From: an uncultured Carboxylicivirga sp. | GTDB taxonomy: Bacteria > Bacteroidota > Bacteroidia > Bacteroidales > Marinilabiliaceae | Length of the DNA stretch: 64,000 nucleotides | Direction of reading: 5' to 3' | Assembly (NCBI GenBank): GCA_947491945.1 | Contig: CANLLN010000006.1 | Location: 1 to 64,000 of the forward strand | Part shown: piece by piece, positions 1-64,000 of the stretch | Numbering within the stretch: the first letter of the stretch is position 1 | Layout: every line of letters starts with the position of its first letter | Position numbers and translations under genes: made by a program | The notes under the pieces: model-generated | Told to the model about the DNA's origin: nothing | Databases searched by the model: none | The model's input: only the letters and a program-made list of their open reading frames with translations

Positions 1-4
1 AAAC

Positions 5-33
5 AAAAAGGCTAATCAACAAAGATTAACCTC
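5..33 (-). terminator. Imperfect hairpin with A-rich left flank
   Basis: The arms AGGCTAATC (9-17) and GATTAACCT (24-32) pair with one mismatch around a 6-nt loop. The A-run at 5-9 reads as a T-run on the minus strand, so it would act on minus-strand transcripts. The core GGCTAATC recurs in the stronger hairpin at 119-161. The gene left of the window is not visible. Confidence 0.4.
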
Positions 34-118
34 ATATATTGTTCTTCATAAGTATCACTTCTGAAAGTGCCTATTTAAGCATAGGCGCATGCTTGACCAT
101 GCTAAACATGTACATAAT

Positions 119-161
119 AAATTAAAAGAGGCTAATCTGACAGATTAGCCTCTTTTAATTT
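119..161. terminator. Near-perfect palindrome, probable bidirectional terminator
   Basis: Two 21-nt arms (119-139 and 141-161) are exact reverse complements around a single central base. The GC core GAGGCTAATCTG is flanked by A-rich and T-rich ends on both strands, as in a bidirectional intrinsic terminator. It lies about 105 nt beyond the lysA stop and would end the lysC-lysA transcript. Nothing else in 1-265 looks like a gene; two short hairpins (GCCTAT/ATAGGC near 70-85 and GCATG/CATGC just after) are also present. Confidence 0.7.
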
Positions 162-265
162 TTACTTTGCCTTACTTCCGATATTTCCGGCATCAATCCT
201 TCTTCTTCCTAATTTTAGGCAGAGGGGTTTATTTAGCTTTAAATGGATTTACCTTGTGCCCTATA

Positions 266-1417
266 TTAAGTTCTATCAGAATAATAGGCCTTGGGTAGCT
301 CACGCAGGTTGTAGCGGTTGGCCATAATTTCTCCATAAGCACCGGCCGATCGAATCGCTATGATATCTCCCCGCTTGGTATGTGGCAGATCAACGGCCTT
401 CCCAAAGCAATCGCTGGACTCACAGATGGGTCCTACCACATCATATTTCTCAATGGCTTCCCGGCTGCTTAGGTTCTCAATTTTGTGATAGGCCTGATAC
501 AGGGCAGGACGTATCAGATCACTCATGCCGGCATCTACAATGGCAAATTTAGTGTTAACACCATTTTTTACATAGAGTACGCGACTGAGCAAGCTGCCAC
601 ACTGTCCTACCATGGAGCGTCCTAACTCAAAATGCAACTCCTGGCCAGGCTTTAAGTCCAGGCATTCATCAAATAGTTTGAAGAAATTTTCAAAGTCGGG
701 TATGGAGTTTCTATCGGGTTGTTCATAATCGATGCCCAGGCCACCTCCCACGTTCACAACCCTTGGAAACAGTTGTTGGTCGATGAACCATTTTTGTAGT
801 TCATTTACACGTAGGCACAGGTCTTTGAAAGACAGCAGATCCATTATTTGCGAGCCTATGTGGAAGTGAATGCCTTCGAGGCTTACATTTTTAAGCTGTT
901 TCAGCACTGTCACCACAGCTTCTAAATCCCACTGGTTAATGCCGAATTTGTTTTCTTCCAGCCCGGTGGTGATGTAATGGTGCGTGTTGGCATTCACATT
1001 TGGGTTGATGCGGAGTGCTACTTTTGCAATTTTACCTTTTTTACCCGCCAGCTCGTCAATGATCTCCAGCTCAGGAATTGACTCTACGTTGAAACAGGCA
1101 ATGTCATTGTCCAGCCCCAGATTAATTTCCCAATCGGCTTTGCCAACCCCGGCAAAGACAACGCCCTTGACATCAAAACCTGTGTCCAGTGCCTTTTTTA
1201 CTTCGTTGCCACTCACGCAGTCGGCGCCAAACCCTGCCGTTTTAATGGCTTCTAAAATGCGGTCGTTGGCATTGGCCTTTACCGCATAGTGTACTCTGAA
1301 ACCGTATTTGCCCGCTTCCTGTTTAACGGTTTTAAGCGTTTCGTTTAACAGAGCCATGTCGTAGTAGTAACAGGGCGTTTGCAAGTTATCCGGAGTGTCG
1401 GGGAAACTAAAGTTCAT
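266..1417 (-). CDS. lysA: Diaminopimelate decarboxylase
   Basis: This PLP enzyme decarboxylates meso-diaminopimelate to L-lysine, the last step of lysine synthesis. The 383-residue protein has the PLP-binding lysine in HYAVKANAN (Lys47), the HFHIGSQI and GGGLGIDY motifs of the alanine racemase-type barrel, and the C-terminal-domain active-site motif CESSDCFG. Length and motif order fit the LysA family. Its start overlaps the end of lysC by 11 bp, so the two are transcribed and probably translated together. Confidence 0.95.
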   Translation of the reverse strand: MNFSFPDTPDNLQTPCYYYDMALLNETLKTVKQEAGKYGFRVHYAVKANANDRILEAIKTAGFGADCVSGNEVKKALDTGFDVKGVVFAGVGKADWEINLGLDNDIACFNVESIPELEIIDELAGKKGKIAKVALRINPNVNANTHHYITTGLEENKFGINQWDLEAVVTVLKQLKNVSLEGIHFHIGSQIMDLLSFKDLCLRVNELQKWFIDQQLFPRVVNVGGGLGIDYEQPDRNSIPDFENFFKLFDECLDLKPGQELHFELGRSMVGQCGSLLSRVLYVKNGVNTKFAIVDAGMSDLIRPALYQAYHKIENLSSREAIEKYDVVGPICESSDCFGKAVDLPHTKRGDIIAIRSAGAYGEIMANRYNLRELPKAYYSDRT

Positions 1418-2738
1418 TATTTACCTTATTAAAAAGTTTATCACTTAATCGATTTAGAGCCTCCTTTTTATCCTGTGCAGCAATTAATAGCGACAGGTTG
1501 TAGTTGCTTCCACCGTAGGAAATCATGCGGATTGGAATATCTTTTATGGCATTAAATATGGTGTTGGCATAACCCTTGTTCTCGGCCACCAGATCGCCTA
1601 CTACACAAACGATTACCTGGTCGCGATCTACTTCTACGGTACCATATTTTTTTAGGTCGCTAACGATCTCGTTCAGGTGTTTGTTATCATCGATAGTGAC
1701 TGACACGCCTACCTCCGAAGTGGTAATCATGTCAATGGGGGTTTTATAACTTTCGAATATTTCAAATACTTTACGCAGGAAGCCGTATGCCAGTAACATT
1801 CGGCCCGACTTTATTTTAATGGCGGTGATGCCATCTTTGGCAGCCACGGCAGCCATGCGCTCCTTATGTTGTTTGGAGGTGATCATAGTGCCTTGGGCCT
1901 TGGGCTCCATCGTATTTAGTAAATGCACCGGTATATTGGCTAATTTGGCAGGTAATACACTGGTTGGGTGCAGAATCTTGGCACCAAAATAAGCCAGCTC
2001 GGCTGCTTCGTCAAAGGAAAGTTCAGAGATACATTCTGTGTGCTCCACATAACGCGGATCGTTGTTGTGCATCCCGGTAATGTCGGTCCATATCTGTATT
2101 TCTTCAGCCTTCGCAGCGGCACCAATCAGTGATGCTGAATAGTCACTACCGCCCCGTTGAAGGTTGTCAATTTCGCCAAAGGCGTTGCGACATATATAGC
2201 CTTGAGTGATATAAATTTTGTGATTGGGTTGAGCTGCCATCACCTTTTTCAGATTCTCCCTGATATATTCCGCATCCGGTTCGTTATTCTTATCGGTGCG
2301 CATGAAGTCAAGGGCGGGCAACAGGGCCGAATCAGTACCGTTCTCTTCAAGGTAATAGTGAAATAAAGCCGTTGATATGAGCTCGCCCTGGGCAAGAATG
2401 GCCTTTTCTTCAAATACGGTAAACATATCGATAGTATAGGATTTGATAAAGTCAAAATGTGACTTAATCAACTCCATTCCTTTGCTGCGATAGTCATCGC
2501 TTTTGTATAAGGTCTTGACTTCCTTTTCGTATTTCTTCTCGAGAGTGCTGATAATTGCGGTTGCGCTGTCGCGATCTTGTTGGTATAGGTAGTTTGCAAT
2601 TTCGACAAGGCTGTTGGTAGTGCCCGACATGGCGGATAGCACCACTATTTTTTGATGGTCGTCGGCTAAAATATCTGCCACCTCTTTCATGCGTTGTGCC
2701 GAACCAACAGATGTGCCTCCAAATTTAAGTACTCTCAT
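1407..2738 (-). CDS. lysC: Aspartate kinase (monofunctional)
   Basis: It phosphorylates L-aspartate in the first step of the lysine/threonine/methionine/diaminopimelate pathway. The 443-residue protein begins with KFGGTSVGS, the kinase signature, and has the amino-acid kinase fold followed by a C-terminal regulatory region of ACT type (about residues 300-443), which in this family carries feedback inhibition. There is no homoserine dehydrogenase domain. A TAATTTTG -7 element lies about 40 nt upstream, and lysA follows with an 11-bp overlap. Confidence 0.94.
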   Translation of the reverse strand: MRVLKFGGTSVGSAQRMKEVADILADDHQKIVVLSAMSGTTNSLVEIANYLYQQDRDSATAIISTLEKKYEKEVKTLYKSDDYRSKGMELIKSHFDFIKSYTIDMFTVFEEKAILAQGELISTALFHYYLEENGTDSALLPALDFMRTDKNNEPDAEYIRENLKKVMAAQPNHKIYITQGYICRNAFGEIDNLQRGGSDYSASLIGAAAKAEEIQIWTDITGMHNNDPRYVEHTECISELSFDEAAELAYFGAKILHPTSVLPAKLANIPVHLLNTMEPKAQGTMITSKQHKERMAAVAAKDGITAIKIKSGRMLLAYGFLRKVFEIFESYKTPIDMITTSEVGVSVTIDDNKHLNEIVSDLKKYGTVEVDRDQVIVCVVGDLVAENKGYANTIFNAIKDIPIRMISYGGSNYNLSLLIAAQDKKEALNRLSDKLFNKVNNEL

Positions 2739-2776
2739 TTGTGAATGTTATAAGATGATTAACAAATACGTCTTTG

Positions 2777-2784
2777 CAAAATTA
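2777..2784 (-). promoter_or_regulatory. -7 element (TAATTTTG) of lysC-lysA
   Basis: It matches the Bacteroidota consensus TAnnTTTG on the minus strand and would give a leader of about 30 nt before the lysC ATG. The rest of the 280-bp divergent lysC/engB gap is AT-rich with no gene visible. Confidence 0.6.
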
Positions 2785-2993
2785 TAAGTTTTTGGGCAGT
2801 GATGATAGTCTAAGTGTAAGAAATATGACGGGTTGAATTTTGATTATTAACAAATTACCCTATAAAACGCCGAAAGTCACCAAAAATAACAAAAAGTTAA
2901 AATAATAACAAAAAATATTTATTTCATGATTATTGTTAATATATTCAATAAAACTTATTGAATATCTATGTTTTTACTTTGCTTAAATGCTCC

Positions 2994-3001
2994 TACCTTT
3001 G
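2994..3001 (+). promoter_or_regulatory. -7 element (TACCTTTG) of engB
   Basis: An exact TAnnTTTG match 18 nt before ATG 3019. It lies downstream of the more distal in-frame ATG at 2968, which therefore cannot be the start if this promoter is used. Confidence 0.7.
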
Positions 3002-3018
3002 CGGCAAATGTAGCGCAT

Positions 3019-3615
3019 ATGCAAATTTTATCGGCACAGTTTCATAAAAGTAGTTCAAAGGCCAGTCAGTGTCCTCAACCCGATCGCCCCGAATACGCCT
3101 TTATTGGTCGTTCCAATGTGGGTAAATCATCATTAATTAATAAGCTATGCGGTCGTAAGGCCTTGGCAAAAACCTCCTCTACGCCCGGCAAAACACAGCT
3201 TATTAACCACTTTGATATTGATAATTTGTGGTACCTGGTGGATTTACCGGGCTTTGGTTATGCCAAAGTATCTAAAACGGTAAGGGCCACTTTTGGCAAG
3301 CTGATTACCGATTACATTTCGAGCCGCACTAATCTGATGTGTCTTTTTGTTTTACTCGATTCACGTATCCCCATGCAGGATATTGATCTGGTATTTATGA
3401 ATACAATGATTGAAAATGGCGTGCCCATTGCCCTTGTTTTTACCAAAACTGACAAACTGAACAAGTCACAGTATTCTACTAATATGAAGCAATACGAAGC
3501 GCAACTGCTCGAGCATTGGGAGGAATTGCCTCCTGTCTTTTATACCTCTTCAAAGAGTGGTGCGGGTGCCGATGCGCTTCTTGATTTTATAGGAGAATTA
3601 AATGAAAAATGGTAA
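3019..3615 (+). CDS. engB: Ribosome biogenesis GTP-binding protein EngB/YsxC
   Basis: An essential-type small GTPase for large ribosomal subunit assembly. The 198-residue protein has G1 GRSNVGKSS, G3 DLPGFG and G4 TKTD, and the compact single-domain size of YihA/YsxC proteins. An upstream ATG at 2968 would add 17 residues, but the -7 element TACCTTTG (2994-3001) lies inside that extension and homologues begin close to MQILSAQF, so 3019 is chosen. No clear terminator separates it from prs, which has its own promoter. Confidence 0.93.
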   Translation: MQILSAQFHKSSSKASQCPQPDRPEYAFIGRSNVGKSSLINKLCGRKALAKTSSTPGKTQLINHFDIDNLWYLVDLPGFGYAKVSKTVRATFGKLITDYISSRTNLMCLFVLLDSRIPMQDIDLVFMNTMIENGVPIALVFTKTDKLNKSQYSTNMKQYEAQLLEHWEELPPVFYTSSKSGAGADALLDFIGELNEKW

Positions 3616-3702
3616 GTAATTACAAATCAAGGATATAATATAAAAACAAGGCAATTAGGCTTTTTTATGAAGTTTGTTCGCGCAACAAAAGCACGTTTTG
3701 CT

Positions 3703-3710
3703 TACCTTTG
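3703..3710 (+). promoter_or_regulatory. -7 element (TACCTTTG) of prs
   Basis: Exact TAnnTTTG match 45 nt before the prs ATG, in a 140-bp gap with no other gene. Confidence 0.65.
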
Positions 3711-3755
3711 CCGCCAGAAAGCAATATTCAAATAATCTGATAAACATCAAATTAA

Positions 3756-4694
3756 ATGCCTCCGAAAGCTCCAATTAAGATATTTGCAGGAACAAGCACG
3801 AAATATCTTGCTGAAAAAATAAGCCTTTGCTCGGGCAGAGAGTTAGGTAGTGTTAACTGCTTGCGTTTCAGCGATGGTGAATTTACTACAATGTATGAAG
3901 AGACCGTACGAGGGTCTCATTTATTTTTATGCCAGTCAACATTTCCTCCTTCAGATAATCTTATGGAGTTGTTGATGATGATTGATGCAGCTAAGCGTGC
4001 CTCAGCCTATAAAATTGTGGCCGTAATGCCGTATTTCGGTTTTGCCCGTCAGGATCGCAAAGATCAGCCGCGCGTTGCCATTGGTGCTAAATTGGTGGCC
4101 GATATGTTGCAGGCGGCTGGCGTAGATCGTGTCATCACCATGGACTTGCACGCCGACCAAATTCAGGGATTCTTTAATATTCCGGTGGATCATCTTTACG
4201 CCTCGTCTATTTTTGTGCCTCATATTAAGCACATGAATCTGGACGATCTGGTAATTGCTTCACCTGACGTGGGAGGAACCAAGCGTGCCAATACCTACGC
4301 TAAATTTTTGGAAACACCCATGGTGATTTGCCACAAACATCGCTCAAAAGCCAATGTAGTAGATGAGATGCGCATTATTGGTGATGTGAATGGAAAGAAC
4401 GTAATTATCGTTGACGATATGGTGGATACTGCCGGTACACTTACGAAGGCAGCGGATATGATGCTGGAGGCGGGAGCCAAGAGTGTTCGCGCATTTACCA
4501 CTCATGCTGTGTTGTCGGGTCCTGCTTACGAGCGTATTGAAAATTCAGGGCTGACTGAATTGTATGTCACCGATTCGATTCCATTAAAGCAGCAATCTGA
4601 TAAGATTAAGGTCCTGTCGGCGGCGCAGCTTTTTGCCGATACGATTGAAAAAGTATATAATTATCAGTCGATAAGTAATCAATTCTTGATCTAA
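3756..4694 (+). CDS. prs: Ribose-phosphate pyrophosphokinase
   Basis: It makes PRPP from ribose 5-phosphate and ATP, feeding purine, pyrimidine, histidine, tryptophan and NAD synthesis. The 312-residue protein is of normal class I length. It has the nucleotide-binding region FARQDRK, the metal/ribose-binding motif MDLHADQIQGFF, and the PRPP-binding loop VIIVDDMVDTAGT near residue 220. It is preceded by its own -7 element, and the promoter of rplY overlaps its end. Confidence 0.95.
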   Translation: MPPKAPIKIFAGTSTKYLAEKISLCSGRELGSVNCLRFSDGEFTTMYEETVRGSHLFLCQSTFPPSDNLMELLMMIDAAKRASAYKIVAVMPYFGFARQDRKDQPRVAIGAKLVADMLQAAGVDRVITMDLHADQIQGFFNIPVDHLYASSIFVPHIKHMNLDDLVIASPDVGGTKRANTYAKFLETPMVICHKHRSKANVVDEMRIIGDVNGKNVIIVDDMVDTAGTLTKAADMMLEAGAKSVRAFTTHAVLSGPAYERIENSGLTELYVTDSIPLKQQSDKIKVLSAAQLFADTIEKVYNYQSISNQFLI

Positions 4695-4699
4695 AGTAT

Positions 4700-4707
4700 T
4701 AACTTTG
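4700..4707 (+). promoter_or_regulatory. -7 element (TAACTTTG) of rplY
   Basis: Exact TAnnTTTG match just after the prs stop codon, giving a leader of roughly 70 nt for rplY. Confidence 0.65.
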
Positions 4708-4784
4708 CAGCCGCTTTAGAGCAAGCGTGTGATGGGAAATTTACCACACATGGTTAATTTTGAGTAGCACTTAAATAAAGAATT

Positions 4785-5357
4785 ATGCAAACAATTGAAA
4801 TTAAAGGTACTGTACGTGCCGAGTTAGGTAAGAAATCGACCAAAGCCCTACGTGCTGAAGGTAAAGTACCTTGTGTTATTTACGGTGGTGAGCAAAACAT
4901 TCATTTTACTGCTCAGGAGTCTGAGTTCCGTAAAGTGATTTACACCCCTAATGTTTACATCATCAATGTAAATATTGATGGAAAAGTATATCCTACTATT
5001 CTTCAGGATACGCAGTTCCACCCTGTTAAAGAGCAGATGTTACACGCTGATTTCCTTGAGGTGAAAGAAGACAAGCCTGTGGTAATCGAAATCCCTGTTA
5101 AACTGAATGGTTTTGCAGAAGGTGTGAAGGCTGGTGGTAAATTGCAGTTAGAGAAGCGTAAGCTGAAAGTACGCGGTCTGGCTAAGAACCTGCCTGATAC
5201 ATTGGATATCAACATTGATAAGCTTGGACTGGGTAAGACCATGCAAGTGGGTCAGTTGGAATATGAGAACCTTGAGCTGTTAAATGCTAAGAATGCTGTT
5301 GTGGTAGCTGTACGTTTAACACGTGCTGCACGTGCTGCTCAGCAGTCAGCCGAGTAA
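4785..5357 (+). CDS. rplY: 50S ribosomal protein L25 (CTC/TL5 form)
   Basis: A 5S-rRNA-binding protein of the central protuberance. At 190 residues it is the long two-domain form: an N-terminal L25 barrel that binds 5S rRNA (about residues 1-90, containing GKVPCVIYGG) and a C-terminal beta domain (about 95-180). This differs from the ~95-residue E. coli L25. It has its own promoter and a strong terminator directly after it, so it appears monocistronic. Confidence 0.94.
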   Translation: MQTIEIKGTVRAELGKKSTKALRAEGKVPCVIYGGEQNIHFTAQESEFRKVIYTPNVYIINVNIDGKVYPTILQDTQFHPVKEQMLHADFLEVKEDKPVVIEIPVKLNGFAEGVKAGGKLQLEKRKLKVRGLAKNLPDTLDINIDKLGLGKTMQVGQLEYENLELLNAKNAVVVAVRLTRAARAAQQSAE

Positions 5358-5376
5358 TCATTACAAATGATATACG

Positions 5377-5410
5377 AAACCTCCATATTTATTTATGGAG
5401 GTTTTTGTAT
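5377..5410 (+). terminator. Intrinsic terminator of rplY
   Basis: Perfect 11-bp stem AAACCTCCATA (5377-5387) / TATGGAGGTTT (5394-5404) with a 6-nt loop, followed by a T-rich stretch. Confidence 0.85.
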
Positions 5411-5439
5411 TTTAGCCCAACGGTAAATATGGAATATAA

Positions 5440-6060
5440 ATGCTGAGGCTCTTTAAACGATTTTTTAAAAGCGAGAAAGATAATACACCTGCAGACATGA
5501 AGTACCTGATAGTTGGATTAGGAAACATTGGTGAAGAATATGATCAAACGCGTCACAACGTGGGTTTTGAGGTTTTGGATGCCATTGCCAAAAGAAATGA
5601 CGTGCGCTTTGAGGAGGAACGCTATGGTGCTGTGGCTCGGTTTAAATTCAAGGCGCGCAGTTTTATTATGCTGAAGCCCAATACTTATGTGAATCTGAGT
5701 GGTCGTGCCATTAACTACTGGCTGCAAAAGGAAAAAATAGCTGTCTCTAACCTTTTGGTGGTTGTGGATGATCTGGCACTGCCTTTTGGTACTTTGCGGC
5801 TTAAAACCAAGGGAAGCGATGCTGGTCATAATGGGCTGAAGAGCATACAAAGTAGCCTGGGTACTGCTGCCTATTCGCGCTTACGCTTTGGTATTGGTAA
5901 TGATTTTGCCAAAGGTAGGCAAGTTGATTTTGTATTGGGCAAATGGAGCGATGAAGAGTGGGTGGATTTGATGGAACGCACCAAGGTAGCCGAAGAAATG
6001 GTGAAGGCCTTTGCCACTGTGGGTGCTGCCCGAGCCATGAGTCAGTTTAATAATAAATAG
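5440..6060 (+). CDS. pth: Peptidyl-tRNA hydrolase
   Basis: It releases tRNA from stalled peptidyl-tRNA. The family signature GLGNIGEEYDQTRHNVGF carries the catalytic His, followed by KPNTYVNLSG and DDLALPFGTLRLK with the expected Asn and Asp. As drawn the protein has 206 residues with a 19-residue basic N-terminal extension. The canonical family start is MKYLIVGLG at 5497 (187 residues), so either ATG may be used. The stop codon is followed immediately by the ATG of the S4-domain gene, which suggests coupling. Confidence 0.92.
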   Translation: MLRLFKRFFKSEKDNTPADMKYLIVGLGNIGEEYDQTRHNVGFEVLDAIAKRNDVRFEEERYGAVARFKFKARSFIMLKPNTYVNLSGRAINYWLQKEKIAVSNLLVVVDDLALPFGTLRLKTKGSDAGHNGLKSIQSSLGTAAYSRLRFGIGNDFAKGRQVDFVLGKWSDEEWVDLMERTKVAEEMVKAFATVGAARAMSQFNNK

Positions 6061-6453
6061 ATGAGTGCAACAGGAGTAAGAATTGATAAGTACCTGTGGG
6101 CTGTGCGTTTGTTTAAAACACGAAGCCTGGCTGCTGAGGCCTGCAAAAAAGGGAAGGTATCCATTAATGGCATGCCGGTAAAATCATCGCGCATGATTCA
6201 TCAGGGCGATGAGATTGATATTCGCATCCCACCCATCATCCGTCGCTTTAAGGTGTTGGATGTTGCCGAGAAACGCATGGGAGCCAAGCTGACACCTGAT
6301 TTTGTGAAGGATATTACGCCGGCCGAACAGTTGGAGATGCTGGAATTATCCCGGCTGGCCAGTAATGCCAACCGCGATAGGGGTACGGGGCGACCCACTA
6401 AGAAAGACAGACGTGACCTGGAGAAATTACAGGATGGCGATTGGGATTTTTAA
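6061..6453 (+). CDS. S4-domain RNA-binding protein, Hsp15/HslR family
   Basis: A 130-residue protein with an N-terminal S4 fold (RIDKYLWAVRLFKTRSLA through KVSINGMPVKSS, about residues 7-45), the hallmark of the Hsp15 family that binds 50S subunits carrying stalled nascent chains. The C-terminus is basic (TGRPTKKDRRDL). It follows pth with no spacing. Both act on stalled translation, so joint expression makes sense; the specific Hsp15 role is inferred from the family. Confidence 0.85.
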   Translation: MSATGVRIDKYLWAVRLFKTRSLAAEACKKGKVSINGMPVKSSRMIHQGDEIDIRIPPIIRRFKVLDVAEKRMGAKLTPDFVKDITPAEQLEMLELSRLASNANRDRGTGRPTKKDRRDLEKLQDGDWDF

Positions 6454-6463
6454 AGTTTAGACT

Positions 6464-7006
6464 ATGATTATAGCGCAACAAAAGAAGAAGGAAAATATTA
6501 TTGAATACCTCTTGTATATGTGGCAGGTAGAGGATTTGATTCGTGCCAATAAGTTGGATATGGGCCAGATTGATAAGCATATTATTAGTGGTTATCAACA
6601 AGCAGAGGATACATTACTTGAGATACGTGACTGGTGGGCTAACTTATGTGAGATGATGCGTTTGGAGAATAAATCCGAGAAAGGTCATTTGCAGATTAAT
6701 ATTAACACTTTAAATGATGTAAATCGTTTGCATAACGCTTTGTTGAAAGCGCCCAATGAAGTGGCTTATCAGCATTTATACAATAGTATGGCGGCCAGTA
6801 TACAGGAGTTCGATAATAAATCGGGAAATGCCCTGGCCAACGATATCGAAATCTGTCTGACTGCTATTTATGGTGCTTTTCTGATGAAACTTAAAAATCA
6901 GACGGTATCGCAACAAACTGATTCGGCACTCAAAAACTACAGTAAGCTACTTAGCCTCCTGGCAAAAAAATATAAGGCTGAACAAGAGGGTACCTTGGAT
7001 CTATAA
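6464..7006 (+). CDS. DUF4924 family protein
   Basis: A 180-residue soluble, mostly helical protein starting MIIAQQKKKENIIEYLLYMW, the pattern I recall for DUF4924, a family of unknown function largely confined to Bacteroidota. No catalytic motif, signal peptide or membrane segment is visible. It lies 10 nt after the S4-domain gene, so it probably shares the pth transcript. It converges on the DCC-family gene with only 24 bp between them and no obvious terminator. Confidence 0.75.
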   Translation: MIIAQQKKKENIIEYLLYMWQVEDLIRANKLDMGQIDKHIISGYQQAEDTLLEIRDWWANLCEMMRLENKSEKGHLQININTLNDVNRLHNALLKAPNEVAYQHLYNSMAASIQEFDNKSGNALANDIEICLTAIYGAFLMKLKNQTVSQQTDSALKNYSKLLSLLAKKYKAEQEGTLDL

Positions 7007-7030
7007 AGCAGATAGAATTTAGCTTTGTAC

Positions 7031-7387
7031 TTAAGTGATAGAACAGCTGCGCTTGCCAAAGAATCGATAGCGATTACCGGCCAAGTAGTAGTAGCATCTG
7101 CGGCGCCATGGCTTTGGTAGTATTTTTAATAGCCACGCCATCAATAGAAACCCACCACCAAGAATGGCCAATAGTTTAAGCAGGGCTTCATCAGCTATGT
7201 AGTGACTGGAACCGTCGGTGAGCATGAGTTCGTTGGGTACATCGTTCATCACCAACTGAAAAGGGATAAGATGCAGCTTGTTTTCAGCACCCACATTTTT
7301 TAGGAATATAATTAAGCCATCACAAACATGACACTGTCCATCGTAATAGACAATGGGCAGGGTATTGTTCGTGGAATTGGGTCTCAT
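7031..7387 (-). CDS. DCC-family (DUF393) thiol-disulfide oxidoreductase-like protein
   Basis: A 118-residue protein whose N-terminus contains YYDGQCHVCDGLI, the DxxCxxC signature that names the DCC family. A hydrophobic stretch (LAILGGGFLLMAWLLKILP, about residues 70-88) and the ending RYRFFGKRS also fit DUF393. The family has a predicted thioredoxin-like fold and redox role, with no known substrate. A small Cys-containing ORF lies 14 nt upstream on the same strand. Confidence 0.82.
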   Translation of the reverse strand: MRPNSTNNTLPIVYYDGQCHVCDGLIIFLKNVGAENKLHLIPFQLVMNDVPNELMLTDGSSHYIADEALLKLLAILGGGFLLMAWLLKILPKPWRRRCYYYLAGNRYRFFGKRSCSIT

Positions 7388-7401
7388 GGGTTTTGGTTTT
7401 G

Positions 7402-7644
7402 TCAGCCTTCGTTATCGATACAGCTGTGTTGATCATCGGTTTCGCAATCGTTCGGTGACTCTCCCAGATTGCCCGATTTAAGAAAATTATCGACATTATC
7501 TACAAAGCCTTTTTTTTGAAAAATATCGAAGATAAATATTTTGTCACTAATGTCTTTGCAGTTGTGTGCCCAGCATCTTATCATATACTTTCGTTTAAAG
7601 TGTAAAACAACCTCGCCGACTATGAATGATGTACCCTGGTGCAC
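7402..7644 (-). CDS. Small hypothetical protein with paired cysteines
   Basis: I do not recognise this 80-residue ORF. It has a CWAHNC (C-x4-C) motif and a Cys pair in the acidic C-terminus (NDCETDDQHSC). A shorter start at MIRCWAHNC (about 7587) would put the Cys motif at the N-terminus. It lies 14 nt upstream of the DCC redox gene on the same strand, filling what would otherwise be a 340-bp gap. Coding status is uncertain, and no exact promoter element precedes it. Confidence 0.4.
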   Translation of the reverse strand: MHQGTSFIVGEVVLHFKRKYMIRCWAHNCKDISDKIFIFDIFQKKGFVDNVDNFLKSGNLGESPNDCETDDQHSCIDNEG

Positions 7645-7724
7645 GCTAAGTTAATGGATAAACCGTTAGTAGGGTTCACTCATTGCCGCACATGAAAAAC
7701 ATCACAAAACGCGAAATAGTTCAT

Positions 7725-9026
7725 TTAAGGCTCAATCACCACCACATCGGCACGCCGGTTAATGATGTCTAATGTTTTGTTTTTACCCTTCCTTTTTTGG
7801 ATCAACAGGTCGTCTTCTCCCTTGGGATACAGATGGAAGCGCTCTCTATTGATGCCCAGGTCATCTACAAAGTAGGAGAGGACCTCTTCGCAGCGCTTTT
7901 GGCTGATGGCTAAATTCTCAGTGGCATCTTCAAGATGATCGTTGTATCCGTATATGTCCACTCTTGCATTGGGGTGTTTAGTCATGTATAAAGCAATGGT
8001 GGCCAGTTCAATATGATCCCGCGTATCCAGCTTATTATTGGCTGCGTTAAAGTATACCGATACCATGTGGTTGCTGCCGTAAATGCGCAGGGCATGGTGG
8101 CGAATAGTGATGGAATCGGTTTTAATAACCCGCGTGGAAGCATAGTCTTGCAGCTGCTGTTCAAGCATTGCCACTTCATCGGCCAATGGATCTTTCTTGG
8201 GCTTGCCAAATACATTGAATCCATAGCCACGGTGTGTCCAGCGGGCATGTCGTTTATTCTTTTTCCCCAGCTTATATGCCAGGTGTATGTTGGTGTACCA
8301 ATATTTATCGTTATCGGCACCCGACAGCACGTTATCCAGCTTATCTTCGATGGACCAGCGCATTGAGGTTTCAAATCCAATGTCAAAATTGCGATTGATA
8401 CGGTATTGTAGGCCAAGCGTCATTGGGATAAGTAACTCACTGACGCGTCCTACCTTGCGGTCGGGCTTATGGGCATCATAGCCCAAAACAAGATAGCCTG
8501 CCTCTGCATTACGGGGCGCCCAGTCGCGATAGTGCACCACAGCATCGTTGTCTGTATAATGAACGCGTGTTCTATAGGCCGTTAGTCCTGCACCAATTTT
8601 CAGAAATACATTCCAGCGATCTCGCATTGGACCGGGATAGGCAAACCATTGATTAATGTAGGTGACGGCATTGATTGAATAATCGTACAGGTTACCAGCA
8701 CTGTAAAAGGTTTCGTTACCCGAGTGGAAGTCGCTGCTTATTAATTGAAAATCAAAGGCCCAGGCCGGATGTATTTGCTTCGATAATTTTACCATGGGGC
8801 CAAAGGTCCAGTGACGATCGGGAAAGACCGCATAGGAAGTTAGGTCGTTTTGCATGACCAATGGGCCATAGCCAATGGCCAGCGACCAGGTGTTGAATAC
8901 CTTATCACGCGAATATCGCTGGTATTCTTCCAGATTCCGATGATCGGAGGCAAACTGTGCGTTGACGATGTTTGTTATGGCGAGCAGCACAGCTGTACTC
9001 AGGGCTATGTTTCTTAATCGTTTCAT
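7725..9026 (-). CDS. OmpA-family outer membrane protein
   Basis: A 433-residue exported protein. Signal peptide about residues 1-23, ending VNAQ; a predicted beta-barrel-like region of about 230 residues rich in alternating aromatic segments; a short coiled linker (MLEQQLQDYA); then a C-terminal OmpA/MotB peptidoglycan-binding domain (GYNDHLEDATENLAISQKR, about 360-433). It is a clear paralogue of the next gene upstream, sharing the FDIGFE/FDLGAE and LGKKNKRHA segments, and lies 3 nt after it. It probably anchors the outer membrane to peptidoglycan. Confidence 0.85.
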   Translation of the reverse strand: MKRLRNIALSTAVLLAITNIVNAQFASDHRNLEEYQRYSRDKVFNTWSLAIGYGPLVMQNDLTSYAVFPDRHWTFGPMVKLSKQIHPAWAFDFQLISSDFHSGNETFYSAGNLYDYSINAVTYINQWFAYPGPMRDRWNVFLKIGAGLTAYRTRVHYTDNDAVVHYRDWAPRNAEAGYLVLGYDAHKPDRKVGRVSELLIPMTLGLQYRINRNFDIGFETSMRWSIEDKLDNVLSGADNDKYWYTNIHLAYKLGKKNKRHARWTHRGYGFNVFGKPKKDPLADEVAMLEQQLQDYASTRVIKTDSITIRHHALRIYGSNHMVSVYFNAANNKLDTRDHIELATIALYMTKHPNARVDIYGYNDHLEDATENLAISQKRCEEVLSYFVDDLGINRERFHLYPKGEDDLLIQKRKGKNKTLDIINRRADVVVIEP

Positions 9027-9029
9027 AGG

Positions 9030-10394
9030 CTACTCGATAATCACAAATAGATCAACCCTGCGATTCACCAGATGAAGGCCGCGGGGGGCCAGCTTTTGGG
9101 TATCCGATAAGAGCTCAGTTTCTCCTTTATAGTCAATTTCAAAGCGTTCGCCATCAATGGCATATTCATCCACCAGTACTTTCATGGCTGCCCGGCAACG
9201 ACGCTGGCTGAGTTTGATATTATAGTCGTACGATCCCCGTTCGTCAGTGTATCCTACTATTTTCACTCGCAAAGATCGGTCGCGAAGCATGGCCTGAGCC
9301 ACCTGTGCCAGTGTCATATGTGCTTCTTTCGTAATGACTGATTTATCAAAGTCGAAAAAGATGGAGGCAGCGATATTTTCCTTAAACTCAATTGATTCGG
9401 TTATAATTGTACTGGTATCAGCACTGGCTGAGTCTTGCATGGCCAGGTATTCGATCTGTTGTTTTAAGGAATCCAGCTTGTGAGCCATGGGGTCGTGCTC
9501 CCGCTGACGGCGGTAATTGAGGTTAAAATCCTTGTAGGTCCAGGCAGCATGTCGCTTATTCTTTTTACCCAGTTTATAGGTCAGGTTCAGCGAAGTAATC
9601 ATGTACCCATCATTGTCTGCACCCGTGAGGTTAACATCCAGGTTATCGGCATTTAAGTGATGCATCATTATCTCAGCCCCTAAATCGAAATTTCTATTGA
9701 GACGATATTTAACGCCTACACCGAAGGGAATCACCACTTCACTGTTGCGTTTAGTCTTTTTATTGGGTGCTCCTTCACCCCGTCGTTCATAGCCCATTAC
9801 CAGATAGTCGTCATCGGTCCAGCCATGGGGTGTGGGATAGCCACCGATTGTTTCATACACATGCTTTACCTTCAGTATATCACCGGGGTTTAGGTATTCA
9901 ATCTCGCCGGTCTCAGGATCGGTGTAACTGCCTTCGGTTAATCGGAAGAGTCGGCTTCTAAAGTAGCTGAGCCCGATCCCCAGCTTGGCATAGATGTTCC
10001 ATTTGTCGCTGATGGGACCAAAAATGGCCAGTTGATTGATATTGAGGGTTCCGTTTAGCGTGATGTCGTACAGATCGCCCTCGAAGTAGCGGGTGTTCTT
10101 CTGCCCGTACATATTGGCTCGCATCCATTGCAGATCGAGTCCCCAGGGACGGTTAAACTGCTTGCTGATCATGATGGTGGGTGCAAATTTCCAGTTACTG
10201 CTCGGAAATGTAGTGTAGTCAATTACGTCCACATAATAAATAACCGGTCCAGCCCCCACGGTTATCGACCAGGTATTGTATTTATTGCCCTTTCGATATA
10301 TTTGCTCTTCCGATAATTGTCCGGCATTATTCTGCGCCATTAGTTCCGCAGAAGCAAGCAGGGTATAGCTTAGCAGGAGTAAAAGTTTCTTCAT
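9030..10394 (-). CDS. OmpA-family outer membrane protein
   Basis: A 454-residue paralogue of the downstream gene: signal peptide (about 1-20, ending LMAQ), beta-barrel region, linker with heptad-like repeats (LDSLKQQIEYLAMQ), and a C-terminal OmpA domain with the peptidoglycan-contact pattern GYTDERGSYDYNIKLSQRR. It is first in a two-gene operon with a TATTTTTG promoter and a very short leader. Tandem duplication is the likely origin of the pair. Barrel function (pore or structural) cannot be told from sequence. Confidence 0.87.
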   Translation of the reverse strand: MKKLLLLLSYTLLASAELMAQNNAGQLSEEQIYRKGNKYNTWSITVGAGPVIYYVDVIDYTTFPSSNWKFAPTIMISKQFNRPWGLDLQWMRANMYGQKNTRYFEGDLYDITLNGTLNINQLAIFGPISDKWNIYAKLGIGLSYFRSRLFRLTEGSYTDPETGEIEYLNPGDILKVKHVYETIGGYPTPHGWTDDDYLVMGYERRGEGAPNKKTKRNSEVVIPFGVGVKYRLNRNFDLGAEIMMHHLNADNLDVNLTGADNDGYMITSLNLTYKLGKKNKRHAAWTYKDFNLNYRRQREHDPMAHKLDSLKQQIEYLAMQDSASADTSTIITESIEFKENIAASIFFDFDKSVITKEAHMTLAQVAQAMLRDRSLRVKIVGYTDERGSYDYNIKLSQRRCRAAMKVLVDEYAIDGERFEIDYKGETELLSDTQKLAPRGLHLVNRRVDLFVIIE

Positions 10395-10411
10395 TAGCGT
10401 AAGGTTTGTCC

Positions 10412-10419
10412 CAAAAATA
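10412..10419 (-). promoter_or_regulatory. -7 element (TATTTTTG) of the OmpA-pair operon
   Basis: Exact TAnnTTTG match on the minus strand, 17 nt before the start of the first ompA-type gene; the leader would be about 10 nt. Confidence 0.65.
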
Positions 10420-10520
10420 TTACGCTAAAGCTATGTTATTTAGTGATTTGTGTAACACTGACCCTACAATATTTTTATTAACTCTTATTTTTACTCCATA
10501 AACGCCAGTAAATACTCGTC

Positions 10521-10555
10521 AAATAAAAAGCCCTTTCTGCATGAGAAAGGGCTTT
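10521..10555 (-). terminator. Intrinsic terminator of the dsbD-like gene
   Basis: Perfect 12-bp stem AAAGCCCTTTCT (10527-10538) / AGAAAGGGCTTT (10544-10555), 5-nt loop. On the minus strand it is followed by TTATTTG, just beyond the stop codon at 10578. Confidence 0.85.
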
Positions 10556-10577
10556 GTTTGATAGCGAACTATTTCGC

Positions 10578-12518
10578 TTAATTATTTTTGTATTGCTCAA
10601 GGCCGTCGAGCAGCCAGCTCTTGTATGCTTTAATGTCCGGGTTGTAGGCCGTTGGAGTGTTCAATGTTGTCTCCTCTTCGTCGATAATTACATAGTAAGG
10701 CTGTCCCTGCTGCTGATAACGTTCCATCTGAAACTCAGCCCATTTTTGCCCTACCGTGCGTATTGTTTTGCCGGTTAATTCGGATACATACGGTTCATCC
10801 AGCTTTTTGCGATCATCTACATATAAGGATACTAATATAAAATCGTTGCTCAGCATGTTTTTAATGTCCAGGTTGGACCATACTTTATCCTCCATTTTGC
10901 GGCAGTTAGTACATCCTTTACCTGTAAAATCAAGCAGTAATGGTTTGTTAACTTCCTTGGCGTAAGCAAGCGCTTTGTCATAATCTTTAAATGCAGGGAT
11001 GTTTTGCGGTCCATAGTTCATGCCATCGGGCATGGTAAATTGAGCTGTTCCACCACCCGTGACCGGTGATTGATAGCCAACACCGAATGGCGATTCTGAA
11101 TAGTCTTTCGAAGGGGGCATTCCGCTAATGAGGTTAACAGGAGCTCCCCATAAGCCCGGAATCATGTAAATGGTGAAAGCTAATGTTGCAATACCTAGCA
11201 TAAAGCGTGATACCGGTATGTGTTCCATGGGTGAATCGTGTGGTAATCGAATTTTTCCTAAGAAATAGAAGCCCATAGCACCAAAAATAGCAATCCAGAT
11301 AGCAATAAATACTTCTCGCTCCAAGATGTGCCAGCCCATGGTCATGTCCGCAATGGATAGAAATTTAAAGGCAAAGGCCAGCTCCAGGAAGCCCAGGATT
11401 ACTTTTACCGAATTGAGCCATCCGCCTGACTTGGGCAATGAGTTAAGATAACCCGGGAACGCTGCAAAAAAAGCAAAAGGTAATGCCAGTGCAGAGGAGA
11501 AGCCCAGCATGCCTACAATGGGTCCAATAAGGCCACCACGCGCCGCATTTACCAAGAGGGCGCCTACGATGGGTCCGGTGCAACTAAATGAAACCAGGGC
11601 CAGTGTAAAGGCCATAAAGAAGATGCCCAGGAATCCGCCCTTATCCTCATTCTTAGTGGTGAAATTAACCCATGAGCTGGGCATAACAATTTCGAAAGCT
11701 CCAAAAAAGGAGGCTGCAAATACAACCAATAGTAAGAAGAAGAACAGGTTAAACCACACACTGGTTGATAATTGGTTAAGTGCGCTGGCACCAAAGATGG
11801 AGGCTACGGCAACACCCAAAACCAGATAAATAGCAATGATAGAAAGTCCATAGCTCACGCCGTTGCGAATACCGGCCGCCTTGCTTGAACTTGTTTTGGT
11901 GAAGAAGCTCACAGTCATGGGTATCATTGGAAATACACAGGGTGTAAGTAATGCTGCTAAACCACCACCAAAGGCCAGAAAGAAGATGCCCCAATAGGAC
12001 TGTTCGGTGCTGCTGCTATCTTCACTTTCAGTTTCACTTACTTTCTCGGCTACAGGAGATGAGCTGTTTACCGTTAGTTCAAAGTCAACCATATCGGGTG
12101 GCATGCAGGTTTCGTCGTTACAGATCATCGACTCGATATAGCCTTTAATAGTAACTTCGCCTTCTTGCTTTAGCTGAACCACTTTTTTAAAGGTCGCCTT
12201 ATTGTCAAACCAGCGTAACTCGGCCCCAAAGGTTTCGTCAAAATGAACGGTTGGGGTGGGTTCTTCACTGATGCCATCCAGAACGGTGTAGGCAGGGTTT
12301 TCTTCAATTTCGATGTTGGTGGGTACGGCTGTATTTTCGGGCAGTACCGATGAATAAATATGCCATCCTTCGTCAATGCTTGCCTCGCAAACAATCTCAA
12401 CCTTTCCATCGTCCAGGTTGTTGGTGGAGAATTTCCAGGTGATGTGTTGCTCAAACTGGGCAATACTACCGGATAAAACCGTTAACAAAAGTACGAGTGT
12501 TGCTAATGTTTTTTTCAT
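10578..12518 (-). CDS. dsbD: Thiol:disulfide interchange protein, DsbD family
   Basis: It moves reducing power from cytoplasmic thioredoxin across the inner membrane. The 646-residue protein has a signal peptide (about 1-20), an N-terminal immunoglobulin-like DsbD-alpha domain, about eight membrane helices carrying the two family cysteines (LTPCVFPM and FSCTGPIVG), and a C-terminal thioredoxin-like domain with GKGCTNCRKME near residue 535. All three redox Cys sites of DsbD appear present. It is monocistronic, with its own promoter, structured leader and terminator. Confidence 0.9.
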   Translation of the reverse strand: MKKTLATLVLLLTVLSGSIAQFEQHITWKFSTNNLDDGKVEIVCEASIDEGWHIYSSVLPENTAVPTNIEIEENPAYTVLDGISEEPTPTVHFDETFGAELRWFDNKATFKKVVQLKQEGEVTIKGYIESMICNDETCMPPDMVDFELTVNSSSPVAEKVSETESEDSSSTEQSYWGIFFLAFGGGLAALLTPCVFPMIPMTVSFFTKTSSSKAAGIRNGVSYGLSIIAIYLVLGVAVASIFGASALNQLSTSVWFNLFFFLLLVVFAASFFGAFEIVMPSSWVNFTTKNEDKGGFLGIFFMAFTLALVSFSCTGPIVGALLVNAARGGLIGPIVGMLGFSSALALPFAFFAAFPGYLNSLPKSGGWLNSVKVILGFLELAFAFKFLSIADMTMGWHILEREVFIAIWIAIFGAMGFYFLGKIRLPHDSPMEHIPVSRFMLGIATLAFTIYMIPGLWGAPVNLISGMPPSKDYSESPFGVGYQSPVTGGGTAQFTMPDGMNYGPQNIPAFKDYDKALAYAKEVNKPLLLDFTGKGCTNCRKMEDKVWSNLDIKNMLSNDFILVSLYVDDRKKLDEPYVSELTGKTIRTVGQKWAEFQMERYQQQGQPYYVIIDEEETTLNTPTAYNPDIKAYKSWLLDGLEQYKNN

Positions 12519-12544
12519 TTTATTTTATTTGTTTTCAGTTACCG

Positions 12545-12600
12545 TAGAAATACCCTGATGGATGATTTGATTCATCTATCAGGTATCTACATCTGTAGAT
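12545..12600 (-). promoter_or_regulatory. Structured 5' leader of the dsbD-like gene (long hairpin plus dyad)
   Basis: Between the predicted transcription start (about 12,598) and the ATG (12,518) lies an 11-12-bp hairpin (12,554-12,565 with 12,572-12,583, one mismatch) that can extend with GTAGA/TCTAC at its base. The perfect dyad ATCTACA-TC-TGTAGAT (12,585-12,600) sits at the start site. It could be an operator plus an RNA regulatory hairpin. I recognise no known riboswitch, and see nothing gene-like in the rest of 12,614-12,797. Confidence 0.4.
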
Positions 12601-12605
12601 GTTTG

Positions 12606-12613
12606 CAAAGTTA
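12606..12613 (-). promoter_or_regulatory. -7 element (TAACTTTG) of the dsbD-like gene
   Basis: Exact TAnnTTTG match on the minus strand, about 90 nt before the start codon and directly upstream of a dyad symmetry. Confidence 0.6.
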
Positions 12614-12784
12614 CAATATTTACCTTGTACAGCATTGGTCACACCTTGTTATCGCAACGTTAATGTAGCTTCCAAGAGTATGATTTTGCGCACGAAGCGT
12701 TTCGTTACCATTGTACGATAAAAGACACCTGAAGTGTTGAAGGGGGTGACAGGGAAGGGGATGTATTTGCATGACTTATATCAG

Positions 12785-12822
12785 TAGAAATAAAAAAAGG
12801 TTGACCTATGATAGGTCAACCT
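12785..12822 (-). terminator. Intrinsic terminator overlapping the end of rng
   Basis: Perfect 11-bp stem AGGTTGACCTA (12,798-12,808) / TAGGTCAACCT (12,812-12,822), 3-nt loop. On the minus strand it is followed by TTTTTTTATTT. The rng stop codon (12,806-12,808) lies inside the stem, so the last codons of rng are part of the terminator. Confidence 0.85.
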
Positions 12823-14356
12823 CATTTTTATCATTATCTAATATCTTGAACTCCAGTATTCCTAGAGAGTCGGAAGGTAGCACCTTCAGGCCGTGCGTAT
12901 ATTCAAATTTCCATTTCAATACTTGTGATGGAAACCCTTTTTTCAGATACGCATACACCATTGGATGTACATTCAGGGTCAATTTCTTCATTTTTAGGTC
13001 ATGCACAGCTTTTTTTACAGCAGCCTCGATATTCTCGGCCCAAAACAATGATGGTGCAATGGTACCGGTTCCGTTACATGTGGGACATCCTTCGCTGGTC
13101 TTGATATGCAACTCAGGTCGTACTCGCTGGCGTGTGATTTGCATCAATCCAAACTTACTAAGCGGTAAGATGTTGTGTTTGGTTCGATCAGACGCCATGG
13201 CCTGTTTCATTTTTTCGAATACCTTTTGACGGTTTTCGTTGTTTTGCATATCGATAAAATCGACCACGATGATGCCACCCATGTCGCGTAAACGCAATTG
13301 TCGGGCAATTTCATCGGCAGCAGCCAGGTTCACTTCCAAAGCATTGTTTTCCTGATTGGAAGCTGATTTGGAACGGTTACCACTATTAACATCTATCACA
13401 TGAAGGGCTTCGGTGTGCTCTATAATCAGGTAGGCACCGCTTTTAAACGAAACGGTTTTGCCGAAGAGCGCTTTAACCTGTCGGTTAACATGAAACTGGT
13501 CAAATATACCGGCCGCACCTTTGTAATGTTTTACAATTTTTTGACGGTCTGGGGCAATTAATCCCACATATTCCTTAATCTCCTTGTATACTTCCTCATC
13601 ATTCACATAAATCGTATTGAATGACGGATTGAGTATATCACGTAATAGCGCTGAGGTACGTCCTATTTCACCCATTACCAGTCCGGGGGCTTTCACATCT
13701 TTAATACGTGAAGTGTGTTCTTCCCACCGTTTAACCAGCATGCGGAGCTCCTTATCCAGTTCGGCTGCCTGCTTACCTTCGGCAACGGTGCGGATGATGA
13801 CTCCGAAATTCTTTGGCTTAATACTCGTCAAAAGTCGTTTAAGTCGGGCTTTTTCTTCGGACGAAGAGAGTTTCTGGCTTACCGACACTTTATCGGAGAA
13901 TGGTAATAGTACAATATTACGCCCTGCTATCGATAGTTCTGATGTTAATCGTGGGCCTTTGGTTGATATTGGTTCTTTGGCTACCTGAACCAATACATGC
14001 TGGCCTCCTGTAAGAACTTCCGGAATGGTTCCGTGCTTATTAATGTCGGATTCCGGTTTAAGCTTGTGCAATGACACTACTCCTTTCTTAGCTTGTGCAA
14101 TGTTGAGGAATTTCTGTAAGGAACGAAATTGTGGTCCAAGATCTAGATAATGTAAGAAAGCATCTTTCTCGTACCCTACATCAATAAAGGCGGCATTTAG
14201 TCCGGGCATAATTTTTTTAACACGGCCCAAATAAATATCGCCTACTGCAAATTGAACATTGCTGGTCTCCTTGCGGAGCTCAACTAAGCGTCTGTCTTCC
14301 ATTAATGCTAATGAAAGATGATCAGGAGTGACATCTACAAACAGTTCTGCATTCAC
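12806..14356 (-). CDS. rng: Ribonuclease G (Rne/Rng family)
   Basis: An endoribonuclease of the RNase E/G family for rRNA and mRNA processing. The 516-residue protein has an N-terminal S1 domain (about 35-125), the catalytic DNase I-like domain with the metal-binding Asp residues in IDVNSGN and VVDFIDM, and the zinc-link motif CPTCNGTG that forms the dimer interface. There is no long RNase E-type scaffold tail. The start is GTG at 14,356 (MNAELFVDV), the usual family N-terminus; no in-frame ATG lies nearby. The gene lies downstream of a terminator, so it probably has its own promoter (a GATCTTTG near-match lies just upstream). Confidence 0.92.
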   Translation of the reverse strand: MNAELFVDVTPDHLSLALMEDRRLVELRKETSNVQFAVGDIYLGRVKKIMPGLNAAFIDVGYEKDAFLHYLDLGPQFRSLQKFLNIAQAKKGVVSLHKLKPESDINKHGTIPEVLTGGQHVLVQVAKEPISTKGPRLTSELSIAGRNIVLLPFSDKVSVSQKLSSSEEKARLKRLLTSIKPKNFGVIIRTVAEGKQAAELDKELRMLVKRWEEHTSRIKDVKAPGLVMGEIGRTSALLRDILNPSFNTIYVNDEEVYKEIKEYVGLIAPDRQKIVKHYKGAAGIFDQFHVNRQVKALFGKTVSFKSGAYLIIEHTEALHVIDVNSGNRSKSASNQENNALEVNLAAADEIARQLRLRDMGGIIVVDFIDMQNNENRQKVFEKMKQAMASDRTKHNILPLSKFGLMQITRQRVRPELHIKTSEGCPTCNGTGTIAPSLFWAENIEAAVKKAVHDLKMKKLTLNVHPMVYAYLKKGFPSQVLKWKFEYTHGLKVLPSDSLGILEFKILDNDKNEVDLS

Positions 14357-14395
14357 TATAAGATCGCAATTTTATTTCAAAGATCGTTGTATATA

Positions 14396-14435
14396 AATAC
14401 AAACAACAAACAGAAAGTGTTCTACTTTCTGTTTG
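14396..14435 (-). terminator. Intrinsic terminator of the HU-small-protein transcript
   Basis: Perfect 12-bp stem CAAACAGAAAGT (14,407-14,418) / ACTTTCTGTTTG (14,424-14,435), 5-nt loop, followed on the minus strand by TTGTTTGTATTTATAT. Confidence 0.8.
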
Positions 14436-14458
14436 CAAATTCTTAAAGACTAAAGAAA

Positions 14459-14551
14459 TTACTTCTTCTTCTTATGACGGTTTTTTCTTAATCTTTTTTT
14501 ACGCTTGTGCGTAGCCATCTTATGTCTTTTTCTTTTTTTTCCACTTGGCAT
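14459..14551 (-). CDS. Conserved-type 30-residue Lys/Arg/His-rich protein
   Basis: A complete small ORF: ATG at 14,549-14,551, TAA at 14,459-14,461. It encodes 30 residues, beginning MPSGKKRKRHKMATHKRKKR; about two thirds are Lys, Arg or His. I recall near-identical tiny proteins annotated in many Bacteroidota, and the composition resembles extended ribosomal-protein tails, so a ribosome- or nucleoid-associated role is plausible but unproven. It lies 25 nt after the HU gene and before a strong terminator, so it is probably made from the HU transcript. Confidence 0.75.
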   Translation of the reverse strand: MPSGKKRKRHKMATHKRKKRLRKNRHKKKK

Positions 14552-14576
14552 GGCTCAACGTTTTAAATGGTTATAA

Positions 14577-14864
14577 TTATTTTGTTACGTTATTTTTAAC
14601 TTTTGTTACAAAGCTCTTAGAAGGCTTGAACGAAGGGATGAAGTGAGCTGGGATAATAATGGTTGTGTTCTTAGAGATGTTACGTGCAGTTTTTTCGGCA
14701 CGCTCTTTAACAACAAAAGAACCAAAACCTCTCAGGTATACATTCTTACCTTTAACCAAAGAACCCTTGATAGTATCCATAAAAGCCTCAACAGTCTTCT
14801 GAACTGTAACCTTTTCAATTCCAGTATTTTTTGAAATCTCGTTTACGATATCAGCCTTTGTCAT
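14577..14864 (-). CDS. HU-family DNA-binding protein
   Basis: A 95-residue histone-like protein that bends DNA and compacts the nucleoid. It has the N-terminal dimerisation helices (MTKADIVNEISKNTG) and the signature RGFGSFVVKERAEKTARN leading into the DNA-binding arm, followed by IPAHFIPSFKPSK. The Pro at the arm tip normally found in HU (RNPQTG) is absent: the arm reads NISKNTTIIIP, a known variant in this phylum. It has its own promoter; the 30-residue basic protein follows. Confidence 0.92.
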   Translation of the reverse strand: MTKADIVNEISKNTGIEKVTVQKTVEAFMDTIKGSLVKGKNVYLRGFGSFVVKERAEKTARNISKNTTIIIPAHFIPSFKPSKSFVTKVKNNVTK

Positions 14865-14923
14865 TTTTTCTTAAAATTATTTAATTATCAATTATTTACG
14901 GTCGTTTTCTAAAATTCAGACTG

Positions 14924-14931
14924 CAAAGATA
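14924..14931 (-). promoter_or_regulatory. -7 element (TATCTTTG) of the HU gene
   Basis: Exact TAnnTTTG match on the minus strand, leader about 53 nt. It lies back-to-back with the mutY promoter, only 32 bp away. Confidence 0.65.
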
Positions 14932-14963
14932 GAGTAAATCTCAATAAAAAAAAACAAATGCTT

Positions 14964-14971
14964 TACTTTTG
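14964..14971 (+). promoter_or_regulatory. -7 element (TACTTTTG) of mutY
   Basis: Exact TAnnTTTG match 15 nt before ATG 14,987. An in-frame TTG at 14,969 lies inside the element, which rules it out as the start. Confidence 0.65.
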
Positions 14972-14986
14972 CTTAAAAAATTAATA

Positions 14987-16021
14987 ATGACTGATTTCGC
15001 ACTAATTTTGTCGCATTGGTATAGGAATAACCAGCGTGAGTTACCCTGGCGCAACACCGTGGATCCCTATAAGATATGGTTATCGGAAGTGATACTGCAA
15101 CAGACGCGTGTGGCGCAGGGATTGGATTATTATCATCGATTTATTGATAAGTATCCAACGGTTAATGACTTAGGAGCGGCTAGTGAAGCAGAAGTACTGC
15201 GTCTTTGGCAGGGTTTGGGGTACTACACCAGGGCACGTAATTTACACGCAGCAGCTCGCTACATTGTGAAGGAATTAAACGGTCACTTTCCCGACTCTTA
15301 TAAAGGTATACTGCGATTAAAAGGAGTGGGCGAATACACCGCAGCTGCGATTGCCTCCATTGCATTTGCTCTGCCGCATGCCGCCGTTGATGGTAATGTT
15401 TATCGTTTTTTGGCGCGTTATAAAGGCATCGATACGCCTATCGATAGTGGTCCGGGGAAGAAGGAGTTTGCCGCTGTGGCGACCGACCTGCTCGATGCAC
15501 AACAGCCAGGGCAGCATAATCAGGCGATGATGGAGTTGGGGGCCACTGTGTGTAAACCAACTAACCCCCTATGTGATAAGTGTCCTTTTGTACTTAGCTG
15601 TGTGGCTTACACCGCGCATCAAATTGATAAACTACCGGTGAAGCACAAGTCGGTGACACAGAAGAAGCGTTATTTCAATTATTTTTTTGTTGAGCAAGAG
15701 GGAGGTATCTATGTGGAACAGCGTAAAGAAAAAGATATTTGGAAAAATTTGTATCAGCTGCCTTTGCTCGAAACTGTTCGGCATACGGCTGCAACGCGAT
15801 TGCCGGGAATGAAGGAACAGCAGCTGGTTCTGCTGGATGAAAGAAAGCATATGCTAACACATCAGCTTATTCATGTGCGGTTTTTTGCGGCTGGTGCAGA
15901 AGTGCTGCCCTTGTTGGGTGGCAATTACCAATTGGTCCATAAAGAATCTCTTAAACAGTACCCGTTTTCGCAGCTGATAGCGAATTTTATAAACGAAAAA
16001 ATAGGCCTTGAGCAAGATTAA
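14987..16021 (+). CDS. mutY: A/G-specific adenine glycosylase
   Basis: It removes adenine mispaired with 8-oxoguanine. The 344-residue protein has the catalytic Glu in SEVILQQTRV, the helix-hairpin-helix GVGEYTAAAI, the catalytic Asp in AAVDGNVYRFLARY, and the four-Cys [4Fe-4S] loop CKPTNPLCDKCPFVLSC. A C-terminal NUDIX-like 8-oxoG recognition domain follows (about 230-344). The ATG at 14,987 is preferred because the promoter lies directly upstream. The ssb promoter overlaps the stop codon region. Confidence 0.95.
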   Translation: MTDFALILSHWYRNNQRELPWRNTVDPYKIWLSEVILQQTRVAQGLDYYHRFIDKYPTVNDLGAASEAEVLRLWQGLGYYTRARNLHAAARYIVKELNGHFPDSYKGILRLKGVGEYTAAAIASIAFALPHAAVDGNVYRFLARYKGIDTPIDSGPGKKEFAAVATDLLDAQQPGQHNQAMMELGATVCKPTNPLCDKCPFVLSCVAYTAHQIDKLPVKHKSVTQKKRYFNYFFVEQEGGIYVEQRKEKDIWKNLYQLPLLETVRHTAATRLPGMKEQQLVLLDERKHMLTHQLIHVRFFAAGAEVLPLLGGNYQLVHKESLKQYPFSQLIANFINEKIGLEQD

Positions 16022-16023
16022 AC

Positions 16024-16031
16024 TACTTTTG
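16024..16031 (+). promoter_or_regulatory. -7 element (TACTTTTG) of ssb-gldE-gldD
   Basis: Exact TAnnTTTG match just after the mutY stop, giving a leader of about 45 nt before ssb. Confidence 0.65.
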
Positions 16032-16082
16032 TTTTTACATTAAAGTTTGTAATTTTAAACTTGTAAACTTAATATTTAAGAT

Positions 16083-16553
16083 ATGTCGGTTAATAAAGTT
16101 ATATTGTTGGGTAATGTAGGAAAAGACCCTGATGTGCGGTATTTTGAGAACGATAACGCGGTGGCTAACTTCCCCCTGGCAACTACCGAAAGGGGCTATA
16201 CTTCACGCGATGGTCAGACCGTGCCCGACCGAACCGAGTGGCATAATATAGTTGCCTGGCGCGGACTTGCCAAAATAGTAGAAAGCTATGTAAAGAAGGG
16301 GACCCCACTTTATATCGAAGGTAAAATACGCACTCGTTCATACGACGATAAGGATGGTGTGAAACGATATATGACTGAGGTTTATGCCGATAATATAGAA
16401 CTGCTGGGACGCAAGTCTGATAATCCTGCTACGTCTCAAAGTGCAGTAGGAGCTGCCTCACAGCAGGCTACTGCCCAGAGTCAGGCACCGGCTAATCCGC
16501 CGCAGGAGGACTCGTTTATGGGTGGTGACGAGACAGATGACCTGCCATTTTAA
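16083..16553 (+). CDS. ssb: Single-stranded DNA-binding protein
   Basis: The 156-residue protein has an N-terminal OB fold (about 1-105, with VNKVILLGNVGKDPDVR and the WHNIVAWRGLAK strand), a Gln/Ala/Pro-rich linker, and the acidic tail DDLPF that recruits repair and replication partners. It is first in a likely operon with gldE and gldD, an order common in Bacteroidota. Confidence 0.95.
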   Translation: MSVNKVILLGNVGKDPDVRYFENDNAVANFPLATTERGYTSRDGQTVPDRTEWHNIVAWRGLAKIVESYVKKGTPLYIEGKIRTRSYDDKDGVKRYMTEVYADNIELLGRKSDNPATSQSAVGAASQQATAQSQAPANPPQEDSFMGGDETDDLPF

Positions 16554-16579
16554 TTACGACGATCTAAAAAATATTTTGA

Positions 16580-17902
16580 TTGGAAACCGATAGTATCAGT
16601 CAGATAATTCATTCCAGCTCTCAGGGGCTGGAATTTTTACCATTCACCCTGGCTACCCTCATAGCCTTGTTAGTTAATGTATTGCTTTTGTTGCTCTCGG
16701 CATTGATTTCCGGTTCCGAGGTTGCTTTTTTCTCCCTCGAACCTGCAGATTTACAGTGCCTGAAGGAGGAGGATAGTAAAAAGAGTCGAATGGTGTTGCG
16801 GCATTTGCAAGACAAAGAAACCTTGCTGGCAACCATTCTCATCAGTAATAATTTTGTGAATGTTGCCATCGTTATACTCACTTCTTTTATTGCGGCAGCC
16901 ATTGTTGATTTTGGGGAGAACGCCACCGTTAAATTTATTTTTGAAATAATTTTCATCACGGGTCTTATCCTGTTTTTTGGCGAGATATTGCCCAAAGTGT
17001 ATGCTTCACAATATTCGCGTAAGTTCGCTGGTTTTATGGCTTATCCGCTTATGTGGTTTACGCGCCTTCTGAAGCCTTTAAGCCTTATGCTCACGCGTTC
17101 GACCAATCTGGTAAACCGGCGTATTGCCCGAAAAGTGGGGAATCTTTCCATGGATGATATTTCGCATGCGCTGGAGCTTACCGGTAGCGATATTTCTGAT
17201 GAGAAAGACATTCTGGAGGGCATCGTTAAATTTGGTAACATTGATGTGTCGGAGATTATGACGGCCCGTGTTGATGTGATTGATGTGGAAATAAAGAGTG
17301 GCTATAACAAGGTGCTGCAGGTGATCATTGATTCCGGCTATTCGCGCATTCCGGTATTTGACGAAACGCCCGATAATGTAAAAGGTATTTTGTATGTGAA
17401 AGACTTACTTTCTCACCTTGATGAAGGAGATGATTTTGAATGGCAGCAGTTGATACGCAAAGCCTACTATGTGCCGGAAACAAAGATGATCAATGACTTG
17501 CTGGAGGAGTTTCAGGCACAGAAAATACACATGGCTATTGTGGTGGATGAATATGGCGGAACAATGGGTATTGTTACGCTTGAAGATATATTAGAGGAGA
17601 TTGTGGGCGATATAAGTGATGAGCGCGATGATGATGAGGATTTCTTCACGAGCCTGCCGGATGGCTCACTGGTGTTTGAAGCCAAGGTGCTGTTAAACGA
17701 TTTCCATAAGATTACGGAAACCGATGAGGAGTTGTTTGCCGACGTAAGGGGCGAGGCCGAAACGCTGGCGGGTCTTATATTAGAGCTGCGTGGTGAGATA
17801 CCGCAAAAGAACGAAGTGGTAAAGTACGAGAATTGTATATTTACCATTGTGGCCGCCGACAATCGAAGGATTAAAAAAGTGAAGTTTGAGCTAAAGAAAT
17901 GA
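16580..17902 (+). CDS. gldE: GldE, CNNM/CBS-domain membrane protein
   Basis: A 440-residue membrane protein of the CorC/HlyC-type hemolysin family: a DUF21/CNNM region with about four membrane helices (about 20-190), a pair of CBS domains (about 205-325, including DYGGTMGIVTLEDILEEIVG) and a C-terminal CorC_HlyC domain. In gliding Bacteroidota this gene, paired with gldD, is required for gliding and T9SS function. The family otherwise transports Mg or other divalent cations. The start is TTG at 16,580, as no ATG lies in the N-terminal region. It shares an ATGA overlap with gldD. Confidence 0.88.
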   Translation: METDSISQIIHSSSQGLEFLPFTLATLIALLVNVLLLLLSALISGSEVAFFSLEPADLQCLKEEDSKKSRMVLRHLQDKETLLATILISNNFVNVAIVILTSFIAAAIVDFGENATVKFIFEIIFITGLILFFGEILPKVYASQYSRKFAGFMAYPLMWFTRLLKPLSLMLTRSTNLVNRRIARKVGNLSMDDISHALELTGSDISDEKDILEGIVKFGNIDVSEIMTARVDVIDVEIKSGYNKVLQVIIDSGYSRIPVFDETPDNVKGILYVKDLLSHLDEGDDFEWQQLIRKAYYVPETKMINDLLEEFQAQKIHMAIVVDEYGGTMGIVTLEDILEEIVGDISDERDDDEDFFTSLPDGSLVFEAKVLLNDFHKITETDEELFADVRGEAETLAGLILELRGEIPQKNEVVKYENCIFTIVAADNRRIKKVKFELKK

Positions 17903-18489
17903 GAATGACAGGAAACAAAATAAAATGGATGGGCTTGATAATAGCTGTGCTGTGCATTGTTACGGCCTGTAAACAGCAACATACTCCCAAGCCGAGGGGT
18001 TATTTTCGAATTTCTTTTCCTGAGCGGGGCTATCAGGTCTTTAATGAGGCTCATCCCTTTCGCTTTGATTATCCGAATTATGCCCACGTAGTGCGCGACA
18101 CAAGTGCCAATGCTGAGCAGCACTGGGTGAATGTTGTTTTTCCTGATTTTGACGGGCAGATACACATCAGTTATAAGGCGGTGAATAATAATTTCAATGA
18201 GCTTATGGAGGATAGCCGTAAGTTGGCTTATAAGCACACCATTAAGGCCGATGCCATTAATGAGCGAATGTTTTACAATGAAGAGCGGAAGGTTACCGGT
18301 GTTCTTTATGAGATTAGGGGAGAAGCAGCTTCGCCCTTACAGTTTTTTGCCACCGATAGCCTGCATCATTTTATCCGGGGTGCCCTTTATTTCAATGCCA
18401 TACCCAATCAGGATAGCCTGGCACCTGTAATTAATTTTGTCCATGAAGATGTGATGCATCTAATGGAAACGATACAATGGAATAACTGA
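17899..18489 (+). CDS. gldD: Gliding motility lipoprotein GldD
   Basis: A 196-residue lipoprotein; the signal peptide ends in the lipobox VTAC (Cys about residue 24). The GldD family pattern KPRGYFRISFPERGYQ follows. GldD is a component of the gliding/T9SS apparatus whose exact role is unknown. Its ATG overlaps the gldE stop codon (ATGA), so the two are translationally coupled. A second in-frame ATG at 17,905 is possible. No other gld or por genes occur in the window. Confidence 0.9.
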   Translation: MRMTGNKIKWMGLIIAVLCIVTACKQQHTPKPRGYFRISFPERGYQVFNEAHPFRFDYPNYAHVVRDTSANAEQHWVNVVFPDFDGQIHISYKAVNNNFNELMEDSRKLAYKHTIKADAINERMFYNEERKVTGVLYEIRGEAASPLQFFATDSLHHFIRGALYFNAIPNQDSLAPVINFVHEDVMHLMETIQWNN

Positions 18490-18495
18490 CTCGCC

Positions 18496-19119
18496 ATGCC
18501 ATTACATGCCTTGATTGATGATTGTCCACCACTTCAAGTGGCGGTATGGGAAATGGAGGAAAGCCTGCCTGATTTACGTAAGCTCATTGATCTGTCTGAT
18601 GAGGATCGTCAGCGGCTCGAAATGTTTAGGCTCGATCGACGCCGAAAGGAGTGGTTGAGTTGTAGGGTAGCCCTTCAGCAGATGCTTAGCGCATATCCGG
18701 CAGTGTGCTATGCCAACAGTGGTAAGCCGTCGCTGATCAACGATAGACGACATATCAGCATGTCGCACACGGCAGGCTATGCAGCGGTGTGCCTTAGTGA
18801 GCAGCCCACCGCACTCGATATTGAAATATGCTCGCCCCGCGTTGAAAAGGTGAGTACCCGCTTTGTTCATCCCGCCGAAGTGGCTTATATACCCGGAGAC
18901 AGAAGGAAAGAGTATCTGACCGTGCTGTGGTCGGCCAAAGAGACGCTCTATAAGTACTACGATGTTTATGGTGTAGTGTTTAAGGAGCAGTTTGTTATTG
19001 ATCCTTTTGAGCTGAAGGAGGCAGGTGTGTTGTCTGCGTCTTTTTATCATCAGCAGTCAGTCAGGAACTTAAAGCTTTATTATAAGTTCACAGGGGATTA
19101 TACCCTGGTATATTGCTAA
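18496..19119 (+). CDS. 4'-phosphopantetheinyl transferase superfamily protein
   Basis: It transfers phosphopantetheine from CoA to a carrier-protein serine. The 207-residue protein is of Sfp-like two-half architecture, with the motif ISMSHTAGYAAVCL, the metal-binding ALDIEICSPRVEKV and the diagnostic WSAKETLYKYY. It follows gldD by 6 nt. The carrier protein it serves is not in the window. In Bacteroidota the Sfp-like copy may act on fatty-acid ACP or on secondary-metabolite carriers; this cannot be decided here. Confidence 0.85.
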   Translation: MPLHALIDDCPPLQVAVWEMEESLPDLRKLIDLSDEDRQRLEMFRLDRRRKEWLSCRVALQQMLSAYPAVCYANSGKPSLINDRRHISMSHTAGYAAVCLSEQPTALDIEICSPRVEKVSTRFVHPAEVAYIPGDRRKEYLTVLWSAKETLYKYYDVYGVVFKEQFVIDPFELKEAGVLSASFYHQQSVRNLKLYYKFTGDYTLVYC

Positions 19120-19129
19120 TTGATTAATC

Positions 19130-19867
19130 ATGATTTACGAACAGATATATAAGCCTTACCGGAAGGGGCATAAGCAGCTGGCCTTTCTCATCGATCCCGA
19201 TAAGTTTCCCTTGCATCAGATGGCTAGCCTTAAGCCTTTGTTGGATGAGGCAAAGCCTGATTTGATATTGGTGGGAGGAAGTCTGGTAAGTGTGGATACG
19301 GGAGATTTTATTTGTGCGCTAAAAAAGCACATTGATCTGCCGGTTATTCTCTATCCCGGATCGTCGTTGCAGGTTTGTAAGGAGGTGGATGCCATCATTT
19401 TTTTGTCTTTACTATCGGGGCGCAATCCCGAATTTCTCATTAGTCACCATGTAACGGCTGCTCCTTTGATCAAAGCCCATGGGATAGAGGCCATACCTAC
19501 GGGTTATTTGCTGGTGGATGGTGGTAAACCCACATCGGTACAATACATTAGTCAGACACAGCCCATACCGAAGGATAAAAATGATATTGCCGTGGCTACT
19601 GCGCTGGCGGGTCAATACCTGGGTATGAAACTCATTTATATGGATGCCGGTAGTGGAGCAGTATCCCCCATTCAGCCGGCTATGATTGCCCAAGTGCATG
19701 AAGCCCTGGATATACCCCTGATGGTAGGGGGCGGTATTACCACTACAGACGGTGTTGAGAAGGCTTTTGAGGCCGGTGCTGATCTGGTGGTGGTGGGCAA
19801 TGTGCTGGAAAAGGATTTATCCTTGCTCCGTGATTTTTGCGCCGTTAGACAATGTTTTAATAAATAA
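19130..19867 (+). CDS. pcrB: Geranylgeranylglyceryl/heptaprenylglyceryl phosphate synthase (PcrB/GGGPS family)
   Basis: A prenyltransferase that links a polyprenyl diphosphate to sn-glycerol 1-phosphate. The 245-residue TIM barrel has LILVGGSLVS, LPVILYPGS, IYMDAGSGA and PLMVGGGIT, the phosphate- and substrate-binding loops of GGGPS. It occurs in many Bacteroidota, where it belongs to the bacterial group-II enzymes; its lipid product in this phylum is not settled. It overlaps the convergent phosphatase-like gene by 11 bp at the 3' ends. Confidence 0.9.
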   Translation: MIYEQIYKPYRKGHKQLAFLIDPDKFPLHQMASLKPLLDEAKPDLILVGGSLVSVDTGDFICALKKHIDLPVILYPGSSLQVCKEVDAIIFLSLLSGRNPEFLISHHVTAAPLIKAHGIEAIPTGYLLVDGGKPTSVQYISQTQPIPKDKNDIAVATALAGQYLGMKLIYMDAGSGAVSPIQPAMIAQVHEALDIPLMVGGGITTTDGVEKAFEAGADLVVVGNVLEKDLSLLRDFCAVRQCFNK

Positions 19868-21470
19868 GGTTGGGCAATGGTTCTCCCTCGCAGCCATTGG
19901 GAAAAGGGATCTCCAGAAAGGAGCATACGGTTGGTGCAAAGCGTGTCATGGATATGGCCTGATAAACATCCTGAGGGTTAATTTTCCAGCCATAAAAAAT
20001 CAATGGCAAGTAGGCAGCACTCCAGTTGCGCTTGATGCGTCGTCCATCCGACAGTTCTTCGTACCAGCCCGGCTGTACCTTAATGGCGATGTCGCCCGAT
20101 CGATCAGGATGGTAGTTGTGTTTTAGACTGTTATAAGAGCTTATGTTAGCTGCGGTGTATTGTAGTTGTGTAAGGGGTATGGCATAAGTCACACCCTGCA
20201 TGTCGCTAAGGAAGCGAGCCGCCTCTTTTTTCATCTCTTCCCGATTAACTTTTCGCTCGGCGATCAAGTCATGATTCAGGTAGATCTGACCGTCATTGTA
20301 GGTCATCACCCATTTGCCTTGTCCATATTTGGCCATGAGGAAAAGATTGGCCAGTGAGGCTGCTTTATCGCCACTAAATAAACCGGTGGGTATATTCTGT
20401 TTGATGATATCCTCCATAGGCTTGATCGGTGCTGATACCGAAGTAAGAGCTACTAATGTATTTTCCAGACCCACCTCCTGGTCGATATTTTTCAGTAGAT
20501 TGGCAATCTCCTCATCCAGGCGCATCAGCATGTCCTGCGTTTCGGCATCGAATCCTCCCTGTAGTTTACCATGTACCGTGCGTGCCGTAAAATGCAGGGT
20601 AAGAACATCGGTAACCGGCCCTTTTCCCAATTCCTCATTGATAATTTGGGCCATGGCAAAGTCGCGTATCAGCTTGTTTCCATAGGGCGAATGAATAACC
20701 GGAATGTAGGCACCTACTCCTTCTTGTTTATCAAGGGTATATAAAAAAGGCTTGGCATTGGCGCGTTGATCGCTGAAATATCGCATCTGGTGGTACTGTC
20801 TCAGGTCTTTCAGAGGTCCCCAGGTGCGGCTGCTGTAGGTTTGCAGTAACTGTTTGTCATTGAATTGCTGAACCCACTCAGGAGCTTTCAGGCTGCTGTC
20901 TTGTGGACTGATTAGCTGTATGTCTCCGTGGTGAGGGTTGACACGGTAGAGGTAATCGGGTGCATGACCACCGCTCCATACAAGGTGGCTGGGGTTAATG
21001 CCGATGACTGATATACGTGCCCGTTGGTTGTACATCCATTTTAGCTCGTCGCTAATGGTGGATGTTTGCAATAGCCGAGCCGAAGGTTGTTGCCGGGGCG
21101 TGTCGGGTAAGGGGTTGATTTCGCCGTAGGCTGCATTGATTTCTTTTTTGCGCACCCGGTCGTACCACCAGTCGGATACAATGCCATGAGTGGCCGGATG
21201 GCACCCTGTTGACAGTGTGGCCAGGTTAGTGCCAAAATAACTGGAGGCAGAGGTGTAGGCTGCATTGCGATAGAAAGCTCCCCCGTTGATAAGACGATTA
21301 AATCCGTTGTCGGAAAACTGATCACGAAAAGCTACAATCTGCTCGGTGCTCAATTGATCAACTAAAATGAACACCACCAACTTGGGGCGTGAAGAGGCCA
21401 CTTTTTGACTTTGGCCGGCATGTGCAATTGAAAGTAACAGGATGAAGAAGAGTACAGCTTTTTTAATCAT
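19857..21470 (-). CDS. Alkaline-phosphatase-superfamily protein, probably catalytically degenerate
   Basis: A 537-residue exported protein (signal peptide about 1-22, ending AHAGQSQ). The fold matches the PafA-type phosphatase family of Bacteroidota: KLVVFILVDQLSTEQI at the N-terminus, TGCHPATHGIVSDWWYD, and a C-terminal LPLIFYGWKI. The normal metal ligands appear lost: the TADHG motif reads TSVSAP, the second-site Asp in the TDxxGH region is Ala, and the His before VPLIFYG is absent. The start at 21,470 is chosen because a TATATTTG promoter lies 20 nt upstream, within the longer ORF. Confidence 0.8.
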   Translation of the reverse strand: MIKKAVLFFILLLSIAHAGQSQKVASSRPKLVVFILVDQLSTEQIVAFRDQFSDNGFNRLINGGAFYRNAAYTSASSYFGTNLATLSTGCHPATHGIVSDWWYDRVRKKEINAAYGEINPLPDTPRQQPSARLLQTSTISDELKWMYNQRARISVIGINPSHLVWSGGHAPDYLYRVNPHHGDIQLISPQDSSLKAPEWVQQFNDKQLLQTYSSRTWGPLKDLRQYHQMRYFSDQRANAKPFLYTLDKQEGVGAYIPVIHSPYGNKLIRDFAMAQIINEELGKGPVTDVLTLHFTARTVHGKLQGGFDAETQDMLMRLDEEIANLLKNIDQEVGLENTLVALTSVSAPIKPMEDIIKQNIPTGLFSGDKAASLANLFLMAKYGQGKWVMTYNDGQIYLNHDLIAERKVNREEMKKEAARFLSDMQGVTYAIPLTQLQYTAANISSYNSLKHNYHPDRSGDIAIKVQPGWYEELSDGRRIKRNWSAAYLPLIFYGWKINPQDVYQAISMTRFAPTVCSFLEIPFPNGCEGEPLPNLIY

Positions 21471-21489
21471 ATCTACCATGTTGGGAGGC

Positions 21490-21497
21490 CAAATATA
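21490..21497 (-). promoter_or_regulatory. -7 element (TATATTTG) of the phosphatase-like gene
   Basis: Exact TAnnTTTG match on the minus strand, 20 nt before the preferred ATG 21,470. It excludes the upstream in-frame ATG at 21,545. Confidence 0.55.
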
Positions 21498-21560
21498 GCT
21501 ATGATAGGCAATATGAGCAAGCTGTTGTGCCTGGGTTGTTTTCATTAATATGGAGTTGCG

Positions 21561-21923
21561 CTATCCGTTGTTGTCCTGTTTCGCATGCTGGTAGATAAGT
21601 ACTTCGGCCGATTCGCTGAAAATGATACCGCCGGCATTGGCCTTTTCCAGCAGCTTGGCCGCAATTTCAGCGAAGCTATTGATGCGTTCTTCCCGATCCA
21701 CTAATTCAATGATGATTGGTGTCTCCTGCGACAGTGAAAAAACTTTACTGTCGTTGATCAGGCTGTTGGCACCATACGATATTAGCCCTTTGGTGACGGT
21801 GACACCTGCCATCTTATATTTTTTGGCAGCGAAAACGATGGCTTCAAATAAGGGGCGTTGATACACCCTGTCATCCTCGCCGATAATTATCTTTAATTTC
21901 TTTGCTTCTCCTTCTATTATCAT
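21561..21923 (-). CDS. DUF190 family protein
   Basis: A 120-residue soluble protein with the DUF190 pattern: LKIIIGEDDRVYQRPLFEAIV, then GVTVTKGLISYG, then IIIELVDREERI. The fold resembles PII-like trimers. The family often sits beside crcB fluoride channel genes, but none is present here. Function is unknown. It lies about 90 bp upstream of the phosphatase-like gene, which has its own promoter. Confidence 0.82.
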   Translation of the reverse strand: MIIEGEAKKLKIIIGEDDRVYQRPLFEAIVFAAKKYKMAGVTVTKGLISYGANSLINDSKVFSLSQETPIIIELVDREERINSFAEIAAKLLEKANAGGIIFSESAEVLIYQHAKQDNNG

Positions 21924-22251
21924 TGCGCGAGGTTTTTAATGTATTGACATGGGGTAAAAGTTTGATTTAGCCTGTCAGGACGCCTCTGTCGGGTCATTTC
22001 AATTAAACTGGTGAATAAGCAAATTACGGATATTAGCTTTCAATTTCAACCTTGTGCCTGTATAGAGGTGGGGGAGTGCCGCTTCATCCCCATGCAATCT
22101 TTGCTCAACCGGCAGCAGATGTGGGCACCGTAAAAAGAGGGAAATGCCTGTTTTGTTTGACCTTAATGACTTGCATGTTATGCAAATATTACTAATTTTA
22201 CAGATACCCATATTTTACCTAAAATAATTACAAACTCTTAAATTAAGCTTT
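21924..22251. other. 328-bp intergenic region upstream of EF-G2, with a dyad
   Basis: No gene is visible. The only clear structure is the perfect dyad TTGCAT-GTT-ATGCAA (22,171-22,185), about 67 bp upstream of the EF-G2 start. A TAATTTTA near-match to the -7 consensus lies between the dyad and the start codon. The dyad may be an operator. Confidence 0.3.
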
Positions 22252-24408
22252 ATGAAAGTTTACCAAGCTGATCAAATAAAAAATCTGGCGCTGCTCGGTG
22301 GTAGCGGCTCGGGTAAAACCACCCTCGCCGAAGCAATGCTTTACGAAGGCGGTGTCATCAAACGTCGTGGCGACGTTGAGAGTAAGAATACAGTAGCAGA
22401 TTATAACCGGGTGGAGCATGAATATGGTTACTCGGTTTTTTCGTCTGTACTGTTTACCGAGTACTTAGAAAAAAAATTCAATATCATCGATTGTCCCGGA
22501 TCAGATGATTTTATAAATGGTGCCATTACCTCTTTAAATGTTACCGATACGGCCTTGATGGTGCTGAATGCTACGCAGGGAGTTGAAGTGGGTACCGAAA
22601 ACCTGTTTCGATATACGGAGGAATATAATAAGCCCGTGATTTTTGTTGTGAATCAGCTTGATCATGAAAAGGCTAATTTTGACCAGACCATGGATAGTGC
22701 TGCTGAAGCCTTTGGTAGCAAGGTGGTTATTGTTCAGTATCCTGTTAACGTAGGTCCTGGCTTTAATGCCGTTATCGATGTGTTGAAGATGAAAATGTAT
22801 CAGTGGGGTGCCGATGGAGGCGAGCCACAGATACTGGATATACCGGCCGATCAAAAAGAACGAGCCGATGAGTTACATAATGCCTTGGTAGAAGCGGCTG
22901 CTGAAAATGATGAATCTTTGATGGAGCTTTATTTTGAAGAGGGAACACTTAATGAAGATCAAATGCGACAGGGTATCCGCAAGGGGCTGATCGGCCGTGA
23001 TATGTTTCCTGTCTTCTGTGTGTCGGCCAAAAAAGATATGGGGGGTCGTCGTTTAATGGAGTTTCTGGGTAATGTGGTGCCCAACGTATCGCAGATGCCC
23101 GTGCCGGTCGCCAGCGATGGTACTGAAGTGCCTTACGATGTAAATGGCCCCACTTCCTTATTTGTTTTTAAAACCAGTATTGAACCTCACCTGGGTGAGG
23201 TGTCCTATTTTAAGGTGATGTCGGGACAGGTAGAGGAAGGCATGGACCTTATTAATGTGAATCGTAAGGCCAAGGAGCGCATTGCTCAGTTGTATTGTGT
23301 AGCCGGTAACAATCGCCATAAGGTGGACAAGTTAGTGGCCGGTGATATTGGTGCTACCGTAAAGCTTAAAGAGACGCATACCAATCATACATTAAATAGC
23401 AAAGGCACAGACTTTATGTTTGATGCCATAAAATATCCTAACCCTAAATATCGCACGGCCATCCGTGCAGTCAACGAGAGCGATGAAGAAAAGCTGGGTG
23501 AAATCCTGCAGCGCATGCACGAGGAAGACCCAACCATCAGCGTTGAGTATTCGAAAGAATTGAAACAGATTATTGTGCATGGCATGGGCGAGTTCCATCT
23601 TAACACCATGAAATGGCGCATCGAGCATAACGATAAGATTGAGGTGGAGTTCCTGACGCCCCGAATCCCCTATCGTGAAACCATTACCAAAGTGGCACGT
23701 GCCGATTATCGCCACAAGAAGCAATCAGGTGGCTCCGGTCAGTTTGGTGAGGTGCACATGATTATTGAACCCTTCTACGAGGATATGCCAACCCCCGGTT
23801 CCATGAAGATTGATGGGCAGGAGATTAAGTTGAATGTGAAAGGTTCGGAAGAGCACAAACTCCCCTGGGGAGGTAAACTTATTTACAACAACTGTATTGT
23901 TGGTGGCGCCATCGATGCTCGTTTTATGCCGGCTATTCTAAAAGGTATTATGGAAAAGATGGAAGAAGGGCCACTCACCGGTTCTTATGCGCGCGATATT
24001 CGTGTGTGGGTGTACGATGGTAAGATGCACCAGGTGGATTCTAACGAGATATCTTTTAAGTTGGCCGGTCGTCATGCCTTTAGTGACGCTTTTAAAAATG
24101 CAGGGCCTAAAATTCTGGAACCTGTTTACAACGTGGAGGTGAAGGTACCCAGCGATCGCATGGGTGATGTGATGAGTGATTTACAAGGACGTCGTGCCAT
24201 GATTGAAGGCATGTCCAGCGAAAAGGGCTTTGAGGTGATTAAAGCCAAAGTGCCCCTGAAGGAGATGAATAAGTACTCAACATCCCTAAGTAGTATCACC
24301 GGAGGCCGTGCTTTTTATACCATGGAGTTTGCTCAATATGATAAGGTGCCACCCGAAATTCAGGTGGAGCTAATGAAAGCCTTCGAAAAAGAACAGCAGG
24401 AGGCATAA
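22252..24408 (+). CDS. Elongation factor G paralogue (EF-G2)
   Basis: A 718-residue translation factor with all five EF-G domains and P-loop GGSGSGKTT (residues 16-24). It differs from canonical EF-G: the G3 motif is DCPGSDDF (80-87) with Ser84 where the catalytic His of DTPGH normally sits, and the switch I RGITI motif is absent. G4 is NQLD (134-137). The MKVYQ...IKNLALLG start is typical of the Bacteroidota EF-G2 group, for which translocation with little or no GTPase activity has been described in Bacteroides. It is monocistronic, with a strong terminator. Confidence 0.9.
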   Translation: MKVYQADQIKNLALLGGSGSGKTTLAEAMLYEGGVIKRRGDVESKNTVADYNRVEHEYGYSVFSSVLFTEYLEKKFNIIDCPGSDDFINGAITSLNVTDTALMVLNATQGVEVGTENLFRYTEEYNKPVIFVVNQLDHEKANFDQTMDSAAEAFGSKVVIVQYPVNVGPGFNAVIDVLKMKMYQWGADGGEPQILDIPADQKERADELHNALVEAAAENDESLMELYFEEGTLNEDQMRQGIRKGLIGRDMFPVFCVSAKKDMGGRRLMEFLGNVVPNVSQMPVPVASDGTEVPYDVNGPTSLFVFKTSIEPHLGEVSYFKVMSGQVEEGMDLINVNRKAKERIAQLYCVAGNNRHKVDKLVAGDIGATVKLKETHTNHTLNSKGTDFMFDAIKYPNPKYRTAIRAVNESDEEKLGEILQRMHEEDPTISVEYSKELKQIIVHGMGEFHLNTMKWRIEHNDKIEVEFLTPRIPYRETITKVARADYRHKKQSGGSGQFGEVHMIIEPFYEDMPTPGSMKIDGQEIKLNVKGSEEHKLPWGGKLIYNNCIVGGAIDARFMPAILKGIMEKMEEGPLTGSYARDIRVWVYDGKMHQVDSNEISFKLAGRHAFSDAFKNAGPKILEPVYNVEVKVPSDRMGDVMSDLQGRRAMIEGMSSEKGFEVIKAKVPLKEMNKYSTSLSSITGGRAFYTMEFAQYDKVPPEIQVELMKAFEKEQQEA

Positions 24409-24432
24409 GCTGATATTAATGGAATATAAAAT

Positions 24433-24475
24433 AAGCCCCTTCTTTCCTTATGATTCTGGAGAGAAGGGGTTTTCT
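24433..24475 (+). terminator. Intrinsic terminator of EF-G2
   Basis: Stem AAGCCCCTTCTTTCC / GGAGAGAAGGGGTTT (24,433-24,447 with 24,458-24,472), with G-T wobbles, followed by a short T stretch. Confidence 0.8.
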
Positions 24476-24543
24476 ATTGCTCGTACGTCCTAATGGGTCA
24501 GTATGTCTCAGCCTGAGTAGCCGATCGTTTATGTTTATACAGC

Positions 24544-25761
24544 TTAGTTGACAATAAGGTGAACAGCGCCTTCCAGGTGGATTTTCTTATCATCTTTATT
24601 AAAACCTTCCGCTTCTATTTTGTAGAAATACACACCCGGCTCAGCCTTGCGACCGCCAATGCGTCCATCCCATCCTACCTCGGGGTTATTGCTCTGAAAT
24701 ACTTTGCGTCCCCAGCGGTTGTAAATGAGCATGGTAAATTTATTCACTGAGCGATAAAGTACCCTGAATTCGTCATTTTGTGTGGGGGTGCTGAAGGGCG
24801 TAAAGGCATTGGGTACCCTTACCACCATATCGGTGATGCTAAAGTTGAGGGGCTCACTCTCTGCTTCACATTCCGAGTCGTTATTGCGTACATAAAGTAC
24901 TACGCTGTAATCGCCATTGGCTTGAAAAGTGTAAGGTGTTCGGGCTCCATAGTTCATCAGGGTTTCATTGGCGGTCCACTTGTATTCGGTGATGTGTCCT
25001 TTTGATAAGGGCTCGCCCTCAAACTCATCGCCATAAAACTGCACAGTCATGGGTGCAGAACCTTCGGTGGCTTCGTTGTCCGCCACATCTTCGGTTTCGT
25101 AATGCATAACGGCCTCAACAGCCATGGCTGTGTAAAAGTGAGCGCCGCTGGACGCCGGTATCGCAGGACTAAATTTACCGCCTACCACCACGCTGTAGTC
25201 GGTATCCTCGGTGGGCGCACTGATGCGAAAGGTGTAATCGTTTTGTTCATTGGCCGGACCGGCAGGCTCTGAGCTCCATTCATAACCGTAGTCCACCATT
25301 ACTTCGCTGTGATCGCTGCGGTGGCGGTAATAACTTAATATTTTGTTACTCGTGTATGCCATTACACGCACGTCGTTGCACGATTCAATCGGGATTCCCA
25401 CAGAGTCAACCTGGGCAGCCGGCACAAAGTTCCAGCAATAAAGAGCTTGTCCATCCACATCAACCCGGTAGCCGCTTTCGGTAATGTTGGTGAGGGAGGG
25501 CATGGTAGCTCCTGCAATGGGTTCAAAGCTATTGCTTGCTTCGGCATAGCGATACCATTGATACGTGCCTCCAAGAGGTGCCGTTAATGTGGCTCCGGCA
25601 ATGTTGGTATAGAAAAAAATAGAATCTTCCTGGGTACCGTCACCGTATTGTGTGGTCTCAGTGTAAAAAGCATTGGAAGTGATTTGAGCATATACAGGTA
25701 TTCCTGTGCTGAGGATAAGTAAAAATAGGAACACTCTACTGGCGACTAAATATCTTGGCAT
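24544..25761 (-). CDS. T9SS type B sorting domain (gliding motility-associated C-terminal) protein
   Basis: A 405-residue secreted protein: signal peptide about 1-25 (ending VYAQ), a middle PKD-like domain (about 230-310, with APMTVQFYGDEF and ANGDYSVVLYVRNN), and a C-terminal type B sorting domain (about 315-405) with VPNAFTPFSTPTQNDEF, YNRWGRKVF, WDG and PGVYFYKIEA. Such proteins leave the cell by the type IX secretion system. The substrate or binding partner is unknown. It is monocistronic and flanked by divergent or convergent genes. Confidence 0.87.
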   Translation of the reverse strand: MPRYLVASRVFLFLLILSTGIPVYAQITSNAFYTETTQYGDGTQEDSIFFYTNIAGATLTAPLGGTYQWYRYAEASNSFEPIAGATMPSLTNITESGYRVDVDGQALYCWNFVPAAQVDSVGIPIESCNDVRVMAYTSNKILSYYRHRSDHSEVMVDYGYEWSSEPAGPANEQNDYTFRISAPTEDTDYSVVVGGKFSPAIPASSGAHFYTAMAVEAVMHYETEDVADNEATEGSAPMTVQFYGDEFEGEPLSKGHITEYKWTANETLMNYGARTPYTFQANGDYSVVLYVRNNDSECEAESEPLNFSITDMVVRVPNAFTPFSTPTQNDEFRVLYRSVNKFTMLIYNRWGRKVFQSNNPEVGWDGRIGGRKAEPGVYFYKIEAEGFNKDDKKIHLEGAVHLIVN

Positions 25762-25879
25762 GGCTCGAAGACTTTATTAAAATGGGCAGTTATGTGCTTA
25801 ATAGCCCGCTTTTTATTAAATGTTGTTAGGTTGTTGCATGCGGATGTATGCTAACATGCAACAGATAAACTTTTCTTCT

Positions 25880-25887
25880 CAAATCTA
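25880..25887 (-). promoter_or_regulatory. Possible -7 element (TAGATTTG) of the T9SS cargo gene
   Basis: Exact TAnnTTTG match on the minus strand but about 120 nt from the start codon, so less certain. Confidence 0.35.
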
Positions 25888-25956
25888 TAATAAATATTCA
25901 AACGATAAAAAGGTTAATATTATTACATTTCGCTTTCGTTCTCTCAAAATGAACTT

Positions 25957-25964
25957 CTATTTTT
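25957..25964 (+). promoter_or_regulatory. -7 element (TATTTTTG) of uvrD/pcrA
   Basis: Exact TAnnTTTG match 38 nt before the GTG start at 26,002. Confidence 0.6.
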
Positions 25965-26001
25965 GTAGTATCAAGTACATCATTTATAAATCAGATTTAT
26001 A

Positions 26002-28278
26002 GTGCAGGATTATTTAGAGGGATTAAACGAGTCGCAGCGAAATGCTGTTGTGGAAACAGAAGGGCCGTCGCTGGTGATAGCCGGTGCCGGATCGGGTAAA
26101 ACACGCGTTTTAACCTATCGCATCGCTCACCTGTTAGAGCAGGGCGTGAAGCCTTATCATGTGCTGGCGCTTACTTTTACCAATAAGGCAGCGCGGGAGA
26201 TGAAGGAGCGTATTGGCGCCGTGGTGGGTAAACATGTGGCCGGCAGCCTGTGGATGGGTACTTTTCACTCCATATTTGCCCGTATCTTGCGTTATGAGTC
26301 AAAGCATTTGGGCTATCCCTCATCGTTTACGATTTACGATACGCAGGATTCTAAAAACCTAATAAAGAGCATAGTGAAGGAGATGAAACTCCCCGAGAAA
26401 GCCTATCGCCCCGGTAGTGTATTGTCGCGTATTTCATCAGCCAAGAATGATTTGGTAACGCCCGCTACCTATGCGCGCGATGTAAATCGCACAGCGGCCG
26501 ATAAAGCCTCGCAGATGCCTATGGTGTACGAAATATACACGCGTTATATGAAGGCCTGCTATAAATCGGGAGTGATGGATTTTGATGATTTACTACTCAA
26601 TACCAATATTCTTTTTCGCGATTTCCCGGATGTGCTCAAGAAGTATCAGAGTCAGTTTAATTATGTGATGGTCGATGAGTATCAGGATACTAACTATTCG
26701 CAGTACTTGATTATTAAAAAACTGGCCGAAGGTCATCAAAACATCTGTGTGGTGGGCGATGATGCCCAGAGTATTTATAGTTTTCGCGGTGCGAAAATTG
26801 AGAATATTCTGAATTTCAGGAATGATTACCCCGGCTATAAGCTTTTTAAGCTGGAACAAAACTACCGTTCGTCTCAGAATATTGTGAATGCGGCCAATAG
26901 TATTATCGAAAAGAATAAAGGACAGATTCATAAAAATGTATTTTCGGCCAACGATGTGGGCAGTCCGATAAGGGTACTCAAGGCCTACTCCGATGTTGAG
27001 GAAGGCTTTTTGGTGAGTAACGATATTGTTGAGCGTCGCATGAAATCGCACAGTGAGTTTAAAGATTTTGCCATACTTTATCGCACCAATGCACAGTCGC
27101 GTGTTTTTGAGGAGGCCTTGCGGAAAAAGAACCTGCCATACAAAATTTATGGTGGTCTGTCTTTTTATCAGCGCAAAGAAATAAAAGATTTACTGGCCTA
27201 TTTCCGTCTGATTATCAATCCCACCGATCAGGAGGCCTTGAAGCGTGTAATTAATTATCCTACACGCGGTATTGGTAAGACTACCATGGATCGTCTGACT
27301 GCTGCCGCCAGTGCCACTGACCAGAGCATTTGGCAGGTGATGATAAACCCTAATTTGACGCAGATAGGTATCAATGCCGGCACCCAAAAGAAACTTTCCA
27401 ATTTTGTGGCCATGATTGCGCAGTTTAAGGCACAACTCGATAATCTTTCGGCCTACGAGTTGGCGGCTGAGGTGGCTTCGGCCAGTGGCGTTATGAAAGA
27501 CCTCAATAGCGATTCGTCCATTGAAGGCAAGGGGCGTATCGAAAACATTGATGAACTATTAAACGGTATAAAAGAGTTCACTGAATCGCGTCAGGAGGAA
27601 GGAGAACCTGCCAATCTGGTTAACTTCCTGGAAGATGTAGCTTTGCTGACGGATCAGGATAATGAGAAGGCCGACGATATTAATAAAGTAACCCTCATGA
27701 CCATTCACTCGGCCAAGGGACTCGAGTTTAAGAATGTTTACGTAGTAGGTGTGGAAGAGGGTTTGTTTCCGGCTACCCAGTCAACCGACAGTGAAAAAGG
27801 CCTGGAAGAAGAACGACGCCTGTTTTACGTGGCCGTCACCAGAGCCGAACAAAATGCGACTATCTCCTTTGCCCGCTCGCGCTATAAATACGGTGAGTTA
27901 ACGCATACCCGCCCCAGTCGTTTTATTGGCGACATTGATCCGGCCTATCTTGATATCAATCCTGAGGATTTTGTGCGCAACGAACGGCCTCAACCCAACT
28001 TCAGAAAGCCACAAATGAATACCGGCAGTGCGCTGAAGCCCCGCATTCGTATGAATTATAAGCCTGAAAGTGCGGCATCGAAGCCCAAAATTAATATTAG
28101 TACCGGTGCTGTTCAGGGCTTGCAAGAAGGTATGCGCGTTGAGCACGAGCGCTTTGGGCAGGGCGAGGTTATCAAAATAGAAGGAGAGGCACCCAATGTA
28201 AAAGCTACTGTGAAGTTCATCAATGCAGGTCAGAAACAATTATTACTCAAATTTGCCAAACTAAAAATTTTGAACTAG
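26002..28278 (+). CDS. UvrD/PcrA-type ATP-dependent 3'-5' DNA helicase
   Basis: A 758-residue superfamily I helicase for repair and replication. Walker A AGAGSGKT (27-34), motif II DEYQDTN, QNYRSSQNI, TIHSAKGLEF and FYVAVTRAE occur in order, followed by a C-terminal linker and a tudor-like PcrA tail (about 695-758, GMRVEHERFGQGEVIKIEG). The start is GTG at 26,002, supported by the upstream promoter and by family alignment (LNESQRNAV). The promoter of the next gene overlaps its 3' end. Confidence 0.93.
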   Translation: MQDYLEGLNESQRNAVVETEGPSLVIAGAGSGKTRVLTYRIAHLLEQGVKPYHVLALTFTNKAAREMKERIGAVVGKHVAGSLWMGTFHSIFARILRYESKHLGYPSSFTIYDTQDSKNLIKSIVKEMKLPEKAYRPGSVLSRISSAKNDLVTPATYARDVNRTAADKASQMPMVYEIYTRYMKACYKSGVMDFDDLLLNTNILFRDFPDVLKKYQSQFNYVMVDEYQDTNYSQYLIIKKLAEGHQNICVVGDDAQSIYSFRGAKIENILNFRNDYPGYKLFKLEQNYRSSQNIVNAANSIIEKNKGQIHKNVFSANDVGSPIRVLKAYSDVEEGFLVSNDIVERRMKSHSEFKDFAILYRTNAQSRVFEEALRKKNLPYKIYGGLSFYQRKEIKDLLAYFRLIINPTDQEALKRVINYPTRGIGKTTMDRLTAAASATDQSIWQVMINPNLTQIGINAGTQKKLSNFVAMIAQFKAQLDNLSAYELAAEVASASGVMKDLNSDSSIEGKGRIENIDELLNGIKEFTESRQEEGEPANLVNFLEDVALLTDQDNEKADDINKVTLMTIHSAKGLEFKNVYVVGVEEGLFPATQSTDSEKGLEEERRLFYVAVTRAEQNATISFARSRYKYGELTHTRPSRFIGDIDPAYLDINPEDFVRNERPQPNFRKPQMNTGSALKPRIRMNYKPESAASKPKINISTGAVQGLQEGMRVEHERFGQGEVIKIEGEAPNVKATVKFINAGQKQLLLKFAKLKILN

Positions 28279-28283
28279 CTTTG
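28276..28283 (+). promoter_or_regulatory. -7 element (TAGCTTTG) of DUF4290-murA
   Basis: Exact TAnnTTTG match overlapping the uvrD stop codon, leader about 117 nt. Confidence 0.5.
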
Positions 28284-28406
28284 TGGCATTCAGTTACTAC
28301 GCTAATAAACAATTAAGTAATACTTCTCCGAAAGGAATTATTAAATTAAATTCCGTTAAACAACCACCGTTTGAAGGATATAAAAGTAAGATTTTAATAC
28401 CAATTG

Positions 28407-29012
28407 ATGGATTACAATTCTAATCGTAAAAACCTGATTCTGCCCGAATATGGTCGTCATATTCAAAAAATGGTTGACCACGCGTTAACCATTGAGGATC
28501 GCGAAGAAAGAATGACATGTGCCAATACAATTATTGGCATTATGGGCAATATGTTTCCCCACTTGCGTGATGTCAATGATTTTAAGCATAAATTATGGGA
28601 TCACCTGGCAATCATGGCCGATTTCAAGCTCGATATTGAATACCCCTACCAGCTACTAGAGAAAGAAACCCTGACCAAACGTCCCGATAAGATTCCGTAT
28701 AAAAACAGTAAAATACGCTATAAGCATTATGGCGAGCTGGTGGAACAGATGATTGATAAGGCGGTTTTATTAGAAGATGAAACCGAGCGTAAGCATCTGA
28801 TTATGATGATTGCTAATCACATGAAGAAATCACTGGCTGTTTGGAATAAGGATGCGGTTACCGATGATCGTATTTTTGATGATTTAAAGCGGCTGTCGAA
28901 GAATCAACTGGTGGTTGAGGAAGGCACCAGGCTGATAGAAATAAAAGAACAGCATCAGCCGCGCAACCGAACCAACAAAAAACGTCCGCAAAACAAACCC
29001 AAGAAAAAGTAA
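28407..29012 (+). CDS. DUF4290 family protein
   Basis: A 201-residue soluble protein (MDYNSNRKNLILPEYGRHIQ) of a Bacteroidota family of unknown function that usually precedes murA, as here (27-bp gap). It is mainly helical and ends in a strongly basic tail (RNRTNKKRPQNKPKKK) that could bind nucleic acid or membrane. The ATG at 28,407 is preferred over an in-frame TTG 3 nt upstream. The conserved linkage with murA hints at a role in envelope synthesis, but this is inference. Confidence 0.82.
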   Translation: MDYNSNRKNLILPEYGRHIQKMVDHALTIEDREERMTCANTIIGIMGNMFPHLRDVNDFKHKLWDHLAIMADFKLDIEYPYQLLEKETLTKRPDKIPYKNSKIRYKHYGELVEQMIDKAVLLEDETERKHLIMMIANHMKKSLAVWNKDAVTDDRIFDDLKRLSKNQLVVEEGTRLIEIKEQHQPRNRTNKKRPQNKPKKK

Positions 29013-29039
29013 GCCTTTACTTATTCAAATCAACGTGTT

Positions 29040-30344
29040 ATGAATTGCTTCGAAATTGAAGGCGGTCACCGCCTGAAAGGAGAGATTACGCCTCAGGGTG
29101 CCAAAAATGAGGCCTTGCAGGTTATTTGTGCTGTGCTGCTCACGGCCGAAAAAGTCACTATTACAAATATTCCGGACATCGTGGATGTGAATAACCTCAT
29201 TGACTTGCTTGGTCAAATGGGCGTTGTCATCGATCGTATTGATCGTAACACCTGTGCTTTTACGGCGTCAGATGTAAATCTTGAGTTCCTGCAAACACCG
29301 GATTTCAAAAAGCGTGCTTCATCGCTGCGTGGATCCATTATGATTATGGGGCCACTACTGGCGCGTTATGGCAAGGCTTATTTTCCAAAGCCCGGAGGAG
29401 ATAAAATTGGACGTCGACGCCTGGATACCCACTTTATTGGTTTTGAAAAATTAGGTGCGCATTTTAATTTCGATGCCGAGGATATTTTTTATACCGTAGA
29501 GGCAACTCAGATGAAGGGTACCTATATGTTGCTTGATGAAGCCTCTGTAACTGGAACGGCTAATATTTTAATGGCGGCGGTGCTCACACCGGGTAAAACC
29601 ACCATTTATAATGCTGCCTGTGAGCCTTATCTGCAACAGTTGTCGCGTATGCTCATTGCCATGGGTGCGAATATTAAAGGCATTGGATCCAACTTGCTGG
29701 AGATTGTTGGTGTGGAAAAATTGAGTGCTTGCGAGCACCGTATACTGCCCGACATGATTGAGATAGGTAGTTTTATTGGTATGGCTGCCATGACAAGTTC
29801 TGAGATTACCATTAAGAATGCCGCAGTAGATCAGCTGGGTATTATCCCTATGATGTTCCGTCGCATGGGCATTGATCTTCAGTTTGTGGGCGATGATATT
29901 TTTATACCTGCTCAGGAGAATTATGAGATCGACACTTTTATTGATGGCTCCATAATGACGATTGCTGATGCACCCTGGCCGGGACTCACGCCCGATTTAT
30001 TAAGCGTATTTCTGGTGGTGGCAACACAGGCGAAAGGCAGTGTACTTATTCATCAAAAAATGTTTGAAAGCCGTTTGTTTTTTGTGGATAAGCTCATTGA
30101 CATGGGGGCACGCATTATACTCTGCGACCCACACAGGGCAACCGTTATCGGTCTTAATAAAGAGAATGCTCTACGGGGGGCAGTACTCACATCGCCTGAT
30201 ATTCGTGCGGGTGTGGCTTTGTTAATAGCTGCATTGTCGGCGCAGGGAACAAGTACAATACAAAATATTGAGCAAATCGATCGAGGATATCAAAATATCG
30301 ATGGCCGTTTGCAAAAATTGGGTGCCAAAATAAAACGATATTAA
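29040..30344 (+). CDS. murA: UDP-N-acetylglucosamine 1-carboxyvinyltransferase
   Basis: It transfers enolpyruvate from PEP to UDP-GlcNAc, the first committed step of peptidoglycan synthesis. The 434-residue protein has the catalytic Lys22-Asn23 pair in PQGAKNEAL and the tandem inside-out barrel repeats. The flexible loop reads KPGGDKIGRR: Asp121 replaces the Cys that fosfomycin alkylates, a substitution known to give intrinsic fosfomycin resistance while keeping activity. It is cotranscribed with the DUF4290 gene. Confidence 0.94.
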   Translation: MNCFEIEGGHRLKGEITPQGAKNEALQVICAVLLTAEKVTITNIPDIVDVNNLIDLLGQMGVVIDRIDRNTCAFTASDVNLEFLQTPDFKKRASSLRGSIMIMGPLLARYGKAYFPKPGGDKIGRRRLDTHFIGFEKLGAHFNFDAEDIFYTVEATQMKGTYMLLDEASVTGTANILMAAVLTPGKTTIYNAACEPYLQQLSRMLIAMGANIKGIGSNLLEIVGVEKLSACEHRILPDMIEIGSFIGMAAMTSSEITIKNAAVDQLGIIPMMFRRMGIDLQFVGDDIFIPAQENYEIDTFIDGSIMTIADAPWPGLTPDLLSVFLVVATQAKGSVLIHQKMFESRLFFVDKLIDMGARIILCDPHRATVIGLNKENALRGAVLTSPDIRAGVALLIAALSAQGTSTIQNIEQIDRGYQNIDGRLQKLGAKIKRY

Positions 30345-30405
30345 GCTTTTCGGCTTCTTGAAGGAATTTGATATACGCATGTAAATCATGCTATTGAGTA
30401 TTATT

Positions 30406-30458
30406 ACAACTGTCTGTTAGTGTACTGTGTACATCATTAATCACTGGTAGACAGTTGT
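30406..30458 (+). other. Strong stem-loop downstream of murA
   Basis: A 17-bp stem: ACAACTGTCT (30,406-30,415) pairs exactly with AGACAGTTGT (30,449-30,458), and the next seven bases GTTAGTG/CACTGGT pair through three G-U wobbles, which form only in plus-strand RNA. The 19-nt loop holds a small GTAC hairpin. There is little T-run after it, so it is at best a weak terminator; it may be a 3' stability element or part of a small RNA. The remainder of the 308-bp gap (30,345-30,652) shows only AT-rich DNA and one small GCATG/CATGC hairpin. Confidence 0.45.
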
Positions 30459-30652
30459 TTATAGATATCTACTTATTCTTTTTTTCGCATATTCATTGCA
30501 AAAAAGACAAAAAATTACTCCGGTTTCCCCTGTGTTTTACAAGGCGAAATAAACTGCTTATCACGAAAATTGGCATGTTTATCTAAAAAGAAAAAATGCT
30601 ACGCATATTTTTCTGAAACTTTACACCGAAAACAATTTCAACTATAAGTATC

Positions 30653-31183
30653 ATGAAGCAGCTAAAATTAATATTAGCTACGATGATTGTGGGCTTGTTC
30701 TTTTTATCATTTATGGTCGATAGAAAGGGCTCCGTCGTTGGTTTGGATACGGGCAATAAAGCGCCGGTATTTCAAGCTGCGCTGATGGATGGTACGGCGT
30801 TTAATCTGGAAGATCTGAAGGGTAAGATGATTCTTCTTAATTTTTGGGCGTCGTACGATGCGCAATCCAGAATGAATAATTACCACCTGCTTGACTTACT
30901 GAAGCACTATGAACAGAAAGCGTTCATCAGTGGTAAGGAGTTAATCGTGGTGAGTATATCGCTGGATCGTTTCAAAGCACCACTCAAGCTTGCCATCGAG
31001 CAAGATCAAACCATGAGGTTTAGGCATATTTGCGACTTTATGGGCGCTAATAGTAGCATTAGCAAGATGTATAACATCGAAGAGCCGGTTAATATTCTTA
31101 TTGACGGTGAGGGACGTATTATCATTAAAGACGTCAAGTATTCAAAGATTGAGAAATCGCTAGCCTACCTGTCAGCGATTTAA
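30653..31183 (+). CDS. TlpA-like thioredoxin-fold protein without the CxxC motif
   Basis: A 176-residue exported or membrane-anchored protein (N-terminal hydrophobic segment about 4-22, no clear lipobox). It has an AhpC/TlpA fold: APVFQAALMDGTAFNLEDLKGK, then ILLNFWASYDAQS where TlpA proteins have WCxxC. Both redox cysteines are replaced (Asp69 and Ser72), while the cis-Pro region IEEPVNILID is kept. It cannot be a standard disulfide reductase and may bind a partner or cofactor. The next gene (18 bp away) is a close relative with an intact CGPC. Confidence 0.78.
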   Translation: MKQLKLILATMIVGLFFLSFMVDRKGSVVGLDTGNKAPVFQAALMDGTAFNLEDLKGKMILLNFWASYDAQSRMNNYHLLDLLKHYEQKAFISGKELIVVSISLDRFKAPLKLAIEQDQTMRFRHICDFMGANSSISKMYNIEEPVNILIDGEGRIIIKDVKYSKIEKSLAYLSAI

Positions 31184-31201
31184 TACCCAAACAAATTTTT
31201 T

Positions 31202-31729
31202 ATGCATATGAAGAATGTACATCCGGCCTGGATCATACTGTGCCTTTTGCTGTGTTTTAATTGGCCGGCGCAGGCACAAAAAACAGGAACGGCTATCGGT
31301 CAAAAGGCACCTAATATTAAATTGCGGAACCCTGATGGTAAGATGATGGAGCTGGAGGCACTGCGGGGTAAGATGGTGCTGATTGATTTCTGGGCCAGTT
31401 GGTGCGGCCCCTGCCGGCGCGAGAATCCGGTGGTTGTAGCAGCTTATGAGGCCTTTAAAGATAAGGCCTTTAAAAAAGGTGAGGGCTTTACAGTATTTAG
31501 TGTGTCATTGGATAAGAAAAGAGCTTCGTGGGAGCAGGCCATCGAGGATGATAAGCTTGAGTGGCCCTATCATGTGAGCGATCTGGCGGGTTGGAATAGT
31601 CGTGCCGCTGCCCTGTATGGTGTCAATGGCATCCCCATGAATTTTTTAATCGATGAAGAGGGTATTATTATTGCCACTAATTTGCGGGGCTATGCCTTGA
31701 AAGCGACGCTGAAAAAACTACTTAAGTAA
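31202..31729 (+). CDS. TlpA-family thiol-disulfide oxidoreductase
   Basis: A 175-residue periplasmic protein: signal peptide about 1-26 (ending AQAQ), then a TlpA domain with APNIKLRNPDGK, FWASWCGPCRRENP (Cys68/Cys71) and the cis-Pro loop GIPMNFLIDEEG. It reduces periplasmic disulfides, possibly for cytochrome c maturation or envelope-protein repair; DsbD at 10,578 is a likely electron source. It follows the CxxC-less paralogue on the same strand and ends at a strong terminator. ATG 31,208 is an alternative start. Confidence 0.86.
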   Translation: MHMKNVHPAWIILCLLLCFNWPAQAQKTGTAIGQKAPNIKLRNPDGKMMELEALRGKMVLIDFWASWCGPCRRENPVVVAAYEAFKDKAFKKGEGFTVFSVSLDKKRASWEQAIEDDKLEWPYHVSDLAGWNSRAAALYGVNGIPMNFLIDEEGIIIATNLRGYALKATLKKLLK

Positions 31730-31749
31730 TATAAAAAAGAATGGCATTT

Positions 31750-31783
31750 AGGCACCTACAATTGAGTTTGTGGGTGCCTTTTG
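31750..31783 (+). terminator. Intrinsic terminator of the TlpA pair
   Basis: 12-bp stem AGGCACCTACAA (31,750-31,761) / TTGTGGGTGCCT (31,768-31,779) with one G-T pair and a 6-nt loop, followed by TTTTG. Confidence 0.85.
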
Positions 31784-31864
31784 TCATGTTAGGGTCTTAT
31801 GTTGACCTCTTTTGTTGCTTTAACTGTCATTTTGTCTTTGTGTTATAACTTGGCAGAATAATTG

Positions 31865-31872
31865 TAAATTTG
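31865..31872 (+). promoter_or_regulatory. -7 element (TAAATTTG) of grpE-dnaJ
   Basis: Exact TAnnTTTG match, leader about 60 nt. No CIRCE inverted repeat is visible in the leader. Confidence 0.6.
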
Positions 31873-31938
31873 CATGCGCTATGTCCGCGTTGAAGGATGC
31901 ATAGTACAAATGATTAAAAAAATAAAAAATACGATATA

Positions 31939-32562
31939 ATGGATAATAAATCATCTAAGAAAGAGAGAGCGAAAGAAAAGGCGCTTGACGAGCAGGCTGC
32001 TGAAGAAATTAAGGATTTATTGGAAGAAGAAGTAACGGACGAGGCAGAGACGTCTGAATTGGAGACTCCGGAATCGGAAACGGCTGAGCCCAGCAAAGAT
32101 GAGGCAGAGCAGGGTGACGAGGAAAACATCTTGAAGAAGTATAATGAAGTGAATGACAAGTATCTGCGCCTTAGTGCTGAGTATGATAACTATCGTCGTC
32201 GGACGCTGAAAGAAAAAATGGAGCTGACCAAGACTGCCGGTGAGAGTATATTATTGGCCCTGCTGCCCGTTATTGACGATATGGATCGTGCTGTGGCGCA
32301 TATGGATGAAGCCAAAGATATGGAGGCTCTTAAGGAAGGTATTAAGCTTATTCGTACTAAGTTTAATGATTTTCTGGGTCGACAGGGAATGAAAGAGATT
32401 GAAGCCAAAGACAAAGAATTTGATACAGATCTGCATGAGGCAGTGACAAAAATTCCTGCACCAACAGACGAGATGAAGGGTAAAGTAATTGATTGTATCG
32501 AGAAAGGGTATACCTTAAATGAGAAGGTTGTGCGTTTTTCAAAAGTTGTTGTAGGCGAATAA
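31939..32562 (+). CDS. grpE: Nucleotide exchange factor GrpE
   Basis: The 207-residue DnaK co-chaperone has an acidic N-terminal region (about 1-65, rich in Glu), a long coiled coil with NKYLRLSAEYDNYRRRT-like sequence (about 75-110), and the C-terminal beta-wing with GYTLNEKVVRFSKVVV. It exchanges ADP for ATP on DnaK; dnaK itself is not in the window. dnaJ follows after 12 bp. Confidence 0.94.
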   Translation: MDNKSSKKERAKEKALDEQAAEEIKDLLEEEVTDEAETSELETPESETAEPSKDEAEQGDEENILKKYNEVNDKYLRLSAEYDNYRRRTLKEKMELTKTAGESILLALLPVIDDMDRAVAHMDEAKDMEALKEGIKLIRTKFNDFLGRQGMKEIEAKDKEFDTDLHEAVTKIPAPTDEMKGKVIDCIEKGYTLNEKVVRFSKVVVGE

Positions 32563-32574
32563 ACAAGCTTTACT

Positions 32575-33723
32575 ATGTCAAAAAGAGATTATTACGAGGT
32601 ACTGGAGGTATCTAAAGGAGCTTCTAAAGAGGAGATAAAGAAAGCATACCGTAAGAAGGCCATAAAATATCACCCTGATAAAAATCAGGGAGATAAGGCT
32701 GCGGAGGAAAAATTTAAAGAAGCGGCAGAAGCCTATGAAGTGCTGTCTAACGACGAAAAGCGTCAGCGCTACGACCAGTATGGTCACGCCGGTGTAGGCG
32801 GTGCTGCGGGTGGCGGCTTCGGCGGAGGCGGTATGTCCATGGACGATATCTTCTCTCATTTTGGCGATATCTTTGGTGGTGGCTTCGGCGGTTTTGGTGG
32901 CTTTGGCGGTTCGTCTCGAGGGGGACGACGTGTTAACAAAGGCTCTAATCTGCGTGTAAAAGTGAAGCTGAACCTGAGTGAGATAGCCAACGGTGCCGAG
33001 AAAAAAATCAAGGTTAAGAAGTACGTTGAGTGTAAGCACTGTAGTGGTTCAGGTGCCGAAAATGGTTCTTCCTACAGTAATTGTTCAACGTGTCAGGGAA
33101 GCGGCCAGGTAACGCGCATATCGAATACTATACTTGGGCAGATGCAAACTTCATCGACCTGTCCTACGTGTAATGGTGACGGTAAGATCATCACCAATAA
33201 ATGTAAATACTGTAACGGTGAGGGTATTATGCGCGATGAAGAAATCATCAGCCTGAATATACCGGCCGGTGTAGAAGAGGGTATGCAGTTGTCTGTTTCG
33301 GGTAAGGGTAATGCAGCCCGTCGGGGCGGTATTAATGGCGATCTGCTGGTGCTCATTGAGGAAGAAAGACACCCCGAGCTGGTGCGTGATGGTAATAACC
33401 TTATTTACAGTCTGAATATCAGTATCCCCGAGGCTATCTTAGGCAAGACAGCGGAGATACCCACGGTGGATGGTGCTGTTAAGGTGAAGATTGAGGCGGG
33501 TACCCAGCCCGGTAAGATCCTTCGATTGCGTGGCAAGGGGCTGCCCGAGGTAAATAGTTATGGTAAGGGCGATCTGCTGGTTCATGTGCAGGTGTTTATA
33601 CCAAAGGAGCTTAGCAAGGAGGAACGTAAGTCGGTTGAGAAGTTGCAATCGTCCGAGAGTTTTCAGCCTCAAAAAGGCAGCGGTGAAGGTTTTTTCAGTC
33701 GTATGCGAAATATGTTTGAATAA
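32575..33723 (+). CDS. dnaJ: Chaperone protein DnaJ
   Basis: A 382-residue type I J-protein. J domain with HPDK (about 1-70), Gly/Phe-rich region (about 75-120), four zinc-finger repeats ([32 protein letters not shown]; about 145-215), and two C-terminal substrate-binding domains. It delivers clients to DnaK and stimulates its ATPase. It shares an operon with grpE and ends before a GC-rich hairpin terminator. Confidence 0.95.
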
Positions 33724-33823
33724 TAGTGTTTTGAAGCAAGCACTTCACCCTGCTGATATTCCAGTGGTGTTAGTGGCTAATGTTGTGCTGTTTCAGTCTT
33801 GTTTGTACATAATATTAAAAGAT

Positions 33824-33850
33824 AAAGCCGGTTTTTGCCGGCTTTTCTTA
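33824..33850 (+). terminator. Intrinsic terminator of grpE-dnaJ
   Basis: Stem AAAGCCGG (33,824-33,831) / CCGGCTTT (33,838-33,845), 6-nt loop, then TCTTATT. It lies about 100 nt after dnaJ; I see nothing gene-like in 33,724-33,997. Confidence 0.75.
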
Positions 33851-33997
33851 TTAAATATTCCCTGTTATTTGTAACATTCGTGGCCACCTTGCGTTTATTG
33901 CGATTATATTTCTTGTTGGGGCACTGCTTTATTAAAGCAAATAATCTGTGCTGCTGCAGGGTTAAAAGTTCCTTGTTTATAATAAAACTAACTGTAT

Positions 33998-35494
33998 ATG
34001 AAAAAGATGTTGATGGCCTGTCTTGCTGTGTTAATGCTGGCAGGCTGTGTAGGTGATGAGTTTAATACCGATCGTTTGGTGGACGATGTGCAGGGTAGTG
34101 TGGGAATTTCCATCCCACTGGCAAAGGCAGATGTGAGTATAGGCGATATACTCTCCGATCAAACCGATATGGTGAAGTATGATGGTGATCGTGTTATATT
34201 ATTTCAGGAGAATGACTCTTTGGAGTATGTGGGTATCAATGACTTCTTTAGTCTCTCATCTTCATCTGTGGATGTACCGGTGCCGTTTCAAGCCTTTAAT
34301 CTGGAGCCTGTGCTATCAGCAGATGTACAATTTTCTTTTTCTCTTCCTCATGCTTCTCTTTCGGTGGCCGATCTCAATTATACCCTTTCAGCCCGGGGCA
34401 GTAATCTTGAAGTACCTTTGTTAGTAAGTATCATCCTACCCGCCGATAATGGGCGTGTGATTGAACTGGAAGTGCATAATAATAGTACTGTAGTAAGAAG
34501 TTTCAGGGGCGATCGCTTTCCTTTAGCCGACAATAAAATAAATATACAAGTTAATGTAAGGCCGCTTTACGGTAGTAATTTTGGTAGCACTATGGGAGCA
34601 CTCAGTCTTACACTGGGTGATATGTCCTTAAATTATATTAGGGGAAGTATGGGGGAATACACCGTGAATATGAAAGAAGGAACGTACGCCCTGGATTTTG
34701 ATGTGCTTAACGATATTCCCGGAGAAATTGAATTTGCCGATCCCCGCCTACATATCATAGTGGATAACGCAACCCCTTTTGCCGGACTGATTGCAGCCGA
34801 TATGACGGGTCGCCTGGCAGATGGATCATCTATTAAGCTCACATCCTCACCTTTTACCCTCGAAGGAAAAGCAACAGATGAGCTTACGAAGCGTTCGCTT
34901 ATGGAGTTGAATAAGGGTAATTCCAGTATCCAATCTTTTATCGCGCAAACACCCGAGGAGCTGAACTATGCCGGACTGCTTACCCTTAACCCGGGAGGTA
35001 TTGTCAGTGATGAGATTGAGATTTATGATGCGGATCGTATCTATGTGGGTTATGGATTTGAAGTACCGCTTGAATTAATGTTTAATGCGGCCTTGGAAGA
35101 GGAGGTGATTGCCCTGGATGATCTGGATGTGCTGGATGAGTTAACACAGGGCTCATTGGTCTTCACCTCAGAAAATGGGCTTCCCCTTGGGGCATCGGCC
35201 ACGGTGAAGTTTTATGACTCGGTAAGCGCTTCGGTGATTGAAACCATGGATGTTGACATTGTGGACGCGGCAACGGTTGATGCAGAAGGTAAGGTTAATA
35301 TGACTGCAACTGCTGTGAATGAGGTGGTCTTAACATCATCGCAAATTGAAAGTCTGCAACAGGCTGATGAGTTGCGTGTTACCGTGCAGCTGAATACAAG
35401 TGACTATGATAAGGGTCAGATAGTGGTTTTTCAAAAACAAAACCGACTATCACTACAACTAGCCATCCGTGGTAAGATCGAATACAATAACTAA
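33998..35494 (+). CDS. Large hypothetical lipoprotein
   Basis: I do not recognise a named domain in this 498-residue protein. The N-terminus MKKMLMACLAVLMLAGC is a lipoprotein signal with lipobox LAGC (Cys17). The rest is acidic, with many short beta-strand-like segments and no catalytic motif, suggesting repeated beta-sandwich domains. The DUF5723 outer-membrane protein follows 18 bp later; such lipoprotein/barrel pairs suggest a joint surface complex. No exact -7 element is visible upstream. Confidence 0.7.
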   Translation: MKKMLMACLAVLMLAGCVGDEFNTDRLVDDVQGSVGISIPLAKADVSIGDILSDQTDMVKYDGDRVILFQENDSLEYVGINDFFSLSSSSVDVPVPFQAFNLEPVLSADVQFSFSLPHASLSVADLNYTLSARGSNLEVPLLVSIILPADNGRVIELEVHNNSTVVRSFRGDRFPLADNKINIQVNVRPLYGSNFGSTMGALSLTLGDMSLNYIRGSMGEYTVNMKEGTYALDFDVLNDIPGEIEFADPRLHIIVDNATPFAGLIAADMTGRLADGSSIKLTSSPFTLEGKATDELTKRSLMELNKGNSSIQSFIAQTPEELNYAGLLTLNPGGIVSDEIEIYDADRIYVGYGFEVPLELMFNAALEEEVIALDDLDVLDELTQGSLVFTSENGLPLGASATVKFYDSVSASVIETMDVDIVDAATVDAEGKVNMTATAVNEVVLTSSQIESLQQADELRVTVQLNTSDYDKGQIVVFQKQNRLSLQLAIRGKIEYNN

Positions 35495-35512
35495 TTCATA
35501 ATAGCAAGCATA

Positions 35513-36913
35513 ATGAAATATCTATATAGTCTTATTATGGCTCTGGCAATGGTGTTTACTGCCCGGGCGCAAGACAATACCTTAATGTTTACAAAGGGCA
35601 TTCCGCAGGCAGCACAAATGAATGCGGCCTTTCGCCCTGTAAATAACTGGTATATCGCCATGCCGGCTTTGGGCAGTGTTCAGTTCAAAGGGGCCAACAG
35701 TGGCTTTTCCTGGAGCGACATTATACGTGAGGGAACAGGTCTTCAACGCGACTCACTCATCATCGACCTTGATTATGCAGCGGCTCAGATGAAGGATAAC
35801 AACCTGCTGGCAACGGAAGCTTCCCTTCAGGTGCTGGGTTTTGGTTTTGCTGCCCGACATTGGTTTTTCACTGTTGATGTGAACCACAAGTTCAAGGCAC
35901 AGGTAAATTACCCTCTGTCACTGATGGATTTGCGTTATGGTAACTGGGATTATGATACGCAAAAACCCATTAATCATTCTCTTTCGGATATGCATGTGAA
36001 TGGTCTTGATTATCATGAGCTGGCATTGGGTATTTCGCGCGAGATAACGGAGCGACTGACCCTTGGGCTGCGGGTGAAATATCTTATTGGTGTGGCCAAT
36101 GTGGAGTCGGAGTACCTGACGCTTGACATGGAAACTTTTGAAAATGGCGATATGCGTCTTATTGCGGATGCGGCCTTTCGCACCAATGTGCCGCTGGATG
36201 TGATCTATGATGCTGAGGGTTATGTTGATGAGTTGTCTGTTAGTGATTCGGCTGAGGATCTGCTAAGTTCAACAAGCAATACAGGCTGGGGCTTTGATGT
36301 GGGGCTCACCTATCGTTTGGGTAATAAGCTTACCCTGGGTGCTGCCGTTAACGACCTTGGTTTTATCAACTGGAAAGAGGGTACCTCGCGGCTTTATACG
36401 CAGGGAAGCTTTGACTATAATGGAGTGGACGTATCAGATGAACTGACGGGTGATGAGGGTGATGCCGACTATCTTGATCAGCTGGCCGATGATTTTAAAG
36501 AGACATTTCGTTTTAGTAACGATGAATCAAGCTATAAAACCAATTTGATGGGTAACTTCAATGTGTCGGCTGATTATCAGCCTGCGAAGTGGATTAACCT
36601 GGGGCTGGTCTCCAAAAACTATTTCGTTAACGACCAAGTTGTGCCTGAGCTTACGGTGGCTGCCGGATTGCGCGCCGGACGTTTCCTGTCAACCGCCATC
36701 AGCTATTCGTATATGAAAAATGCACCGGCCAACCTGGGTGCCGGCCTTGCTCTTAACTTTGGTGCCTTGCAGGTGTATGGTGCTACCGATAATTTAAACG
36801 CAGCCTTAAAGCCGTCGACTGCTAAGTATGTTAACGCTCGTGTGGGTATTAACTTTGTGTTTAACAGGCCCTGGATTGAAGAGGAAGCGTCAGAAGAAAC
36901 AAGTTGGGAGTAG
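35513..36913 (+). CDS. DUF5723 family outer-membrane barrel-like protein
   Basis: A 466-residue exported protein: signal peptide about 1-19 (ending TARAQ), then many amphipathic strands ending VGINFVFNRPW, typical of PorV/FadL-like barrels. The pattern GIPQAAQMNAAFRP after the signal and GWGFDVGLTYRLGNKLTLGAAVNDLG in the middle matches DUF5723 as I know it. Function is unknown. It probably works with the lipoprotein encoded directly upstream. A terminator follows. Confidence 0.8.
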   Translation: MKYLYSLIMALAMVFTARAQDNTLMFTKGIPQAAQMNAAFRPVNNWYIAMPALGSVQFKGANSGFSWSDIIREGTGLQRDSLIIDLDYAAAQMKDNNLLATEASLQVLGFGFAARHWFFTVDVNHKFKAQVNYPLSLMDLRYGNWDYDTQKPINHSLSDMHVNGLDYHELALGISREITERLTLGLRVKYLIGVANVESEYLTLDMETFENGDMRLIADAAFRTNVPLDVIYDAEGYVDELSVSDSAEDLLSSTSNTGWGFDVGLTYRLGNKLTLGAAVNDLGFINWKEGTSRLYTQGSFDYNGVDVSDELTGDEGDADYLDQLADDFKETFRFSNDESSYKTNLMGNFNVSADYQPAKWINLGLVSKNYFVNDQVVPELTVAAGLRAGRFLSTAISYSYMKNAPANLGAGLALNFGALQVYGATDNLNAALKPSTAKYVNARVGINFVFNRPWIEEEASEETSWE

Positions 36914-36945
36914 AACCATCACTACGATAAGATATTTGCACACAC

Positions 36946-36984
36946 AAAGCCGCTTAGTTAATAAATAAACTTGGCGGCTTTTTT
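36946..36984 (+). terminator. Intrinsic terminator of the lipoprotein-DUF5723 pair
   Basis: Stem AAAGCCGC (36,946-36,953) / GCGGCTTT (36,974-36,981) with an inner AGTT/AACT stem, followed by a run of T. It ends just before the stop codon of the convergent oxidoreductase gene. Confidence 0.8.
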
Positions 36985-36992
36985 GTGAGGTC

Positions 36993-38024
36993 TTATTTCC
37001 CCCTCTTGGCTAATGAATTCTTTATTTTGTTGCTCATCAAGAAGGATAGGTAGGGAGCCATCAAACCGCCGCGTGAACCCAAGCCATTGAAAATGCCAAT
37101 TTGTGGATAATTCTCTAGGAAGGTGGACACAGCCTGGCGGCTGGCCAAAGTGGGGCGCAGGCCTGTAAGCTGCCTGTGAATGGTAAGCGGCAAATCCGAC
37201 AGTACCGACCATTTTTTCAGCAATTCGTTTCTTTTTTCGATGCTCGGTGCCAGGCTGTTCCAATGGTGGTCATAGGTGGCGCCCAGCTTAAAGTTACCAT
37301 CACCTGTAGGCATCACAAAAATTCCTTTGCTAAGTATATTGTTGATGGACAGATTCTTAATATTGACATCCAGTAGCTCACCTTTGGTATTATTCCACTT
37401 CAGGTACTTAAAATAGGAACTTTCGGCATCGAAGGCACCGCGGCAAAATACAATACGCCTTGCATTTATGTTGTGCCAATGCACGGCATTGTTCCCTAGC
37501 GTTAAATCCGTATCCTTAAAATTTGCTTCAATCAGCAGCTTGTGCGTGATAAGATACTGTCGATAGCTTTTTAGTAATTGCGCCATGTTAAGCCTGGCAG
37601 ACGGTAGAATACTACCGTAACCATAAGGTTGATGAATACCCTTGGGTAAATCGTAGCGTGCAGGGGTGGATATATAGTTGCCAAGTTCTTCTTTGGCATT
37701 GCGTTGTTGCCAGAATACTTCATCCTGAGCATCGTATATTTTATTGATGGGCATAGGGTGATAAACATCTGTTTCCAGCATCTTCTCTAAGGTTTGGTAG
37801 AGAGTGGCAGCATAGGGATGAAACAAGTCGGCCTGCCAGGCCCGTTTCATGCGTTTTACAACAATGGGGTTAATAAGGCCTGCTGCTGCTTCCGAGGCAC
37901 GTCCATCAACTGCAGTGTCTACTACCTTGTGGCTTATTTTTTTCTTCAAAAGTTGGTAGGATAATAGGGTGCCGGCAAGTCCTTGTCCAACTATCAATAT
38001 ATCAGTGTGTTCTGTTTTTGACAT
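36993..38024 (-). CDS. FAD-dependent oxidoreductase (DAO family)
   Basis: A 343-residue flavoprotein with an N-terminal Rossmann motif DILIVGQGLAGTLLSYQLL (about 8-26) and the D-amino-acid-oxidase-like fold, ending TGLRPTLASRQAV and NGLGSRGGLMAPYLS, a second FAD-binding signature. No signal peptide is visible, so it is cytoplasmic. The substrate cannot be told; relatives act on amino acids or tRNA wobble bases. It stands alone, convergent with the DUF5723 gene and divergent from the glycosidase gene. Confidence 0.82.
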   Translation of the reverse strand: MSKTEHTDILIVGQGLAGTLLSYQLLKKKISHKVVDTAVDGRASEAAAGLINPIVVKRMKRAWQADLFHPYAATLYQTLEKMLETDVYHPMPINKIYDAQDEVFWQQRNAKEELGNYISTPARYDLPKGIHQPYGYGSILPSARLNMAQLLKSYRQYLITHKLLIEANFKDTDLTLGNNAVHWHNINARRIVFCRGAFDAESSYFKYLKWNNTKGELLDVNIKNLSINNILSKGIFVMPTGDGNFKLGATYDHHWNSLAPSIEKRNELLKKWSVLSDLPLTIHRQLTGLRPTLASRQAVSTFLENYPQIGIFNGLGSRGGLMAPYLSFLMSNKIKNSLAKRGK

Positions 38025-38187
38025 GGTAAAATTGTTGCAGTATTGCTATCAAAAGAAAAAAGATACGGCACATTTGTTCAATTATCTGTAACAGGATTTC
38101 AATTCAGTGGTGTTAAAGCTTGCTATATTTCGCACTTTAAAATAAAAGGCAGAAATTACGAATTGTAATCGCTAAATGATTTTAATT

Positions 38188-39270
38188 ATGAAAAAATTGA
38201 ATTTTTTAATGACCTGGCTCTGCATTTTTATTCTTACGATGTTGACTGCTTGTCAGACAGTGGATGATATATCATCAGCCAAACATTTTGTGTGGATGGG
38301 TGAGGGTAAAAGTGAAGGTTCTGATGAGCTGGAGCAGATGTTTATCAAACTTAAAAACACCGGGATTGATGGCGTGATGTATCAGTGTGGTGTAGATAAG
38401 TATCCGGCAGTTGTGGCATTGGCTCATAAGCACGGCCTTGAATTGCATGCCTGGCAAACCATACTTCGTCGTTATGATGATCGCCTGCTAAGTGAGCATG
38501 CCGACTGGTATACCGTCAGTCGCGATGGCCGCTCAACAGCGGAGCATCCGCCTTTTGTTGATTATTATAAATGGCTGTGTCCTACCAAGCCAGAAGTAAG
38601 GGCTTACCTTACAGAATTGGTGGAATCCATAGCTGAGATCCCTAATATTGATGGTGTGCACCTCGATTATATTCGTCACTCAGATGTGATATTGGCTCGC
38701 GACCTGTGGGATGTATATGGATTGACCATGGATAAGGAATATGCACCCTACGATTTTTGTTATTGCGAAGACTGCATTGAGCGTTATAAAAAAGAAACGG
38801 GAGAGGATGCCGGTACCTTCGGTGATGCGGCACCTGATAATGAGCGTTGGCGTCAGTTTCGTTACGATATGGTAACTGAAACAGTGGATGCCCTGACAAA
38901 GGCAGTACACGCAAAAGGCAATAAAATAAATGCTGCTGTATTCCCAACACCTACTATCTCAAAAAAACTGGTACGCCAGCAATGGGATAATTGGAACATT
39001 GATGCCTACTACCCTATGAATTATCAGAGCTTTTACCGGGAGGACATTGACTGGATTGAGCAATGCTGCATTGAAGGGGTAGAGGCGATAAATGGGCGTG
39101 TGCCTCTTTATAGTGGCCTGTACATGCCGGCCATGAAAACACCAGAAGATTTTCGTCTGGCCATTCAGGCTTCGAAGAGAGGGGGTGCTTCAGGCGTGTG
39201 TGTGTTTACACCTTATGGTATGAAAGATGCGCATTGGGCTATCTTAAAAGAAGAAATTGATAAATGGTAA
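38188..39270 (+). CDS. Putative glycoside hydrolase lipoprotein (GHL10-like TIM barrel)
   Basis: A 360-residue lipoprotein (start MKKLNFLM at 38,188; lipobox LTAC). The TIM-barrel pattern GVHLDYIRHSD and the Cys-rich DFCYCEDCIERYKKETG resemble the glycosyl-hydrolase-like 10 group of predicted enzymes; WNIDAYYPMNYQSF lies on a later strand. Catalytic residues are not established for the group. A GH20 hexosaminidase lipoprotein follows 49 bp later, so the pair may process the same amino-sugar glycan. A near -7 match (TATATTTC) lies upstream. Confidence 0.7.
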   Translation: MKKLNFLMTWLCIFILTMLTACQTVDDISSAKHFVWMGEGKSEGSDELEQMFIKLKNTGIDGVMYQCGVDKYPAVVALAHKHGLELHAWQTILRRYDDRLLSEHADWYTVSRDGRSTAEHPPFVDYYKWLCPTKPEVRAYLTELVESIAEIPNIDGVHLDYIRHSDVILARDLWDVYGLTMDKEYAPYDFCYCEDCIERYKKETGEDAGTFGDAAPDNERWRQFRYDMVTETVDALTKAVHAKGNKINAAVFPTPTISKKLVRQQWDNWNIDAYYPMNYQSFYREDIDWIEQCCIEGVEAINGRVPLYSGLYMPAMKTPEDFRLAIQASKRGGASGVCVFTPYGMKDAHWAILKEEIDKW

Positions 39271-39319
39271 TATTACCGGATGACTGACATCGGCAGATGC
39301 TGACAAAAATGAACTTTCT

Positions 39320-41575
39320 ATGAAAATTAAACAACTGATGGTACTGGCACTTGCTCTATTAATGCTGGCCTGTGCTAAAAATGATGATGACATGGCCCTT
39401 AATTTAATCCCTTACCCGGTTGAAGTGCAACGGCAGGATGGATTTTTGACCCTTGATGTTGAAAACCTGACGGTATCCGGTGATGCCGACTTTGCAGTCG
39501 ATCAGCTTAATAATCAGATGGCTAAGCTTTTAAACTGCCAGATGAAAAAAAGTGATAAGGGTATTATTCAGTTTAGGCTGGTGAATGATACTGATTTGCC
39601 CAGCGAGGGATATCGATTAAGGGTTGACGATGAAATTATTATTGAGGCCACCGGTAAAGCAGGTTTACTGTATGGTGCCCATACCTTGCGTCAGTTGTTT
39701 CAGCGTGAAGATGATAAGCTGATGGTGCCGCGGCTTAGCATTACTGATTATCCACGTTTTGCCTGGCGGGGCATGCATCTCGATGTGTCGCGTCACTTTT
39801 TTAGTGTGGATGAAGTGAAGCAGTTTTTGGATTACATGGTAATGAATAAACTCAACACCTTTCACTGGCATCTCGTTGATGATCAGGGATGGCGCTTGGA
39901 GATTAAGAAATATCCGAAGCTCACTGAAGTGGGTGCCTGGCGCGATAACATTGGTTTTAGTGCCAACCAGGAGAAAGGACTGAATACAAAAAATACTAAA
40001 CCTTATGGCGGGTATTATACCCAGGACGAGGTAAGAGATATTGTGGCCTATGCCGCTGATCGCAATATTACCATCGTTCCGGAGATTGAATTACCGGGGC
40101 ATTCGGCAGCTGCCCTCGTGGCTTATCCCGAATATTATTGCCGCAATGCCGGTTCCCTCAGTATTTGGGATCAGGCCGGTGTGTCGGCCGGTGTGTATTG
40201 CGCGGGTAAAGAGTCTACTTTTCAGTTTCTTGAGGATGTGTTGGCCGAAACCATGGATCTATTTCCCGGAGAGTTTATTCATATTGGAGGTGATGAAACG
40301 CCCAAGGATACCTGGTTGGCTTGTCCTGACTGTAAAAAGCGTATGAAACAGGAAGGTGCCCACGATGAGCATGCACTGCAAAGCTATTTTGTCCATCGCA
40401 TCGAAAAGTTTCTTAACCAGCATAGTCGTCGCCTGATTGGATGGGATGAAATATTGGATGGAGGCCTTGCGCAAAGTGCTGCTGTTATGTCATGGCGGGG
40501 GGTAGCCGGGGGCGTTAAAGCTGCTGAAGCCGGTCATGATGTGGTGATGACACCCATGTTTCCCTACTATTTTAATCATACACAAAATCATCTGAGCACA
40601 TCTCCCGGTCACCCCGGTATCAGTACCCTGCGCGATGTTTATACTTTCCCGTCGATACCTACAGATATTAGTGCGGAGAAGCGAAGTCATGTTATTGGTG
40701 TGCAAGCCAATATGTGGAGTGAGTATATGCCTGAATTTGAACATATCGAATATAATCTCTTTCCGAGGGTCTTTGCCATTTCTGAGGTAGCGTGGAGTCC
40801 TGCCATCAGGAAATGGGAAGATTTTTACACGCGGGTGCAGCATCAACTGAGTGTAATTGAACAGCTGGGCGTTACCCCAGGCGATATCAGTTATCATGTA
40901 CGCATTAATGTGGAGCCCGATTATGCTGATAAGAGTGCTGGTATTGAATTTGTGACAGAGCGCCCCAATCCTGTGTATTATACTATTGATGGCACGCAGC
41001 CCACGCCGGATAGCAAGCTGTATGAAGGGTCTTTTCGTCTGCGCGAAGATGCCCATATCAAGGCGATTCAGTTCAAGGCCGATGGTAGCAGCACGCATCA
41101 ATCCGAAAAGGAGTTGATTTTTCACAAGGCTTTTGGTAAGCCATATAAATTGAAGTATGCCTATGCCCCACAGTACGATGGTGGAGGTGAATACGGATTG
41201 ACCAATGGCTTTTTAGGTGTTGAAGTGGGTGTTGAAGAAAAACCCATTGATTTGGTGATTGACCTGGGTGAAGTAACCGATATCAGCCATATTAACTCGC
41301 GCTTTAAAAATGCGCCCATGTCTTGGGTTTTTGGTCCTAAGAAGGTGACGTATCAGGTGTCGGCCGATGGTGAATTATTTGAGCAGGTGGCTGTTTTTGA
41401 GCCCGGCGTTACGCAAAGTGATGTTAATGAGATGGTGGATTATCCGGCCGATTTCGAGCTAACTAAGGCGCGTTATGTGCGGGTGGTTGCAGAGAGTGTG
41501 GGCATCTGTCCATCTTGGCATCCGGCGGCCGGCGGTAAGGCATGGTTGTTTTCCGATGAGGTGATTGTGCGATAG
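39320..41575 (+). CDS. Beta-N-acetylhexosaminidase (GH20) lipoprotein
   Basis: A 751-residue surface or periplasmic lipoprotein (lipobox LLACA). It has an N-terminal GH20b domain (about 30-145), a catalytic TIM barrel with MHLDVSRHFF, HWHLVDDQGWRLEI and the Asp-Glu catalytic pair in HIGGDE (near residue 325), a CHB_HEX_C-like domain (VYYTIDGTQPTPDS), and a C-terminal F5/8-type carbohydrate-binding domain (about 625-751). It releases terminal GlcNAc or GalNAc from glycans. It is paired with the GHL10-like lipoprotein. Confidence 0.93.
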   Translation: MKIKQLMVLALALLMLACAKNDDDMALNLIPYPVEVQRQDGFLTLDVENLTVSGDADFAVDQLNNQMAKLLNCQMKKSDKGIIQFRLVNDTDLPSEGYRLRVDDEIIIEATGKAGLLYGAHTLRQLFQREDDKLMVPRLSITDYPRFAWRGMHLDVSRHFFSVDEVKQFLDYMVMNKLNTFHWHLVDDQGWRLEIKKYPKLTEVGAWRDNIGFSANQEKGLNTKNTKPYGGYYTQDEVRDIVAYAADRNITIVPEIELPGHSAAALVAYPEYYCRNAGSLSIWDQAGVSAGVYCAGKESTFQFLEDVLAETMDLFPGEFIHIGGDETPKDTWLACPDCKKRMKQEGAHDEHALQSYFVHRIEKFLNQHSRRLIGWDEILDGGLAQSAAVMSWRGVAGGVKAAEAGHDVVMTPMFPYYFNHTQNHLSTSPGHPGISTLRDVYTFPSIPTDISAEKRSHVIGVQANMWSEYMPEFEHIEYNLFPRVFAISEVAWSPAIRKWEDFYTRVQHQLSVIEQLGVTPGDISYHVRINVEPDYADKSAGIEFVTERPNPVYYTIDGTQPTPDSKLYEGSFRLREDAHIKAIQFKADGSSTHQSEKELIFHKAFGKPYKLKYAYAPQYDGGGEYGLTNGFLGVEVGVEEKPIDLVIDLGEVTDISHINSRFKNAPMSWVFGPKKVTYQVSADGELFEQVAVFEPGVTQSDVNEMVDYPADFELTKARYVRVVAESVGICPSWHPAAGGKAWLFSDEVIVR

Positions 41576-41613
41576 TATATCACCTCAAAAAAATATGTTT
41601 GGTGTAGTAGTTT

Positions 41614-41658
41614 AGCGCCTCTTCGTTGCCTTTATGGTAGCAAGAGGCGTTTTGTTTT
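41614..41658 (+). terminator. Intrinsic terminator of the GH20 gene
   Basis: Stem CGCCTCTT-(C)-GTTGCC (41,616-41,630) / GGTAGC-AAGAGGCG (41,636-41,649) with one bulged base and a 5-nt loop, followed by TTTTGTTTT. The T-run contains the stop codon of the convergent ung gene. Confidence 0.85.
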
Positions 41659-42319
41659 ACCATCGTATGGGTGCTTTACCGTGTTTGGTAAGGTAGCTGT
41701 TGCTTGTACTGAAATGTTTGTTGCCAAAGAAACCCCGGTGTGCCGATAAGGGAGAGGGATGCACTGATTTTAGTATCAGGTGTTTACTACTGTCTATCAT
41801 CGATGCTTTTTTTTGTGCGTAGGCACCCCACAGCAAAAACACAAGATGTTCACCTTGTTCGGACAGTGTTTTAATGGCTGCATCAGTAAATTGTTCCCAG
41901 CCTTTTTTCTGGTGCGAACCGGCCTTGCCCGCTTCTACAGTTAGGGTGGCATTTAGCAATAATACCCCCTGCTGTGCCCAATGACTAAGGTTGCCATGTT
42001 GAGGGCGCGCAAGACCCATGTCAGTGCTTAGCTCTTTATAGATGTTTACCAGTGAGGGCGGTATCTTAATTCCTTTATTTACCGAAAAGCAAAGTCCGTG
42101 CGCCTGTCCCGGTCCATGATAGGGGTCCTGTCCCAGAATAACCACTTTTGTTTCCTGCAGTGGGCACAGGTTAAAAGCCGTGTATATTTCTTCTTGCGGC
42201 GGATAGATGGTATGTTGTTGATAGGCTTCCTCAACATAGGTCATCAGTTCTTTAAAATAGTCTTTGTCAAATTCGGCACTGAGTGCCTGGTACCAACCGG
42301 CTTCTAGTGATGCATTCAT
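41657..42319 (-). CDS. ung: Uracil-DNA glycosylase
   Basis: It excises uracil from DNA. The 220-residue protein has the catalytic water-activating Asp in GQDPYHG, the family segment GLCFSV, and the DNA-intercalation loop HPSPLSAHRGFFG. The ORF extends to 42,418, but a TATTTTTG -7 element at 42,350-42,357 lies in that extension and homologues begin near MNASLEAGW, so 42,319 is the start. Confidence 0.95.
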   Translation of the reverse strand: MNASLEAGWYQALSAEFDKDYFKELMTYVEEAYQQHTIYPPQEEIYTAFNLCPLQETKVVILGQDPYHGPGQAHGLCFSVNKGIKIPPSLVNIYKELSTDMGLARPQHGNLSHWAQQGVLLLNATLTVEAGKAGSHQKKGWEQFTDAAIKTLSEQGEHLVFLLWGAYAQKKASMIDSSKHLILKSVHPSPLSAHRGFFGNKHFSTSNSYLTKHGKAPIRW

Positions 42320-42349
42320 GCTTACAGATTCTGGAATATAAACAGAGGA

Positions 42350-42357
42350 CAAAAATA
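42350..42357 (-). promoter_or_regulatory. -7 element (TATTTTTG) of ung
   Basis: Exact TAnnTTTG match on the minus strand, leader about 24 nt to ATG 42,319. Confidence 0.6.
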
Positions 42358-42393
42358 GCGGGTAAAGCTCAATTTGCAAGTGTGTGCCATACG

Positions 42394-42426
42394 AAAAAAA
42401 GCGGCAGGAATAATTCACTGCCGCTT
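42394..42426 (-). terminator. Intrinsic terminator of the TonB receptor-beta-helix operon
   Basis: Stem AAGCGGCAGGAA (42,399-42,410) / TTC-A-CTGCCGCTT (42,414-42,426) with one bulge, followed on the minus strand by seven T. Confidence 0.85.
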
Positions 42427-42455
42427 AATATCTATGGAGATACTCGAAATTGGTT

Positions 42456-43553
42456 TTATTTGGTGGGTTGTGCCCAGCCTGCCGCCCAGTCGGGCATAGA
42501 CTTTCCATTACCGGCACCGGTGGCATTTGCCTTTTCAGTAAATGTGATGCCATCCACCGCTTTAATGGTGTTACCGGCTCCCATATCAACAAAGGCCACA
42601 CCATTGATGGTGATGCGTGAGGCATCAAAATCGTTATCGCCCTCTGAGGCATAGAAATAGGCCTGTTTCGACTGGTCGCTAAGACCTCCGATAACGCAGT
42701 TGGTGATTGTTTGTATGCCGGCACCTTCTTTTAGGAACCAAGGCTTTTCTCCCATTTTGTAAATGGTAACATTATTGATTGTTGCTGTTGTCATAGGTGT
42801 TGCGGCACCATTAGTTCCGTTGTTTGAACCTTCAATACCTGATTTAGCCGAGTTATAAGCGTACCAGTAATCACCAGTACCCGACCATCCGTCAGCAAAG
42901 TCAATACCGTCATCGTTTGAGTCAATAGATACCAGGTGATCAGCATTTACGGTACCCCCGAAGAACTCAATACCATCATCGTTACCTTTGTATGAAGATA
43001 CATAGCTAACTTTTGTGCCTGCGCCAACTCCAAAGAACGAAACACCGTTGAACTGCTTCTCGTTAGTAAATACGTAGCCCGTATATTCTACACGTAAGTA
43101 TTCAATAGCGCCTGAGTTATCTGAAGCATCCGAACCACCATATGGCAGGTTGCCTACTTCTGAGACACCACCATTACCCGTGTTAACAGGCGCCTTGCCA
43201 CAGAGTACTAAACCACCCCAGCTACCCGGCTCTTTTACATCAGAAGTCATTATTACAGGATTGGTAGCAGTGCCTTCAATAAAGATTTTACCTCCCTGAG
43301 CAACTGCAATGTAAGAAGTTGATCCTCCTTTAGCAGTAATTTTTGTTCCTGCAGGAATAGTTAATGAACCACCTTCTGCAATAACTAATGCACCGTCGAG
43401 TTTATAAGGTGTTGCCGCATTAAATTCAACGTTTGTAGTGATTGTTCCGGCTATGTTATCCGAATCAACCGGGTTTACGGGATCATTGTCATCGTTACAG
43501 CTTGCTAAAACAAGCACCATTAATGATAAAAAGAAAAAAGAAAGTTTTTTCAT
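42456..43553 (-). CDS. Beta-helix surface lipoprotein paired with a TonB receptor
   Basis: A 365-residue lipoprotein: lipobox LASC (Cys19) then an Asp/Asn-rich tether. The body has repeated short strands (SLTIPAGTKI, KIFIEGTATNPVIMTS, KVSYVSSYKGNDDGIEFFGG, HLVSIDSNDDGIDFADG) typical of a right-handed parallel beta-helix, with Asp-rich turns that could bind cations. There is no catalytic motif I can name. It lies 31 bp after the TonB-dependent receptor in the same operon, so it is probably its surface substrate-capture partner, in the place where SusD would be. Confidence 0.78.
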   Translation of the reverse strand: MKKLSFFFLSLMVLVLASCNDDNDPVNPVDSDNIAGTITTNVEFNAATPYKLDGALVIAEGGSLTIPAGTKITAKGGSTSYIAVAQGGKIFIEGTATNPVIMTSDVKEPGSWGGLVLCGKAPVNTGNGGVSEVGNLPYGGSDASDNSGAIEYLRVEYTGYVFTNEKQFNGVSFFGVGAGTKVSYVSSYKGNDDGIEFFGGTVNADHLVSIDSNDDGIDFADGWSGTGDYWYAYNSAKSGIEGSNNGTNGAATPMTTATINNVTIYKMGEKPWFLKEGAGIQTITNCVIGGLSDQSKQAYFYASEGDNDFDASRITINGVAFVDMGAGNTIKAVDGITFTEKANATGAGNGKSMPDWAAGWAQPTK

Positions 43554-43584
43554 CTTTTAAAATGTTAAGTTAAATATAGTCTTA

Positions 43585-46380
43585 TTAGAAATTGTATTTT
43601 AATGATAAACTGAATGTTGCTCCCCGTTTATATTGACGAACTAAGTGGTCGTCATCCATATTTTTCTGTATGCGTTCAAAATATGGGTTGAGTATATTCT
43701 TTGCCGAGAAGTCAATTCCAAACTTGTTGAACTTTGTTTTCACAATAAAATCAACGGTGTTAACAGCCTGATCAATCTGATCCCCCATGTTTGAGTGTCC
43801 GATCGAATATAATCGCTCTGAGGTGTAGTTATAAACACCGGCAATACTGATGGTTTTATTGTTTTCGTCCCACCTTTTTTTATACCCCAATGTTAGGTTG
43901 GCCAAGAATGGGGCAGCACCCTGCAGCTCAGATGTTTCCTTGTTAAAATTAGCGTTAAAGTTATAGTTGGTTTCTTTTCTGATTTTATCGGTATTAATAT
44001 CTGTTTGAGATGTCATTACCGTTATATTACCTGAAGCATATACTTTTCTGATTTGATCATCTGTACTAAAGTTAAACAGATCTTTTTTGGCCGCTACCTC
44101 AACTCCATAAACATGCGCTGCATCGCCCGTGTTGGCGTTTACAAACTCATTAAATGTACCGGCAATAGTGAACTTATTGATGGGCTCGTTAATATACTTC
44201 CCAAAAACACTAGCACTTACTGCTTCTCCATTCTTGGGGAAGAATTCCCATTTTAAATCAGCGTTGTAAACTGTTGATGGTCTTAACCAAGGGTTGCCCC
44301 AGATAACGTCCGTTAACCCGGCAAAGGCAATAAACGGCATCTCTTGTAACTGAGGTAAGGTATAGGTTTGTGAAGCTGCAAAACGGAAGTTTGATTTTTG
44401 AGTAGCTGCATATTTCAATGATAAACTTGGTAGTACTTTAAATTGGTTAAAGTCAATCTTTTCTGTACGACCAGTGATATTTTGACGAGAACGTGTTTTC
44501 ATTTCCTGAAATACACGCTCGGCACGAATACCTGCTAGTACAAGGAGCTTAGGCGATACATTGTACTCATACATTAGAAAGCCGGCGTGAATATTCACTT
44601 TACCTTCATAACTCTCTCCATATTTCTGCTCTCCGTTTTCATCACCTGCTGTTGGTGTGTCAATTCGGAATAAGCGATCAATAAAGTTTTCTTCATTAAA
44701 GAAGTCATCCACCTTATCAATATCAACCATTGTACCTGCATGCAGCACCTGGTGGTTGAACTGATAGTTTTCAAAGTTTCTTACTTTTATCCGACCTGAA
44801 TAACCGGCAGTTACTTTGCTTCGGTAGTCAGCATCGTCAGTTAAGCCTTCACCAAATTGTTTAGAAATTGAAAAGTTAGCCGCAATTTCATTATCATCGA
44901 ACTCCTGTGCGTAGCGGTAGTTACGACCAACAGCCTCGGTATCCAACTCACCCATATTGGTGTCTTCGTAATAGAAAAGGTAGGTGTTCTCAATACGGTC
45001 GGGCACACTGTTCCAAACATAGTTGTAGGCTAGTCCCCAATTAAGTTGAGTAGCTTCAGTTAACTTGTGCTCGCCAAGCAGCTGATTCACTAATACAAAG
45101 TTTCTCTGAAAATCGCCACGACGCTTTAAACCAGGTGTTTTGGGGTCATCGTTTACATCACGAATATGACCAGCCATGGTTGTCAGCTCCTGCTTCGATG
45201 TGTTAAGCATCAAACTATTGAAATATATTTCCGTGTTAGGACGAGCGTAATTAAGATTAATCATCCCGCTTGTTTGAGTAGCATAATTGTATTCATCACC
45301 CCTCAGATCATCCCAGGCATTACCTCCTGCATTAACAACGCGCTCAAGCTTTTCAGTATGGCTACGGTCATTCTCAAATGAAAAGGTAAAAAAGGTATTT
45401 AGCTTTGATACTTCGTTTAGTTCAAATGACTTCCCACCTGAAACTCCCATGCCAAAGGCAGGTACAACATTACTTTCAACCGGATTCCATGAGTTTTCGA
45501 AACCATAGGCTTCTCTATTTTTGACCGCATCAATATCAGGTAATTTTGTAGTTGAAAAACCTGTTTTCCCCGGGCCATCGTTTAAGTAGAACTTATCTAA
45601 GTTGAATAAACTTGAGTTTTGAGATCCTTTAACGCTTAAAGTGAGGAATGAATCTCCCGTTAAGCGTTTAGATACAATATTAATATTAGCACCACCAAAG
45701 TCACCATATAAAGGTACTGAGTAGGTCTTTTCAATATTCATATAAGAAATTACATCTGTTGTAAACAACCCCAGGTCGATGTTTTTAAGTTCAGCATTAT
45801 TTGAGGGTAATGGAAGTCCATTATAAGTAGTTGTATTATATCGGTCTCCTAATCCACGAACATTCAACGACTGTGAGCCTTCCTGTTTTGCAATACCGGA
45901 AACTTTCGTTGCCGCAGAAGCCGCATCGCCAACCCCTTGTGCCGATAGCTGTGAGGCTCCGATGTATTCAACGGCCATGGCTGCCTGCCGCTGTTCCAGC
46001 ATTAAAAAATTTTCAGATTCCCGGTTGGCTTTGGCAACCACTTTTACTTCACTTAAATCAAGCTTTATCTCATCCATCGAGAAGTTAACGATCGTCTCTT
46101 TTCCTTCGCGCACTACTATCTGCTCTTTTACTTGGGGCTCGTAAGCAATATACTGACAGCGAAGTGTGTAGGTGCCAGGCTTCAGGGCGCTCAGGTTATA
46201 ATCCCCCATCACATCGGTGGTGATGCCGGTGGAGGTGCCATCAATTACTACAGCTGCACCAATAAGTTCCTTTCCTGTGTCACTATCGGTGATTTTCCCT
46301 TTTAACCTGCCTGTTTGTGCAAATCCTGTTGTCAGGCTGATCAGCCATGCAATCAAAATTCCAAATACTTGTCTTTTCAT
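43585..46380 (-). CDS. TonB-dependent outer-membrane receptor
   Basis: A 931-residue receptor: signal peptide about 1-21 (ending GFAQ), a carboxypeptidase-regulatory-like domain (about 24-110, GKITDSDTGKELIGAAVVIDG), a plug domain with LNVRGLGDRYNTTTYNGLPLP and a 22-strand-type barrel ending in the C-terminal aromatic ATFSLSLKYNF. It is not a classic SusC, as no SusD follows. It has its own -7 element with a TTAACA-type direct repeat upstream. The neighbouring phosphate transporter and two-component genes suggest a phosphorus-containing ligand, which is inference. Confidence 0.88.
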   Translation of the reverse strand: MKRQVFGILIAWLISLTTGFAQTGRLKGKITDSDTGKELIGAAVVIDGTSTGITTDVMGDYNLSALKPGTYTLRCQYIAYEPQVKEQIVVREGKETIVNFSMDEIKLDLSEVKVVAKANRESENFLMLEQRQAAMAVEYIGASQLSAQGVGDAASAATKVSGIAKQEGSQSLNVRGLGDRYNTTTYNGLPLPSNNAELKNIDLGLFTTDVISYMNIEKTYSVPLYGDFGGANINIVSKRLTGDSFLTLSVKGSQNSSLFNLDKFYLNDGPGKTGFSTTKLPDIDAVKNREAYGFENSWNPVESNVVPAFGMGVSGGKSFELNEVSKLNTFFTFSFENDRSHTEKLERVVNAGGNAWDDLRGDEYNYATQTSGMINLNYARPNTEIYFNSLMLNTSKQELTTMAGHIRDVNDDPKTPGLKRRGDFQRNFVLVNQLLGEHKLTEATQLNWGLAYNYVWNSVPDRIENTYLFYYEDTNMGELDTEAVGRNYRYAQEFDDNEIAANFSISKQFGEGLTDDADYRSKVTAGYSGRIKVRNFENYQFNHQVLHAGTMVDIDKVDDFFNEENFIDRLFRIDTPTAGDENGEQKYGESYEGKVNIHAGFLMYEYNVSPKLLVLAGIRAERVFQEMKTRSRQNITGRTEKIDFNQFKVLPSLSLKYAATQKSNFRFAASQTYTLPQLQEMPFIAFAGLTDVIWGNPWLRPSTVYNADLKWEFFPKNGEAVSASVFGKYINEPINKFTIAGTFNEFVNANTGDAAHVYGVEVAAKKDLFNFSTDDQIRKVYASGNITVMTSQTDINTDKIRKETNYNFNANFNKETSELQGAAPFLANLTLGYKKRWDENNKTISIAGVYNYTSERLYSIGHSNMGDQIDQAVNTVDFIVKTKFNKFGIDFSAKNILNPYFERIQKNMDDDHLVRQYKRGATFSLSLKYNF

Positions 46381-46411
46381 TTTCCTCGCAATAATTCAAT
46401 TCTTTCACGAG

Positions 46412-46419
46412 CAAAAGTA
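46412..46419 (-). promoter_or_regulatory. -7 element (TACTTTTG) of the TonB receptor operon
   Basis: Exact TAnnTTTG match on the minus strand, leader about 25 nt. Confidence 0.65.
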
Positions 46420-46461
46420 GGGCATTGATTAGGCGAAGCTGATAAGCGAAAGTGAACAAAA

Positions 46462-46478
46462 CATTAATAGTATGTTAT
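46462..46478 (-). promoter_or_regulatory. Candidate Pho-box-like direct repeat, TonB operon
   Basis: On the minus strand ATAACA-TACTA-TTAATG: two TTAACA-like hexamers 11 nt apart, ending about 42 nt upstream of the -7 element. The same layout occurs before the PiT and kinase genes. Imperfect, and found by eye. Confidence 0.35.
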
Positions 46479-46524
46479 GTGCTTTTGGCCAGTGTTAATT
46501 GATTATTAAGCGGATAAAAACGGG

Positions 46525-48381
46525 CTATTTTTTCGTGTAGGATTTTGAGAAATCGCGATGTGCCTTCATGAGGTTGACAGAATGCAGAAGCAAATTTTTT
46601 GTTTCGCTCAGTACATCCATAAATACAATAGTCATGCGCGTGCGGCCGTTTCCTTTTTGAATGCGCTTAATTTGATTGCGTCGTATCGTATCCAAAAAGG
46701 TGATTAAAAAATTATACTTACTACTTATTTCGTTGAGGTGGTCAAATTTTTGCTCTTTTTTGATGTGAATCAGGTGGTTGAAGTAAGCGGATACTTCATC
46801 GAGCAATTCCTGAAGATCATTGCGCTGAGCCTCTGTCATGCCTTTGTGTTGGTTTTCAATATGTGAAAACAGAATCTGTGAAATATTGGTCAGGCTACTA
46901 ACCAGTTCGGTGAGGTAATCATAAGCTTGCGCGAAGTATTGGCCTGAGTCGACATTTTCTTCAGCGATGTGGGCATAGGCATAAAAAAACTTCGATTTGC
47001 TGTTGCGTGTATATTTATTCAGTAGAAGTGCCTTATGATGTGCCTCATATAGCTGGCGCACATCTTCATCAATAAAGCCCTGTAGGCTGAGATAAAAAAC
47101 CTTGGAGGCTTCCTGCAAGTGCTGCCGTATTTGGTCACCCCCTTCTTCTGCCAGGTGTTCCAGGTTGTTATCGATCCCCTCCTCAAGCTCTTCCTTAAGA
47201 TGTTGCTTTTCTTCTTGTTTCCTCCGGTGATATCTGCTGCTAATAATCAGCCATGTAATGGCCACTGCTGCAAGAGCGAGGGCGGCTATCCACTGACCAT
47301 GCCATATAATATAGGTAAAGATGAATGTTCCAATAAAGGCCAGGCTGGCCGTAAAAAACCAGCCGCTTAGAATAGATAGGACTCCTGATACGCGATAAAC
47401 GGCACTTTCGCGTCCCCAGGCCTGATCGGCCAATGAGGTGCCCATGGCTACCATAAAAACGATAAAAGTAGTGGAAAGCGGAAATTGGAGATAGGTGCCC
47501 ATGGAAATGAGAACGCTGGCAACCACCAAGTTGACCGCTGCTCTTACGGTATCGAAGTATATGATGCCGTCAATGCCTTGATGCTCCATTTGTTCAGCTT
47601 TGCGATAGCGTGATTCAATAAGGCTAGCCAAACGCTTGGGTAAAGCACCCATTATAAAGGTGTGCGCATGAAGGGCGTTGCGCACAATAATTCTGGATAG
47701 ATGGGAGGGTTCAAAGCGCTCGAAGCCGCTGGATTGGCGTCCCAGGAATACTTCTGTTTCAGTAACACTTCGGGCTTTACGTGACGTAAATAGAGTGATA
47801 ATCATAATTACAGCCGCCAGGGTAAAAAGAAGCATGTAGGTATAGTCGTTAAAGAGGTCTTTGCGAACCACTTCATCACTAATAAAAGCCATTGAATATT
47901 GCGCAGGAATAGATTGGCCGGAAGCCAGAAAAGCTCTAAAGCTTTCAAAGGCCGATAAAGGAATGCCAATGAAGTTTACTAAATCGTTGGCTGCAAAGGA
48001 AAGAGCCAGTGCAAAAGTGCCGAACAGCACTATTATCCTTGGTATATTCAAATTAAAGGATAGGCCAAAGAACAGGAATATGAAGGTGGATCCGGCAAAA
48101 ATGCCCAATAGTATCTCATGCTGATAGATCATGATGGCTTCAAACCACTGGTGGCCGTCAAATAGGCTCGACTGACTTAGAGATTTTTTAAAAATCATAA
48201 AAACCATAGTGCTAATAGCCAGTCCGCCCACCACAGCAAATAAATATTTGAGTCGGTTTGTGTAATTAAAACTAAAAATCAGGCGGGTAACAAATTGAAC
48301 GACCATGCCTGCGACAAATGCCAGGAAAATTGACAGCAGAATGCCCGCTAGAATAATAAAGGCCTTGTCGGTGTTAACCAA
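46525..48381 (-). CDS. PiT inorganic phosphate transporter, C-terminal part with PhoU-like domain (frameshifted gene)
   Basis: This 618-residue ORF is the second part of a PiT phosphate:cation symporter. It has the remaining membrane helices, the second repeat of the PiT signature (SFAANDLVNFIGIPLSAFES) and the FPLSTT segment, then a cytoplasmic helical PhoU-like tail (about 395-618). The first part (VSNDAVNF and GFPTSTT) is in the preceding ORF in another frame. The homology continues in frame upstream as SLELAQLVNTDKAF without a start codon until TTG 48,381, so one base was probably lost near 48,396-48,402, or the assembly has an error. Confidence 0.8.
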   Translation of the reverse strand: MVNTDKAFIILAGILLSIFLAFVAGMVVQFVTRLIFSFNYTNRLKYLFAVVGGLAISTMVFMIFKKSLSQSSLFDGHQWFEAIMIYQHEILLGIFAGSTFIFLFFGLSFNLNIPRIIVLFGTFALALSFAANDLVNFIGIPLSAFESFRAFLASGQSIPAQYSMAFISDEVVRKDLFNDYTYMLLFTLAAVIMIITLFTSRKARSVTETEVFLGRQSSGFERFEPSHLSRIIVRNALHAHTFIMGALPKRLASLIESRYRKAEQMEHQGIDGIIYFDTVRAAVNLVVASVLISMGTYLQFPLSTTFIVFMVAMGTSLADQAWGRESAVYRVSGVLSILSGWFFTASLAFIGTFIFTYIIWHGQWIAALALAAVAITWLIISSRYHRRKQEEKQHLKEELEEGIDNNLEHLAEEGGDQIRQHLQEASKVFYLSLQGFIDEDVRQLYEAHHKALLLNKYTRNSKSKFFYAYAHIAEENVDSGQYFAQAYDYLTELVSSLTNISQILFSHIENQHKGMTEAQRNDLQELLDEVSAYFNHLIHIKKEQKFDHLNEISSKYNFLITFLDTIRRNQIKRIQKGNGRTRMTIVFMDVLSETKNLLLHSVNLMKAHRDFSKSYTKK

Positions 48382-48386
48382 CTGAG

Positions 48387-48803
48387 CTAACTCAAGACTT
48401 GGATATTATCAGTTTTGCTTTTTATAAACGAGAGGGCCGTGGCTCCACCCAATAGCTCAAAAACAACAGCAATTGTTGTGGAGGTGGGGAAACCAAGGGT
48501 GTTAAATCCGTCTATAAGAATGATATCCAATATCATAACGGCAGTAAACACTACCATGAGTTCGACGAAATTAAAGCTTGAAGGATAGATAACACCTTTG
48601 CGCGCTACTTCCATCATGTTGGCAGAAAGCAGGGAGCCAAACAACAGACCAATGGCGGCAATCCAATATATCAGCTGTCGCTTAGCCGCCCGTGATCCAA
48701 GTGCCGCATTTAAAAAATTAACTGCGTCGTTAGATACGCCGACTACCACGTCGATAATGGCAAGCAAGCTTAGGAGAACGACTGCGATCCAGATAAAAGT
48801 CAT
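48387..48803 (-). CDS. PiT inorganic phosphate transporter, N-terminal part (frameshifted gene)
   Basis: This 138-residue ORF has the first PiT signature VVVGVSNDAVNFLNAALGS, three to four membrane helices and GFPTSTTIAVVFELLGG, then runs out of frame and stops at TAG 48,387. The next ORF continues the homology in the -1 frame; together they would make one PiT protein of normal Bacteroidota length (about 750 residues). The start ATG 48,803 is chosen because the -7 element TATCTTTG (48,824-48,831) lies downstream of the alternative ATG 48,839. If really split, the transporter is inactive or assembled from two chains. Confidence 0.78.
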   Translation of the reverse strand: MTFIWIAVVLLSLLAIIDVVVGVSNDAVNFLNAALGSRAAKRQLIYWIAAIGLLFGSLLSANMMEVARKGVIYPSSFNFVELMVVFTAVMILDIILIDGFNTLGFPTSTTIAVVFELLGGATALSFIKSKTDNIQVLS

Positions 48804-48823
48804 AAGGCAATCGAAATTTAGTG

Positions 48824-48831
48824 CAAAGATA
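48824..48831 (-). promoter_or_regulatory. -7 element (TATCTTTG) of the PiT gene
   Basis: Exact TAnnTTTG match on the minus strand, leader about 14 nt to ATG 48,803. Confidence 0.65.
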
Positions 48832-48862
48832 GGTTGCATGGAGTTAGTGTTGATGTTGTCAA

Positions 48863-48879
48863 TGTTAAGTTTGTGTTAT
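48863..48879 (-). promoter_or_regulatory. Candidate Pho-box-like direct repeat, PiT gene
   Basis: On the minus strand ATAACA-CAAAC-TTAACA: two hexamers 11 nt apart, about 31 nt upstream of the -7 element. It is the best of the three matches to the TTAACA-N5-TTAACA layout known for PhoP of Gram-positive bacteria. Confidence 0.4.
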
Positions 48880-48941
48880 TTTCTACATAGTCTTGAAGGT
48901 AGAAAATGCAGGTAATCGCAGGCTGGTAAAGAAATAGGCTC

Positions 48942-48958
48942 TTAATATTTTTTTAACA
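48942..48958 (+). promoter_or_regulatory. Candidate Pho-box-like direct repeat, histidine kinase gene
   Basis: TTAATA-TTTTT-TTAACA on the plus strand, two hexamers 11 nt apart, about 45 nt upstream of the kinase -7 element. This would make the two-component system autoregulated. Confidence 0.35.
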
Positions 48959-49003
48959 TGGGCAGAACGGTTTATGGCTTGAGAGATACGCTTATAAATC
49001 TGT

Positions 49004-49011
49004 TAACTTTG
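49004..49011 (+). promoter_or_regulatory. -7 element (TAACTTTG) of the histidine kinase-response regulator operon
   Basis: Exact TAnnTTTG match, with a TTG at 48,979-48,981 spaced 22 nt upstream as a -33 element. The leader is about 20-25 nt. Confidence 0.65.
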
Positions 49012-49039
49012 CCCATATACGATCAATTACTATTGTGTT

Positions 49040-50080
49040 ATGAAATCTCTCGAACCGCAGAAAATCGCTGGTTTTGTGTCCATTGGTTTTCTAGTAATGG
49101 CTTTTATTTTTTTCGGGGTGAATTATTATAGTCCTAATCTGTATTATTCCTTGGTCATTTCGGTGCCGGTTTTCTTTGCCATCGCTTTTGCATTTGTTAA
49201 TTTCCTGATTAATACCTTTATCTATTCCAAGATTAAAACCTTATATCAAAAAGTGTACAGTCATGATAAGGTTTCGTTAGCTTCGAATAATCAGACTGAT
49301 AGCGATGATATCTTGTCAACTGTTAACAAGGAAGTGGTAAGTTGGATGCAGGACAGAACTCAGGAGATACAGCAGTTGAAGAAGATGGAGAAGTATCGTA
49401 AAGAGTTTTTGGGTAATGTATCGCATGAACTTAAAACACCTGTTTTTAATATACAAGGGTATATCCTAACCCTGTTAGATGGCGGTATTGACGACCCTAA
49501 TATCAACAAGCGTTTTCTTACACGTACGGAGAAGAGTATTGATCGCATGATTTCCATTATTGAAGATCTGGAGGCCATATCGAAACTCGAGACCGGGGAA
49601 TTGAAATTAAGTACTGAGCGTTTTAATTTGATGCAATTAATCGATGAAGTGTTTGAGATGCACGATATGAGAGCCCAGGAAAAGAAAATTAAGCTATTGC
49701 AGGGTAAGGGTGTTGCTTCGCCTTTATATGTGATGGCTGATAAGCAGCGTATTTTTCAGGTTATGAGTAATTTGGTGGTTAACTCCATTAATTATGGAAA
49801 AAAGGGAGGCAGTACCACTGTTAGCGTCTTTAATATGGATAACCGGGTTTTGGTGGAGGTTGAGGACACCGGTATTGGGATAGCAGAAGAAAATTTGCCG
49901 CGTGTCTTTGAGCGTTTTTACAGGGTTGATAAGAGCAGAAGTCGCGAGCAGGGCGGAACGGGTTTAGGCCTGGCCATTGTTAAGCACCTTATCGAAGCTC
50001 ATGGGCAGCGCATTAATGTGCGCAGTGTTTGCGGGCAGGGTTCAGTTTTTGCTTTCACACTTGAAAAAGCTGCAGAGTGA
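49040..50080 (+). CDS. Sensor histidine kinase, PhoR-like
   Basis: A 346-residue kinase. Two membrane helices (about 9-29 and 36-62) are separated by only about 6 residues, so there is essentially no extracytoplasmic sensor. A coiled-coil linker leads to the HisKA domain (VSHELKTPVFNIQGY, His128) and the HATPase domain with N (MSNLVVNSINYG), G1 (VEDTGIGI), F (FERFYRVD) and G2 (GGTGLGLAIVK) boxes. A kinase of this shape may take its signal from a membrane partner; the adjacent PiT/PhoU-like transporter suggests phosphate. The cognate regulator follows after 68 bp. Confidence 0.88.
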   Translation: MKSLEPQKIAGFVSIGFLVMAFIFFGVNYYSPNLYYSLVISVPVFFAIAFAFVNFLINTFIYSKIKTLYQKVYSHDKVSLASNNQTDSDDILSTVNKEVVSWMQDRTQEIQQLKKMEKYRKEFLGNVSHELKTPVFNIQGYILTLLDGGIDDPNINKRFLTRTEKSIDRMISIIEDLEAISKLETGELKLSTERFNLMQLIDEVFEMHDMRAQEKKIKLLQGKGVASPLYVMADKQRIFQVMSNLVVNSINYGKKGGSTTVSVFNMDNRVLVEVEDTGIGIAEENLPRVFERFYRVDKSRSREQGGTGLGLAIVKHLIEAHGQRINVRSVCGQGSVFAFTLEKAAE

Positions 50081-50148
50081 AATTTTATGTAGCCTCAATG
50101 TTTTTTATATTACTATTTGAATCTATTTTTTCTTATTAAGTTAGCATT

Positions 50149-50847
50149 ATGGATGTGGAAAATTACAAAGTGCTCCTCGTGGATGATGAGCCCGATATAT
50201 TAGAGTTTATAAGTTATAATATGCGTAAAGAGGGCTTCAATGTGCTTACCGCGAATAATGGGCAGGAGGCTATTGAGCTTGCTAAGACTGAGAAGCCCGA
50301 ACTCATTGTTTTGGATGTGATGATGCCCGAGATGGATGGCATAGAAACCTGCGAGGAACTGAAAAAATTTCCCGATTTGCAGAATACGATAATCGCTTTT
50401 CTGACGGCCCGTGGTGAGGATTACTCGCAAATTGCTGGATTTGATGCCGGTGCTGATGATTATATTACTAAGCCGATTAAACCGAAGGTATTTATTTCGC
50501 GGGTAAAGGCTTTGCTCAAAAGGTATCGATCAGAAGAAGTTTCGACCTTAGATGATCAGCCGGATACTGTCAATATCGGCAACCTGGTGATCGACCGTGA
50601 ACGCTATTTAGTTATTAATTCGGGCAGCGAATTGGTATTGCCTAAAAAGGAATTTGAGTTGCTTTTATTGCTGGCATCAAAACCGCACAAAGTTTTTACC
50701 CGCGAGCAGATATATAATGAAGTGTGGGGTGAAAATATTATTGTAGGTGACCGTACCATCGATGTGCACATTCGCAAATTGCGCGAGAAGCTTGGTTCTG
50801 AGTATATTAAAACGATTAAAGGGGTGGGTTATAAGTTCGTGGTTTAA
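50149..50847 (+). CDS. OmpR/PhoB-family response regulator
   Basis: A 232-residue DNA-binding regulator: receiver domain with acidic pocket VDDE (Asp12-Asp13), phospho-acceptor Asp56 in VLDVMMPEMDG, and Lys in the DDYITKPIKPK loop; then a C-terminal winged helix (about 135-232) with RTIDVHIRKLREKLG as recognition helix and the ending IKGVGYKFV. OmpR/PhoB regulators bind direct repeats 10-11 nt apart, in keeping with the repeats upstream of this operon, the PiT gene and the TonB receptor. Confidence 0.9.
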   Translation: MDVENYKVLLVDDEPDILEFISYNMRKEGFNVLTANNGQEAIELAKTEKPELIVLDVMMPEMDGIETCEELKKFPDLQNTIIAFLTARGEDYSQIAGFDAGADDYITKPIKPKVFISRVKALLKRYRSEEVSTLDDQPDTVNIGNLVIDRERYLVINSGSELVLPKKEFELLLLLASKPHKVFTREQIYNEVWGENIIVGDRTIDVHIRKLREKLGSEYIKTIKGVGYKFVV

Positions 50848-50961
50848 TCGCAAAACAATATAGTTGTTATAAATATTGTATAGCCTTAGCAAATTACTTA
50901 CTTTTATCCTTGTTTAATTTATGCCTAAATGTTAGTGGGCTTATCAAGCAAATTTAGTTCT

Positions 50962-51390
50962 ATGAGGAAACTAATAACATTTTTTGCCATCACTGCACTG
51001 TTGGTAGGAGCAGGATGTAAAGACAAAGATGCCAAGGTACCACAGAAACCGGTTAAAAAAGCCGTTGTCCAGAAAAAGGTGGAAGTAAAAGATACCCTTG
51101 TGCAGGAGCCCATTGTTGAGGAGGTGATCCCTGAACCGCCTAAGCCAGCCAATAAATACTTCCTAATTGCGGGTAGTTTTTCAAAGCGTCACAATGCGGA
51201 TGTATTCATGGAAAAGTTGATAAACGATGGGTATAATGCCGAAATAATTGAGCGACGCAATGGTCCGAATGAGGAGTTTTTTAAGGTGTCGTATAAGGCT
51301 TTTCATGATAAGACAGAAGCGCTGGCCGAACTTCAAATTGCCCGCAATACCGCCGGCAGTGAGAATGTATGGCTGTTGATAAAAAAGTAA
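50962..51390 (+). CDS. SPOR-domain lipoprotein
   Basis: A 142-residue lipoprotein: start MRKLITFFAITALLVGAGC with lipobox VGAGC (an upstream ATG at 50,929 would precede the signal peptide). A charged, Val/Pro/Lys/Glu-rich linker (about 20-65) is followed by a C-terminal SPOR domain (YFLIAGSFSKRHNADVFMEKL to ENVWLLIKK), which in this family binds denuded peptidoglycan at division sites. It is followed by a strong bidirectional terminator. Confidence 0.85.
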   Translation: MRKLITFFAITALLVGAGCKDKDAKVPQKPVKKAVVQKKVEVKDTLVQEPIVEEVIPEPPKPANKYFLIAGSFSKRHNADVFMEKLINDGYNAEIIERRNGPNEEFFKVSYKAFHDKTEALAELQIARNTAGSENVWLLIKK

Positions 51391-51420
51391 TCGGGAATAC
51401 AGAATAAAAATTGGGAATTA

Positions 51421-51453
51421 AAAAAAGCTTGCCAGTGTGGCAAGCTTTTTTTT
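51421..51453. terminator. Bidirectional terminator between the SPOR gene and purE
   Basis: Perfect 14-bp stem AAAAAAGCTTGCCA (51,421-51,434) / TGGCAAGCTTTTTT (51,438-51,451), 3-nt loop, with A- and T-runs on both sides. Confidence 0.92.
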
Positions 51454-51473
51454 AATTGGTAACTAATGCAATA

Positions 51474-51980
51474 TTAGTTTGTTTTGTAGGCATATTTAAC
51501 TGTTTTAAGCTCTTCGTTGGCTTTAACAATTTTATCCTTCAGGCTTTCTTTAAAATCAGCGAGTTGTTGCGATAAGGCGGCGTCGCCGGTAGCAATCATT
51601 TGAACGGCTAGTATACCTGCGTTTTGGGCGCCATTGATTCCTACGGTGGCCACCGGAATGCCCGGAGGCATCTGTGCGATAGACAAGAGGGCATCCATGC
51701 CATCAAGGCTGGCGTTAATGGGCACACCAATCACCGGTATCTTTACCATCGAGGCTATTACGCCCGGCAAGTGAGCAGCCATACCGGCCGCTGCGATAAT
51801 CACTTTTATGCCACGCTGTTCAGCGTTTTTGGCAAACTCTTCTACTTGAGCTGGTGTGCGGTGAGCCGAGAGTGCATTAATCTCAAATGGCACTTTCAGG
51901 TCATTTAAAAAATCAGCGGCTTTCTTCATCACCGGAAGATCCGATGTGCTACCCATGATAATACTGACTTGTGGTTGCAT
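51474..51980 (-). CDS. purE: 5-(carboxyamino)imidazole ribonucleotide mutase
   Basis: It converts N5-CAIR to CAIR in purine synthesis. The 168-residue protein has the signature IIMGSTSDLPVM, the SAHRTP loop (catalytic His) and AAGMAAHLPGVIAS. It is normal class I PurE length. No purK is adjacent. It has its own promoter and a shared terminator. Confidence 0.94.
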   Translation of the reverse strand: MQPQVSIIMGSTSDLPVMKKAADFLNDLKVPFEINALSAHRTPAQVEEFAKNAEQRGIKVIIAAAGMAAHLPGVIASMVKIPVIGVPINASLDGMDALLSIAQMPPGIPVATVGINGAQNAGILAVQMIATGDAALSQQLADFKESLKDKIVKANEELKTVKYAYKTN

Positions 51981-52046
51981 AATTAATCGATATATGGTTT
52001 TTAATAATTCTTTGTGAGTAACTTTCGATGATCTTTTTTTCAGTCA

Positions 52047-52054
52047 CAAAAATA
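52047..52054 (-). promoter_or_regulatory. -7 element (TATTTTTG) of purE
   Basis: Exact TAnnTTTG match on the minus strand, leader about 60 nt. It lies divergent from the hpt promoter about 40 bp away. Confidence 0.6.
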
Positions 52055-52095
52055 GTTAAGAAAGGTTATAATCATGTGGTTATTCTTATTTTTTA

Positions 52096-52103
52096 TACTT
52101 TTG
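52096..52103 (+). promoter_or_regulatory. -7 element (TACTTTTG) of hpt-adk-obgE
   Basis: Exact TAnnTTTG match, giving a long leader (about 105 nt) before hpt. I see no recognised purine riboswitch in it. Confidence 0.6.
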
Positions 52104-52215
52104 CAGCTTAAAATCCAGATTTTTATTTGTAAGCAATGTCCTTCTAATATGTAATTATTTATTTTTCAAACAATTACATTGGATTGTTGTTTTAACCAGA
52201 TTAAAAAAAGAAGCA

Positions 52216-52752
52216 ATGAGCCGAGTTAAGTTGTTAGACAGAGAATTCGAATTGTCAATACCTGAAGAAAAACTGTTAAAGGCAGTTGATCAGGTAGCGG
52301 AAAAAATGAACAACGACCTGAAGGATAAAAATCCCCTGATGGTTTGTGTACTCAATGGTTCGTTTATGTTTGCTTCTGATCTGATGAAGCGACTTACCTT
52401 TCCCTGTCAAATAAGCTTTGTGAAACTATCGTCTTACGATGGCACAGGGTCTACCGGTAATGTAAAACAGTTGATCGGTTTAAATGAGGACATTAGTGGA
52501 CGTACTGTGGTGCTGCTCGAAGATATTGTGGATACAGGCCTAACGATTCAAAATACAGTGGAGCAGGTGAAGCAAATGGGACCTGAGGCTGTTAAGGTAG
52601 CTACCATGTTGTTTAAACCGGATGCCTGTAAGCGTGATGTGCAGCTCGATTATGTAGGGATGGACATACCCAACGATTTTATTGTGGGTTATGGTTTGGA
52701 TTACGATGGATTTGGAAGAAATCTGAAAGACATTTATACAGTAGTAGAATAA
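52216..52752 (+). CDS. hpt: Hypoxanthine phosphoribosyltransferase
   Basis: Purine salvage: it joins hypoxanthine or guanine to PRPP. The 178-residue protein has the PRPP loop VVLLEDIVDTGLTI, the early motif LNGSFMFASDL, and the base-binding DFIVGYGLDY. It is first of a probable hpt-adk-obgE transcript and lies opposite purE, so salvage and de novo purine genes face away from a common 235-bp region. Confidence 0.94.
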   Translation: MSRVKLLDREFELSIPEEKLLKAVDQVAEKMNNDLKDKNPLMVCVLNGSFMFASDLMKRLTFPCQISFVKLSSYDGTGSTGNVKQLIGLNEDISGRTVVLLEDIVDTGLTIQNTVEQVKQMGPEAVKVATMLFKPDACKRDVQLDYVGMDIPNDFIVGYGLDYDGFGRNLKDIYTVVE

Positions 52753-52788
52753 CATCTATATATTTTTTCATTTTAAGGGGTAAAGAAA

Positions 52789-53361
52789 ATGCTCAATGTT
52801 GTCATATTTGGCGCACCCGGATCGGGAAAGGGTACGCAAAGTAAATTAATTGCCGAGAAGTATAACCTGGCTCACGTGTCTACGGGTGATCTGCTAAGGC
52901 AAGCCATTCATAACAATACACACGAAGGTGTGATTGCGAAAAGCTACATCGATAAGGGTGAGTTGGTGCCCGATGAGGTAATCATTGGTATGCTCGATGC
53001 TTTTATGGAGAAGTTGCCACAGGGCAAGGGTATTATATTCGACGGCTACCCACGTACCGTATCGCAGGCCGAAACCTTAATGGAAATGATGAAGGATCAT
53101 GGCACTAAGGTGTCAGTGCTTCTAAACCTTGAGGTAGACGAGGCCGAGTTGATGGATCGTTTGCTGAAACGTGCTGAAACAGAAGGTCGTTCTGATGATA
53201 ATCCGGAGACGATTAAAAAGCGCCTTTCTGTGTATGAAACACAAACATTGCCGGTGATAGAGTTTTATCGCAAGAAGCGTTTGTATAAGCCTATCAAAGG
53301 GGTTGGTGAAGTCACCGAAATATTTGATCGTATTTCAGAGGTTCTAAACGAGCTGAAGTAA
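52789..53361 (+). CDS. adk: Adenylate kinase
   Basis: It interconverts ATP+AMP and 2 ADP. The 190-residue protein has P-loop FGAPGSGKGTQ, AMP-site FDGYPRT, and a short LID (RAETEGRSDDNPETI) without zinc-binding cysteines, i.e. the short form. It lies 36 bp after hpt. Confidence 0.95.
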   Translation: MLNVVIFGAPGSGKGTQSKLIAEKYNLAHVSTGDLLRQAIHNNTHEGVIAKSYIDKGELVPDEVIIGMLDAFMEKLPQGKGIIFDGYPRTVSQAETLMEMMKDHGTKVSVLLNLEVDEAELMDRLLKRAETEGRSDDNPETIKKRLSVYETQTLPVIEFYRKKRLYKPIKGVGEVTEIFDRISEVLNELK

Positions 53362-53380
53362 TAATATTTAACGATATTTG

Positions 53381-53410
53381 AGCCACGGTAATAACTCTTT
53401 TGCCGTGGCT
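53381..53410 (+). terminator. Hairpin between adk and obgE
   Basis: Stem AGCCACGG (53,381-53,388) / CCGTGGCT (53,403-53,410) with a 14-nt loop and little T-run after it; a weak terminator or processing site at most, as obgE shows no promoter of its own. Confidence 0.45.
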
Positions 53411-53434
53411 TATTGTGTTTATAAAGAAGTAGGT

Positions 53435-54433
53435 ATGGCGAGTTCTAATTTTGTTGATTACGTTAAAATATTCTGCCGCTCAGGTAAAGGGGGCGCTGGC
53501 TCAACGCATTTGCGTCGCGAGAAGTTTGTGGCCATGGGGGGTCCTGATGGAGGTGATGGTGGCCGAGGGGGGCATATCATTGTCAGAGGTAATCGCAATA
53601 CCTGGACTTTGTTACACTTAAAATATAAACGCCATGTCTACGCAGGTCATGGAGCCAACGGTAGCAAGCAGCGTTCAAGCGGTGCCGATGGTGAAGATCG
53701 CATTATTGAAGTGCCTTTGGGTACCATTGCCAAAGATGCTGAAACCGGGGAGGTACTTTTCGAGATTACCGAGCATGATCAGGAGCACATTCTGGTAAAA
53801 GGCGGACGAGGCGGATTGGGTAACTGGAACTTTAAGTCGGCCACCAATCAAACTCCACGCTATGCACAGCCCGGAGAGGATGCTGTTGAGATGGCTGCCA
53901 TATTGGAGCTTAAGGTATTAGCTGATGTGGGGCTTGTGGGTTTTCCCAATGCCGGTAAATCAACCCTTTTGTCGGTTATGTCTGCTGCCAAGCCAGAGAT
54001 TGCTGATTATCCGTTTACCACTTTGGTGCCCAATCTGGGAATTGTTGCTTATCGCGACCATCAGTCCTTTGCCATGGCTGATATACCCGGTATTATCGAG
54101 GGTGCCAGCGAAGGTAAGGGATTGGGCATCCGTTTTCTGCGTCATATCGAGCGTAACTCCATTCTATTGTTTTTGGTGCCGGCCGATGCCGAAAATATTA
54201 AGCAGGAATATCAAATATTACTCAATGAGCTTCGTCAGTATAATCCTGAGTTGCTCGACAAGGGTCGTATGTTGGCCATCTCAAAATGCGATATGCTGGA
54301 TGAAGAGCTGATGGAGGAAATTAAAGCTGACTTGCCCGATCTGCCCTATGTTTTTATATCTTCGGTGGCCAATATTGGCATTACTGATCTGAAAGATATG
54401 ATATGGGAGCAATTGATGGCGGCCAACGCGTAA
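53435..54433 (+). CDS. obgE: GTPase ObgE/CgtA
   Basis: A 332-residue essential-type GTPase of 50S assembly and stress control. It has the Gly-rich Obg fold (about 5-160, [12 protein letters not shown]), G1 [10 protein letters not shown]3 [14 protein letters not shown] and G4 SKCD. No C-terminal OCT extension is present. The start [13 protein letters not shown] at 53,435 fits the family; the longer ORF would begin inside the preceding hairpin. Its last 31 bp overlap the next gene. Confidence 0.93.
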
Positions 54434-56238
54434 ATGACACCAAACAGTTTTATACCCAAAGCCTGGGGCATTGGCAGGTAAAAGAGCAGGCGCTGAAGCG
54501 GCGTTTTGTTGTCAATGCCTGGTTGCGCCTGGTATTTTTTGTGGCGGCCTTTAGTCTGCCTTTCATGTTTTTTCATTATTGGTCGCTGACCTTCTTTATT
54601 GCTTTTGCTCTCTTATTCATTGCTTTTATGGCCTTGGTGTGGCGTGCCGGGCGTATCCGGAAACAACGAGAGTATGTAAAGCACCGCAGCGAACTCATCG
54701 CAAAAGAATTAGCGTGCATTGACGGCACCTGGATAGAGGCAGATGATGGCGCAGCTTTTATGGAGCATGACCATGACTATGCTCACGACCTTGATTTATT
54801 TGGCAAGGGTTCTCTTTTTCAATTTATTAATCGCACGGTTACTCCTCAAGGAGCAAAGTGTCTTGCTGATCAGCTCAAGCATATTTCATGTAATCGCACT
54901 GCGTTAGAGGCGAGGCAGGCGGCTATGGGTGAATTGGCAAAGAAAAGCGAGTTCAGACAGCATTTTTATGCTTTGGCAGCCTTGGCAGCTGCCGATAACA
55001 AAAGGAATGAGCCCTTGGATTTAACCCGGCAACCCGATTTAAGTTTTCTGTCAAAGGGAACGCGAGTGCTTATTTTTGGCTTTCTGCTGACTGCCATACT
55101 GGTTGTATTTCTTATTCTTACGGGCGTTTTAAAGGCTAGTTTGTTGCTGGTTCTTTTCTTTAGTGGTTTGGGTGTTGTTGGTCTTACCATTAAAAAAATT
55201 AATAAGGCCCATTCAGCAGTCAGTTCTTTAGGACGCTATCTACAACGCTATTCTCACTTGATTCGTTATGTTGAGCAAAACAAAATGGAGACTCCTTACC
55301 TTCTTGGCCTTAAGAATACTTTAATCGCTGATGGACAATCGGCTAGCGAGATAACCGCTCGGCTCAGTGTGTTAATTCAGCGTTTCGATCAGCGCCTGAA
55401 TATGTTGCTTGGTGTGGTGCTTAATGGGTTTTTGCTTTGGGATTTATTGGTGTGCATGCAGTTGCAAGGTTGGTATGCTAAGCATGGTGGCCGCATGCAG
55501 CTGTGGATGGATGCTCTGCATGAGATGGAGGCTTTGAATAGTTTTGCGACCTTCGTTTTTAATCATCCGCAATATGTATTTCCAAAGTTTTCAGATAGTA
55601 CTATCCTGCAAGCTCGTCAGTTAGGACATCCCCTCATCCCTGGTGCAGAGCGGGTGCGAAACGATTTTGCTTTTGATGAAAAGCAACGGGTGTGCGTGGT
55701 TACGGGTGCAAATATGGCGGGTAAAAGCACTTTTTTGCGCACGGTGGGTGTGTCCCTGGTGTTGGCAGGTAATGGCTGTGTGGTCGATGCTCTTGAGTTT
55801 ACTTATAAGTCACAGCCTTTTATTACCAATATGCGGGCCACCGATAATTTGCTGAAGCACGAGTCTTATTTCTTTGCCGAGCTCAGTCGTCTTCAGAGGA
55901 TACTGGCATATTTGAAAGAGCAAGGCTCGTTGTTTTTTATTCTCGATGAAATATTAAAAGGCACAAACTCACTGGATAAATATCAGGGTTCCATGGCGCT
56001 GATAAAACATTTGCTCAAGCACGGCGGTACTGGTTTGGTAGCTACCCACGATTTGGAACTCGGGCAGCTTGCCGCGCAAACACAAGGGCAGGTTTTTAAC
56101 AGGTGCTTCGAAGTGCAATTTGTTGCAGGCGAACTTCGCTTTGATTATAAGTTGCGTACGGGGCTCACGCAGAGTCATAATGCCAGTTATTTAATGGCAC
56201 GGATGGGGTTGATTCCCAGGGAGGACGTACGACTCTAG
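54403..56238 (+). CDS. Membrane-anchored MutS-like ATPase
   Basis: A 611-residue protein of the MutS superfamily that keeps the clamp/lever and ATPase regions: Walker [13 protein letters not shown] (near residue 435), Walker [16 protein letters not shown] and [10 protein letters not shown]. It lacks the mismatch-recognition domain. Hydrophobic segments near 45-85 and 225-275 predict four membrane helices, so it is probably membrane-anchored and not a mismatch-repair enzyme. Function is unknown. Its ATG lies 31 bp inside obgE, and no other in-frame start is visible nearby. Confidence 0.82.
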
Positions 56239-56295
56239 TCGGTGCTCGATTAATTATTATTGAAAAAGAAATTACGAAACAAATCTTCTTTTAAC

Positions 56296-56303
56296 TATAT
56301 TTG
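56296..56303 (+). promoter_or_regulatory. -7 element (TATATTTG) of parE-parC-aroK
   Basis: Exact TAnnTTTG match, leader about 54 nt. Confidence 0.6.
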
Positions 56304-56363
56304 GATGGTTTTCCGCAACAAGGGGACCTTCACTTTTCCATATTAACTAGTTGATTTTTAAGT

Positions 56364-58220
56364 ATGAGTAGTCAAAATACACAGAACTATTCCGAAGACG
56401 CTATCCGCACCCTCGACTGGAAGGAACACATCCGTCGTCGTCCGGGGATGTATATTGGTAAACTGGGAGATGGTACCTTTGCTGACGATGGAATTTATGT
56501 TTTACTCAAAGAGGTAATGGATAATTCCATTGATGAGTTCATGATGGGCAATGGTAAAAAGATTGAAGTTACCGTGCACGAAGGGCGTGTTACCGTCCGC
56601 GACTACGGGCGGGGCATTCCATTGGGTAAAGTGATTGATGTAGCATCCAAAATGAATACCGGTGCTAAATACGACTCCAAGGCGTTTAAAAAGTCTGTGG
56701 GACTTAATGGAGTAGGTATTAAGGCGGTTAATGCTCTTAGTACCGAGTTTACTGTGCAGGCCTATCGCGAAGGGGAGACCAAGCGGGTGGAGTTTAGCCA
56801 GGGCGAAGTGGTGACCGACCATGAGCTAACGACTTCAGACGAGAAGAATGGTACCTTTATTGCCTTTACGCCTGATAATACCATCTTTGAAGATTATCTG
56901 TTTCAGGATGAGTATATTGAAACGCTGCTTCGTAATTATACCTACCTGAACAAAGGGCTGTCCATTATTTATAATGGTAAAACCTTTCAGAGTAAGAATG
57001 GTTTGCTCGACCTGCTGAACGAGAATATGGATGCCGAAGGACTTTATCCTATCATTCATCTCGAAGGAGAGGATTTGGAAATTGCTATCACTCACGGTAA
57101 TCAGTATGGCGAGGATTATTACACCTTTGTTAATGGTCAGCACACCACTCAGGGAGGTACTCATCTGGTAGCTTTTCGCGAAGCTTATGTAAAGACTATA
57201 CGCGATTTCTATAATAAGAATTTTGATGTGTCCGATATTCGTACAGGCATTATCGCTGCGGTAAGCATTAAGGTGGAAGAGCCGGTGTTCGAATCGCAGA
57301 CCAAAACTAAATTAGGATCAAAGGATATTGGGCCCGATGGCCCGTCGGTGCGTAATTTCATCCTCGACTTTGTTACCGAGCACCTGGATAATTTTCTGCA
57401 TAAGAATCCGGCAACGGCCGAGGCACTCAATAAGAAAATCCTTGAATCGGAGAAAGAGCGAAAGGCCATTTCAGGCATTAAAAAACTAGCGCGTGAGCGT
57501 GCTAAGAAGGTGAGTCTTCATAATAAGAAGCTGCGTGACTGTCGTATTCACTATACCGATATTAAGAAAGAGCAAAACAGCGATAGCTCTATTTTTATTA
57601 CCGAGGGTGACTCAGCCAGTGGTTCCATTACAAAAGCCCGCAATGTGAATAGTCAGGCTGTGTTTAGTTTAAAGGGTAAGCCACTGAATAGTTTTGGGCT
57701 AACACGTAAGGTGGTGTACGAGAATGAGGAGTTCAATCTTTTACAGGCGGCTCTTGATATAGAAGACGGTTTAGATACCTTGCGTTACAATCATGTGATT
57801 ATAGCCACCGATGCTGATGTGGATGGTATGCACATCCGCTTGTTGTTGCTTACCTTTTTCCTGCAGTTTTTCCCTGAGTTGGTGAAAAACGGACATCTTT
57901 ACATATTGCAAACACCTTTGTTCAGGGTGCGTAATAAAAAGAAGACTTTTTATTGTTACTCGGATGAAGAAAAGACAGCCGCCATTAAAAAGTGCGGACC
58001 GAAACCTGAGATTACACGCTTTAAGGGACTGGGTGAGATATCGCCTGACGAATTTAAGCATTTCATTGGTAAGGATATACGATTGGAGCAGGTGCGTTTG
58101 AAGAAAGATGTGCCGGTGAAAGATCTACTGGCCTTTTACATGGGTAAGAACACGCCCGATCGCCAAAATTTTATTATCGATAATCTGGTTATTGAAGAAG
58201 ACCTGGTTACCCAGGAATAA
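56364..58220 (+). CDS. parE: DNA topoisomerase IV subunit B
   Basis: The ATPase subunit of the type IIA enzyme that decatenates chromosomes. In 618 residues: GHKL ATPase with [11 protein letters not shown]-lid and [10 protein letters not shown] (the switch Lys), then TOPRIM with EGDSASGS and [12 protein letters not shown], and a C-terminal PLFRVRN/FKGLGE segment. Length and pairing with a ParC-type partner (14 bp downstream) favour topoisomerase IV over gyrase. Confidence 0.92.
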
Positions 58221-58234
58221 ATAGTTAAGGAAGA

Positions 58235-60868
58235 ATGAGTTTCGACGATACAAACAATCCAAATACTCCGGAGGATAATGCTTCGGCATCATCAGAAAAT
58301 CAGCCTAAGGACGAACAGCACGTGTGGGACACCGACGCAGCATCAATGAGTCACCTGCCGGGCATGTACCGCGAGTGGTTCCTTGATTATGCTTCTTATG
58401 TGATACTGGAACGTGCGGTGCCTCATATCAACGATGGCTTAAAGCCAGTACAGCGCCGTATTCTGCATGCCATGCGCCGCATGGATGATGGGCGTTATAA
58501 TAAGGTGGCCAATATCATTGGTTTCACCATGCAGTTTCACCCCCACGGCGATGCTTCCATTGGCGATGCCCTGGTGCAGTTGGGACAAAAGGACTTACTA
58601 ATCGACTGCCAGGGAAACTGGGGTAATGTTTACACGGGCGATAGTGCAGCGGCACCCCGTTACATCGAGGCCCGACTAACGAAGTTCGCTCAGGAGGTCG
58701 TTTTTAACCCCAAAACTACCGAGTGGAAGCTTAGCTACGATGGGCGTAACAACGAGCCGGTGACCCTGCCGGTGAAATTTCCGCTGCTGCTCGCTCAGGG
58801 CGTAGAAGGAATTGCGGTGGGATTGGCATCCAAGCTGTTACCCCATAACTTTAATGAGCTGATAGACGCTTCTATCGCTTATCTTGAAGAACGTCCCTTC
58901 GAGATATTCCCCGATTTTCCAACGGGTGGTATGATTGATGTATCGCGTTATAACGATGGGTTGCGCGGAGGAGCTGTGAAAGTAAGGGCGAAGATTGCCA
59001 AAGTGGATAGTAAAACCCTGATGATTTCAGATATTCCTTACGGTAAAAGCACCACTACCCTGATCGAATCCATCCTTAAGGCCAACGAAAAGGGGAAGAT
59101 TAAGATTAAAAAAATTGATGATAACACGGCTGAGAATGTGGAGATCATGATTTACCTGCCAGCCGGATCATCACCCGATAAAATGATTGATGCCTTGTAT
59201 GCCTTTACCGACTGCGAGGTGTCGATATCACCCAATGCCTGTGTTATTCAGGATAACAAACCTTATTTTGTGGGGGTGAGCGAGATCCTTAAGGAGAATA
59301 CGGATAACACCGTGACACTGCTTAAGCGCGAACTGGAGATACGCAAAGGTGAGTTGGAAGAGGCCTGGCACATGTCTTCGCTCGAGCGTATCTTCATCGA
59401 GAACAAGATATATCAGCGTATGGAGGACTGTGAGTCGATGGAAGCTGTGGTACAAACCATCGATCATGGGCTGGAACCTTTTAAAAACCTGCTGCGACGG
59501 GAGGTAACACGCGATGATATTATTAAGCTGACACAGATTAGAATGATTCGTATCTCCAAGTTTGATGCGAAAAAGGCAGATGAATACATTGCCTCGCTCG
59601 AAGAGGAAATGGAGCAGATTGCCTATCACTTGGCTAATCTTATTGCCTATGCTATAGCTTATTACAAGCGTATTAAAAAGCAGTTTGGCAAGAGTTATCC
59701 ACGGATGACAGAGATACGCAGCTTTGCCAATATTGAGGCATCCAAAGTTGTGGTGAAAAACGAAAAGCTCTACATTAATCGTGAGGATGGTTTTGTGGGT
59801 ACTTCCCTTCGCAAGGATGAGTATGTGTGTGACTGCTCTGATATTGACGACATTATCATCTTCTATAAGGATGGTAAATATTTGGTCACCAAAGTGTCAG
59901 ATAAGGCATTTGTGGGTAAGGACATCATTCATATTGCTGTGTTTAAGAAGAATGATAAGCGCACCATCTATAACGCAGTGTATCGCGATGGTAAGGCCGG
60001 TAATACCTATATGAAGCGCTTTGCCGTTACGGGTGTTACGCGTGATAAAGAGTATCATATCACCAAGGAAACACCGGGCTCTAAGTTGATGTATTTTAGT
60101 GCTAACCCCAATGGGGAGTCCGAAATATTGAAAGTAGTATTGCGCCCTAAGGCACGAATCCGCAACCTGGTGTTTGATGTGGACATGGGAGACCTGGCCA
60201 TAAAAGGCCGTGCTGCCATGGGAAATATTCTCACTAAATATGAGGTGAAAACCATTTCGCTAAGGAAAAAGGGTGAGTCAACATTGGGAGGACGTAAGAT
60301 ATGGTTTGAGCATGAGACCCTGCGACTCAATGCTGATGGACGCGGTCAGTTTTTGGGCGAATTTCAGGGCGGCGATCAAGTGCTTGTCGTTACCCGTAAC
60401 GGACAGTATTACCTCACCTCCTTCGACTTAAGCAATCATTATGATGATGATATTCTGCTCATTGAGAAATTCTGTAGCGATGTGGTATGGTCAGCCGTTT
60501 ATTTCGATGCCGATCAGGATTATTACTATATAAAACGCTTTCAGTTTGAGAATGCTACAAAGCGACAGTCGTTCATTGGTGATAACCCAAAATCACGTTT
60601 GGTTAAAATCATGCATGTTGATTATCCGCGTCTCGAGGTGAAGTTTGGCGGCGACGATAAGTTGCGTGAGAAGTTGATTGTGGAGGTGGCTGAATTTATT
60701 GGCGTAAAGAGTTACAAGGCCAAAGGGAAACGTCTTACAACTTATCAGGTGTCAAAAATACACGAGCTGGAACCCGCAGTGAAGGATGAACCAATGAGCG
60801 GTGATGGGAATGACGAGGGCGATCAGCCTGATGAAGATGATAAAAATCAGATGTCTCTCTTTGAATAG
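58235..60868 (+). CDS. parC: DNA topoisomerase IV subunit A
   Basis: The DNA-cutting subunit: winged-helix domain with the active-site Tyr in AAAPRYIEARLTKF, a preceding quinolone-determining region (HPHGDASIGDALVQLGQ), then tower and coiled-coil regions and a beta-pinwheel-like C-terminal domain. At 877 residues it is of Bacteroidota ParC length; the GyrA-box is not seen. It ends in an acidic tail (DEGDQPDEDDKNQ). It is cotranscribed with parE, and aroK follows after 6 bp. Confidence 0.92.
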   Translation: MSFDDTNNPNTPEDNASASSENQPKDEQHVWDTDAASMSHLPGMYREWFLDYASYVILERAVPHINDGLKPVQRRILHAMRRMDDGRYNKVANIIGFTMQFHPHGDASIGDALVQLGQKDLLIDCQGNWGNVYTGDSAAAPRYIEARLTKFAQEVVFNPKTTEWKLSYDGRNNEPVTLPVKFPLLLAQGVEGIAVGLASKLLPHNFNELIDASIAYLEERPFEIFPDFPTGGMIDVSRYNDGLRGGAVKVRAKIAKVDSKTLMISDIPYGKSTTTLIESILKANEKGKIKIKKIDDNTAENVEIMIYLPAGSSPDKMIDALYAFTDCEVSISPNACVIQDNKPYFVGVSEILKENTDNTVTLLKRELEIRKGELEEAWHMSSLERIFIENKIYQRMEDCESMEAVVQTIDHGLEPFKNLLRREVTRDDIIKLTQIRMIRISKFDAKKADEYIASLEEEMEQIAYHLANLIAYAIAYYKRIKKQFGKSYPRMTEIRSFANIEASKVVVKNEKLYINREDGFVGTSLRKDEYVCDCSDIDDIIIFYKDGKYLVTKVSDKAFVGKDIIHIAVFKKNDKRTIYNAVYRDGKAGNTYMKRFAVTGVTRDKEYHITKETPGSKLMYFSANPNGESEILKVVLRPKARIRNLVFDVDMGDLAIKGRAAMGNILTKYEVKTISLRKKGESTLGGRKIWFEHETLRLNADGRGQFLGEFQGGDQVLVVTRNGQYYLTSFDLSNHYDDDILLIEKFCSDVVWSAVYFDADQDYYYIKRFQFENATKRQSFIGDNPKSRLVKIMHVDYPRLEVKFGGDDKLREKLIVEVAEFIGVKSYKAKGKRLTTYQVSKIHELEPAVKDEPMSGDGNDEGDQPDEDDKNQMSLFE

Positions 60869-60874
60869 AACCGG

Positions 60875-61402
60875 ATGGAGATAAAACGCATTTTCCTCAT
60901 TGGCTTTATGGGTAGTGGCAAGTCCACCCTGGGCAGGCGCCTTAAGTCCGAACTGCATTGGGATTTTATCGATTTGGATGATTATTTCGAGAATCGCTAT
61001 CAAAGTAGCATCAAGCAGTATTTTGCTGATTTTGGCGAGGAGGCTTTTCGTGAGGCTGAACAGCAGATCTTGAGAGAGGTAAGTGTGAAGGGGAAGGTGG
61101 TGATTGCCACAGGCGGCGGCACACCTTGTCACTTCAATAATATGGAGCTTATTAATTCCTGCGGCCTGAGTATTTATATTAAGTTGTCGGTCGATACCCT
61201 GGCAGATCGTCTGAGCAAGGCGCGTCAGGTGCGTCCGCTCATAATGGGTATGTCGGGTGCTGCTTTAAAGGATTATATTCATAATACCCTCATGCAGCGA
61301 GAGTTGTACTACAATCAGGCAAGTATAGTAGTGGATGGCGATGTGCTGGGGGTGGATGGCTTTGTGCGTATCATAAAAGCCTCAGGTACTTTAATGGATT
61401 AG
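60875..61402 (+). CDS. aroK: Shikimate kinase
   Basis: It phosphorylates shikimate in the chorismate pathway. The 175-residue protein has P-loop GFMGSGKSTLGRRL, the shikimate-binding DLDDYFENRY, and the second shikimate loop with FREAEQQIL and GGGTPC. It lies 6 bp after parC, so it is probably on the parE-parC transcript. Confidence 0.93.
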   Translation: MEIKRIFLIGFMGSGKSTLGRRLKSELHWDFIDLDDYFENRYQSSIKQYFADFGEEAFREAEQQILREVSVKGKVVIATGGGTPCHFNNMELINSCGLSIYIKLSVDTLADRLSKARQVRPLIMGMSGAALKDYIHNTLMQRELYYNQASIVVDGDVLGVDGFVRIIKASGTLMD

Positions 61403-61542
61403 GGGAAGATCTTAAGTGTTGTAGGATGTTGATGGTGTAATATAATTCTCTTACGAAGGGCTATCTTATCTAAAACCATTCTAAAAAAGTAAGAGATTGC
61501 CGAATTTGTTCATTTCTTCAGATTTGCTACAGATTTCAATTT

Positions 61543-61550
61543 TACTTTTG
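61543..61550 (+). promoter_or_regulatory. -7 element (TACTTTTG) of hemA-hemC-hemD
   Basis: Exact TAnnTTTG match in the 209-bp gap after aroK, leader about 55 nt. Confidence 0.6.
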
Positions 61551-61611
61551 GTTAGCAAGCTGCAGGTGTGGTTTAGCGAAAACAAACGAACAAGTAATTC
61601 AGAATTGAAAT

Positions 61612-62880
61612 ATGGTTGGTCTAATCGGCATAAGTCACCAAACGGCACTACTGGAAATACGCGAGCAACTGGTAATTACCCGTGAGGAAATTACCGGATT
61701 ATACGAATACCTGAATCGTAAATGCGAGGTGGAAGGTATTATGGCATTAAGCACTTGTAACCGTACCGAACTATATTTCGAAGCCAAGCCTGGCAAGGAT
61801 GATGCCGCTAATGATTACGTGGATCGTATTATTAGTGCTTACATTGCCTATTTTAAAAAAGATGAGAGTGTTAGGAAATACCTGTATACGCATACGGGCA
61901 TTGATTGTGCGCGACATTTGTTTCGGGTCGCCACCGGGCTCGACTCCTTAATTCTGGGTGAATATCAGATTGTGTCGCAGTTGAAAGAGGCTTTTTCATG
62001 GGTCGATAATACCGCTATGGTAGGGCCGGAGCTTACGCGTATGGTGCACAAAGCCTTTGAGGCCGGTAAGGCTGTGCGCACACAGACAGCCCTCAATAAG
62101 GGCGCCGTGTCGGTTAGTTCAGCAGCCGTAGAGTTAGCTGCTAATAAGCTTTGTGAATTTCCCAATGTAAAGGCCCTAACGGTAGGTGCCGGCGAAACAG
62201 GTACCATTGTGGCACTTAACCTGTCAAAAAAGGGCTGTGTGAATAACTGGGTAACCAACCGTACTTTGGGCAAGGCCGAACAACTGGCCGACCGTGTGCA
62301 AGGCGTTGCCTTTCCCTTCGATACTTACCTTGAACAGCTGGAAGTAGTGGATATTGTAACTTATACCACAGCTTCTTCGCGTGTGCTGCTCAGCAAGGAA
62401 ACACTGAGTGTAGTCATGCAAAAAAGAGGCGGCCGACCACTGATGATACTCGATTTATGCAGTCCGCGTAATGTGGAGGCTGCCGTAAGTCAGCTTGAGG
62501 GTGTTACTCTCTATGATCTTGATCATCTGGAAGATGTGGTGAAGGCGAATTTTGAAAAACGAAAAGGAAAATTAAAGGAGGCCGAAGCCATTATTGAAGA
62601 TGTACTGGCCGAGTTTGACGACTGGTTGAATGTGCGCCGTATGCGCTCAGCCATAAGCGCCATTACCGATACACTAAAAGATGTAAATACCCTGGAGGCC
62701 AGGAATTATAAAAAGGTGAAGGATGATGATGAGGTGGCCCAAAAAATCAATGAATACGGCGAGCACCTGAGTGCTAAACTCACGCGTATGCTCATCAAGC
62801 AAATGAAAACCGTCACCAATGAAGGACGGGACTCAGAAAAAGTAAAATTACTCCAAGAATTTTTTAACTTTAAAGCATAG
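61612..62880 (+). CDS. hemA: Glutamyl-tRNA reductase
   Basis: First enzyme of C5 tetrapyrrole synthesis, converting Glu-tRNA to glutamate 1-semialdehyde. The 422-residue protein has the catalytic Cys49 in ALSTCNRTELYF, the catalytic-domain segments GLDSLILGEYQIVSQL and GAVSVSSAAVELA, an NADPH-binding domain starting TVGAGETG, and a C-terminal dimerisation helix. It is first of a hem operon. Confidence 0.95.
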   Translation: MVGLIGISHQTALLEIREQLVITREEITGLYEYLNRKCEVEGIMALSTCNRTELYFEAKPGKDDAANDYVDRIISAYIAYFKKDESVRKYLYTHTGIDCARHLFRVATGLDSLILGEYQIVSQLKEAFSWVDNTAMVGPELTRMVHKAFEAGKAVRTQTALNKGAVSVSSAAVELAANKLCEFPNVKALTVGAGETGTIVALNLSKKGCVNNWVTNRTLGKAEQLADRVQGVAFPFDTYLEQLEVVDIVTYTTASSRVLLSKETLSVVMQKRGGRPLMILDLCSPRNVEAAVSQLEGVTLYDLDHLEDVVKANFEKRKGKLKEAEAIIEDVLAEFDDWLNVRRMRSAISAITDTLKDVNTLEARNYKKVKDDDEVAQKINEYGEHLSAKLTRMLIKQMKTVTNEGRDSEKVKLLQEFFNFKA

Positions 62881-62884
62881 AAAG

Positions 62885-62913
62885 AAATACAGATGATATC
62901 ATCTGTATTTTTT
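62885..62913 (+). terminator. Palindromic hairpin between hemA and hemC
   Basis: AAATACAGATGAT (62,885-62,897) and ATCATCTGTATTT (62,898-62,910) are exact reverse complements, followed by TTT. It would reduce, but perhaps not stop, transcription into hemC, which shows no promoter of its own. Confidence 0.65.
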
Positions 62914-62932
62914 ATACAAGCCATAGTAGGAT

Positions 62933-63871
62933 ATGAACACACCCACTGTAAAAATAGGCACCCGCGGCAGTAAATTGGCGCTTTATCAGGCTAATCTGGT
63001 GAAAGATAAGCTTCAGGAGGCCTTTCCTGATCGCAGTTTTGAGATTGTTATTATTGCCACTAAAGGCGATAAAATATTGGATGTGGCGCTGTCGAAAATT
63101 GGTGATAAAGGATTATTTACCAAGGAGCTGGAGCATTCTCTGTTCAGCGGTGAGGTGGACATGTGCGTTCATAGCCTTAAAGATTTGCCCACCGTATTTC
63201 CCGAAGGAGCTCAGTTGGGTGCCGTTTTGGAACGTGGTGAATATCGCGATGCCTGGGTGAGTAAAGAGGGTCTTATGCTGGAAGAGATGGGCGAAGAACA
63301 TGCTGTTGCCACTTCCAGCCTGCGACGTATGGCGCAGGTGCATCGACTCAATCCACGCGTTAAAGTGGTGGATATACGTGGTAATGTGGATACCCGCCTG
63401 CGCAAAATGAAAGATGGACATTGCGATGCCATGGTCATGGCTGGTGCCGGGCTCAAGCGACTGGGTTACGATGAGGTGATTACCGATCTTTTTGAAGCGG
63501 ACTATTTTGTGTCTGCCTGTGGCCAGGGAGCTATTGCAGTGGAAGTTCGCCAAAATGATGAGAATATTATGGTTCTGATGAGCAAGCTGCATTGTGAGAA
63601 CACCCATCGCCAAATCACTGCCGAGCGCAGCTTTCTTAATGAGCTGGAAGGTGGGTGCCAGATTCCCATAGGGGCGCATGCCCGTATAGAGGGTGATAAT
63701 CTGCATTTGCTGGGCTTGGTAGCCCTTCCGGATGGGAGTTGCGAGATGAGAAATGAGCTGAGTGGCAACGCTTGCGATGCGGAATCCATTGGCCGTAAAC
63801 TGGCACAACAGATGGCTCGTGATGGCGGGCGCGAAATTCTGGAGAAAGTAAGGACCTTAAATAAACAATGA
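62933..63871 (+). CDS. hemC: Hydroxymethylbilane synthase (porphobilinogen deaminase)
   Basis: It joins four porphobilinogens into hydroxymethylbilane. The 312-residue protein has the N-terminal KIGTRGSKLALYQ, the catalytic Asp in VHSLKDLPT, RRMAQ and DIRGNVDTRLRK for chain binding, and the cofactor-attaching Cys in LEGGCQIPIG. hemD begins 1 nt after its stop. Confidence 0.95.
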   Translation: MNTPTVKIGTRGSKLALYQANLVKDKLQEAFPDRSFEIVIIATKGDKILDVALSKIGDKGLFTKELEHSLFSGEVDMCVHSLKDLPTVFPEGAQLGAVLERGEYRDAWVSKEGLMLEEMGEEHAVATSSLRRMAQVHRLNPRVKVVDIRGNVDTRLRKMKDGHCDAMVMAGAGLKRLGYDEVITDLFEADYFVSACGQGAIAVEVRQNDENIMVLMSKLHCENTHRQITAERSFLNELEGGCQIPIGAHARIEGDNLHLLGLVALPDGSCEMRNELSGNACDAESIGRKLAQQMARDGGREILEKVRTLNKQ

Positions 63872-63872
63872 T

Positions 63873-64000
63873 ATGACTTCTCTGCCACAACCAACATCGG
63901 TGATATTGACGCATCCTATGGGGAAAGATGATCTGCTGTTTAACGGTTTGGTGAATGAGGGAATAGAAGTGTTGTGCGATCCCATGATTGACACCGAGCC
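63873..64000 (+). CDS. hemD: Uroporphyrinogen-III synthase (partial, runs off the window)
   Basis: Only the first 42 codons are visible. The sequence after the ATG at 63,873 includes VILTHPMGKDDLLFNGLVNE and then EVLCDPMIDTE, which matches the N-terminal domain of HemD. The position directly after hemC fits. HemD closes and rearranges hydroxymethylbilane to uroporphyrinogen III. Confidence 0.8.
   Translation, partial: MTSLPQPTSVILTHPMGKDDLLFNGLVNEGIEVLCDPMIDTE

Follow-up and report, generated by a model that had tools for sequence, protein, structure and literature searches.

The locus described here raises the question of whether a TonB-dependent receptor and a beta-helix lipoprotein, encoded next to a PiT transporter and a two-component pair, belong to a phosphate-response cluster in which they stand in the place of SusCD, and how much of such an arrangement is new. 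The window, by which we mean the whole stretch of DNA analyzed, is a 64-kb stretch of contig CANLLN010000006.1 from an uncultured Carboxylicivirga sp. (assembly GCA_947491945.1, a draft genome of 216 contigs). Within positions 42456-50847, open reading frames and Pfam matches recovered the gene set and order given in the first-pass annotation, namely lipoprotein, TonB receptor, PiT, kinase and regulator (Table 1). Of the four transcription units claimed there we count three, because the receptor and lipoprotein genes are separated by 31 nt and the PiT and kinase genes point away from each other; four are reached only when kinase and regulator are taken as separate units. A broken PiT gene, a one-module lipoprotein and a separate Pst-linked PhoBR pair were absent from that annotation. 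Downstream of the regulator lies a gene for a SPOR-domain protein (50929-51390), which also adjoins the regulator in eight of the loci fetched.

Table 1. Features of the locus, in window coordinates
Feature	Position	Strand	Remarks
Beta-helix lipoprotein, 365 aa	42456..43553	-	Cys19 lipobox (by eye), acidic run after Cys; one-module hybrid
TonB-dependent receptor, 931 aa	43585..46380	-	CarbopepD_reg_2, Plug, TonB barrel (Pfam)
-7 element TAnnTTTG, receptor promoter	46412..46419	-	
11-bp repeat array, receptor promoter	46441..46479	-	Degenerate copy of the relatives' conserved block; TAAC 62 nt from TTTG (18+44)
Second box-like pair upstream of receptor	46493..46509	-	Out of phase
PiT C-terminal piece, 618 aa	46525..48381	-	After frame break
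PhoU-fold tail of PiT	46534..47169	-	About residues 405-616 of C-terminal piece; predicted structure
PiT N-terminal piece	48387..48839	-	ORF start 48839; likely start 48803 from relatives' starts
-7 element TATCTTTG, PiT promoter	48824..48831	-	
11-bp repeat box, PiT promoter	48860..48879	-	TAAC 51 and 40 nt from TTTG (18+33, 18+22)
Repeat pair upstream of kinase	48942..48961	+	Out of phase with nearest -7
Histidine kinase, PhoR-like	49040..50080	+	HisKA, HATPase_c only; below equivalog cut-offs
OmpR/PhoB-type response regulator	50149..50847	+	Receiver and Trans_reg_C; PUSIV PhoB counterpart

At E 0.001 the lipoprotein matched neither a Pfam nor an NCBIfam family, no SusD domain (PF07980/PF14322) was found in it by Pfam at this threshold, and 42 family members searched against Pfam returned a single weak and unrelated match below its cut-off. 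Structure prediction (AlphaFold2, 42 sequences) yielded a parallel beta-helix with a pLDDT of 91.7, in agreement with what had been claimed from the letters, and the nearest solved structures were beta-helix epimerases, lyases and phage tailspikes, the best being AlgE4 (Z 24.2 over 271 residues, VIA-align). By sequence, the lipoprotein profile retrieved nothing from the PDB at E 0.1. These alginate epimerases, lyases, tailspikes and other beta-helix enzymes among the best structural matches would suit a lipoprotein that is itself an enzyme, a lyase, hydrolase or epimerase freeing phosphate-bearing material from glycans before import. Such a role would also be compatible with the Asp pairs D192-D193 and D214-D215, which are invariant in 15 sequences and conserved at 90% or more in 42, and with the modelling of the family on polygalacturonase by Lidbury et al. 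(PMC8115612). However, many proteins have this fold and the listed matches are 6-17% identical, and we consider an enzymatic lipoprotein improbable.

A lipoprotein homologue was detected at E 0.001 in 46 of 60 genomes (own genome included), and 16 relative regions were fetched from 14 genomes carrying one. The full order of regulator-kinase, PiT, receptor and lipoprotein was present in 10 of these 16 regions, down to 34% receptor identity and with the regulator cut by the edge in one of them, and PiT, receptor and lipoprotein were found up to the region or contig edge in two more. The other cases comprised one receptor with lipoprotein on a short contig, one regulator without kinase or PiT, and two second copies of the receptor/lipoprotein pair without regulator, kinase and PiT partners. 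A scan of named genomes with the lipoprotein profile gave at least 592 stretches, at least 563 of them encoding a relative, and the best 80 were kept (all Bacteroidota by title; 56 of them 20 kb or longer). Among these best 80 of at least 563 loci, the receptor directly precedes the lipoprotein in 77, a window-type regulator (240 bits or more) occurs in 32, PiT in 19, and a PhoB of the type found on contig C4 of this genome in 2 that have no window-type regulator; 47 carry one or more of these three Pho markers. The recurrent linkage that had been proposed as a check on the phosphate reading was thus found. Moreover, in 27 of the 32 loci with a window-type regulator (again among the best 80 of at least 563), this gene and the receptor gene run divergently, 176-297 nt apart, which is the layout of PUSIV, a published Flavobacterium johnsoniae locus. 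Several loci (L076, L077, L128, L131 and L147) carry two receptor/lipoprotein pairs or multiple tandem lipoprotein modules, and the family seems prone to duplication.

The genome has numerous TonB receptors (26 matches, including the one in the window), and the pair might accordingly be imagined to import an unrelated ligand such as a siderophore or an oligosaccharide, with the pho genes as chance neighbours. The recurrent linkage, the published phosphate induction of the counterpart (PMC8115612) and the common phased box described below all argue against this, and we regard it as highly improbable.

The description of kinase and regulator as a PhoR/PhoB-like pair needs qualification, in that both genes fall below the NCBIfam PhoR and PhoB cut-offs. 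The regulator scored 212 against 296.2 (TIGR02154) and 211 against 270 (NF053854), and the kinase, in which Pfam matched no PAS domain, scored 166 against 500 (NF053855), 243 against 334.2 (TIGR02966) and 274 against 400 (PnpS). The counterpart regulator of F. pectinovorum is likewise below the PhoB cut-offs (214.5 and 207). It is another pair of the genome, a canonical PhoBR on C4 beside pst and phoU genes, that passes the Bacteroidota models (313 against 270 and 649.5 against 500; PstC and PhoU were identified by model, and pstS, pstA and pstB by eye). To this Pst-linked PhoB the window regulator shows 37% identity, versus 56-67% to the regulators beside the pair in Flavobacteriales loci, those of Flavobacterium being from F. 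pectinovorum and F. hibernum, with F. johnsoniae itself outside the locus set. As judged from sequence, the kinase/regulator pair of the window is of the Flavobacterium type and distinct from the Pst-linked PhoBR, and phoBR-type genes of the PUSIV lineage adjoin the receptor/lipoprotein pair here.

Across the 60 genomes (own genome included, E 1e-50), the window-type regulator was present in 46 and the C4 type in 18, seven genomes having both, 39 the window type only, 11 the C4 type only and three neither; G059 was excluded from the C4-type tally, its match being the same gene as its window-type match. This near exclusion (Fisher p 2.2e-5, uncorrected for relatedness) fits two versions of one job.

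The PiT gene of the window is divided into two open reading frames by a frame break near 48381-48400. In all 15 relatives searched, the window-type PiT is intact, matching end to end in one frame without stops, and the junction is in frame in the nine relatives that were aligned. The N-terminal piece exceeds the cut-off of PF01384 (PHO4/PiT; 41.0 against 33.7), while the C-terminal piece alone scores 28.9, below it. For the C-terminal piece the predicted structure is of moderate confidence (mean pLDDT 67.2), the tail being the better part. The membrane part of the predicted structure resembles the sodium-dependent phosphate transporter 6l85 (Z 13.2). The tail superposes on PhoU 4q25 (Z 20.6, rmsd 2.7, 206 residues), and of its nine best structural matches eight are named PhoU or PhoU-like, the ninth, 1sum, being a 'hypothetical protein'. 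The PhoU-like tail claimed earlier is therefore borne out by its predicted fold but not by Pfam: no PF01895 match was found in the window, and a profile comparison with one PhoU sequence was negative. In the open-access literature searched, we found no published PiT-PhoU fusion.

Programmed frameshifting within PiT was considered and dropped, given the single frame of the relatives and the lack, by eye, of a slippery heptamer at the break. As the gene reads as broken, the function of this PiT in the present genome is doubtful. A second, intact PiT is encoded on contig C1 and is also present in the same 15 relatives. This second PiT has an exact box upstream and is followed by a gene for an outer-membrane-like protein (L053:5134-8565 for the two) similar by eye to the gene that precedes pstS. 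An identification of the latter as OprP, made by eye, was dropped for want of a Pfam match, and the similar gene after the second PiT likewise gave no Pfam match over the cut-off.

The lipoprotein also departs from its relatives. In the three relatives whose lipoprotein is most similar, the gene encodes two beta-helix modules in tandem, compared with one in the window, and of 13 same-genus relatives, 10 have two lipoprotein matches in one frame (660-748 aa) and three a single match. At 20 module-diagnostic sites, consistent in the three relatives, the window lipoprotein agrees with module 1 at the first 14 and with module 2 at the remaining 6, a pattern expected after an internal deletion by recombination. 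Both this change and the frame break may be assembly errors instead of real decay, since sequencing faults or repeat collapse can produce both, the genome is a draft and PiT is intact in every relative searched. Collapse is nevertheless made less easy by the clear divergence of the two modules outside their middle part in the three relatives compared, and we put the chances that the two changes arose in assembly at about even.

Similar direct repeats had been claimed upstream of three units. This holds for the receptor and PiT promoters, which show an 11-bp period in fixed phase to the -7 element, but not for the kinase promoter, which has one TAA/TAAC pair that is out of phase (TAACs at 54 and 4 nt, none in phase). 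The repeats constitute an 11-bp direct-repeat site with a TAAC core, placed 18+11n bp before the TTTG of TAnnTTTG, which we take to be the Bacteroidota -7 element.

This description rests on 79 receptor promoter regions from 72 named loci (taken from the best 80 of at least 563; L115 was dropped, having no true upstream region). In these, TAAC pairs on the gene strand number 72 at a spacing of 11 bp and no more than 22 at each of the other spacings between 6 and 30, compared with 2 at 11 bp on the opposite strand. When 12 relatives were added to these 79 regions from the best 80 of at least 563 loci, TAAC-7-TAAC was present on the gene strand in 54 of 91 receptor promoters and on the opposite strand in 13 of 91, the 91 not being independent because their sequences are related. 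Shuffled controls gave a mean of 1.25 and a maximum of 3 in 20 shuffles (1.95 and 6 in the other run), and among other receptors of the genome (20 of the 25 other matches, starts estimated) the pattern occurred in 0 of 20 on the gene strand and 1 of 20 on the opposite strand.

The phase is similarly constrained. In 37 of 46 three-repeat arrays (receptor promoters, including those from the best 80 of at least 563 loci) the distance to the TTTG that follows is exactly 18 nt, and the distance minus 18 is a multiple of 11 in 57 of 71 TTTG-followed pairs or, counted by promoter, in 41 of 50 (named loci, same best 80 of at least 563). With the complete TAnnTTTG required, phase 0 was observed in 10 of 10 pairs in the receptor promoters of relatives, in 27 of 29 second-PiT pairs and in 5 of 6 window-type PiT pairs. 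In the present genome, in addition to the in-phase TAACs of the window receptor and PiT (Table 1), the pst operon has in-phase TAACs at 51, 40 and 29 nt and the second PiT at 62 and 51 nt; out-of-phase TAACs lie at 82 nt for the window receptor, at 19 nt for the window PiT and at 77 and 125 nt for the second PiT, with none for the pst operon. The -7 element of the second PiT is here not TAnnTTTG, although TTTG stands at the same place. Its box is exact in 12 of 15 relatives and has one mismatch in the other three, and the window-type PiT box has one mismatch in nine of the 15 relatives, two in four, three in one and four in one.

Across the genome, simple box patterns were not enriched, with 74 versus 74 and 33 versus 48 matches for the patterns and their reversed-pattern controls; as these counts are equal to or below the controls, such sites were rejected as a regulon list. 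The 33 matches came from the search with the phased pattern; 11 of them were in phase, where about four would be expected by chance (3 of the 23 allowed spacings being in phase). Downstream genes were inspected for ten of these 11 matches, corresponding to nine places, the C39 match being left out. Three of the nine precede clear phosphate genes, namely pst (two matches), the window PiT and a SusCD/phosphatase operon, and at five no phosphate gene was seen downstream by eye, some of these sites lying inside genes. At the remaining place, on C16 (L268:6559-11363), the in-phase site is upstream of another TonB receptor gene, with a gene for a BACON-domain protein after it. The match at C4:247939 precedes genes for SusC, SusD, an unknown protein, an alkaline phosphatase and two metallophosphoesterases, an operon that had stood outside the building of the pattern. 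It occupies about 248.1-257.6 kb of C4 (L267:632-10062), some 4 kb beyond the Pst-linked phoBR, and is likely a PusCD system. B. fragilis PhoB binds its pst promoter, the available part of that study giving no binding motif (PMC3547664), and putative Pho boxes have been reported in plcP clusters of marine bacteria, possibly an earlier Bacteroidota Pho box prediction as far as the accessible part of the paper goes (PMC4796936). In the open-access literature searched, including the accessible part of PMC4415409, we found no published Bacteroidota Pho box motif; the phased repeat offers a testable DNA site for the phosphate genes of this phylum.

Taken together, these results indicate that the cluster is very probably a PUSIV-type phosphate-starvation locus that combines control by kinase, regulator and repeats with capture by the lipoprotein, import by the receptor and Pi uptake. 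This reading, which upholds the earlier proposal of a phosphate-response cluster with a TonB receptor/beta-helix lipoprotein pair replacing SusCD, follows from the recurrent linkage, from the published induction of PUSIV (PMC8115612) and from the phased site common to pst, the second PiT and the SusCD/alkaline-phosphatase operon. In such a model, the kinase would phosphorylate the PhoB-type regulator when phosphate is scarce, and the regulator would presumably bind the 11-bp direct repeats, placed in helical phase with the -7 element, thereby switching on PiT and the receptor/lipoprotein operon. The lipoprotein, which we infer to be at the cell surface, would capture a phosphorus-bearing ligand, with organic or glycan-bound phosphate as the likeliest candidate. 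The TonB receptor may then import this phosphorus compound, periplasmic phosphatases encoded elsewhere would release Pi, and PiT or Pst would take it in across the inner membrane.

Several observations count against the phosphate-locus reading: the window receptor box is degenerate, with out-of-phase TAACs nearby, the kinase box is out of phase, the equivalog cut-offs are missed, the simple patterns show no genome-wide enrichment, only three of the nine inspected in-phase places precede clear phosphate genes, and opposite-strand pairs occur in 13 of the 91 promoters (including those from the best 80 of at least 563 loci). To these we add work on Caulobacter crescentus ElpS (CC0170), which is made under phosphate starvation and encoded beside the TonB receptor CC0171: phosphatase activity did not change when elpS was deleted, and the authors report the gene of the receptor as constitutive (data not shown; PMC2996285). 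Overexpressed ElpS raises alkaline phosphatase activity in the supernatant, apparently without being a phosphatase itself (PMC2996285), and Lidbury et al. describe the Flavobacterium lipoproteins FI, FII and FIII as homologous to ElpS (PMC8115612). The lipoprotein of the window might, by analogy, be an accessory at the surface or released from it that stimulates an extracellular phosphatase, the receptor having another role. Against this stand the adjacency of receptor and lipoprotein in 77 of the best 80 of at least 563 loci and the view of Le Blastier et al. that their co-occurrence probably reflects interaction (PMC2996285), and we hold the accessory role to be rather unlikely.

Within the preferred reading of a PUSIV-type locus, there is the matter of how phosphate may be sensed in genomes without PstC. 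PstC exceeded its curated cut-off in 24 of the 60 genomes. Among the 46 that have a window-type regulator it did so in 17, leaving 29 without it, several of these with weaker permease matches. Of these 29, 28 also had no PhoU match in a frame shorter than 300 aa, and after genomes less than 90% complete were left out, 23 of 40 window-type genomes had neither PstC nor PhoU. PhoU matches also occur in these genomes in frames of about 570 aa, which we take to be NptA-like sodium/phosphate transporters and another possible source of PhoU. The PiT-PhoU fusion was present in all 15 genomes searched, 11 of them among the 29 PstC-less ones. As PstC is below the cut-off in so many window-type genomes, the fusion becomes a concrete candidate phosphate sensor there. 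We tentatively propose that in Pst-less Bacteroidota the fusion, whose gene stands back to back with that of a PAS-less PhoR-type kinase, reads phosphate status, such that transport by PiT would move the PhoU tail and set kinase activity, with the regulator driving receptor and lipoprotein via the phased 11-bp site; the proposal is a doubtful one as it stands. If true, Pho sensing in these bacteria would run through a circuit that is independent of Pst and has an outer-membrane capture machine of its own.

How the locus relates to known systems can be stated feature by feature. Similar to SusCD and PusCD, the latter also phosphate-regulated, TonB receptor and lipoprotein are encoded together, whereas the window lipoprotein is a beta-helix without a SusD domain and the genome has a separate SusCD/phosphatase operon. 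The E. coli Pho box, bound by PhoB upstream of phosphate genes, consists of 11-bp direct repeats with a CTGTCAT core; the window site shares the 11-bp direct repeats but has a TAAC/TTAACA core and is phased to TAnnTTTG. ElpS, a surface lipoprotein, and CC0171 share with the window the pairing of a lipoprotein with a TonB receptor, but ElpS neighbours a type II secretion cluster and is released, and its receptor gene is reported as constitutive (PMC2996285). PUSIV of F. johnsoniae, in the part of that paper available to us, comprises a phoBR operon, the TonB receptor Fjoh_0545 and the lipoprotein FII (Fjoh_0546, IPR011050, with modest homology to the Caulobacter lipoprotein), and its genes belong to a Pi-sensitive cluster induced on Pi depletion (first table value 8.02 for Fjoh_0545 and 9.91 for Fjoh_0546; PMC8115612). 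In the window, it is the phased repeats that suggest a comparable induction. The likeness lies in a PhoB-type regulator adjoining a TonB receptor that is followed by a pectin-lyase-fold lipoprotein. In contrast to PUSIV, the window has a PiT with a PhoU tail between the regulators and the receptor, the kinase precedes the regulator, and the genome also carries a Pst-linked PhoBR.

Overall, the receptor/beta-helix pair is already in print as a phosphate-starvation system, and the 'little-described uptake type' of the first-pass annotation was an overstatement, ElpS having been published in 2010 and PUSIV in 2021. The locus is PUSIV-type, ordinary in kind and real in detail; what is new comprises the phased 11-bp site, a PiT-PhoU fusion inside the cluster, the presence of two PhoBR types in one genome and, in this copy, signs of either decay or faulty assembly. 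With this locus the PUSIV arrangement, known from a soil Flavobacterium, extends to Bacteroidales.
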